A stretch of 32,491 bases of DNA from a virus. Location: positions 1 to 32,491 of IMG/VR virus record IMGVR_UViG_3300009285_004588, one strand, 5' to 3'. The notes below the pieces were generated by a model. The model was given only the letters and a program-made list of their open reading frames with translations, did no database searches and was not told the DNA's origin. Positions 1 through 32,491 of the stretch are shown here, in pieces. Position 1 is the stretch's first letter. Each line of letters begins with the position of its first letter. The position numbers and the translations under genes are program-made.

Positions 1-1787
1 CCGCCAATATCTACGGCAACTTGTTTGAAGTTTAACCAAAAGTGATGAAACGGCATGCGTAATATTGTTATAGCTTTATTATTTTGCATAAAGTTTATAA
101 CACCACGTACCATATCCGATTTCCAAATTTCATCACTATCCATTTTGATATAATATTCGCCAACAATTCTTTTAGCTATTTCATTTTGCATATCAACTTT
201 ATCCGCCCAATGTTTTTTATCAATCGGCAGAGTAACCAATTGCACTTTACCCATTATATCTTTTGTTTGGATAAAATCTTTTACATATTCAATTGTGCCG
301 TCAATTGATTTGCCGTTGTTATTATCTCCGCCATACCCGGCAACCATACCGTCTACAATAATGATTTGATATACTGAATTATAAATCGATTGCAGCATGT
401 ACGGTAAATAATCCAAACCATTAAATACGATTGTGCCTGTCGTGATTTTCGGGTATTGAATAACATCTAAAAATTTAGCGGCAGTTGCCTGTCTATTATT
501 TATTTCAATACTCCTATTGCGTAATGCTTCCGCTTTCAATTCGATATTCCCCTTTTCCATCATTGTGTCTATGAATTCAACTTCCTTACCCTTCGGCATG
601 TACATAATCGTATTGCCGTACACCTCACGAAAGACAGGTATGTCATACGCGAACACAGGCAATCCACATAGACCCGCTTCCATAGGCGGTATACCAAACC
701 CTTCAAATGTTGAAGGATGTATAAGAGCATCGCATTTCCGCAATATTGAATACTTTTGTATATCGTTAATGCTGTCATACAAAGTTATCTCATATCCCAT
801 TTGTTTTAAACTTGCCGCCATATCTTTTACATTTTTTGTTATCTTGCCGATCAAATGAAATGCATATTTACTTTTGTTTAACTTTTTAATTAGCGGCATT
901 GGGTTTTTAAATTGCACCATACGGGAAACGTATGCAATTTGTTTTTTTCTAGGTTTCGATGCGCCTGATTTTTTTGCTGCAATATCGGCGGCATAGTAAT
1001 TAACATTTGGATATACAACATGTATTTTGTCTTTATGTTGTTGCCCTATCCATTCTGCCGCATACTCTTTTGTTGTTTCGCTAATTGCAATAATAGCGTC
1101 TGAATTTTGCATTACTTTTTTATACCCTTGCCAGTAATCCTCATTGCCGTCATTCCCATCCCTGAATTTACTGACGTAGTTAGGTGTTTCGAAAATAATA
1201 CTAATTAGTCTGACATTTGGCAATGCTTCGGAATATGCATGTGCAATAAATCCGCCCTGTCGTGGCGCACCTATTACAACATCATGCAGGTTATTGAAAT
1301 CCGGTATATTGCTAAAGTTCATACGGGATTCTATAACCATTTTAAAATTTTCATTACCTTTCAAATATGGTTCAAAGTCTTGTTTAAATATCGGTTCCCT
1401 ATCCGTATAGAAAATCACCGGCACATATTGCGACAACAAAACAGCCATGTGGTAAATGTAATATCTACCACCCGTATAATGGTTGGCACCTTCCATAAAA
1501 ATGCCGATTGGTTTTGTTGTATATTCTGCCGTTTGTTTTGTGTGCATCGTATTAAATTTTGCACCCGATAGAGAATCGAATAACAAAAGTTTTTTGATAC
1601 CGTCCAATGTTGAGCGTATCCCATTTTCCCGCAATGCTTTGCGTGAGATTTGTATATTTACAGTTTCACTACCATTGTTGAATGTTACATCATATTCCCC
1701 AATTGTTTCAACCTGTTTCCCTATCTGATTCCCTATAAAATTTTTTGCACTCCGAATGCTTTTCGAATTTTGAATATTACGTGACAT
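1..1787 (-). CDS. Two-domain glycosyltransferase (GT4-like GT-B domain plus GT2-like GT-A domain), 3' end outside the window
   Basis: About 595 residues are visible from ATG 1787 (leader CAGGCGCAACA) and the frame is still open at base 1. Residues about 90-430 look like a GT-B retaining glycosyltransferase of the GT4 type. They end in HPSTFEGFGIPPMEAG (about residues 358-371), which carries the E-x7-E nucleotide-sugar motif. Residues about 440 to the edge look like a GT-A domain: a TGTIVFNGLDYLPYMLQSIY start, an IIIVDG strand, and YIKMDSDEIW with a DxD-type metal site near residues 550-552. The enzyme would transfer sugars from nucleotide sugars. The acceptor is unknown; virion protein or host-surface glycan is an inference from its place downstream of the capsid genes. 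Separate glycosyltransferases are common in phages, but this tandem fusion is less so. The two domain classes are clear; substrate and product are not. Confidence 0.85.
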   Translation of the reverse strand, partial: MSRNIQNSKSIRSAKNFIGNQIGKQVETIGEYDVTFNNGSETVNIQISRKALRENGIRSTLDGIKKLLLFDSLSGAKFNTMHTKQTAEYTTKPIGIFMEGANHYTGGRYYIYHMAVLLSQYVPVIFYTDREPIFKQDFEPYLKGNENFKMVIESRMNFSNIPDFNNLHDVVIGAPRQGGFIAHAYSEALPNVRLISIIFETPNYVSKFRDGNDGNEDYWQGYKKVMQNSDAIIAISETTKEYAAEWIGQQHKDKIHVVYPNVNYYAADIAAKKSGASKPRKKQIAYVSRMVQFKNPMPLIKKLNKSKYAFHLIGKITKNVKDMAASLKQMGYEITLYDSINDIQKYSILRKCDALIHPSTFEGFGIPPMEAGLCGLPVFAYDIPVFREVYGNTIMYMPKGKEVEFIDTMMEKGNIELKAEALRNRSIEINNRQATAAKFLDVIQYPKITTGTIVFNGLDYLPYMLQSIYNSVYQIIIVDGMVAGYGGDNNNGKSIDGTIEYVKDFIQTKDIMGKVQLVTLPIDKKHWADKVDMQNEIAKRIVGEYYIKMDSDEIWKSDMVRGVINFMQNNKAITILRMPFHHFWLNFKQVAVDIG

Positions 1788-1811
1788 TGTTGCGCCTGTT
1801 TTTGTTTTGTA

Positions 1812-2348
1812 TTAAAAAAGTTTTAATATACTTTCTATTAAATCAAACATGCTAGCATTGAAAATTTTTACAACAATTGAAATAAAAATTATTGCTGTTA
1901 GCATTATTGCAATAAATGTTCGCAATGGCCTAGCATCCATGTTCTTTACCAATGCGCCATATATTGTTTTATCGGAAACTTGTGTAATTTTTTTTTCAAA
2001 TAAATTTGATTGAATAATTTCATAGTTATCGTGTTTTATTTGCCACTCCTGTATATTCGTTAATTTATCGTTAATGTTTCTCAAACTGCCGTTTACAATC
2101 TTGTGTACCGTCTCTGTGGATATTACTTCCATATTTGATTGATACATCTCACGTTCTTTTATCAAAATCTCTTTATGATTATTCAAAAAATCTTGTATAC
2201 GAAAAAAATGTTTATCAAGAGCTTCGGCAAGATTTGTGTTCGCCTTGCCTATTTCTTGTATAACCAATTCTTTTGTATTCAAAAATGTTCGTTGCGCCAT
2301 TTCGGTAATCAATTTTTCGATGTGCTGTTTAATTGTTTCATCTAGCAT
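1812..2348 (-). CDS. Coiled-coil protein with C-terminal membrane anchor
   Basis: The product has 178 residues and belongs to no family I recognise. Residues 1-130 are charged and helical with heptad-like spacing, likely a coiled coil. One hydrophobic helix at about 143-161 lies near the C-terminus, and the last residues are amphipathic, so the protein would be tail-anchored with its long N-terminal part in the cytoplasm. It starts at ATG 2348 behind a weak GGGAAT box. It lies between the capsid terminator and the glycosyltransferase gene, so it may have its own promoter or rely on read-through. A structural or membrane-remodelling role is possible but not shown. Confidence 0.75.
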   Translation of the reverse strand: MLDETIKQHIEKLITEMAQRTFLNTKELVIQEIGKANTNLAEALDKHFFRIQDFLNNHKEILIKEREMYQSNMEVISTETVHKIVNGSLRNINDKLTNIQEWQIKHDNYEIIQSNLFEKKITQVSDKTIYGALVKNMDARPLRTFIAIMLTAIIFISIVVKIFNASMFDLIESILKLF

Positions 2349-2378
2349 AACATTAATTCCCGTTTTAAGTTATAGAAA

Positions 2379-2414
2379 AACGGTGCTGCAATATTTTGTT
2401 ATTACAGCACCGTT
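2379..2414 (-). terminator. Rho-independent terminator after the capsid gene
   Basis: A perfect 10-bp inverted repeat, AACGGTGCTG (2379-2388) and CAGCACCGTT (2405-2414), encloses a 16-nt AT-rich loop. Read on the minus strand, the stem is followed by TTTTTC. It lies just beyond the capsid stop codon, so it would end or attenuate the head-gene transcript before the coiled-coil and glycosyltransferase genes. Confidence 0.8.
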
Positions 2415-2433
2415 GTATAAAATAGGATGTTGT

Positions 2434-3444
2434 TTAGCTGGCGGAACTTGCCGCTTCGATACCGTAGATTTGGCAGAGCGCTTCGTGATACTGAATCGTC
2501 ATATCAATGCGTTCGGTAATGACGATAACAATGGCATCGTTACGCGGAAGATTATCACGCACAATCTTGATTTTCCGACGTTCACCAATAATAACATTGG
2601 CTTTCGGCAAAACAATTCCGTATGTGTCAGTCATATAACCAGAATTGATTACACTGACTTGGCCATACAATTTACCGAATTCACCTGTCAAGATTGTTGC
2701 ATTTGGGCCATACTTATCAACAGTCATAAGCGCTGCATCATCCATAAGTGTGTTAATCGCCCATGGATTCAAGATAGCAACCTGATCTTTCATGTTTCTA
2801 CCCCAAACGCTAAGGTTGTGTATCGCTTCACGAATATACACAGCGCTCATTTCATTATCGCCCGCATTCACTCGATTTGCTGCGCGATTACCGGAACCAA
2901 TAGCGCCGGTTATATCACCCGCAAGAGTGAGCAAGCCGTCAAATGCGAGACGATTATCTTTTGTATACCATGTAGAAGCATTCGCGTTCGCTTCCGTTGC
3001 CGTTGTTGGACTGTGTCCTGTATCGCCAACCAACATTGTTTGTTCTTCTGCACCCGCGAGTGCACCCGCGAAATGTGTTTGTACGATGCTTTCAATATCC
3101 TGTTCAGCATCTTCAATGACTTCGCTTGATAATACAACTTCGCTCATAAACTTTTTCGCTTCCAAACGAATTGTACCTGTTGATACGCCATTCAAAGCGC
3201 TTGTGGCGTCATTACCTTCTGTCGATTGATAATATGCTTTATTACCAGACAAAATTTTCGGCATATCGCGGGTTTTGCCAGACATCGGCACAACGGTAAA
3301 CAATTGTCTACAGAAGTTTTGTTCGCGGACATAACCGATAAACATGTTTGCCAAAGGTTCCGGCAAAAAATCACCGCCGGCACCCGCCGTAGTACCCACT
3401 CCGACACTTTTGCGGATTGCATCAATTAGACCCTTGCTGTCCAT
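2434..3444 (-). CDS. Major capsid protein, HK97 fold
   Basis: The product has 336 residues. A Gly/Ala-rich N-terminus is followed by FLPEPLANMFIGYVREQN, then a segment rich in beta strands (RLEAKKFMSEVVLSSEVIED) typical of the HK97 E-loop, spine helix and P-domain. The C-terminal half holds INSGYMTDTYGIVLPKANV and the strand VIVITERIDMTIQYHEA. Size and order (portal, gp7-like, protease, scaffold, capsid) fit a Caudoviricetes capsid gene. There is no long N-terminal delta domain in this frame; the separate acidic gene upstream probably supplies scaffolding. It starts at ATG 3444 with AAGGAAT upstream and is followed by a strong terminator. Assignment rests on fold-like features and synteny rather than a search. 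Confidence 0.87.
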   Translation of the reverse strand: MDSKGLIDAIRKSVGVGTTAGAGGDFLPEPLANMFIGYVREQNFCRQLFTVVPMSGKTRDMPKILSGNKAYYQSTEGNDATSALNGVSTGTIRLEAKKFMSEVVLSSEVIEDAEQDIESIVQTHFAGALAGAEEQTMLVGDTGHSPTTATEANANASTWYTKDNRLAFDGLLTLAGDITGAIGSGNRAANRVNAGDNEMSAVYIREAIHNLSVWGRNMKDQVAILNPWAINTLMDDAALMTVDKYGPNATILTGEFGKLYGQVSVINSGYMTDTYGIVLPKANVIIGERRKIKIVRDNLPRNDAIVIVITERIDMTIQYHEALCQIYGIEAASSAS

Positions 3445-3508
3445 AATTTTATTCCTTGTGAATTTTTGTGTAATGAAAAATTGTTAAATCGTGTTATATG
3501 CTTTTGGT

Positions 3509-4024
3509 TTACTTGCCGAAAATAACGCTTGAAAATGCTTTCGTCAATCCGTTTTGCGGATTACTTTCGATTTCATCTTCTTCATCCTGCGCGGATTTTG
3601 TTTTCATATCCGTATCATCGTCAACAATTGATTTGCGATTTTCTTTTATAACAAAAGTCACTTCCGCATCTGCAAGATTGATACCCTTTTCCGTTGCGAA
3701 TTTACCAAGCAACGTATTGATTTGTTCTTCGGTTGGCACAATTGTTTCCGGTGTTGCGCTTTTTTCTTTTTCTTCTGTTGCGGTTTTGATTTCTGTTTCG
3801 GTAGCAACTTTCTTTTCAGCAATAAGAGTATCCAATTGAGTTTGAAGTGTTTTCGCCTTCTCTTGCAATTCGATATTTGTTGTATCCTGCGCTTCCGTTT
3901 TTTCTGGAGTATCTTCAACGGTATCTTCTTTCTTTGTCGATTTGATACGCGCATCCATATCGTTTTTCAATTCTGTCAGCTTGGTTGTGAAATCGGCAAT
4001 TGATTTCTTGAAATCGTTTTCCAT
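3509..4024 (-). CDS. Scaffolding-like acidic coiled-coil protein
   Basis: The product has 171 residues, very rich in Glu, Lys, Thr and Asp. A helical coiled-coil stretch covers about residues 45-85. A folded-looking short domain lies at about 95-128 (EEQINTLLGKFATEKG...), and the C-terminal tail contains an acidic DDDTDMKTK region. ATG 4024 sits behind ACAGGTG. Its position between protease and capsid is where capsid scaffolds are usually encoded. Its composition fits a scaffold that the neighbouring protease could remove. The function is inferred from position and composition only. Confidence 0.7.
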   Translation of the reverse strand: MENDFKKSIADFTTKLTELKNDMDARIKSTKKEDTVEDTPEKTEAQDTTNIELQEKAKTLQTQLDTLIAEKKVATETEIKTATEEKEKSATPETIVPTEEQINTLLGKFATEKGINLADAEVTFVIKENRKSIVDDDTDMKTKSAQDEEDEIESNPQNGLTKAFSSVIFGK

Positions 4025-4071
4025 TACAACACCTGTAAAGTTTAGTGAATTTGTGTATTAGTGTGAGTACA

Positions 4072-4884
4072 TTATTTCATTGAAATAGTTGAAAGCAATT
4101 CTGCAACAATAGCTTCGAATTTACCAAATAATTCATTACCCAAATTGAGCTTTTCATCCATATCCAAACCAGACCAAAACAAAATTTCATACATCATATC
4201 TGAATAGATATTGAATGCCGCATACAATGCCGAATGCAGAGATTGCAATTCTACAATATTATCGAAGTTTTCAACATCATCTGCTATTCTTTTTTCAATA
4301 ACTGTTTCAACTACTTCTGTATTTGTTTTGTTTTTATTGAATACTTTCGATACGGCACTTGCGAATGTTGAATAATTTGAAGGGATGCCACATACCGACA
4401 ATTCATAGATTTCACCATCTTCCAATTCTCTGATTTCCCTTCCCATCGTATCCGATTTGTGCCGTTGTATACTTGTGATCCTGCCGCCAACAGAAAAACC
4501 GATCTTAATACCTATTTCATTTTTGTTTAAAATCTGATCGACATAGATATTCTTTTCGCGCTTTTCGAGAAACACTTCAACTTCGATTGCGCCGTCAATA
4601 TATTGCGCATCGGTAATGATACCAACGGTTTTATCCAGTCTCGTATCATGCTCAAAAAATACTGTCATACCTATCATTTCGGGTGCAGTTTTTTTCAAAA
4701 ATTTAGCGGACATGAATTCATCGTCTTTATCAATTTCAGAATTCGTTGCAATGCCAACCAAATAAAAATCATCCGTGCCGTCACTTGCTTTTTTTGTGAT
4801 AATGCCACCACTCTTTTTTAGCGGCATGTAAAAGGTAAAATCACCTGATCCCGATTTGTCTATTTTCTCAATTGTTTCACGCAT
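4072..4884 (-). CDS. Prohead serine protease, XkdF / peptidase S78-like
   Basis: The product has 270 residues. The N-terminal 180 carry the protease signature: GIATNSEIDKDDEFMS (about 44-59), the likely catalytic His in FFEHD (H79), VGIITDA, and the likely nucleophile in IKIGFSVGG (S131). GEIYELSVCGIPSNYSTFA (about 157-175) follows, typical of phage prohead proteases. Residues 190-270 form a helical C-terminal extension without recognised motif, possibly a scaffold-like tail that is cleaved off. The enzyme would mature the prohead by cutting scaffold and capsid precursors. ATG 4884 follows AGGAGT. It is the third gene of the portal, gp7, protease, scaffold, capsid run. Confidence 0.85.
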   Translation of the reverse strand: MRETIEKIDKSGSGDFTFYMPLKKSGGIITKKASDGTDDFYLVGIATNSEIDKDDEFMSAKFLKKTAPEMIGMTVFFEHDTRLDKTVGIITDAQYIDGAIEVEVFLEKREKNIYVDQILNKNEIGIKIGFSVGGRITSIQRHKSDTMGREIRELEDGEIYELSVCGIPSNYSTFASAVSKVFNKNKTNTEVVETVIEKRIADDVENFDNIVELQSLHSALYAAFNIYSDMMYEILFWSGLDMDEKLNLGNELFGKFEAIVAELLSTISMK

Positions 4885-4966
4885 CGCAATTACTCCTGAT
4901 TTTATTAAATGAAATATAAAGTGTTTATCAAATGTTAATGCAAATGAATGTGTTTTGTGTTCTTAT

Positions 4967-5953
4967 CTAGTTAGAGTATAATGTCTCTAAATTATTCACA
5001 GCGATATTGAATTTCCCCTTATCGAATATCGGAATAAACACACACCTGCAATTAGGATGTTGCGGTATTATATCACCAGCTTGTTCCAATATATATATCA
5101 ATCCATCCAATGACATACATATCGCGCATACCCTTTCATCCGGCCCGACTTCATACCGCACTTCCGTCACTACGCCTGAATCTTTATATGCTTGTAATCG
5201 CCCTGCCTGAAATGCTTTTATTATTTCAGTACGCGCAACCATTAGCGCCCATGTATCGGCAGTAATATATCTTGTGTATCCCGCGCGTATGATATTCCCT
5301 TCTTCATCAAGCAATGGCGGGACATTAATAGGTACTGGATTATCCCAAATTAATTTTATTCGTGCCGCTACCTGTTCAGCGCTTTCCCCTAATTCAACAC
5401 CTTCGATAATAGCGCCTTTTAGCAAATCATTTATTTCCTTTGTTACCTTGGATGATATTTCGGACTGACTTTTCTTTATTGCATCTATAGCTGTGGTATT
5501 TACGATCTTAAAATCCACATCTATATCCATCAATTTCAATGCGCTTTTACCGCCCATTTTAAATGATGATATAACCTTCGATTGCATAGCGCTTTCCAAA
5601 GGCCCGCTATACAATGCCGTCACTGTTCTTATTGCTTCATCAATCCCGCCGGAACCTTTGGATACATATTCCCTTACATTATCGTTGCCATGAATATACA
5701 CTCCCAAATAATCCAAAAGACTTTTATTCGCCAAGTATACAGGCAAAAATATATCTTCAAACTTTTGATAAAATTCTTTTTTGTAATCATCAAATACAGC
5801 CAACAAAGATTTGTGCAATTCATCTTCGTATTCATCAAGAATTTCGGTTTCGGATTGTATTGTATTAATACTTTTGTGTATATGATTACTGTGATTGTGT
5901 CCACAATATTCATATAGATTCGCCGTATTATATAGACCTTCCAAATGTCCCAT
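4967..5953 (-). CDS. Head morphogenesis protein, SPP1 gp7 / Mu gpF-like
   Basis: The product has 328 residues. The C-terminal third carries the family signature: ARTEIIKAFQAGRLQAYKD (near 240-258), then DERVCAICMSLDG and PQHPNCRCVFIPI, whose paired cysteines and His look metal-binding. Members of this family attach to portal or DNA inside the capsid and affect head assembly and DNA ejection. The N-terminal region begins with a His-rich stretch (GHNHSNHIH). Only 3 bases separate it from the portal stop codon, so translation is probably coupled, which fits the weak Shine-Dalgarno at ATG 5953. Confidence 0.88.
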   Translation of the reverse strand: MGHLEGLYNTANLYEYCGHNHSNHIHKSINTIQSETEILDEYEDELHKSLLAVFDDYKKEFYQKFEDIFLPVYLANKSLLDYLGVYIHGNDNVREYVSKGSGGIDEAIRTVTALYSGPLESAMQSKVISSFKMGGKSALKLMDIDVDFKIVNTTAIDAIKKSQSEISSKVTKEINDLLKGAIIEGVELGESAEQVAARIKLIWDNPVPINVPPLLDEEGNIIRAGYTRYITADTWALMVARTEIIKAFQAGRLQAYKDSGVVTEVRYEVGPDERVCAICMSLDGLIYILEQAGDIIPQHPNCRCVFIPIFDKGKFNIAVNNLETLYSN

Positions 5954-5956
5954 AAT

Positions 5957-7453
5957 TTAACTCTTAAAACTAAATGCTTTTGATAAAATGCTATTCCGAT
6001 CTTTTAATAGCTTGCTTATTATTTCCTTTTGTCCCGATGATTCCATGTGTTCCCAACCTACAGGCAATGAACGTGCAACAATACCAACATCCATTACTTG
6101 TGCTGAATTATTAGGATCATTCGGCACCATACCCGCTAAATCTGTGATAGGTACAGCAGCACCATTAGGCCCGATGCCAAACGGTGCAACATTATTTTGC
6201 ATATATGGTACATTACCCCATGGCACAGGTGGCAATCCCAAACCCGATGAACGTATCTCATTAATTGTCAATACACCGCTTCGCATATACCTTTCATGGT
6301 ATTCAGCTTGTTTTGTTTTATCTGCAATATCCAAATCATAATCAATGTACACATCATTTATTGCATAAATATTCGGGTTAAAAATCAATTGTAAATTTAA
6401 CCTTTGATATATATTCGACAATAACGGATTTATCGCTTCGATCTTAAATTGTGATACTTGTTCTGCTAAATCGCCCTTGTTCGATTGCTCCCCGTTGCTA
6501 ATGCCCAAAATAGTTGCGGGCATTTTGTATATTGCCATAATCTTTTGTAATAACCATTTCGAATACTCCATGAATTCCATGTCTTTATTCGACATTGCAA
6601 CTTTTTCAATTTTTACGCTACCGTGTTCAGTACCTAAGATAATTGGTGAATGTGGTTTACCCTTTAATTCTTTATCCCACCATTCACGAATTCTTTTCAG
6701 AGCGCTCGAACCTTGTCCCGTGCCTAGCCCTTCCATCATTATCGCAATTCGCGGTGTTGCATTATTATAAAAGAAATCAAGGTTGTATTGTGAGCTATAC
6801 AATTCAGCAGTTACCGTTTGCACTAATGTTTCCAAAGGTGAAAATCCATAATTGCGATTCGATTGTGGATTATTCATAAAGTACATAAGCCTATTTGCTG
6901 GCCATGTCGCTATTATCTTTTGTGCGTTATCAATTTGTTGGTATGCGGAATCTTGTATCAGATTACTTTTGTTATCTAAATTTAAGCGTATTGTGTTCCC
7001 TGCTACGCTGTATATATCCGGTGTTACCTTGCCGCCAATACTCTGAATAGCTATTTCAATTCCATGTGCATCAAATTTTAGAATATCCCGCAGGTACTTT
7101 TTGAGTATTGTATTAAATGTTTCAAATTGGTCATTAGGTCTAATCAGCAATTGTTGCACCCGTTCCATATTTCTTTTTGTTGCATCGGGTATAGCTGAAT
7201 CAGATGTACGAATCGGTTTAATCAATACAGGTACATTGCTCGCTCGCTCAACAATTTTATCTATGACTGCGCGTATCCATACATTGTGTGAATACATTTT
7301 ATCCATTGCATAATAACTGATACCGGATTCGACAAGATTTTTTGCATAACTGTTGCCGTAATCTATTGTTGAGTTATCCGGTATATTAGGATAGTTCCCT
7401 CCGAATCCTGTTCGTGCTTTTGTAAAATTATTTGTACGGGACAAACCTATCAT
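5957..7453 (-). CDS. Portal protein
   Basis: The product has 498 residues, the usual length for HK97/SPP1-type portals. Visible portal features are the NYGFSPLETLVQTVTAELYS helix preceded by MYFMNNPQSNR, the NATPRIAIMMEGLG segment, and MPATILGISNGEQSNKGDLA followed by FKIEAINPLLSNIYQRLN. The portal forms the dodecameric ring at the capsid vertex through which DNA is packaged. ATG 7453 is preceded by AGGTG. It lies downstream of terminase with one small membrane-protein gene in between. Confidence 0.92.
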   Translation of the reverse strand: MIGLSRTNNFTKARTGFGGNYPNIPDNSTIDYGNSYAKNLVESGISYYAMDKMYSHNVWIRAVIDKIVERASNVPVLIKPIRTSDSAIPDATKRNMERVQQLLIRPNDQFETFNTILKKYLRDILKFDAHGIEIAIQSIGGKVTPDIYSVAGNTIRLNLDNKSNLIQDSAYQQIDNAQKIIATWPANRLMYFMNNPQSNRNYGFSPLETLVQTVTAELYSSQYNLDFFYNNATPRIAIMMEGLGTGQGSSALKRIREWWDKELKGKPHSPIILGTEHGSVKIEKVAMSNKDMEFMEYSKWLLQKIMAIYKMPATILGISNGEQSNKGDLAEQVSQFKIEAINPLLSNIYQRLNLQLIFNPNIYAINDVYIDYDLDIADKTKQAEYHERYMRSGVLTINEIRSSGLGLPPVPWGNVPYMQNNVAPFGIGPNGAAVPITDLAGMVPNDPNNSAQVMDVGIVARSLPVGWEHMESSGQKEIISKLLKDRNSILSKAFSFKS

Positions 7454-7461
7454 TGTATCAC

Positions 7462-7860
7462 CTATTTATTTATTTTGTCGGCAATGTATGAAATGCAAAA
7501 TACCGCCAATGTTATTGACAATACCATAAGGTAATTTCCTGCTATCATATTTTGTATTAATAAATACATCGAATAAACAAGAGTACCGACAACGAACATG
7601 TTTAGCGCCCTGTCGATTATTTCAAATATACTATCCGGCAAAAAATAAGTGAGCAACACAGAAAAGAATCTTGCTAATTTAGATAATTTAATAGCGCGAT
7701 TTTCTACCTTTGCTTCCTGCTGCATGCTTTTTCTTCTATCAGATAATCTAGGTTTTGTTTTTCTAAACTTTATCTGTTCTTCTGGAGTAAATTGTATTTC
7801 ATCCGGTAGTATATCTTCTTCCGGCACCGCATGAATAAATCCATTTGTTCTGTCATCCAT
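7462..7860 (-). CDS. Small membrane protein between terminase and portal
   Basis: The product has 132 residues. The first 60 are polar and charged, including a PEEDILPDEIQFTPEEQ acidic stretch and a basic stretch near 31-50. Two or three hydrophobic helices follow, at about 65-74, 88-105 and 110-127. ATG 7860 follows CAGGAGTAATTAAA. I do not recognise the family. A membrane protein between terminase and portal is unusual for a packaging cassette; a role in superinfection exclusion or membrane association is only a guess. Confidence 0.75.
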   Translation of the reverse strand: MDDRTNGFIHAVPEEDILPDEIQFTPEEQIKFRKTKPRLSDRRKSMQQEAKVENRAIKLSKLARFFSVLLTYFLPDSIFEIIDRALNMFVVGTLVYSMYLLIQNMIAGNYLMVLSITLAVFCISYIADKINK

Positions 7861-7888
7861 TTTAATTACTCCTGTTTTTTGCCTGTTA

Positions 7889-9631
7889 TTAAAAGAATAT
7901 GTCAGCGTCCAAATTCAATAGTTCAATAATCCTATCCGTTACGGATACAATACAATCCATAACATCTTTGCTACCTTCCGTTCTTCCTTCATCCGCAAAT
8001 CTTGTATATGATTTTACAGGGTGATCGACTTTCCCGTTGCTTGCAATTTTTAATTCTTTTACTTCACGTTGCGCTATGCCATTAGGATATGTTTTGACTA
8101 ATTGTTGATACATCAAAGATTTCCATGTGTCATACGCATTGTTATTTCTATCTACGGAAAACACATTGCTATCAATACCGGAAGCATTGAATATTTGTAT
8201 CGAATCCGTTGATTGCCAACCATCATACGTTACAAGAATTATTGTAAATTTTAATTGGTCCCTTAGTCTTGTTAAAATAAATTTGCGTACATCCGATAAT
8301 ATAACTTCGCTGCGATTTGTCAACTGTAACGCCAAATCTATTTCAACACCTTTTGTAACTACCTCAATTCCCTCCCCTACGATACTTGAATTAATTTGCA
8401 CACCTGCTTTCGCTAATTCCCTAGATAACTTCGGGTCAATCTTTGGTATCATTGCTTCTAAATGGCCCATTGCAATAGCGGCGCAATCTCTACGTTCGGC
8501 ACCTGTTGCCAAGTCACAATGAATTACATAAAATTTATCTTCTTTTGGTTTAAAGAATTCCTTAAATTCGATATTCATTAGATGGTCTGAATCTATTGTA
8601 ACCAAATCACCAACAATCGGATTTTCAAATTCAGATGAAAACATTCTGCTTAACATATACGATTTTGTTATATAACCTGATCCAGCTTCGGCACCCTTAC
8701 ACTCATATTTCATCGTTGCTTTTTCTGGATTGCGTACATAATCTTTTGCAAAGTCAGATTTATTTATCAATTCGTTAGCTTCCCAACTTGCTAATTTACT
8801 GCTATATACATTCGGATCACTTTCACCCTGTTTAAATACAACATCCATCGGATCATTAGGATAATACATAAATGAGAGTAGTAGCAATTTCCCAATATTT
8901 TTGAATCTTGATTTAATGGATGATTCAATCGATTCTTTTAACTCCATTGCATTTTCCATACGAAACCCGCCGAATTCATCAATAGTACACAATATCGGGC
9001 TTAGTCCTTCACCAATATTTGTTTCACTATTCAATGAATGCGCGGTAATCGCTTTAGGAAAATTCGCTTCAACAGTTTGCAAATCATATCCGTCTCTTAA
9101 ATCCAATCCCCTTGATTCAAACCAATTTTCCCCTGTCTCAATATCCTTGACTAACTTGATAATTGATTTGAATTTTTTGAAAAAAACATTTTGTGCCTGT
9201 CGTGCATTGATTGACATATTTGCTAAATCTATTGCATCGCCATCCGCTATTGAACATCCGTAAGTTTCACGTAAAAATCTTTGTGGATTTTTCAGGCACA
9301 TTAACTTATATATTAAATACGCTTGATACTTTGCTACCGATCTATCTTTTCCGCTACCCTTTCCCCAAAATGCATGAAACTCAAATATATCATTGTTAAA
9401 ATCCGTAGATTTCTTGCCGAATAAATGTACACCCAATCTATACTGTTCCGGAAATAATGGTTCACCCAACATTTCATTACAGAATCTTTTTAGACTAACC
9501 GGAATTTCAGACCAAGGGCTGCTTTTATCCAGTATATTTTTATTTGATCCGATAGCATCAGCCAAACTTGTAATGAAAGTTTGTTTAATGCTATCGGATT
9601 GTTCCGTCTTTGTGCGCCTGTTTCGTGCCAT
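7889..9631 (-). CDS. terL: Terminase large subunit
   Basis: The product has 580 residues. The ATPase domain has a Walker A-like GKGSGKDR (90-97) and a Walker B region PILCTIDEFGG with the DE pair at 218-219. The nuclease domain has a strand ending in an acidic residue, YVIHCDLATG (Asp 373), then TYDGWQSTDS (near 468-477) and a C-terminal KDVMD (555-559). These match the RNase H-like terminase nuclease. It powers DNA translocation into the prohead and cuts concatemers. No adjacent gene is an obvious small subunit; the short genes at 11350-12573 are candidates by position only. ATG 9631 lies 6 bases after the previous gene, so translation is likely coupled. Confidence 0.93.
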   Translation of the reverse strand: MARNRRTKTEQSDSIKQTFITSLADAIGSNKNILDKSSPWSEIPVSLKRFCNEMLGEPLFPEQYRLGVHLFGKKSTDFNNDIFEFHAFWGKGSGKDRSVAKYQAYLIYKLMCLKNPQRFLRETYGCSIADGDAIDLANMSINARQAQNVFFKKFKSIIKLVKDIETGENWFESRGLDLRDGYDLQTVEANFPKAITAHSLNSETNIGEGLSPILCTIDEFGGFRMENAMELKESIESSIKSRFKNIGKLLLLSFMYYPNDPMDVVFKQGESDPNVYSSKLASWEANELINKSDFAKDYVRNPEKATMKYECKGAEAGSGYITKSYMLSRMFSSEFENPIVGDLVTIDSDHLMNIEFKEFFKPKEDKFYVIHCDLATGAERRDCAAIAMGHLEAMIPKIDPKLSRELAKAGVQINSSIVGEGIEVVTKGVEIDLALQLTNRSEVILSDVRKFILTRLRDQLKFTIILVTYDGWQSTDSIQIFNASGIDSNVFSVDRNNNAYDTWKSLMYQQLVKTYPNGIAQREVKELKIASNGKVDHPVKSYTRFADEGRTEGSKDVMDCIVSVTDRIIELLNLDADIFF

Positions 9632-9637
9632 TATATA

Positions 9638-9931
9638 TTATTCTTTTGTTTCCGTTTGCGCGGGTTCTTCTTCTACGATTTTATCATCCAAATCCAAACC
9701 GATTTGTAAACCTTTTGCAAACTTTAGAATAATCATTGTTATAACATTTTCCAGAGATTCCCATTTTAACTTTCCAAGTTTTGATCTACCAAGTTTAGAC
9801 AAGAACATTCCTGTCTTAACTCCATAATCTTCAAACTTGCCTTTGTTGATAAATGATATAACAATAGTTAATGCAAGTGTAAATCCAACACCCGCACCAA
9901 CAGTTTTGAGAGTATCGAGAATTGTATCCAT
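9638..9931 (-). CDS. Small membrane protein, possible holin
   Basis: The product has 97 residues. One hydrophobic helix at about 8-28 is followed by a long basic, amphipathic region (KLGRSKLGKLKWESLENVITMIILKF, broken here by a turn) and an acidic tail EEEPAQTETKE. ATG 9931 lies directly after the TGA of the lipoprotein gene. Small size, a single strong membrane helix, a charged tail and its place beside a putative lysin and a lipoprotein make it a holin candidate. No sequence motif proves this. Confidence 0.72.
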   Translation of the reverse strand: MDTILDTLKTVGAGVGFTLALTIVISFINKGKFEDYGVKTGMFLSKLGRSKLGKLKWESLENVITMIILKFAKGLQIGLDLDDKIVEEEPAQTETKE

Positions 9932-9932
9932 G

Positions 9933-10328
9933 TCAGTATCCGTATGTTGTATCTAGTGAAAGAATTTGTTTTGAATAAAAACCATTTAATTCTTTTTTGA
10001 ATGTGTAGATAATCTTTATTTTTGTATAACCATGTGTTGCGTTATATTCATAAATTGTTTCGCGGCACCTGCAACCTTCCACCTCTAAATCTATTAATGA
10101 ATTAATTGCACCATTGCCCGATGTATCGCCAGCAATTGCAGAGTTATCCGCTATTGCATTAATGGTTGAATCGATTTCACTTGCCGCCTGTGCCTGTGAT
10201 TCATTTGATACTTTACTATTACTACAATTCGTTAAAAGAAATTGCAAAGACAATACAACAAACAAAGCGAAAAAAATTCTTAACGTAAATCGTAAGAATT
10301 TCGGCGGATTGTCATTCTCCTGTTTCAT
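9933..10328 (-). CDS. Predicted lipoprotein, possible outer spanin
   Basis: The product has 131 residues. A basic N-terminus and hydrophobic segment (about 12-32) end at LLTNC with Cys35, so a type II signal peptide is likely, although Asn at -1 is not the usual lipobox residue. The mature part is Ser/Ala-rich for about 50 residues, then has two close cysteines (GCRCRE) and a beta-rich C-terminus. The first 17 bases overlap the end of the putative lysin gene, and AGGTG lies inside that gene. Overlapping lysis genes encoding a lipoprotein recall spanins of Gram-negative phages. That role is inferred. Confidence 0.75.
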   Translation of the reverse strand: MKQENDNPPKFLRFTLRIFFALFVVLSLQFLLTNCSNSKVSNESQAQAASEIDSTINAIADNSAIAGDTSGNGAINSLIDLEVEGCRCRETIYEYNATHGYTKIKIIYTFKKELNGFYSKQILSLDTTYGY

Positions 10329-10890
10329 TTATCACCTCTGTTAAAATATATGGTATTCTGCCTGTCACTGTTTCGGTTTTAATTACCAATTCAACATTTG
10401 AAATAAACTCATTCCATTGTGTAGGATAAATTGTTTGACATCCTAAACTTGATACTGAAAATCTACTCCCCTTATGAATATTAATACCAAAAAATCCGGT
10501 ATCTTCGCCCTGTCCATCCCTTGTTACAGTTACCTGACTTGCTTGTACAAGTGCCTTATACTGTTTTTCTTTTGGTTTCGATAATCCATGTATACCAAGT
10601 TTATAAAACCATTTGCCGGTATTAAGATTTGCAATTCCTTTTCTAAATGCACCCGGATCAACATTTGCGTTATATGCAAAAAAATGATTTTTGCTATATA
10701 TAAATATTGCATCATCATAAATCTTTCTATCGTTTTTCTTTTGTTCGCCCATTGTATTTAGATAATATCCGCGAACACCTAATATCGCAGAATTATATAT
10801 TGTTGGATCAAACCCATTTAACAACAGAGTAACTAACACATTTTCTTTTGTTTGTTGTGGTCTTTTTGGTGGAATAATTTGAAATGCCAT
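10312..10890 (-). CDS. Putative peptidoglycan-active enzyme, L,D-transpeptidase-like
   Basis: The product has 192 residues with no signal peptide. The C-terminal half contains GFFGINIHKG (His139) and SVSSLGCQTIYPTQWNEF (Ser148, Cys151). An invariant His followed by a Ser-x-Gly-Cys turn resembles the active site of L,D-transpeptidase (YkuD) folds. The usual SHGC is SLGC here and the His-Cys spacing is shorter, so this is a distant relative or a look-alike. An upstream GIHG (99-102) may be structural. With a lipoprotein and two small membrane proteins beside it, a job in cell-wall cleavage at lysis is the best guess. ATG 10890 has ACAGGTG. Confidence 0.7.
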   Translation of the reverse strand: MAFQIIPPKRPQQTKENVLVTLLLNGFDPTIYNSAILGVRGYYLNTMGEQKKNDRKIYDDAIFIYSKNHFFAYNANVDPGAFRKGIANLNTGKWFYKLGIHGLSKPKEKQYKALVQASQVTVTRDGQGEDTGFFGINIHKGSRFSVSSLGCQTIYPTQWNEFISNVELVIKTETVTGRIPYILTEVINETGE

Positions 10891-10903
10891 TTATGCACCT
10901 GTT

Positions 10904-11338
10904 TTATAAATTGATAATTTTTGGTAATGAAAAACCGATTCCCCTTGCACACCAATAAACGAACATCCAAAACAATACCATTAATACATAATGATACCAT
11001 TTATTTACTTTTGTTATTATCGTCAATGAATATGCATACGCTGTGACTATTGCAGCGATTGCAGTTAATACCGTTCTAGTCCATTGCACAAAATGCCAAC
11101 TATCTTTTGGGAAAATCCAATCGATATACATGTTATATTTAATTCCGGCAGAGTTCAATATCCACCAAGTATCCCAACCCCACCACCTGCCCTGTATCAA
11201 ATAATCACAATGATGCCACAATACAAGAATAAAAAACAAAAGTAAAATTGTTTTTTCTTTACCGTACAATCCTACATTGCTTAACACAATATTTTTTGCT
11301 ATTCGCAAATGTGATAATACAGATTTTGTTGCTGTCAT
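10904..11338 (-). CDS. Three-helix membrane protein, possible holin
   Basis: The product has 144 residues and is Trp-rich. Hydrophobic helices lie at about 29-45, 88-108 and 115-131, and a Trp-rich loop (QGRWWGWDTWW) sits between the first two. ATG 11338 follows AACAGGTGCAATA. It lies immediately upstream of the putative cell-wall enzyme. A membrane protein of this size next to a lysin is a second holin candidate. I do not recognise the family. Confidence 0.75.
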   Translation of the reverse strand: MTATKSVLSHLRIAKNIVLSNVGLYGKEKTILLLFFILVLWHHCDYLIQGRWWGWDTWWILNSAGIKYNMYIDWIFPKDSWHFVQWTRTVLTAIAAIVTAYAYSLTIITKVNKWYHYVLMVLFWMFVYWCARGIGFSLPKIINL

Positions 11339-11349
11339 TATTGCACCTG

Positions 11350-11709
11350 TTAAATGTTCATCGTTAATGATATTCGTTTCACTTCACCATAAGAGATACG
11401 CAGCGAATAAAATTTACCATTATACAACTTTTGATAATTGTACATCATTTTGACTGCCGCATAAAATGTTTTCGCTTTTTCAAGAGCACTACCGTTTTCG
11501 CCGCTAATTAACAAATCTTGTATTGCACGTTCCGCGAATTGTCCTATTTGTATATTAGCCTTATGCGCGTCTATGCCCGCGCGCGCGTATTGTGTTGCAA
11601 GTGTTTTAAATGTATTGTTTAATATTGTGGCTTTTTCATTCACTGATTTTTCTTTATCTCTTATTGCAATACATGCTTCCCTGAAACTGAATTCTTTTTT
11701 TTCATCCAT
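11350..11709 (-). CDS. Unknown helical protein
   Basis: The product has about 119 residues, mainly alpha-helical and charged, with no motif I recognise. The reading frame can be extended to GTG 11715, but that GTG is part of the AGGTG ribosome binding site. ATG 11709 with a 5-nt spacer is therefore the likely start. Genes of this size upstream of terL sometimes encode the small terminase subunit. Nothing in the sequence (no clear helix-turn-helix) supports that here beyond position. Confidence 0.75.
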   Translation of the reverse strand: MDEKKEFSFREACIAIRDKEKSVNEKATILNNTFKTLATQYARAGIDAHKANIQIGQFAERAIQDLLISGENGSALEKAKTFYAAVKMMYNYQKLYNGKFYSLRISYGEVKRISLTMNI

Positions 11710-11747
11710 CTTCACACCTATTTATTTTGAACAATAAATATAACTTA

Positions 11748-12338
11748 TTACCTGCCTTTTCTTTTTGGTATTGTATAATTATTATCTAATCTAGGATATA
11801 AATGAAAAAGATTTGGATAATCATTATTGCCAACATGCATATCTTTTGTTATTACAACACATTCCGTAATATTCACACAGTACAATGCAGCGAGTTCATA
11901 AGGTGGTTGATTTTCTTTTGCATGCAGTGCGTATTTTATTTCAGGCAGTTCGGTATTTATTTCACCGTTAAATTCCCCTTGCATGCCGATAAATGCGGCA
12001 GGTAATTTTTCTGTTATACCCAACTTTTCCAGTGCATCATCGCCGAATGTTTCAACTATTTTGTGTAGCTTGATTAAACCTAATTTTGTTAAATCGTTTT
12101 CCCCTATGATATGCACATCCGTTGTATCATCGCCAACCATTACCCCTACTTTATTCCCTGCTGAAATTTGTTTTAATATGCCGTATGTTTGCTCTATGAT
12201 AAATTCCGCATGTTCGCGGGATACCGCTGTTTTTGTTTTGATAAATAATATATCACCATCCTGTAATCTTAAGTTTGATATTACTTGAATCAATAAGCGC
12301 TTTCCGTCAATCGTTGCCACAGGTTTTTCATTTTCCAT
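11748..12338 (-). CDS. Unknown protein of the late operon
   Basis: The product has 196 residues and is soluble, mixed alpha/beta, with no recognised motif. A strand-like LRLQDGDILFIKTKTAVSRE near the N-terminus is followed by a helical middle region, and the basic C-terminus ends in PKRKGR. ATG 12338 sits behind AAGGTGCAATA. It is the second gene of the leftward block. Confidence 0.75.
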   Translation of the reverse strand: MENEKPVATIDGKRLLIQVISNLRLQDGDILFIKTKTAVSREHAEFIIEQTYGILKQISAGNKVGVMVGDDTTDVHIIGENDLTKLGLIKLHKIVETFGDDALEKLGITEKLPAAFIGMQGEFNGEINTELPEIKYALHAKENQPPYELAALYCVNITECVVITKDMHVGNNDYPNLFHLYPRLDNNYTIPKRKGR

Positions 12339-12378
12339 TATTGCACCTTTTATTAAATTAAAATATTTAATCCTTTTG

Positions 12379-12573
12379 TTAATCTACCTCTTCATACGCG
12401 GCATAGGTTTTAACCCTTGTCGTATCTTTCTTCACTGAAAATTTTGTTAAAACATATTCTGATATTTTTTCTACCATATCATCATACGTGGTGCATTCAC
12501 TTGTAACCCGTTTAATTATGCGAGACAATTTTCTCCGATTCTTTAGAAATTTTTCGTGCTTCGTGGCTTCCAT
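12379..12573 (-). CDS. Small basic protein, first gene of the leftward operon
   Basis: The product has 64 residues, strongly basic in the first half (KNRRKLSRIIKRVTS) and acidic at the end (YEEVD). The leader on the minus strand, AAAAAAAAGTTTTGGAGT before ATG 12573, repeats the A-tract element found in the plus-strand promoter cassettes and supplies the GGAG ribosome binding site. As the first gene of the late operon with a basic helix it could bind nucleic acid, but no fold is recognised. Confidence 0.65.
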   Translation of the reverse strand: MEATKHEKFLKNRRKLSRIIKRVTSECTTYDDMVEKISEYVLTKFSVKKDTTRVKTYAAYEEVD

Positions 12574-12722
12574 GTTTTTTACTCCAAAACTTTTTTTTGA
12601 AAGGGTATTGACTTTTGTTTTTTTACTTTGTAGATTTGTTTTGTGCTTTATTCAAAATATACCCGTACATCGTATTATAGGGTATGAACGTAAAACAAAA
12701 CACTAAACAGGAGATTTGAGAA
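12574..12722. promoter_or_regulatory. Divergent promoter and operator region
   Basis: This stretch separates the leftward structural block from the rightward small-gene block. On the plus strand TTGAC (12608-12612) and TAGATTTG (12631-12638) are 18 bases apart and match the Bacteroidota -7 consensus TAnnTTTG. The inverted repeat ATACCC (12659-12664) / GGGTAT (12680-12685) lies between the plus promoter and its gene and could be an operator. On the minus strand TATAAT and a TATATTTTG box overlap the same repeat, so both directions could be controlled together. The minus-strand promoter is less certain. Confidence 0.65.
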
Positions 12723-13100
12723 ATGAACACAACAAGTGAAAAAATAGCGGCAATTCTTATTCTTTTTCAATCTCTGCAAACAGGCACAGCAAAAAAAGAA
12801 ATAACTATCTTTTGTGATCATAGCTATTCAAGCGACACAGAAGATGTAAGTGAAGAATTTACAGCGAAAGTTACTTCCGTTGAAAATATCTGCTTTAAAG
12901 AAAATCCAGAATTAACAATGGCAGAAGTGATATGTGAATATAGTAATGATATAGGTAACGAAACAATAGTAATCACACTTATACATAGGAGAGCAAATGA
13001 TCTGTTCGAACAAGGCATACAGGTGATGTCACACACTGGCGAAAGAATTTTCTGTGGACAAATACAAACTATTTCATATTGTGAAAGTTTGAATTTTTAA
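12723..13100 (+). CDS. Unknown protein, first gene of the rightward block
   Basis: The product has 125 residues, acidic, with beta-rich character and no recognised motif. ATG 12723 follows CAGGAGATTTGAGAA. It is the only gene between the divergent promoter and a second weak promoter-like site near 13107-13132. Its size and composition resemble the other small rightward proteins. Confidence 0.75.
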   Translation: MNTTSEKIAAILILFQSLQTGTAKKEITIFCDHSYSSDTEDVSEEFTAKVTSVENICFKENPELTMAEVICEYSNDIGNETIVITLIHRRANDLFEQGIQVMSHTGERIFCGQIQTISYCESLNF

Positions 13101-13106
13101 TTTGCA

Positions 13107-13132
13107 TTTTGTTTTTCTGTATTGTACTTTAG
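13107..13132 (+). promoter_or_regulatory. Possible promoter before the AT-hook gene
   Basis: TTTTG (13107-13111) and TACTTTAG (13125-13132) lie in the gap before the AT-hook protein gene and resemble the -33/-7 arrangement of the other rightward promoters. There is no TTGAC and the spacing is short, so the match is weak. Confidence 0.35.
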
Positions 13133-13186
13133 TTTTTCTCGTTTCACACTAAACTTTTTCTAAAATCAAAACAGGAGTAATGTATC

Positions 13187-14125
13187 ATGGCTAAATCACT
13201 CGCAAAGAAAACAGCAGCAACGACAAAAAAGAAAACATTGTCTGTTGCAAAAGAAAAAACTGTTGCAACACCCGCTGAAAAAAAACGTGGTCGCCCTGCA
13301 CAATCCGAAGCGGAACCGATTAAACGCGGCAGGGGTAGACCAAAATCGGCAACGCCAAGGGTTTCGGAAACCGGATATATTGATCCGATTCGCGCAAAGG
13401 GCGATACCCGCGCATTTTATTCTACCGATGAAAGGCCCGGTGTTTGGTCAATAAAAGCGCTACCCATTCCGACAAAGGGCGATGTGCTTTCGCTCATTGA
13501 AAACAACGGCAGGTTTCGTGTTCTAAATGGTGGTTGCGGAGGATATATTAGCAATGTCCGTTCCAACAAAGCTACTGCAAATTTGCCGGAATCTGTATCA
13601 TTTGATTGTGTTGCACAACGATACGGCACAGAATATAAGTGTAGATTGTTTGCAGATAGAACATTAAAAGTTGTTCGTGTGAATGACGATACGGAAAAAT
13701 TCTATACAAAAGAACAAACTATTGCATTGTGCCGTATTCGCCCTGCAATGGATGAATCTCCCGCACCCGCGAAGAAAGCTGTCAAGGTTGCAAAAGAAAA
13801 AACTGTCGCTGCACCTGCTGAAAAAAAACGGGGTAGACCTGCAAAAGTTGAAACAATTGCAGCACCCGCAAAGAAATCGGCAAAAGTTGAAACGATTGTG
13901 CCTGTAAAAAAGACAAAGACATTGGGTAAAAAATCCATTGCAGAAGTTGCCGAAATTATACCCGCAAAAAAACGCGGTCGCCCTGCAAAGGGTTCGGTAA
14001 AAACGATGCCCAACTCCGATAAACGCGCTGCCGCGAAGGAAGCATCAATTAAAACAAAAGTAAAAACAAAAAAGATCACAAACACCGTTGAAGAAGATGA
14101 TTTCGAAGATGATGGTTGGGATTAA
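13187..14125 (+). CDS. AT-hook DNA-binding protein with central unknown domain
   Basis: The product has 312 residues. Lys/Ala/Pro-rich arms flank a Cys-containing central domain (about 60-190). Four AT-hook cores are visible: RGRP at 34-37, RGRGRP at 47-52, RGRP at 215-218 and RGRP at 263-266. The 19-residue unit VAKEKTVATPAEKKRGRPA at 20-38 recurs at 201-219 with one change, so the arms grew by internal duplication. The C-terminus is acidic and ends EEDDFEDDGWD, recalling the protein-binding tails of SSB-like proteins. AT-hooks bind the minor groove of AT-rich DNA, so the protein may coat or organise phage or host DNA. CAGGAGTAATGTATC precedes ATG 13187. A terminator follows. Confidence 0.85.
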   Translation: MAKSLAKKTAATTKKKTLSVAKEKTVATPAEKKRGRPAQSEAEPIKRGRGRPKSATPRVSETGYIDPIRAKGDTRAFYSTDERPGVWSIKALPIPTKGDVLSLIENNGRFRVLNGGCGGYISNVRSNKATANLPESVSFDCVAQRYGTEYKCRLFADRTLKVVRVNDDTEKFYTKEQTIALCRIRPAMDESPAPAKKAVKVAKEKTVAAPAEKKRGRPAKVETIAAPAKKSAKVETIVPVKKTKTLGKKSIAEVAEIIPAKKRGRPAKGSVKTMPNSDKRAAAKEASIKTKVKTKKITNTVEEDDFEDDGWD

Positions 14126-14206
14126 ACAAAACAAGACAAAATTCTCTGCTACCCGCTAACTTCCCCGCTACCATTTCCCGCTAAATTTCCTGCCTTTGGA
14201 CTAATG

Positions 14207-14232
14207 GACCGTAGCAATACGGTCTATTTTTT
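14207..14232 (+). terminator. Terminator after the AT-hook gene
   Basis: GACCGTA (14207-14213), loop GCAA, TACGGTC (14218-14224), extended by a G-T pair, then TATTTTTTT. This is a classic rho-independent terminator. It lies directly before the first A-tract promoter cassette and insulates it from read-through. Confidence 0.85.
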
Positions 14233-14240
14233 TACCCTGC

Positions 14241-14354
14241 AAAAAAAAGTTTTGTTAAAATATGGCGATTCTGGCCTAAAAACGGCACTTTAAAAAAAAG
14301 TTTTGAAAAAATGTCTACAGGGTATTGACTTTTGTTTTATTCGCTTGTATCTTG
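14241..14354 (+). promoter_or_regulatory. Rightward promoter cassette 1
   Basis: The order is A8-GTTTTG tract (from 14241), a 25-bp core (14263-14287), a second A8-GTTTTG tract (14292-14305), TTGAC (14325-14329) and TATCTTG (14348-14354), 18 bases apart. The core begins TGGCGATTCTGG and ends AAAACGGCA. The same architecture recurs near 15.0 and 16.4 kb. A-tracts may act as UP elements and the core as an operator. Confidence 0.8.
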
Positions 14355-14409
14355 AAAGTGAAAGTTAAGCGAAACAGAAACAGACAACAAAACGAGACAG
14401 GCAACCAAA

Positions 14410-14565
14410 ATGAAAAACCCGATCAACTTCAAAACTTTCATGATGATTCAATCAAGGTGGTTACGCTTGTACGTTGCAAAATACGGAATTGACGAATTAA
14501 CGGCAGCACTCGAAATTGCGCCCAAAATGCGGGCAATGATCGAAACCCGATATACGATAATTTAA
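14410..14565 (+). CDS. Small unknown protein, 51 residues
   Basis: The frame encodes 51 residues beginning MKNPINFKTF and ending TRYTII, basic with a helical middle (ELTAALEIAPKMRAMIE). ATG 14410 is preceded by ACAGGCAACCAAA and by promoter cassette 1. It is followed within the same unit by the DUF2958 gene. It is a good gene candidate because of its promoter, ribosome binding site and operon position. No family is recognised. Confidence 0.7.
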   Translation: MKNPINFKTFMMIQSRWLRLYVAKYGIDELTAALEIAPKMRAMIETRYTII

Positions 14566-14599
14566 CACCTCAATATCACAAAGCTTTACAGGTGCAACA

Positions 14600-14944
14600 A
14601 TGATCGAAACTTTAAAAGCCAAACGTCGCCACATGTTAATCACAAAAGAGATTGCCGCGAAAATTCCGGCACTCTACACAAACGAGAACAAAGAAAAATG
14701 TGAGATTATGGTTTATTTGAAACTGTTTTCCCCTTATTCTGATTATACGTTCTATGTTACTGAAATGAATCCAGAGACAGGCGTTATGTTCGGTTTGGTT
14801 GTAAATCAATACGGCCCTGAACTTGGCTATTCTGATTTTTCTGAACTCGAATCATGCAATCGTAACGGATTGCCGCTAATTGAACGGGACTGCTATTTTA
14901 CTCCCGTTACCTTACAAGCGATCTATGACAGGCACGAAAATTAA
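14600..14944 (+). CDS. DUF2958 family protein
   Basis: The product has 114 residues. The pattern KIPALYTNEN, VYLKLFSPYSDYTFYVTEMNPE, FGLVVNQYGPELGYSDFSELES, GLPLIERDCYFTPVTL matches DUF2958, a small domain common on plasmids, conjugative elements and phages and of unknown function. Its near-full length suggests an intact copy. ATG 14600 has the stereotyped leader CAGGTGCAACA. It is the last gene of unit 1 and a terminator follows within 20 bases. Confidence 0.85.
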   Translation: MIETLKAKRRHMLITKEIAAKIPALYTNENKEKCEIMVYLKLFSPYSDYTFYVTEMNPETGVMFGLVVNQYGPELGYSDFSELESCNRNGLPLIERDCYFTPVTLQAIYDRHEN

Positions 14945-14960
14945 AGACTGGAATATCCGT

Positions 14961-14992
14961 AAAACAGGCCCGAATGTTGGGCCTGTTTTGGT
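14961..14992 (+). terminator. Terminator after the DUF2958 gene
   Basis: A perfect 11-bp stem, AAAACAGGCCC (14961-14971) and GGGCCTGTTTT (14979-14989), with a 7-nt loop and a T-rich tail on both strands. It closes transcription unit 1. Confidence 0.85.
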
Positions 14993-15018
14993 TTATTCTG
15001 GCAAATGTCAAGCGCTAT

Positions 15019-15133
15019 AAAAAAAAAGTTTTGTTAAAAATTGCCGTTTTTTAGCTGGAATCGACACTTTAAAAAAAAGTTTTGGAAAAATGAAAAAAAC
15101 ACTTGACTTTTGTTTTAATAGGCTGTAGATTTA
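15019..15133 (+). promoter_or_regulatory. Rightward promoter cassette 2, core in reversed orientation
   Basis: The order is A-tract with GTTTTG (15019-15033), 25-bp core (15042-15066), second A8-GTTTTG tract (15071-15084), TTGAC (15103-15107) and TAGATTTA (15126-15133). The flanks match cassettes 1 and 3 in direct orientation, but the core (TGCCGTTTTTTAGCTGG... GACA) is the reverse complement of the cassette 3 core with one mismatch in 25. Confidence 0.82.
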
Positions 15134-15184
15134 CAGGGAGTTTAAAATTGAGATCGGCAACGAAACAAAACAAGGATTACGAAA

Positions 15185-15511
15185 ATGACAGCTTCAAAGA
15201 TCGATACCATTCTCCAGAAAATAAACGAAGTGTTCGGAAATCACACCTATGAGATTTCAAACTTCGAAAAATCCGAATTCGCTTCCGCTTTTAGAACAAG
15301 CGATGGAAACTACATTTCACTCGCAAATATTGAAGCTGGATTCAATGGAAGGGTTTTCGATCAATATGGCGATATTGTCAATCCCGATTATATTGTTTCA
15401 GGCTGTTTCCAAAAAGTGAATATGAGTGAAAGTGGCAAGTGCAACATTGAGGTTTGCTTATTACAGAAAGATAACGGCAGAGTAACGCACACGATTTTTA
15501 CAACGATTTAA
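15185..15511 (+). CDS. Unknown small protein, first gene of unit 2
   Basis: The product has 108 residues, mixed alpha/beta, with no recognised family. A helical N-terminus is followed by strand-like segments (GNYISLANIEAGFNGRVFD and CNIEVCLLQ). ATG 15185 lies about 50 bases after the -7 box of cassette 2; the leader ACAAGGATTACGAAA supplies AAGGA. Confidence 0.75.
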   Translation: MTASKIDTILQKINEVFGNHTYEISNFEKSEFASAFRTSDGNYISLANIEAGFNGRVFDQYGDIVNPDYIVSGCFQKVNMSESGKCNIEVCLLQKDNGRVTHTIFTTI

Positions 15512-15544
15512 GAAACAAAACTCTTTAACTCTACAGGTGCAAAC

Positions 15545-15817
15545 ATGAAAAAAAATATTAGACTATTCGATACAGTACGTGGTATCTACAGGGAAAAAGA
15601 TAATTCATACGAAGGAATCGTATCAAAAATTATACACATGAAAAATGGTATGGCACGAATTACAATGAAACTCGAAAGCCCGGTATATATCGACAATGTA
15701 AAAACATCAAAACTTTGTTTCTATGTAAAACCAGATGGAAGCAAAATGTACGATAGCTCTACACAGTTCCTTGTAATAACCGGCACAATACCAAATGCAA
15801 CAAAGGTGCAACAATGA
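15545..15817 (+). CDS. Unknown small protein
   Basis: The product has 90 residues and appears beta-rich (LFDTVRGIYREK, YEGIVSKIIHMKNGMARITMK), suggesting a small barrel such as an SH3-like fold, though that is a guess. ATG 15545 follows CTACAGGTGCAAAC. The stop overlaps the next start (ATGA), so translation is coupled. Confidence 0.75.
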   Translation: MKKNIRLFDTVRGIYREKDNSYEGIVSKIIHMKNGMARITMKLESPVYIDNVKTSKLCFYVKPDGSKMYDSSTQFLVITGTIPNATKVQQ

Positions 15818-16062
15818 CAGCACAAGAATTACGCATCATAATCGGCAAGGCGAAAACAATTTATTTGCATGTTAGTTTTTCTGCAATGCAAATAAAAAGC
15901 ATAGGTATTATGCACGATATGAGTATCATTATATCAAAAGATGAAGCATATACTATATGTGCAATGGCGGATATACGCAACGTAAACAATAGCGAGTATA
16001 CGCACATTGTTTTCCCTGCCGCAAGATATGATGCGAAAAACAAAACTCTATATCTCAATTAA
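15814..16062 (+). CDS. Unknown small protein
   Basis: The product has 82 residues, with no recognised family. It starts at ATG 15814 within the end of the previous gene, with AAGGTGCAACA upstream. The second half is beta-like and ends YDAKNKTLYLN. Confidence 0.72.
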   Translation: MTAQELRIIIGKAKTIYLHVSFSAMQIKSIGIMHDMSIIISKDEAYTICAMADIRNVNNSEYTHIVFPAARYDAKNKTLYLN

Positions 16063-16087
16063 CTCCACAAACTTTACAGGTGTTACC

Positions 16088-16282
16088 ATGGCGGAATCTT
16101 TGAAGTCAGTATTAATGCAGCGGGACAATATCACTTCCGAAGAAGCGGATGAGCTTATCGCGGAAGCAAAAGAACAGATGCAAGAATATTTAGCGGATGG
16201 CGATACGGAAGCGGCGTATGAAGTGTGTTCGGAAATGTTCGGACTTGAACCCGATTACCTTATGGATTTAATGGACTTTTAG
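16088..16282 (+). CDS. Small acidic helical protein
   Basis: The product has 64 residues, very acidic (many Glu/Asp), predicted all-helical: SEEADELIAEAKEQMQEY and AAYEVCSEMFGLEPDYL. The open frame runs further upstream, but ATG 16088 behind ACAGGTGTTACC is the well-supported start. Its charge resembles DNA-mimic or anti-repressor-type small phage proteins; this is speculation. A terminator follows at once. Confidence 0.8.
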   Translation: MAESLKSVLMQRDNITSEEADELIAEAKEQMQEYLADGDTEAAYEVCSEMFGLEPDYLMDLMDF

Positions 16283-16295
16283 GTGTTTTTTGGTG

Positions 16296-16323
16296 AAGGG
16301 CGGGGTTCAACGCCCCGCCTTTT
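16296..16323 (+). terminator. Terminator of unit 2
   Basis: GGCGGGG (16299-16305) pairs with CCCCGCC (16313-16319), extended by an AAG/TTT flank with a G-T pair, then TTTT. This is a GC-rich stem in an AT-rich region and closes the four-gene unit 2. Confidence 0.83.
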
Positions 16324-16361
16324 GCCTGTTTCACCCGGCATTTTTCCAAAGTGCAAGGATT

Positions 16362-16479
16362 TTTGAAAAAAAGTTTTGTTAAAATATGTCGATTCCAGCT
16401 TAAAAACGGCACTTTGAAAAAAAGTTTTGGAAAAATGAAAAAAACGCTTGACTTTTGTTTTATTAATTTCGTATCTTTC
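16362..16479 (+). promoter_or_regulatory. Rightward promoter cassette 3
   Basis: The order is A-tract with GTTTTG (16366-16378), 25-bp core (16387-16411, TGTCGATTCCAG... CGGCA), second A-tract with GTTTTGG (16417-16430), TTGAC (16448-16452) and TATCTTTC (16472-16479), 19 bases apart. Flanks and promoter match cassettes 1 and 2; the core has the cassette 1 orientation. Confidence 0.82.
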
Positions 16480-16519
16480 CATTGTAAGTTTTTTTGAAAC
16501 AAAACGAACAAGGTGCAAC

Positions 16520-16777
16520 ATGAAAACAATCGAAATCGATGTCGTTTCATACGACGAAAAAATCCGCTTAACATTCGCGGTAAACAATTCGTACGAAGGT
16601 CTGTTCAGATACGACCGCGAGACGGGGGAATACAAACAACTGCTAGGCACATGCCAATTTTATGCGAGAACAACAAAAAAATTTATGCGTCGATTCCGCG
16701 CGCTCTATGGCGGAGAATACGGATATTATCAAAATATCAAAGCTGTGCGCGGTGCGTCTGAACTCGATAAATCGTAA
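16520..16777 (+). CDS. Unknown small basic protein
   Basis: The product has 85 residues from ATG 16520 (leader AAGGTGCAAC). The frame is open further upstream through the promoter, which argues against the longer form. The N-terminal half is beta-like (MKTIEIDVVSYDEKIRLTF) and the C-terminal half basic (TTKKFMRRFRALYGG). No family recognised. It is the first gene of unit 3. Confidence 0.75.
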   Translation: MKTIEIDVVSYDEKIRLTFAVNNSYEGLFRYDRETGEYKQLLGTCQFYARTTKKFMRRFRALYGGEYGYYQNIKAVRGASELDKS

Positions 16778-16815
16778 CTCCGACAATAAACAAAACACTA
16801 CAGGCAAACACCGCA

Positions 16816-17082
16816 ATGAAAAGTTTAAAAGAATACAAGGTCTTAAATCCGGCGGAAGCACCGGAAGGTTACTATGCTATATTGAAAAGCGATATAGCAA
16901 AAATGCGTACTGATAATATTTGTCGTGCATGTGATTGGAGAACAACATGCCAAAAAGATGATACCAATTTTACGCAGCATAATCACAGATGCATGGATCA
17001 AATCATCATACACGAAAAGACAGGCAATGAGATTTTTAGGTATGATGGTTGCAGCGTAGTTTTCAAAAAGTTACCACAATAA
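16816..17082 (+). CDS. Small Cys/His protein, possible zinc binder
   Basis: The product has 88 residues. Cys36, Cys39, Cys45, His55, His57 and Cys59 in ICRACDWRTTC and QHNHRC look like a metal-binding cluster. The N-terminus (YKVLNPAEAPEGYYAILKS) and the C-terminal strand (CSVVFKKLP) frame it. ATG 16816 follows CTACAGGCAAACACCGCA. Function unknown. Confidence 0.75.
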   Translation: MKSLKEYKVLNPAEAPEGYYAILKSDIAKMRTDNICRACDWRTTCQKDDTNFTQHNHRCMDQIIIHEKTGNEIFRYDGCSVVFKKLPQ

Positions 17083-17102
17083 ACAAAACAGGAGTAAACC
17101 CG

Positions 17103-17348
17103 ATGGAAACCCCGATGGAAACATACTTGATACAAGCAACGGCATGGAACAGAGAAGCAGGATATGTTACACTGAACACCACAACAGGTGAATATTTTGT
17201 GGAATGGATGAACGCCCCAATGTCTGTATATGACTATTGCGAATTCTCCGACAAGGCGGAAGCAGAGCGTATTATCGCAATAGTCCGTAACATACCGGAA
17301 TATGCAAACGTAACTTTTTCAATAACTTTTTCAATCGAATCATTTTAA
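17103..17348 (+). CDS. Unknown small protein
   Basis: The product has 81 residues from ATG 17103 behind ACAGGAGTAAACCCG; the open frame extends upstream but has no ribosome binding site there. The C-terminal NIPEYANVTFSITFSIESF resembles ALPDWPRDAVFSIEEI at the end of the next gene, so the two may be diverged duplicates. Confidence 0.75.
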   Translation: METPMETYLIQATAWNREAGYVTLNTTTGEYFVEWMNAPMSVYDYCEFSDKAEAERIIAIVRNIPEYANVTFSITFSIESF

Positions 17349-17386
17349 ACAAAACTACCACGAACAAAACAGGAGTATATCAAATC

Positions 17387-17662
17387 ATGCAACACAAGGA
17401 ATTCCAAATCAATTACACACCTGCCGTTAAGAGCAACGGTATATGGTACTTCGCATCGGTACATTTTAAAGATGAACCAAAACAATGCACCATAACAACG
17501 GATGATAAAAACACTTTTGTTATATCGACAAAAGATGATGTATACGAAAAGTATACCGATGCATGTTTTCTAAATAACGATGATCTAAGCAACGTCGTAC
17601 AGCTTTTCGAAGCGCTACCAGATTGGCCGCGCGATGCTGTTTTCTCAATTGAAGAAATATAA
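17387..17662 (+). CDS. Unknown small protein, last gene of unit 3
   Basis: The product has 91 residues, acidic, with beta-like segments and a C-terminus like that of its upstream neighbour (a P-E/D-aromatic turn then a VxFSI strand). ATG 17387 follows ACAGGAGTATATCAAATC. A bidirectional terminator lies about 20 bases downstream. Confidence 0.75.
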   Translation: MQHKEFQINYTPAVKSNGIWYFASVHFKDEPKQCTITTDDKNTFVISTKDDVYEKYTDACFLNNDDLSNVVQLFEALPDWPRDAVFSIEEI

Positions 17663-17680
17663 ACCCCACATACCCCTAAA

Positions 17681-17716
17681 AAAAACCCGGTACATGTTTG
17701 AAGTGTACCGGGTTTT
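17681..17716. terminator. Bidirectional terminator between convergent units
   Basis: A perfect 13-bp stem, AAAACCCGGTACA (17681-17693) and TGTACCGGGTTTT (17703-17715), has a 9-nt loop, with A-rich DNA on the left and T-rich on the right. It can end both the rightward unit 3 and the leftward membrane-protein transcript. Confidence 0.9.
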
Positions 17717-17749
17717 TCTATTCCCCCTAAACAATACCCGTTATTTCAG

Positions 17750-18304
17750 TCAGAAACACACTGTAGCAACGATTCCAAGCAATACCCCTGTCGTTGCATT
17801 CCAATAAACAAACTTCGGCACCATGGCCCCTATCCTGCCGTTTTTCACCCCGTACCACCATCCATAAGGAAACATCCAATAACCATATTGAAAATACCCC
17901 TCTATCGCCGGATCACTCCCGTAATCAGGCAATAAATACCAATCTTTTGATATTGCATGGAAAATAATATCATGTGAGAACATTATCCACATTATACCTA
18001 CTCCTATAGTACAACCTTTATCATAATACAAACCCACTCCTATAATTATACCGATTAAAACAACACCCTGCAAAACCCGGTACATTTTACTATCTTTATC
18101 ACTTACGTAATATTTCCAACATATTACATCAAAACTTATACAGAGTAAATTTAACCCGATAAACATAATCCATTTTCCAAAACTTATATCAAACGTCGGA
18201 GCTATCAACATCATTACTACGCTTAACAATAATGTCAGAGCGCTATAATCCTTTTGTAATATTGGAGCTATATCAATAGCCCATTTTGTTTTTAAATTCC
18301 ACAT
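17750..18304 (-). CDS. Polytopic membrane protein
   Basis: The product has 184 residues with about five hydrophobic helices (near 22-36, 44-62, 75-95, 100-118 and 165-183). An aromatic, Gly-rich loop EGYFQYGYWMFPYGWWYG lies before the last helix. ATG 18304 has AAGGAATAATTATC upstream. It is isolated between the convergent terminator and the repeat region, so it probably has its own promoter. Family not recognised; an envelope role such as superinfection exclusion would fit but is not shown. Confidence 0.78.
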   Translation of the reverse strand: MWNLKTKWAIDIAPILQKDYSALTLLLSVVMMLIAPTFDISFGKWIMFIGLNLLCISFDVICWKYYVSDKDSKMYRVLQGVVLIGIIIGVGLYYDKGCTIGVGIMWIMFSHDIIFHAISKDWYLLPDYGSDPAIEGYFQYGYWMFPYGWWYGVKNGRIGAMVPKFVYWNATTGVLLGIVATVCF

Positions 18305-18718
18305 GATAATTATTCCTTATTGTTTTGTTAATATGTTGTTTGTAAAATACAACGGTATGTATACCTTTTAATGCAATCGCGCTGTATACTTTTCTTTTTT
18401 GGTTATAGTGTGCTGTGTGTTCGCTTGTTTACTTGTTTAATGATCGATTATTAATTATCGGGTATAACGCAGGGCATGTGTATTAAATGATCTAGTGATA
18501 AGTATTTAAATTATCGGCATATCAAGTATTGTTATATTAAAAATGAAAAAGTTTGCAAATTAGTATACGCATGATAGAAATCGATCACACTGGGATATAA
18601 AAGAGTTTTTTGTCCTAATTACCCCCCCCCGCCCCCTATTAAAACAAAACTATCTTTTTCTTTTATTCAATATAATAAAACCTATCTTTTGTTTTATTCA
18701 ATTAAAGATTTAATATAT

Positions 18719-18881
18719 TAATTCTTTTGTTTAATTAAATAACAACCCGATCTTTATTTTACCTGATTAAAATATAAATACGACAATTCTTTTGTTTAAT
18801 TAATATAGAGTAGGTTGTTTCTTTTAAAGCAGTAAAAGTAGTAGTATAAGCAATAGGGATGATTAATTCTTTTGTTTAATT
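18719..18881 (+). repeat. AT-rich repeats ATTCTTTTGTTTAATT
   Basis: Three near-identical copies start at about 18721, 18785 and 18866. A related CTATCTTTTGTTTTATTCAAT-like element lies near 18682 and a weaker one near 18650. Spacing is about 64 and 81 bases. They could be DNA-unwinding-type repeats or repeated -33-like TTTTG elements. Confidence 0.7.
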
Positions 18882-19255
18882 GCGTATGCTTTAAGTAGTT
18901 GTATAAGCAGGGAGCGAGTACAATAAGCCGCACAACACAGAGAGTAAGTTAAATGTGCTAACTCTCTAACGTCGTGTGTGTGTCACTGCTTTTAATTGTT
19001 GTGCATGTGTGTGTTGTTGTCTTATATGACTACTCCCTTTTAATCTTGCGTGTGTACGTGTTGCGCTTATATGACTACTTATAATGTCCCTTATACAACT
19101 ACTTTTAATTGTGCTTATTTAATTGGTTGTGCGTAATTGTGTACTGTGTGCATACCCTTGTATTCATTGTATACAGCTGCTTATATGACTACTTTTAATA
19201 TAACAAAAGAAAAGGGAGATTAATATTTTTTTGTCCATGCACAGGCCACCGCGCA

Positions 19256-19288
19256 AGAGTATTTTATAACGGGAGAGTATTTTATAAC
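19256..19288 (+). repeat. Tandem 18-bp repeat AGAGTATTTTATAAC
   Basis: AGAGTATTTTATAAC occurs at 19256-19270 and 19274-19288, each followed by (G/T)GG. TATCTTTA, a good -7 box, follows at about 19292, so the repeat may be an operator for a rightward promoter. Confidence 0.6.
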
Positions 19289-19311
19289 TGGTATCTTTAC
19301 TTACGTTGATT

Positions 19312-19482
19312 ATGTGTATCCCTAGAGTTTCCCTTATTGTTCTTATCGTTACCCTATTCTTATCCCTTGTTTATTCCCTTGTGTTTATGTTCTTCTTTGT
19401 GTTTATCAGCTCATTCTTTTCCCCTTACTTTTACGTGTGTTTAATCACAGCTACTTTGTTCGTGTGTGTTGTGTATAAGTAG
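19312..19482 (+). CDS. Possible 56-residue hydrophobic protein
   Basis: An open frame of 56 residues from ATG 19312 with two long hydrophobic stretches (VSLIVLIVTLFLSLVYSLVF and VCLITATLFVCVVY). A TATCTTTA -7-like box lies upstream. There is no Shine-Dalgarno, and T-rich DNA encodes hydrophobic residues by chance, so this may not be a gene. Confidence 0.25.
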   Translation: MCIPRVSLIVLIVTLFLSLVYSLVFMFFFVFISSFFSPYFYVCLITATLFVCVVYK

Positions 19483-19534
19483 TATGATAAGCTGTGTTGA
19501 ATAGGATTATTTTTAGGTTAATGTTTTTGATAAG

Positions 19535-19648
19535 TTAATTCATTCTGCTTATAGTCATTATTATACTTATTATTCCATATACAATACACATAATAGCCAT
19601 GCCAATTAACATGTACTGTATATTTTCTGTCGTTATTTTATCTGCCAT
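19535..19648 (-). CDS. 37-residue single-helix membrane protein
   Basis: The frame encodes MADKITTENIQYMLIGMAIM followed by more of the same helix (CIVYGIISIIM), ending SRMN. One membrane helix covers about residues 13-31. ATG 19648 has a good leader, AAAGGTGAATAAA, and one of the 15-bp elements (19667-19681) lies just upstream in the leader. Such single-helix mini-proteins are common in phages. No function can be assigned. Confidence 0.6.
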   Translation of the reverse strand: MADKITTENIQYMLIGMAIMCIVYGIISIIMTISRMN

Positions 19649-19738
19649 TTTATTCACCTTTTTTTTAAGTAGTTGTATAAGGGATGTGTTTTTGTTATAA
19701 AATCCGATACGCCTTTTCGATCATTTCATTTAGCGGCG

Positions 19739-19942
19739 TTATATGTTTGTGCGTTTGTGCAATTTATTTATTTGGCATTCTTTCATTCTATTTGACACTG
19801 TGAGTTTATTCACCAATTTATCCAACATACCCTTTCTTTCCCTGAGCACTGTGAGCATATTTTCAAGTTGTTCAATGTCGTGTTGTAGTCCTGTTATTTC
19901 GCCGCGTAATTCTATTGTGTTATTCATGATTGTTGCATTCAT
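19739..19942 (-). CDS. Small coiled-coil protein
   Basis: The product has 67 residues, nearly all helical with Leu/Ile heptads (ITGLQHDIEQLENMLTVLRE, LDKLVNKL), so a short coiled coil. ATG 19942 has the stereotyped leader GGATTAAACCAAA. The last bases overlap, in another frame, a protein-like tail HITPLNEMIEKAYRIL that ends about 40 bases further on. A frameshift variant is possible but unproven. Confidence 0.68.
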   Translation of the reverse strand: MNATIMNNTIELRGEITGLQHDIEQLENMLTVLRERKGMLDKLVNKLTVSNRMKECQINKLHKRTNI

Positions 19943-19948
19943 TTTGGT

Positions 19949-20242
19949 TTAATCCTCAATTTCATCCGATAATTGTTTAGCGTTGTTTTTCATATACTTC
20001 GCAATCAACTTGTAACTGCTTTTTGTAACCTTGCCTGTAAATCCCCTGTACTTCACTCTTGCCGGATATGCTCTTTTAACCGTGTTTGTGTTGCCGTCGA
20101 TGTCAAGCACGATAGACCAACCGAATGCATGCAGGATTTGATTTATCAAGAACAACAAACCCGTTGCCCAAAAATCATCCCATGTTTTTTCGGTTACGTT
20201 GTTGTCTATCAATGGCATTTTTTGTTTCATTGTGTTTTTCAT
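19949..20242 (-). CDS. Phage protein of unknown function, WDDFWATGLL type
   Basis: The product has 97 residues. WDDFWATGLLFLINQILHAFGWSIVLDID followed by RAYPARVKYRGF (split here by a short linker) and a helical tail resembles a small conserved phage protein seen in many unrelated phages. I recall the type but no assigned function. ATG 20242 follows AAGGATTAAAACAAA. Confidence 0.78.
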   Translation of the reverse strand: MKNTMKQKMPLIDNNVTEKTWDDFWATGLLFLINQILHAFGWSIVLDIDGNTNTVKRAYPARVKYRGFTGKVTKSSYKLIAKYMKNNAKQLSDEIED

Positions 20243-20268
20243 TTTGTTTTAATCCTTTGTGTTTTGTT

Positions 20269-20607
20269 TTATCTTTGTTTAATATCGGCATTGATGAAAA
20301 TAGTATCCAGAATTTCCAACCTATCAAGTATATTTTTATTCCAGTATGTTTGATCCTCTTGCCATGCCGGATTATCATTTTGCAAAAGTCTAAATAACTT
20401 AATCTGTGTCGATATTTTAAATTGCGCTTCCTTGTAAATCAGCGCCTTTTGATCCGGTGAAAATTCATCGATGAATTGATTGCAATATTCCAAAATAAAT
20501 TGCGTTTCACATTGCATCAATGCGGGTATATCGTGTATTTGTGTTTGCGTCAATGGAGTTTGAACTTTCGCGGGTTCCGGTGTTTTGTTTTTCTGCATGG
20601 TTTTCAT
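20269..20607 (-). CDS. Unknown helical protein
   Basis: The product has 112 residues. A Thr/Pro/Gln-rich N-terminus (about 1-25) precedes an all-helical region with many Gln and Phe. No motif recognised. ATG 20607 has AAGGAAAAAACAAA upstream. Confidence 0.72.
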   Translation of the reverse strand: MKTMQKNKTPEPAKVQTPLTQTQIHDIPALMQCETQFILEYCNQFIDEFSPDQKALIYKEAQFKISTQIKLFRLLQNDNPAWQEDQTYWNKNILDRLEILDTIFINADIKQR

Positions 20608-20640
20608 TTTGTTTTTTCCTTATTTTGTTTAATGTTTTTG

Positions 20641-20880
20641 TTAAAACAGTTTGTGTAATTCTTTTTTCATTTTATTTATTTCACTACGATCTATCAAATA
20701 TTCTCTTTTGAGAAATTGCAATTTATCATCAAATCTTTTGGCCAATATCTCTTTACACTTTGTGAGTATTGCGGGTGTATGCTTGGCATGGAATGTCGCA
20801 AGATATTCCATTACATAATCAAATGAGTTATGTCGCATTGTTGTGAGCAAGTCCCTGTTTGACATTTTGCGCGTTACCAT
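20641..20880 (-). CDS. Small basic helical protein
   Basis: The product has 79 residues from ATG 20880, which follows AAGGATTAAACAAA. The open frame extends to 20937, but that part overlaps the end of the previous gene and lacks a ribosome binding site. It is Lys-rich, with a helical C-terminus (LQFLKREYLIDRSEINKMKK). No family recognised. Confidence 0.75.
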   Translation of the reverse strand: MVTRKMSNRDLLTTMRHNSFDYVMEYLATFHAKHTPAILTKCKEILAKRFDDKLQFLKREYLIDRSEINKMKKELHKLF

Positions 20881-20893
20881 TTTGTTTAATCCT

Positions 20894-21070
20894 TCATTTT
20901 GTTTTAACACATGTTGAAGATAGAACATACCTACCATGCAGCGTTATCAGTTTTGTTGTAATATTTGGAGTATTATCAAGTTGGATTTTCTTGATTGTTT
21001 CGCGCAGGTATGTTTCATCCTGTTTTGATAATTTTTGTGTTTGGTGTTTTACCCGTTGTTTGTTGTTCAT
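20894..21070 (-). CDS. Small basic protein, 58 residues
   Basis: The frame encodes 58 residues beginning MNNKQRVKHQTQKLSKQDET, with a central amphipathic helix (YLRETIKKIQ) and ending SSTCVKTK. ATG 21070 overlaps the end of the previous gene (TGATG-type junction at 21067-21070), and the frame fills an otherwise empty 130-bp gap. Coupled translation and gap filling support it. Function unknown. Confidence 0.65.
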   Translation of the reverse strand: MNNKQRVKHQTQKLSKQDETYLRETIKKIQLDNTPNITTKLITLHGRYVLSSTCVKTK

Positions 21071-21339
21071 CTGATTACTTCGCTATGCTGTTGTTTTATA
21101 CAGTGGATTCTCATTGTGAGTATTTTTACATTGCGCAATTGATACATTATCTCTTGCAATTCCTTTATCTGTTTTTCAACTTCATTTGTGAGTTTCGCAA
21201 TTTCATCCAATGTTGGTTTGTTATTCAATAACAAAAATGGATTTACCAATTGAGTTTCCTTTGTGTGTCTCACTATGCCGCCATTACAAGTGTATATCTC
21301 TTTTGCCAAATCGTGTTTTACATAATCGATTTCATTCAT
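21067..21339 (-). CDS. Unknown coiled-coil protein
   Basis: The product has 90 residues. The C-terminal half is helical with heptads (TLDEIAKLTNEVEKQIKELQ). ATG 21339 follows AAGGTTAAAACAAA. The stop overlaps the next start. Confidence 0.73.
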   Translation of the reverse strand: MNEIDYVKHDLAKEIYTCNGGIVRHTKETQLVNPFLLLNNKPTLDEIAKLTNEVEKQIKELQEIMYQLRNVKILTMRIHCIKQQHSEVIR

Positions 21340-21345
21340 TTTGTT

Positions 21346-21540
21346 TTAACCTTGTTTGTCGTTATTCAATATTTTTGCTAAATACAATGCTGATCCTAAA
21401 GTCAAATTTGCAGATTCCATATCATGCGATATAACATCAAACAAATCATAATCTTTTGGTTCTATACAAATTTCTTTTTCGATTCTTGTTTTGAATTTTG
21501 TTAATTCAATTTGTAGCTCTGTTTTTTTTTGTATTATTAT
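21346..21540 (-). CDS. Helical protein frame without ATG, possible ATA start
   Basis: A 64-codon frame with good coding character: helix KTELQIELTKFKTRIEKEI, then DYDLFDVISHDMESANLTLG and a C-terminal helix. It fills a 200-bp gap. No ATG, GTG or TTG lies at its beginning. It starts at a run of three ATA codons directly after TAAATAACAAA, which is the leader other genes here place before ATG. A nine-A run follows within four codons. It may use ATA, have lost its ATG, or contain a frameshift in the A-run. Confidence 0.5.
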   Translation of the reverse strand: MIIQKKTELQIELTKFKTRIEKEICIEPKDYDLFDVISHDMESANLTLGSALYLAKILNNDKQG

Positions 21541-21548
21541 TTTGTTAT

Positions 21549-22286
21549 TTACTTACTTGGTTTGAACAATCCCAATTCCACAATTTCCCATGTGTGCTGC
21601 CGCCATTCACCCTTTGGCAATGTTGAAGTGTTTTCGAGTATACCCCTTTTTGCATAATCATCATACGGTGTGCCAACTTCTAAAATCCTATTCCAATCAA
21701 CACCCAATTCTTTTGCATTTTTAGCCATAACACCTATATATATAAAAAACAAATTAACTTCATTTTTTGCATAAAGATAATAACCCTTGCGCATCATTAA
21801 TTCAGCGATTGCGTAAATGTTGGCACCGTAAAATGTTGATCCGCCAATCCATGCATGTTCCGGATTATTCGGCATTACATAACCCGTTGCATTGTCCGTT
21901 ATCGATTTGTTGTATTCTGCTACAATTACCCTTGGTTCGTGTTGCAATTCGCGCAATACCCAATAATCGTTACCATCAATATCAAGACTTAGGCAACTAA
22001 TCTCATTCACTCCAAAAACCTCTTTATCTCCAAACACCGTATTGTATACAACAGTATTGATATTCTCCGCTGTTGCATTCTTTTCAATTATCCTTGTATC
22101 GCCGCGATTATCTATGTCAACATAAAAACATTCGCATCCATAATCTTCCTGCAATTTACGAATGTTCGAATTTTTGAAATCAGGCATAGCGCCTATTTCG
22201 ATACAAACATCATCTTTTGTTAATCCGATAACTTTGAAAATATTATTCAAAATCACGTCTTCGTGGTGTTGCGAGTATTTACCCAT
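21549..22286 (-). CDS. FkbM-like SAM-dependent methyltransferase
   Basis: The product has 245 residues. Motif I is VCIEIGA (about 27-33), motif II FYVDIDN (54-60), and LSLDIDGNDYWVLRELQ (99-115) followed by PRVIVAEYN (118-126) is the signature of FkbM-family methyltransferases. These usually O-methylate sugars or polyketides. The N-terminal YSQHHEDVILNNIF is also typical. The C-terminal 60 residues are less conserved and may set substrate choice. ATG 22286 has AAAAGGAATATCACATC. With the glycosyltransferase fusion at the left end it suggests glycan modification; that link is an inference. Confidence 0.85.
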   Translation of the reverse strand: MGKYSQHHEDVILNNIFKVIGLTKDDVCIEIGAMPDFKNSNIRKLQEDYGCECFYVDIDNRGDTRIIEKNATAENINTVVYNTVFGDKEVFGVNEISCLSLDIDGNDYWVLRELQHEPRVIVAEYNKSITDNATGYVMPNNPEHAWIGGSTFYGANIYAIAELMMRKGYYLYAKNEVNLFFIYIGVMAKNAKELGVDWNRILEVGTPYDDYAKRGILENTSTLPKGEWRQHTWEIVELGLFKPSK

Positions 22287-22315
22287 GATGTGATATTCCT
22301 TTTATGAAATGTTTG

Positions 22316-22573
22316 TTAAGTCTGTTTTATATGAGAATTGGCACTACGCAAATCTTCTACAAGTTTTGTAAGTGTGAGTATTTTACGATGTTGTGCGAGT
22401 ATGATTCTATTTTCTATACACTCATTCCGCTTTTCTGCTATTGCTTTAATCGTAGCTTGATATATTTCATTATTTGTGCATACATAAAAATCAATTAGCT
22501 TTAATTCATCTTCTGTTATTACAGGAGATGTGAATTTTGTTGTATTATCGAATGATTCAAATGGTTTATCCAT
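22316..22573 (-). CDS. Unknown helical protein
   Basis: The product has 85 residues, helical, with no recognised motif. ATG 22573 overlaps the stop of the preceding gene by one base (TAATG), so translation is coupled to the lipoprotein gene. Confidence 0.72.
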   Translation of the reverse strand: MDKPFESFDNTTKFTSPVITEDELKLIDFYVCTNNEIYQATIKAIAEKRNECIENRIILAQHRKILTLTKLVEDLRSANSHIKQT

Positions 22574-23007
22574 TACTTTACCCCGTACACTCTTATATCT
22601 TTTCTTTTATCTACAAATTTTATTAGCGGCAACCTATCGAGAAAAGATTCTTTTGTTGTAATTACATTGCCGTTATATGATTCCGTTGTGATTTCATACA
22701 CATCAATCGTTGAATATTCAAAACGGTAATGTTTTACATTCTCATTGCCAAAATACAGCGTATCGATTACTTTTGTGTAAAATCTTTTATCGGCAGTATA
22801 TAGCGCATAATCGGCAGGTGTGAGTATTTGTTGTTTTATTATTACCCGGTACTCTTTTTCTTTTGTTGTTTGAATGTTTGAACAACCTAGAAAAAACATC
22901 AATGCCAATAATCCGAGTATAAACAAAACAATTGCAGTTATACCAAAATAAATACAACCTTTCCCTTCTACGTTCAATTGTTCCATAATAATATCTTTTG
23001 GTTCCAT
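22573..23007 (-). CDS. Membrane-anchored or lipoprotein, unknown
   Basis: The product has 144 residues. Residues 19-41 are hydrophobic and end in FFLGC (Cys42), a plausible lipobox. The rest is a soluble beta-rich domain (REYRVIIKQQ-like start, FEYSTIDVYEITTESYNG). The protein is either lipid-anchored or held by one helix. ATG 23007 has ACAGGTGCAAAG. It is the first gene after the 23.1-kb promoter region. Confidence 0.75.
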   Translation of the reverse strand: MEPKDIIMEQLNVEGKGCIYFGITAIVLFILGLLALMFFLGCSNIQTTKEKEYRVIIKQQILTPADYALYTADKRFYTKVIDTLYFGNENVKHYRFEYSTIDVYEITTESYNGNVITTKESFLDRLPLIKFVDKRKDIRVYGVK

Positions 23008-23086
23008 CTTTGCACCTGTTTATTTTGTTGTTTTGCTTTACTGTTTATAATACGCAGCGCATTTATTTTTTTTAATGTTCAAAAGA

Positions 23087-23160
23087 TCGATTTTAAGCAC
23101 TTGTAATGCTCTAGGGCGATAAACTACAGCCTAAAGGGTAGAAAATCGATTCTAGGGCAC
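23087..23160 (-). promoter_or_regulatory. Minus-strand promoter region A
   Basis: On the minus strand TGCCCTAGAATCGATTTT (plus 23142-23159) lies about 15 bases upstream of GGCTGTAGTTTA, whose TAGTTTA (plus 23120-23126) resembles the -7 box GGCTGTAGATTTA of rightward cassette 2. A leader follows with ACAAGTGCTTAAAATCGAT. Region B at 29.3 kb has the same 18-bp box, spacing and leader. It would drive the genes from 23007 leftward. Confidence 0.65.
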
Positions 23161-23174
23161 TTTCTGACTGAAAT

Positions 23175-23399
23175 TTAGGGTAATTCCAAGCTATTTAACC
23201 AAGTAATAATCAGCTTCAATCGGGCATGTCTTGCTATTCGCTCCAAATCACTTGCAATGGTTTGCAATATTACCGTTTTGGCAATTGTCATTTTGCCTGA
23301 TTCGATATTTTGTTTTTGAGCATCCAAAATCTTTTGTATCTCTGCAATTGATAGTTCCGACAAGGCAATCGCATCTTTTGCTGTTATTTGTTTATTCAT
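23175..23399 (-). CDS. Unknown small helical protein
   Basis: The product has 74 residues from ATG 23399, which overlaps the end of the previous gene (ATGAATAA); ATG 23411 would add four residues. It is helical, with a regular pattern (AIALSELSIAEIQKILDAQK). No family recognised. It is the last gene before promoter region A. Confidence 0.68.
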   Translation of the reverse strand: MNKQITAKDAIALSELSIAEIQKILDAQKQNIESGKMTIAKTVILQTIASDLERIARHARLKLIITWLNSLELP

Positions 23400-23844
23400 C
23401 GCTGATACCATATTTTTTCAATTCTTTTTTTGCTTTTTCTGTTGGTTGTACTAAATCACTCATTTTGTTTATTGCATCTTTTGCCGATACATGCATAATT
23501 TGTATATCATCGCCAAAATTTTCAGGCCATACGGCATAATTGAAACCACGTTTGCTTATCAAGATTTGTTGCACAAATTTATTTGCTTCCGCCCATGCCA
23601 TTCTTGATAATTCGAATACAAATAGTTGTTTATTAAACATTACATTATCCAACCAAAATTCGAATTCACATTGCAGAGCTTCGCAACACAATTCCGCCCT
23701 TTTAAGACATTCGCAAAACGAAAATTTTGCTATTTTACACAACGATGCTGTGCGATCAAAGTTTAAATCAAAATCTCCTGATTTAACCATGTCATAAATA
23801 AAATTTTCATCATACGAAATTGCGTATATATCACTTTGTTCCAT
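23392..23844 (-). CDS. Unknown Cys-rich helical protein
   Basis: The product has 150 residues. Five cysteines lie between about 36 and 60 (SLCKIAKFSFCECLKRAELC and following CEALQC), followed by a helical region rich in Phe and Trp. Whether the cysteines bind metal is unclear. ATG 23844 has AACAGGTAAAGCAA. Confidence 0.73.
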   Translation of the reverse strand: MEQSDIYAISYDENFIYDMVKSGDFDLNFDRTASLCKIAKFSFCECLKRAELCCEALQCEFEFWLDNVMFNKQLFVFELSRMAWAEANKFVQQILISKRGFNYAVWPENFGDDIQIMHVSAKDAINKMSDLVQPTEKAKKELKKYGISDE

Positions 23845-24076
23845 TTGCTTTACCTGTTAAATCAAAGTTGTATAAATCAAAATTGCATAGTGGGCATTTT
23901 GTTTCTTCTTCCGTACCTTGATACCCCTTGCAAAACATATTAGAACAATGCTTGTGAAATTTTTTCAATCGCAAGTATGTAAACCTGTGTCTTTTGTTGC
24001 TTGGTATGAACATGCATTCTTTTTGATATTGTACGAATGTTGCAAGCTCTTGTTTTTCTTCGGGTGTTAGTTCCAT
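23831..24076 (-). CDS. Small protein with C-terminal zinc-ribbon-like motif
   Basis: The product has 81 residues. HKHCSNMFCKGYQG and TKCPLCNFDLY give paired Cys-x4-Cys and Cys-x2-Cys motifs, consistent with one zinc site. The N-terminal half is charged and helical. It overlaps the next gene start by 14 bases. Function unknown. Confidence 0.73.
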   Translation of the reverse strand: MELTPEEKQELATFVQYQKECMFIPSNKRHRFTYLRLKKFHKHCSNMFCKGYQGTEEETKCPLCNFDLYNFDLTGKANGTK

Positions 24077-24081
24077 ACTAT

Positions 24082-24603
24082 TTATTTTGTTTTTTTTGTT
24101 GTTGTATCCACTATCTCAACATTATAAGATTTTAACAAAAATTTTCTAATTTGTTTTACATACAATTCAGCAGCATCTTTTGTGAATCGTGTTGCTTCCG
24201 ATATGTTTTTTATTTGAGAAAACCCATTTATGGATTGGTCAATATCAGAAAAATAGATGCAACGGATATATTCACCTTCAAACGCTATCACATCAAGCGC
24301 TATCGCATATTTTTCAGGTTCAATGCTCTGTTCAATTTTCTTTAGTTTAACAACTTCCGCATTTGGATATGCTTCGCTTGTGTGAGCACCAATGGATTTT
24401 TTAACAATGTTTACAAGAAATTTTGCTTGCGATTTTTTAAATGTTGCTGCGTTATCTATTTCATTTGTTGTATAGATCGCTTCCGCTGTTGGTGGACCCG
24501 CCATATATAAAGGTCGTGTAACTTTTGTTGCAGCATCAATACTTGCTGTGGTTATATTTACTGTTTCCATACACAATAAAATCACGTATTTCTTTTTCAT
24601 CAT
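24082..24603 (-). CDS. Unknown protein
   Basis: The product has 173 residues, with no recognised motif. A short hydrophobic N-terminus (KKKYVILLCMETVNITTAS) is followed by a polar region and a helical C-terminus ending TTTKKTK. The leader ACAGGTGCA is very close to the first ATG (24603), so ATG 24600 is equally possible. Confidence 0.72.
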   Translation of the reverse strand: MMKKKYVILLCMETVNITTASIDAATKVTRPLYMAGPPTAEAIYTTNEIDNAATFKKSQAKFLVNIVKKSIGAHTSEAYPNAEVVKLKKIEQSIEPEKYAIALDVIAFEGEYIRCIYFSDIDQSINGFSQIKNISEATRFTKDAAELYVKQIRKFLLKSYNVEIVDTTTKKTK

Positions 24604-24617
24604 TGCACCTGTTTTGT

Positions 24618-25241
24618 TTACTTGTTTTGTTTTTTTGCTACTCTGTATAGCTTGATTAAAAGCTCGATCATCTTTTTTACATCCATATCACCGATGCTAT
24701 TATCCTGCGTTCTAACCCTATTATCTAGCATTAACTGATTACCACATCCAGAAACCAATAACAACGGGTATTCGCCGGGAGATTCCGGCAATGTATAAAA
24801 TTTCGGATATCTGAAATTACTGTTGCCGAATATTTTTTCATTACCGAATAACTTTAGATATTTGTTGTCAATAAATGCAGTCAACTCGATTCGATTTTCG
24901 GCAGTGACTTCATAACCCGATTTGCTATACATTGCACTAATGTTCGAACCATCATTGAAATTGAATTCAAGACTTGTTTTGTGGTATCTGTGATATTCGT
25001 TGTTTATCCCCGCGAATACCGATTCAAAAGATTCCGTTGTCTTTTTAACGACATTGTTTTTCCCTGACAACGATGCATTTTCTTTTATACTCCTGTCCCT
25101 TGTGTGTGCCATTAATTCCGGTATGCTGTTTTCAACAATACTTTTGTGTATGATGAAATGTCCGTTACTTATCCATGTTTTGCATTCGGAATAAATGAAT
25201 ATATCATCAAAGAGTTTTTTATTCAACAATATCTTTTTCAT
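24618..25241 (-). CDS. Unknown protein, 207 residues
   Basis: No motif is recognised; mixed alpha/beta with an N-terminal KKILLNKKLFDDIFIYSECK. The leader CAAGGTACGACA places the start at ATG 25241. The open frame continues to 25361, but that part overlaps the upstream gene. The C-terminus contains FYTLPESPGEYPLLLVSGCG and a DMDVKKMIELLIKLYRVAKK helix. One of the longest unknowns in the block. Confidence 0.72.
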   Translation of the reverse strand: MKKILLNKKLFDDIFIYSECKTWISNGHFIIHKSIVENSIPELMAHTRDRSIKENASLSGKNNVVKKTTESFESVFAGINNEYHRYHKTSLEFNFNDGSNISAMYSKSGYEVTAENRIELTAFIDNKYLKLFGNEKIFGNSNFRYPKFYTLPESPGEYPLLLVSGCGNQLMLDNRVRTQDNSIGDMDVKKMIELLIKLYRVAKKQNK

Positions 25242-25305
25242 TGTCGTACCTTGTTTGTTTGGCCATTGGTTATGAGTGTATACAGCTATTGTCGCATCGA
25301 TTATT

Positions 25306-25794
25306 TTATCTGTTGTTCTTTTCATTGAACATCGCGCTACTGACAAAGTTTTCAGCAGCAATATGTAGGGTATTCAACAACATTTTATTGTTCTCTTTTA
25401 CCGCCCTGTCTGTTAGTCTTTTGCAAAACTCTTTATATACAAATTCCAAGAGCAAATCGTGGTCTATACCGATTTTACTTAAATTCCAAACAACTTTAAA
25501 ATCGTTACCAATAAATGGTCCATATATAAAAGGTGCTATATTCAATTGAAGTTTTTTAAAATCATATTCAACTGTGATGCCTATTTGCATTTTACTAATA
25601 TCGACATTCAATGATATTTCATAATCTTCAACTATTGCAAGCATCGGCAAATAGTCAATTATTTGTATACCTCTTTCTTCTGTAAAATTCCATGTGAATG
25701 ATATTACGTTGCTTGAATATTCGTCAGATAATTCATTTACTATTTTATCCGACAAAAATCCTATCAATGTTGTGGCAAGTTCCATTGTATTCAT
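25306..25794 (-). CDS. Unknown protein, 162 residues
   Basis: Alternating beta-like segments (VISFTWNFTEE, YEISLNVDISKMQIGITVEYD, LNIAPFIYG) are followed by a helical C-terminus. No family recognised. ATG 25794 has AAGGAATTAAACAAA. Confidence 0.74.
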   Translation of the reverse strand: MNTMELATTLIGFLSDKIVNELSDEYSSNVISFTWNFTEERGIQIIDYLPMLAIVEDYEISLNVDISKMQIGITVEYDFKKLQLNIAPFIYGPFIGNDFKVVWNLSKIGIDHDLLLEFVYKEFCKRLTDRAVKENNKMLLNTLHIAAENFVSSAMFNEKNNR

Positions 25795-25829
25795 TTTGTT
25801 TAATTCCTTGTTTGTTTTGTTGTGTGCTG

Positions 25830-26327
25830 TTATAACTTCGGTAATCCGGCTAAATCATGTATCAGGTATTTTATCAATAGCAAAAATCCATACGCTGCGA
25901 AACATGCAACAATAGCGAATATAGCCATTAACAAAAAAGACCAAACACCATTGAATACATTTTTTGCATGATATACAAATTTACTTGTATACCAAAACTT
26001 TTTGATTGCGCTAAAAATTTCAATAGAGAAAACACCATTTTCTTTTGTAAACTGATATTCTGCGAAATTGATACAATCCGCATGTTCATCCAATATTCTT
26101 TTTGCATTTAAAATATCGGGGAAGAAATATGCACTCCATTTATCCGCAGTCCACATAGACCAATATTTACGCTTCTCTGTTATGCTGCCGTCAGATTTCC
26201 ATTTATTGCGACACAATAATCCATAAACAGTTAGATAAAAAGAACAATCGTAATGTTTCATATCATCCGGCACATCTTCATAATGTGGTGTATGTTTTAT
26301 AACATAATACTTTTTAAAGAATTGCAT
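25830..26327 (-). CDS. Membrane protein with one C-terminal helix
   Basis: The product has 165 residues. A soluble region rich in Tyr, Trp and Lys is followed by a hydrophobic segment at about 132-155 (SFLLMAIFAIVACFAAYGFL). ATG 26327 follows AGAGGTGTGATA; the longer frame begins at a GTG inside this ribosome binding site. Function unknown. Confidence 0.75.
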   Translation of the reverse strand: MQFFKKYYVIKHTPHYEDVPDDMKHYDCSFYLTVYGLLCRNKWKSDGSITEKRKYWSMWTADKWSAYFFPDILNAKRILDEHADCINFAEYQFTKENGVFSIEIFSAIKKFWYTSKFVYHAKNVFNGVWSFLLMAIFAIVACFAAYGFLLLIKYLIHDLAGLPKL

Positions 26328-26329
26328 TA

Positions 26330-26884
26330 TCACACCTCTTTATCTGATTCTTGTTTGCGCTTATTTTCATTTTCCTTTAATGCGGCAACAACTAACCCGG
26401 CGGATATTTCAAACTGTTTTGCTAAATTACATCCGTTGTTTGCAAATAATACTTGATACTTTGCAAATACTTTTTTAACCTTTGAATTGCATGCGTCATC
26501 CGTTGCGCTTGCTCCTAGAGCGATTATACATTGCTTTTTGAATTTCCGCGCATCATCTTTTTTTAGTTTATCGACAACACTAAACAATACATGCAAGTAT
26601 ATCAAATGTGAATTCGATGTTATATGTATTCTGTGCTGTATGTAAAAAGCAAAATAATGTGCGGCAACATTATCACCATTTTTGATAATGTCGATTAGCT
26701 CATTCGTCATTGCAATGTCAGATGTTGGACCGTATGCAATCGACCTGCCTTTGTGGTATTGTTTGTTTAATTCAACACCGCTATCATATCCCGCCTTGCC
26801 GGAATCATTCAATTGCTGTTCATCCTGTTTACTTAAAGCAATGTCAACTGCTTTTTTTGCAATTCTATCAACTAATGTTTCCAT
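26330..26884 (-). CDS. Unknown helical protein, 184 residues
   Basis: The product is helical with a Gly/Tyr region KAGYDSGVELNKQYHKG near 30-46. No motif recognised. The start is set at ATG 26884 (GGTGATATA upstream); the frame can be extended five codons to a TTG. The stop and the next gene's ribosome binding site overlap. Confidence 0.73.
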   Translation of the reverse strand: METLVDRIAKKAVDIALSKQDEQQLNDSGKAGYDSGVELNKQYHKGRSIAYGPTSDIAMTNELIDIIKNGDNVAAHYFAFYIQHRIHITSNSHLIYLHVLFSVVDKLKKDDARKFKKQCIIALGASATDDACNSKVKKVFAKYQVLFANNGCNLAKQFEISAGLVVAALKENENKRKQESDKEV

Positions 26885-26888
26885 TATA

Positions 26889-27317
26889 TCACCATACAAA
26901 GATTATTGCGGTTTTATCGACTTTTGATAATTTGTTCAAAATCTTCCTTGCTTTTTTCTTGCTGTATACATTTGCTTCCGTAAGTATGCCGGTATAATAA
27001 TAATACATGTGCCGTTTCTTTTTTCTGTAATCAGCACAGGTATTAAATAAATACATTGTTCCAAGTTTTGTTTTTTTGATTGCAATGCTGTATCGTTTTG
27101 GAAGTTTAATAATATTTATTGTATCTTTCGGATATATCGCCGCATAATTTTTACGCACCAAATTTGCATCGAATTCATTCATACGGACAGCCGTATCTTT
27201 TTCATTTGTCCATTCTTCGACAGAATGATCTTTATTATCAAATCTTGCGACATAAGATATTTTCAATTTATCATTATGCGATATGCCAACAATATATCTT
27301 TCATATTTTGCTTTCAT
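26889..27317 (-). CDS. Unknown basic protein, 142 residues
   Basis: The product is Lys/Tyr-rich, with YIVGISHNDKLKISYVARF near the start and a basic RKKKRHMYYYYTG stretch. No family recognised. ATG 27317 follows AAGGTGGATAAA, and the frame's GTG at 27326 is part of that site. Confidence 0.74.
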   Translation of the reverse strand: MKAKYERYIVGISHNDKLKISYVARFDNKDHSVEEWTNEKDTAVRMNEFDANLVRKNYAAIYPKDTINIIKLPKRYSIAIKKTKLGTMYLFNTCADYRKKKRHMYYYYTGILTEANVYSKKKARKILNKLSKVDKTAIIFVW

Positions 27318-27347
27318 TTTATCCACCTTGTTTTTTTTTGTTGTGTG

Positions 27348-27581
27348 TTATTTCGTTACTTTTACTGCGCGATATTTCAAACGCCGGAATGTTGGTATAT
27401 TCGCATTACTCAATTTGTCGGCAAATTCTAGCGCCAATTCTTTCCCGGCGAACCTTTTGGCTCTTTTGATATTCGCCGCAACGAACCTTGTAACATGCGC
27501 ATTGGTTTGCATAAGTTTCGCGGATTGACTGATATACGACAACTTAAAATCAACTTTTGATTTTAGTTCAATGACATACAT
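27348..27581 (-). CDS. Unknown small basic protein
   Basis: The product has 77 residues from ATG 27581 with AAGGTGAAAAATTT. An upstream in-frame extension overlaps the preceding gene. Basic, with NIKRAKRFAGKELALEFADK helical region. No family recognised. Confidence 0.72.
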   Translation of the reverse strand: MYVIELKSKVDFKLSYISQSAKLMQTNAHVTRFVAANIKRAKRFAGKELALEFADKLSNANIPTFRRLKYRAVKVTK

Positions 27582-27588
27582 AAATTTT

Positions 27589-27864
27589 TCACCTTGGATT
27601 AAATTGTAAAATATTGCAGTTGTTTCGTTTTCTTTTGCCAAATCGGGCGTTTAGATTTTTCGTGCCGTTTGTTTTATCGGCAGCGTGTACATGTGATAAC
27701 AACAAATCTTTTATATTGATTATTTCATTCATCATTGCCGCCGTATTGAAATCCGTGATAGAACGCACCTGCATTGTATTATATTCCAATTCAAGGGAGC
27801 GCAATATTATGCCTATTTCGTGAATTGAAATATTTATATCAATTCTTGTGTTGTCTATCTGCAT
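27589..27864 (-). CDS. Unknown small protein
   Basis: The product has 91 residues. An Asn/Ile-rich N-terminus and helical middle (MMNEIINIKDLLLSHVHAAD) precede a basic tail (ARFGKRKRNN). It starts at ATG 27864; only ACAGCA lies upstream, so coupling to the previous gene is likely. Confidence 0.7.
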   Translation of the reverse strand: MQIDNTRIDINISIHEIGIILRSLELEYNTMQVRSITDFNTAAMMNEIINIKDLLLSHVHAADKTNGTKNLNARFGKRKRNNCNILQFNPR

Positions 27865-27870
27865 TGCTGT

Positions 27871-28254
27871 TTATCTCCAATTACCATGCACAATGTTTGT
27901 CATAGGTATTTGTACAATTCTGCCTTTGAGAGTTTCATCGATAGCGAATTCAACGGATATATAACCCGGTTTTGATACTCGCACTTTTTTGATATATGCA
28001 ACTTTTTTCGGATTCAGCACTTCCGATATATCGAGTTTGAATGATCCAAATTCAGTTGTTGTTTCCGTTGTTATCACTTGCCAATAATATTCGGTATACT
28101 CATTGTGTTTAATGAGCAATTCAACTTTTGCACATGCCAGCAATTGTTGTTTGGTTGCGGGTGCATCGCAATACACCATACCTGATAAAATCGTTTCGGG
28201 AGTTTGTTCTGTTTCCATTGCCAATTGCCTTTCATAATATGATTCGATGTTCAT
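27871..28254 (-). CDS. Unknown protein, 127 residues
   Basis: Helical at the N-terminus, then beta-like with a basic KKVRVSKPGYISVEF strand and ending IVHGNWR. No motif recognised. ATG 28254 once overlapped the stop of the upstream gene, before the 58-bp duplication there. Confidence 0.74.
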   Translation of the reverse strand: MNIESYYERQLAMETEQTPETILSGMVYCDAPATKQQLLACAKVELLIKHNEYTEYYWQVITTETTTEFGSFKLDISEVLNPKKVAYIKKVRVSKPGYISVEFAIDETLKGRIVQIPMTNIVHGNWR

Positions 28255-28255
28255 T

Positions 28256-28371
28256 ACTTAAATTCCTTCAGATTAGTTATAAACCTGCTAAACTCGGAAA
28301 ACATTGTATCTAAACTTAAATTCCTTCAGATTAGTTATAAACCTGCTAAACTCGGAAAACATTGTATCTAA
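28256..28371. repeat. Exact 58-bp tandem duplication
   Basis: Bases 28256-28313 and 28314-28371 are identical. The unit covers the end of one gene up to the start of the next. As 58 is not a multiple of three, the second copy shifts the frame of the upstream gene's tail. Perfect identity means a recent event or an assembly error. Confidence 0.93.
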
Positions 28372-28821
28372 TTGCAATAACACAATATCAACCGCATCGC
28401 CTTGGAATAAATCAAGATCACATTTTTGTATGTATCTATTTATTCCATATTTTATATCTTCCCCGTAACGATAATGGAACAAACTCTCTAACCTGAATTC
28501 AAAACTATCAAAAGTACCATTAAAGATGCTGAATTTTGTTTTTTTTACTTTAATCAGGGTTCCATTATCGCACAACTTTGAAAACTCATTGCATTTATCG
28601 ATATAAATTGCAGCGAATTTATCAAGCTCGCTTACATGTTTCGTTAGCGGTGTATTTGCAAAAAGAATCGCCGGAACAGTTGCAACGCCAACTGTATAAT
28701 GCGATTGTATATCAATACCACCATTAACAAGAGCATATTGAATTGTGAATTTATCAAAATACTTTTTTGCAATAGCATCCAATATTTCCGTTATCCGTCT
28801 AAAGTCTAAAACATCCGGCAT
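28288..28821 (-). CDS. Unknown protein with C-terminus altered by duplication
   Basis: The product has 177 residues, mixed alpha/beta, family not recognised. The last residues KFRYNVFRV come from the second copy of the 58-bp repeat read out of frame. Without the duplication the protein would end FSRFITNLKEFK with its TAA overlapping ATG 28254 (TAATG), the usual coupling here. ATG 28821 has AACAGGTGTAACC upstream. Confidence 0.75.
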   Translation of the reverse strand: MPDVLDFRRITEILDAIAKKYFDKFTIQYALVNGGIDIQSHYTVGVATVPAILFANTPLTKHVSELDKFAAIYIDKCNEFSKLCDNGTLIKVKKTKFSIFNGTFDSFEFRLESLFHYRYGEDIKYGINRYIQKCDLDLFQGDAVDIVLLQLDTMFSEFSRFITNLKEFKFRYNVFRV

Positions 28822-28870
28822 GGTTACACCTGTTTGTTTAACTGATTAAAATATTGCCCTGTTTTTTTGT

Positions 28871-29179
28871 TTATTGGTTGTGTCGCTTGCTTCTTTTGTT
28901 ATTACTCTCCCTTGTGAATTCATTTTCTTGTTTGTCCAATTCTGGATCATCCAAAATTAAATCATCTTCTGTTGACAAATTAAAGAAATCTTCATCTTTA
29001 TTTCCGTTATCTAGCGCTTGTTTTTCCATAACATTTTCAATCCGATTTAAAACTCCGATTCCGGCACTCACTTCATAACCACGAATTTTGTTTTTTAATA
29101 ACTCATTCTCTTTTTTCAAAACTTCATTTTGTGCTTTTGCTTCGCGCAATTGCCTTTGAATTTCTTGAATAGATGCCAT
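28871..29179 (-). CDS. Coiled-coil protein with acidic tail
   Basis: The product has 102 residues. Residues 3-36 form a clear coiled coil (IQEIQRQLREAKAQNEVLKK...). The region 60-90 is very acidic (STEDDLILDDPELDKQENE) and the end basic. ATG 29179 follows ACAGGAGTAACACATC. It is the first gene after promoter region B, which has hairpins in its leader. Confidence 0.75.
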   Translation of the reverse strand: MASIQEIQRQLREAKAQNEVLKKENELLKNKIRGYEVSAGIGVLNRIENVMEKQALDNGNKDEDFFNLSTEDDLILDDPELDKQENEFTRESNNKRSKRHNQ

Positions 29180-29227
29180 GATGTGTTACTCCTGTAATGT
29201 ATTGTTTTAATACGCTGTTTTTCAGCG

Positions 29228-29306
29228 TTTAGAGCGCTTTTAAGCGCTTGTATCAGGGTAGACAGTGAAAGTATAGGCCAAACATGTAAAAATCGATTCT
29301 AGGGCA
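29228..29306 (-). promoter_or_regulatory. Minus-strand promoter region B with structured leader
   Basis: TGCCCTAGAATCGATTTT (plus 29289-29306) is identical to the box in region A. About 13 bases downstream lies CCTATACTTTC (plus 29267-29275) as the -7 candidate. The leader contains AGCGCTTAAAAGCGCT (near 29233-29248) and ACGCTG-AAAAA-CAGCGT (near 29212-29227), two tandem hairpins before the start at 29179. They could attenuate or stabilise the transcript. Confidence 0.65.
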
Positions 29307-29325
29307 TGTTCTGCATGAAATAAAA

Positions 29326-29390
29326 GGGCGGGATACGTCTCTGCGTGTCGGGTTGCTGAATTAAATGCAAACCGAAACCGTATCCCGCCC
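29326..29390 (-). terminator. Long structured hairpin, probable terminator
   Basis: GGGCGGGATACG (29326-29337) and CGTATCCCGCCC (29379-29390) form a perfect 12-bp stem. Within the 41-nt loop GCAACCCGA and TCGGTTTGC form a second 9-bp stem with one mismatch. On the minus strand TTTTATTTC follows. It closes the unit ending with the 54-residue gene and precedes promoter B. A stable RNA is an alternative. Confidence 0.75.
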
Positions 29391-29399
29391 TGTATCCCG

Positions 29400-29564
29400 T
29401 TATGCCGATTTTTCCAAAGTTTTCCCTAGGGCTTTCGCGCATTCAACAGACAATTCCGCCCGATCATCTTTTGATAATTTTTTTATCTCTGTAACATTTA
29501 CGTCAAAATACTCTTTTATCGCAAGATACGGGGTAATGGTTGCTACTACTTTTTTCGTTGCCAT
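29400..29564 (-). CDS. Small unknown protein, 54 residues
   Basis: The frame encodes MATKKVVATITPYLAIKEYF and then a helical region (EIKKLSKDDRAELSVECAK) ending LEKSA. ATG 29564 follows AGAGGATTTTTTTACC. It ends just before the long hairpin. Coding character and context support it; no function is known. Confidence 0.7.
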   Translation of the reverse strand: MATKKVVATITPYLAIKEYFDVNVTEIKKLSKDDRAELSVECAKALGKTLEKSA

Positions 29565-29609
29565 GGTAAAAAAATCCTCTTTTGGTTTTTTATACTGTGA
29601 AATTATCTT

Positions 29610-30218
29610 TTATTCGTGTGATCTCAATTGCTTAGTTATTTTTGGTATATCACTGTATCGCAGTTTGTATAACAATTCCTTAATATCCAAAAGTCCGCCA
29701 TATTGGATAAACTCAAAAAATGCCATTGCCGAATTTTTACCCTTTGTGTATTGCACTCTCTTGACGGGTTCAAAAAACAAAGTTACGATTTTATCAAATG
29801 CGCGTTTCAGCACTGCATAATTTTTGTTATAAATGTATGCTTTACCATCTCCGATAATATTTGTACACTCTTGTTCAATTATTTCGGCAGCGGAGTGCAA
29901 ACCAGTGAGATACCCGTACATAAGCAATACTTCATCGAATGCAGTTCCATCCGCATTACCCACAATTGATTCCAGTATTGCATCATCTACCGAAATATTC
30001 GCTTCCCCTGTTTTATCTTCACGAATTCTTTTGTATTCATCGAATGCGACACTAAACAATTTACGGTATGTATCCGTATCATATTTTGATGAATCGAAAA
30101 TCGATTTTACAGTATCGCTTTTCTTTTCTTTTGTTGCGTCTGTACTTTCAACTATTTCGGGTGCAACAGGCAATGTATCGAGTGCTATGTTGCTGTAATT
30201 TCTTGCATGATTAGGCAT
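29610..30218 (-). CDS. Unknown protein, 202 residues
   Basis: An unstructured N-terminus (about 1-40) is followed by an all-helical body. No motif recognised. ATG 30218 follows AAGGAAAAGCACA, and upstream of that lies a five-base microsatellite. One of the larger proteins of the block. Confidence 0.74.
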   Translation of the reverse strand: MPNHARNYSNIALDTLPVAPEIVESTDATKEKKSDTVKSIFDSSKYDTDTYRKLFSVAFDEYKRIREDKTGEANISVDDAILESIVGNADGTAFDEVLLMYGYLTGLHSAAEIIEQECTNIIGDGKAYIYNKNYAVLKRAFDKIVTLFFEPVKRVQYTKGKNSAMAFFEFIQYGGLLDIKELLYKLRYSDIPKITKQLRSHE

Positions 30219-30234
30219 TGTGCTTTTCCTTTTG

Positions 30235-30262
30235 GTTTTGTTTTGTTTTGTTTTGTTTTGTT
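30235..30262 (+). repeat. Pentanucleotide microsatellite (TTTTG)n
   Basis: Five to six uninterrupted TTTTG units lie in the leader of the 202-residue gene (AAAAC on its strand). The unit matches the AAACAAA leader used by many genes here, so slippage seems to have expanded a normal leader. Confidence 0.85.
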
Positions 30263-30265
30263 AAA

Positions 30266-30796
30266 CTATTGCTGTTCTGTTTTTTGTAAAATTCTACGGG
30301 CAATTAGGCCGGTACAAATATCCTTCGATATTACAGTCATTTGCCGGATTGCGAAGTACAAGAACACTATTTCGTACAATTGATCCGGTATAAATCCCCG
30401 TTGCGGCAATGTTTGTAATTCTACAGTATCACATACCGTCAAACCTATTGCACAATCAAAAATCTTTTTCAGCATATCAGCATCATTCGTTATCGGGATA
30501 ATGCCGAATACCGAAAAATCATTTCTCAATAGCACATCGCTGAAAAATTTACAAAACGCATCGGGATCAACAGGGCCGGGTATCAATTGCATAAACCTTT
30601 TCGCTCTAAGGTATGCAGCTTCCTGTATTTTGTAATACGTTATACCCGATTGTTTTGCATAATCGCTGCATAGATTTTTCAAGCGTATCGTTTCCGATTG
30701 CATTGCAATATCGAAACCAACCATTGCAGCTTTAACCATACACGTAGATACTTGCATAGCTTCACCATTTTTGCGGAGATTGTTTACATACGGCAT
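30266..30796 (-). CDS. Unknown helical protein, 176 residues
   Basis: All-helical with several cysteines (CMVKA, LCSDYAKQ, FDCAIGLTVCD). A helical region GITYYKIQEAAYLRAKRFMQ lies in the middle. No family recognised. ATG 30796 follows AAAGGTGCAATA. Confidence 0.74.
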   Translation of the reverse strand: MPYVNNLRKNGEAMQVSTCMVKAAMVGFDIAMQSETIRLKNLCSDYAKQSGITYYKIQEAAYLRAKRFMQLIPGPVDPDAFCKFFSDVLLRNDFSVFGIIPITNDADMLKKIFDCAIGLTVCDTVELQTLPQRGFIPDQLYEIVFLYFAIRQMTVISKDICTGLIARRILQKTEQQ

Positions 30797-30806
30797 TATT
30801 GCACCT

Positions 30807-31250
30807 TTAAACTAAAGTTATACTGTTTGTTGAAGCAGGGTATACAGTGATGCTGTTATCTTTTGAACTTGACACCTTGCGGATAAACAGAGCATCTTCA
30901 CCGTTCAATGTTGCAAGCTCTATTTCATATTGAATTCCGGTAGCTGTCTTGATTGTGATATGCTGTACGTCTCGCAATCCTTTCTTCTGTTCAATACCTC
31001 TTTTTGTCAGTGTTATGTAATTGTCGCTACCTTCTTCGGTTAGTGCCGCATCGTGTTTATATGACTTAGATAGCGCCTTTGCGCGTTTCAAAGTTGTTGC
31101 AACGGAATAATCGTGCACGGGATCATACCGCACAGGTTGAATAGGCGTCACCGTTCTTTTTTTTGTTTGTGGTTTCATATCGCCGCATGTATGATCTTTT
31201 GTTAATACAGCGCCACACTTTTCACACCGTTTTGATTTTTGCTTTATCAT
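30807..31250 (-). CDS. Protein with N-terminal zinc ribbon
   Basis: The product has 147 residues. CEKCGAVLTKDHTC at residues about 9-22 is a compact zinc-ribbon-like knuckle. A basic linker (TKKRTVTPIQPVRYDPVHDY) and a mixed domain with ALFIRKVSSSKD near the end follow. ATG 31250 overlaps the previous stop; CAGGTACAACA is the ribosome binding site. Nucleic-acid or protein binding is plausible. Confidence 0.76.
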   Translation of the reverse strand: MIKQKSKRCEKCGAVLTKDHTCGDMKPQTKKRTVTPIQPVRYDPVHDYSVATTLKRAKALSKSYKHDAALTEEGSDNYITLTKRGIEQKKGLRDVQHITIKTATGIQYEIELATLNGEDALFIRKVSSSKDNSITVYPASTNSITLV

Positions 31251-31600
31251 TGTTGTACCTGTTTTAATTTTGCTATAAACATTTTCGATGCGCGTTTTTT
31301 TTCTCTGCCGAATTCCGGTGCATGTTCGTACATAAACCAGTCTTTGTATCTATTGCCGGATATATGATTTGCGTGTATGGTTGCTTTGAAATAAACTTTT
31401 GCCAACCATCGCTTGTTATATTTTGTTTTAATATACTGCAATGTTTTTTTGCAGTATGTATAACAAGTGAGCAAATCAGCAGAGTACAAAACCGACATCA
31501 ATCTTGTTTTTGATACACTTACATAGATATACAAATCGTATTTTGTTTTATCTTTTGAAAGTGTATATAAACCCGGTAGTGTATTAGATGTATTTTTCAT
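31247..31600 (-). CDS. Unknown basic protein, 117 residues
   Basis: Tyr/Lys-rich, with YDLYIYVSVSKTRLMSVLYS strands and a basic C-terminus (GREKKRASKMFIAKLKQ). No family recognised. ATG 31600 lies 10 bases after the 52-residue gene. Confidence 0.72.
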   Translation of the reverse strand: MKNTSNTLPGLYTLSKDKTKYDLYIYVSVSKTRLMSVLYSADLLTCYTYCKKTLQYIKTKYNKRWLAKVYFKATIHANHISGNRYKDWFMYEHAPEFGREKKRASKMFIAKLKQVQQ

Positions 31601-31609
31601 CCGGTTCTT

Positions 31610-31768
31610 TTATCCCGCCGCCGGTTTTGTTTCCGTTATCAACATTTCACAACATGTACACCGTTCGTTTTTTACATAGACAGGTTTGTTGCATTTAAAA
31701 CAAAATCCTAACTCTTCAAAACTTTTTGCTGTGCGGGATTCCTTACTGTGCATTTTCGTGTGTTTCAT
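31610..31768 (-). CDS. 52-residue zinc-ribbon mini-protein
   Basis: The frame encodes MKHTKMHSKESRTAKSFEEL, then CFKCNKPVYVKNERCTCC with two Cys-x2-Cys pairs, typical of a zinc ribbon, and a short polar tail ending KPAAG. ATG 31768 has AAGGTGTACAG. It fills the gap between two genes. Confidence is good because of the motif and the ribosome binding site. Confidence 0.75.
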   Translation of the reverse strand: MKHTKMHSKESRTAKSFEELGFCFKCNKPVYVKNERCTCCEMLITETKPAAG

Positions 31769-31815
31769 CTGTACACCTTTATAATACGATTGTGGTTTAT
31801 TTTTTTTGTTTTGGT

Positions 31816-32055
31816 TTATTTCTGGAAATTGTCTATCATAGCACTCAATTCCAGCATCTTTACGTGTAAACCTGCCGCATGATTTTTCATATCGTACAAT
31901 TTTTTCTTTTGTGCGACAATTAGCGGCTTTTCAGATTCATGTAAACGCTTATCGAGTGAATACACCTTGTCAATTATTTCACGCACTCCACATTCTGATT
32001 TTTCAAGTGTATTCACAATTACAGCAAATGTTATATTTTCATACTCATTAAGCAT
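31816..32055 (-). CDS. Small helical protein
   Basis: The product has 79 residues, mostly helical (REIIDKVYSLDKRLHESEKP). ATG 32055 follows AAGGAATAAACCAAA, the stereotyped leader. No family recognised. Confidence 0.73.
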   Translation of the reverse strand: MLNEYENITFAVIVNTLEKSECGVREIIDKVYSLDKRLHESEKPLIVAQKKKLYDMKNHAAGLHVKMLELSAMIDNFQK

Positions 32056-32092
32056 TTTGGTTTATTCCTTTTTTTGTTTATGTGTGAATTAA

Positions 32093-32250
32093 CTATACTT
32101 TCCGCTTTTTCTTGCCGGATTTCGCGGCATTGTCTTTCAACCTGTTGGCCAGAGTTTCCAAATCTTCCGTTACTCTTTTTTCTTTGTGGCATGTGTAGTA
32201 TACACCTTTATCTAAATCATCCTGCGTAATGGATTCCAGCCAACCATGAT
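32093..32250 (-). CDS. Phage small protein, 5' end lost at the junction
   Basis: The C-terminal about 52 codons are visible: HHGWLESITQDDLDKGVYYT, then a charged helix (EKRVTEDLETLANRLKD) and a basic tail GKKKRKV. The frame stays open only to a stop at 32267-32269 and has no ATG, because archaeal-type DNA begins near 32245. The true start is therefore missing from this window. Confidence 0.6.
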
Positions 32251-32262
32251 GAATTAACAAAG
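32240..32262. other. Phage to archaeal chromosome junction
   Basis: Left of here, the minus-strand phage frame and phage-style leaders continue. Right of here, a plus-strand archaeal aIF6 frame begins. Both frames read sensibly through about 32245-32255, so the exact join lies within these bases and may use a short shared sequence. No integrase, tRNA or att-like repeat is visible. Confidence 0.8.
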
Positions 32263-32415
32263 ATACTTAAATTGAATATTACAACTGGAACTGTTAATAT
32301 GGGTAATCCATTTGTAGGATCAGGGATATTATGCAATGATAAGGGATTTGTCATTGGTGACATGTCTGGTGGTCCAGAGATAATGAATGCAGAAGAGGCT
32401 TTGATGAAAAAATGA
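32245..32415 (+). CDS. Archaeal translation initiation factor 6 (aIF6), 3' part only
   Basis: About 56 residues: HDELTKILKLNITTGTVNMG, then NPFVGSGILCNDKGFVIGD, GGPEIMNAEEAL and stop. The GTVN(M)G.PFVGSG...NDKG.V.G....GPE....EEAL pattern is the last repeat of aIF6/eIF6, the ribosome anti-association factor of archaea and eukaryotes. Bacteria and phages lack it. The 5' three quarters are absent because the gene is cut at the junction. Its stop overlaps the next start (ATGA). Confidence 0.85.
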   Translation, partial: HDELTKILKLNITTGTVNMGNPFVGSGILCNDKGFVIGDMSGGPEIMNAEEALMKK

Positions 32416-32491
32416 ATCTTAAGCTTATATCAGGATCCTCAAATATTAAATTAGCATCTGACATTGCATCGTTATTAGGCATGCCTTTAAC
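32412..32491 (+). CDS. prs: Ribose-phosphate pyrophosphokinase, N-terminus only
   Basis: MNLKLISGSSNIKLASDIAS then LLGMPL matches the start of archaeal PRPP synthetases (ISGS.....A..IA..LG). It runs off the window. It overlaps aIF6 by four bases as in a cellular operon. The enzyme would make phosphoribosyl pyrophosphate from ribose 5-phosphate and ATP. Only 26 residues are visible, so the call is tentative. Confidence 0.65.
   Translation, partial: MNLKLISGSSNIKLASDIASLLGMPL

Follow-up and report, generated by a model that had tools for sequence, protein, structure and literature searches.

Three small, early-type, rightward operons in the window analyzed here, a 32,491-base metagenomic viral contig that is classed as linear and is thus probably a fragment, each start with a copy of one block of ~106 bp, and in the middle copy the 25-bp core of the block is reverse-complemented in place. 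The block reads, in order, a AAAAGTTTT box, the core, a second AAAAGTTTT box, and a TTGACTTTTGTTTT/TAnnTT promoter. We consider it fairly probable that the three blocks (hereafter cassettes) are copies of a single phage control module serving a small regulon, and that the second core was rotated once and the rotation was tolerated. On the sequence, the core would most likely be an operator that functions in either orientation, a reading that we prefer over that of a genetic switch.

Similarity among the three copies is confined to these ~106 bp, setting in at the left box and fading just past the 14-mer TTGACTTTTGTTTT. A direct-repeat search recovered them as one family (D1) of three 72-bp copies, each with the 25-bp core inside and with flanks in the same direction in 3/3 copies, which confirms the preliminary description with respect to the flanks; its cassette coordinates and mismatch counts were likewise exact on recount. 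AAAAAAAGTTTTG, allowing ≤1 mismatch, occurs 8 times in the fragment (0.9 expected), and the 14-mer occurs 4 times on the + strand (0.01 expected). The AAAAGTTTT box is itself an odd palindrome with a central G, and the spacing around it is rigid: in all three copies, (i) this G lies 26 bp (left box) or 25 bp (right box) from the core centre, and (ii) the two boxes are 51 bp apart, or ~five helical turns, while (iii) the core centre precedes TTGAC by 50, 49, and 49 bp in copies 1, 2, and 3, respectively. These constant distances, together with the imperfect palindromy of the core, are new in this analysis. All three cassettes are intergenic, having the terminator of the preceding operon on one side and the next genes on the other (Table 1). 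The terminator-like hairpins themselves span 14203-14228 and 14960-14990 before cassettes 1 and 2, respectively, and 16298-16323 before cassette 3. Near-identical intergenic copies at a fixed promoter distance, each past a terminator, fit a repeated phage promoter-operator element, and the rotated putative operator within it is unusual but explicable. A role as a single-stranded hairpin was rejected, as the cassettes folded no better than shuffled sequences (z of -1.5, +1.2, and -0.4).

Table 1. Positions of cassette elements and neighboring features in the window
Feature	Position	Strand	Basis or remark
Terminator of AT-hook gene operon, upstream of cassette 1	14203..14235	+	intrinsic; 11-pair stem and T run
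Cassette 1 left box, AAAAAAAGTTTTG	14242..14254	+	exact match
Core 1, quasi-palindromic	14263..14287	+	direction of core 3, 4 mismatches
Cassette 1 right box, AAAAAAAGTTTTG	14293..14305	+	exact match
Promoter 1, TTGACT N17 TATCTTGA	14325..14355	+	
Operon 1, 51-aa ORF and 114-aa DUF2958 protein	14410..14944	+	Pfam PF11171, E=6.8e-11
Operon 1 terminator	14960..14996	+	intrinsic; 14-pair stem
Cassette 2 left box	15021..15033	+	exact match
Core 2, opposite in direction to cores 1 and 3	15042..15066	-	24/25 to reverse complement of core 3
Cassette 2 right box	15072..15084	+	exact match
Promoter 2, TTGACT N17 TAGATTTA	15103..15133	+	
Operon 2, four small ORFs (108, 90, 82, 64 aa)	15185..16282	+	ORF list
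Operon 2 likely terminator, G+C-rich hairpin then TTTT	16298..16323	+	read from sequence
Cassette 3 left box	16366..16378	+	exact match
Core 3, reference direction	16387..16411	+	
Cassette 3 right box	16417..16429	+	exact match
Promoter 3, TTGACT N18 TATCTTTC	16448..16479	+	
Operon 3, small ORFs (~85, 88, 81, 91 aa)	16520..17662	+	ORF list
Fourth related promoter, TTGACT N17 TAGATTTG at 12608	12586..12638	+	one reversed box at 12586, without core
AAGTAGTNNNATAAG copies	18836, 18893, 19477, 19667	+	
AAGTAGTNNNATAAG copies	19066, 19090, 19180	-	

The reversal of the middle core relative to the third, with unflipped flanks, was confirmed: the reverse complement of core 2 differs from core 3 at 1 of 25 positions, versus 12 in direct orientation. 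On both strands of 300 first-order Markov genomes matched to the fragment in length and composition, the closest sequence to core 3 agreed at 15-19 of 25 positions, against 24 and 21 for the real cores; a candidate fourth core at 17836 (17/25, within an ORF) was rejected, being within this chance range. Cores 1, 2, and 3 form 8, 6, and 7 of 12 possible palindromic pairs, and 0.5%, 7%, and 2% of the 25-mers of the fragment, respectively, are equally palindromic; the palindromicity is modest, and that of core 2 alone is not significant. The half-sites come in two consistently different versions, TG[TG]CGATTC and TGCCGTTTTT, and their B-A order is unique to the core of operon 2. The inverted repeats TGnCG/CGnCA, previously noted at the core ends, are indeed present, but their strictly shared part is merely TG/CA. 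The inversion takes in the third base from each end (the TGTCG at the left end of core 3 reads CGACA at the right end of core 2), which places the breakpoints in or outside the outer TG/CA, with a strict homology of 2 bp, or of 5 bp when one mismatch is allowed. The two bases directly left of the core are TA in the first and third copies but AT in copy 2. Inversion of the entire cassette followed by repair of its flanks was rejected, because the flanks match those of the other copies directly to the core edge.

Small inversions of a comparable kind have been described elsewhere. In yeast, template switches at short inverted repeats reverse the spacer that these enclose, and can restore it, with arms of >9 bp and short spacers (PMC8604942), and in chloroplasts, small inversions of 5-50 bp with arms of 11-24 bp are cited in PMC12928735. 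Such events resemble the phage flip in that a short segment is reversed in place with its flanks unchanged, but their arms are longer than the 2-5 bp of the phage core. Since the arms are shorter here, template switching is the best available mechanism and not a close match; the core of module 2 would most likely have been rotated one time by a replication error of this type in the quasi-palindrome.

A promoter of the form TTGAC-N18/19-TAnnTT stands upstream of all three cassette operons, although TTGAC..TAnnTT alone is not rare in this A+T-rich fragment (4 seen, 2.2 expected). A TAnnTTTG element at -7, accompanied by TTG/TTTG upstream, is the mark of primary (sigma-A) promoters of Bacteroidota (PMC7366714; PMC9723704). 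The promoter at 12608 matches TAnnTTTG exactly (TAGATTTG), and TAGATTTA, TATCTTGA, and TATCTTTC are only near matches. Judged by this promoter form, the phage host probably belongs to the phylum Bacteroidota. An estimated start site ~5 bp past the -7 element puts the core near -85. The suggestion of an UP-type element in the preliminary description is plausible just for the A-rich stretch adjoining TTGAC.

Leftward genes, running from 12,573 down to 3, include those for the portal, the head morphogenesis protein, an HK97-type capsid, a glycosyltransferase, and the large terminase subunit (28% identity over 91% in tblastn against annotated phage terminases). The glycosyltransferase gene (3-1787, - strand), near the capsid gene, encodes a GT4 domain with a weak GT2 match. 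From 12,608 rightward, small early-type genes are followed by a 1.4-kb gene-poor stretch and then by small leftward genes; Rfam and tRNA scans of the fragment were empty. The operon driven by the 12608 promoter, just before the cassettes, carries the gene for an AT-hook protein (13187-14125, + strand; 312 aa) with four RGRP motifs (Pfam PF02178), a phage-encoded candidate for A-tract binding. In operon 1, the DUF2958 protein (14600-14944, + strand) shares 44% identity with a Moorella phage MTATph1 protein. The ORFs of operons 2 and 3 returned no significant known family in family searches, and the hairpin that likely terminates operon 2 has a T run below what our terminator scan requires. Between 18305 and 19738, ~1.4 kb of A+T-rich sequence without convincing genes contain (i) seven perfect AAGTAGTNNNATAAG repeats, present in both orientations (0.0 expected), and (ii) three exact copies of AATTCTTTTGTTTAATT, at 18720, 18785, and 18865; this stretch might serve as an iteron-bearing replication origin or as a regulatory hub.

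In our preferred reading, the 25-bp imperfect palindrome centred between two AAAAGTTTT boxes is a putative operator, to which a two-fold-symmetric regulator would bind at about -85 with the A-tract boxes alongside, thereby setting the transcription of the three operons jointly. Family searches of the proteins of the fragment yielded no candidate for this regulator. Activation from upstream appears a little likelier than repression, given the core distance: about -85 is typical of upstream activator sites, and repression from there would require looping or other means. In class I activator sites, a dyad operator near -82/-85 is held in fixed helical phase and can take either orientation, since it is symmetric. 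The dyad of the core near -85 would resemble such sites, with the phage start sites being estimated and the activator hypothetical. As the core is palindromic and lies near-centrally between the boxes, its rotation leaves the geometry of the module intact. This preservation of architecture is our main reason for preferring an orientation-indifferent operator to a switch, and it agrees with the earlier suggestion of a duplicated site of that kind, the quasi-palindromic core being almost exactly midway between the boxes. The rotated core would have been tolerated with its spacing to the boxes and promoter constant, and it is best explained as having been kept because orientation hardly matters, so that the flip may be selectively neutral.

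Other readings differ in the meaning that they give to the flip. Programmed site-specific inversion, which the preliminary description had raised, would have a recombinase flip the core and so turn operon 2 on or off by phase variation. The core is truly inverted where its flanks are not, and short inverted repeats do mark its ends, but the breakpoints strictly share 2 bp, with TGnCG/CGnCA as the upper limit, and inverted repeats of a length useful to an inverton do not surround the segment. A segment of 25 bp is also too short to bend into the synapse of tyrosine or serine recombinases, and to our knowledge recombinase-driven invertons are all far longer. Further, the geometry is the same after the flip, which leaves no obvious on/off consequence, and no recombinase was found by family scans among the scanned proteins of this partial 32-kb fragment, which covered part of the small ORFs. 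A programmed recombinase switch is thus unlikely, and we give it only a slim chance. The flip could instead carry regulatory meaning, with asymmetric binding causing operon 2 to be regulated differently, for instance by repression in contrast to activation of the other two operons, or by expression at another time. The consistent difference between the half-sites and the confinement of the B-A order to operon 2 speak for this reading, whereas the equal box and promoter spacing in 3/3 copies is what would be expected if orientation were irrelevant; we hold it to be a real, though clearly lesser, possibility. It is doubtful that the core is an orientable operator, rearranged in place during evolution or infection, in which the direction of an asymmetric half-site pair sets the response of each operon to one shared regulator.

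The remaining two readings make the core, or its reversal, incidental. The cassette might act as a DNA structure, formed by phased A-tracts or an UP-like element and perhaps bound by the AT-hook protein, with the core mostly a spacer. Its boxes are about five turns apart, A-rich DNA adjoins TTGAC in copies 2 and 3, and the operon directly upstream encodes the protein with four RGRP AT-hooks, but core 2 and core 3 are as well conserved (24/25) as the boxes, and the palindromic ends of the core are unlike a spacer; we regard this reading as rather improbable. An assembly artefact, with the flip introduced by misjoining or mispolishing of a short-read contig, is conceivable for a metagenomic viral contig whose near-identical cassettes may confuse assembly. 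The copies are, however, distinct in their flanks and differ at single positions within and around the core, and a swap with another copy does not account for the flip; we know of no assembler error that reverse-complements 25 bp in place, and we consider an artefact extremely unlikely.

In pattern scans of IMG/VR and genome_contigs, neither the cassette nor the core turned up in any other record, and the cassette showed no meaningful similarity when searched against phages and plasmids. Four IMG/VR contigs with two AAAAAAGTTTTG were rejected as chance occurrences, as their intervening sequence is unrelated. Searches by terminase and capsid protein found no relatives in viral_contigs, nor did terminase searches of genome_contigs. 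The portal protein matched L004 at 38% identity and L019/L020 at 46% when aligned, and the cassette is absent from these portal-matched relatives. The nearest of them, L019, is a 73-kb contig that shares the terminase, portal, capsid, head, and glycosyltransferase proteins and a probable protease at 34-56% identity; it has no early genes in common with the fragment, and both cassette and promoter are absent from it. Its glycosyltransferase homolog is also encoded near the capsid gene.

Two published systems invite comparison. SPBRE is the binding site of one master regulator, MrpR, in the Bacillus phage SPbeta (PMC10516654), and, like the cassette, it is a phage-specific repeat in the promoters of many operons of mostly unknown function. 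It differs in being a 15-bp motif defined by ChAP-seq in a Gram-positive prophage and, in the available text of that paper, it is described without a box-core-box geometry and without discussion of orientation; we claim no sequence relation between SPBRE and the phage cassette. SAS/ESAS of Cluster K mycobacteriophages (PMC3203893) is likewise a repeated intergenic module before many small genes, and it too combines an asymmetric repeat with imperfect inverted repeats. However, SAS is located at translation starts, with 17-bp inverted repeats just upstream of it, whereas the phage module is upstream of a promoter and has its core between two boxes.

The cassettes document the inversion of a short segment in place, with breakpoints that share very little homology. 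They also provide a natural experiment on operator orientation, in which one site occurs either way round at unchanged spacing. Little is known of how phages of Bacteroidota control transcription, and the three modules would represent a compact, base-exact example of a regulon in a phage that is uncharacterised and probably belongs to hosts of this phylum.
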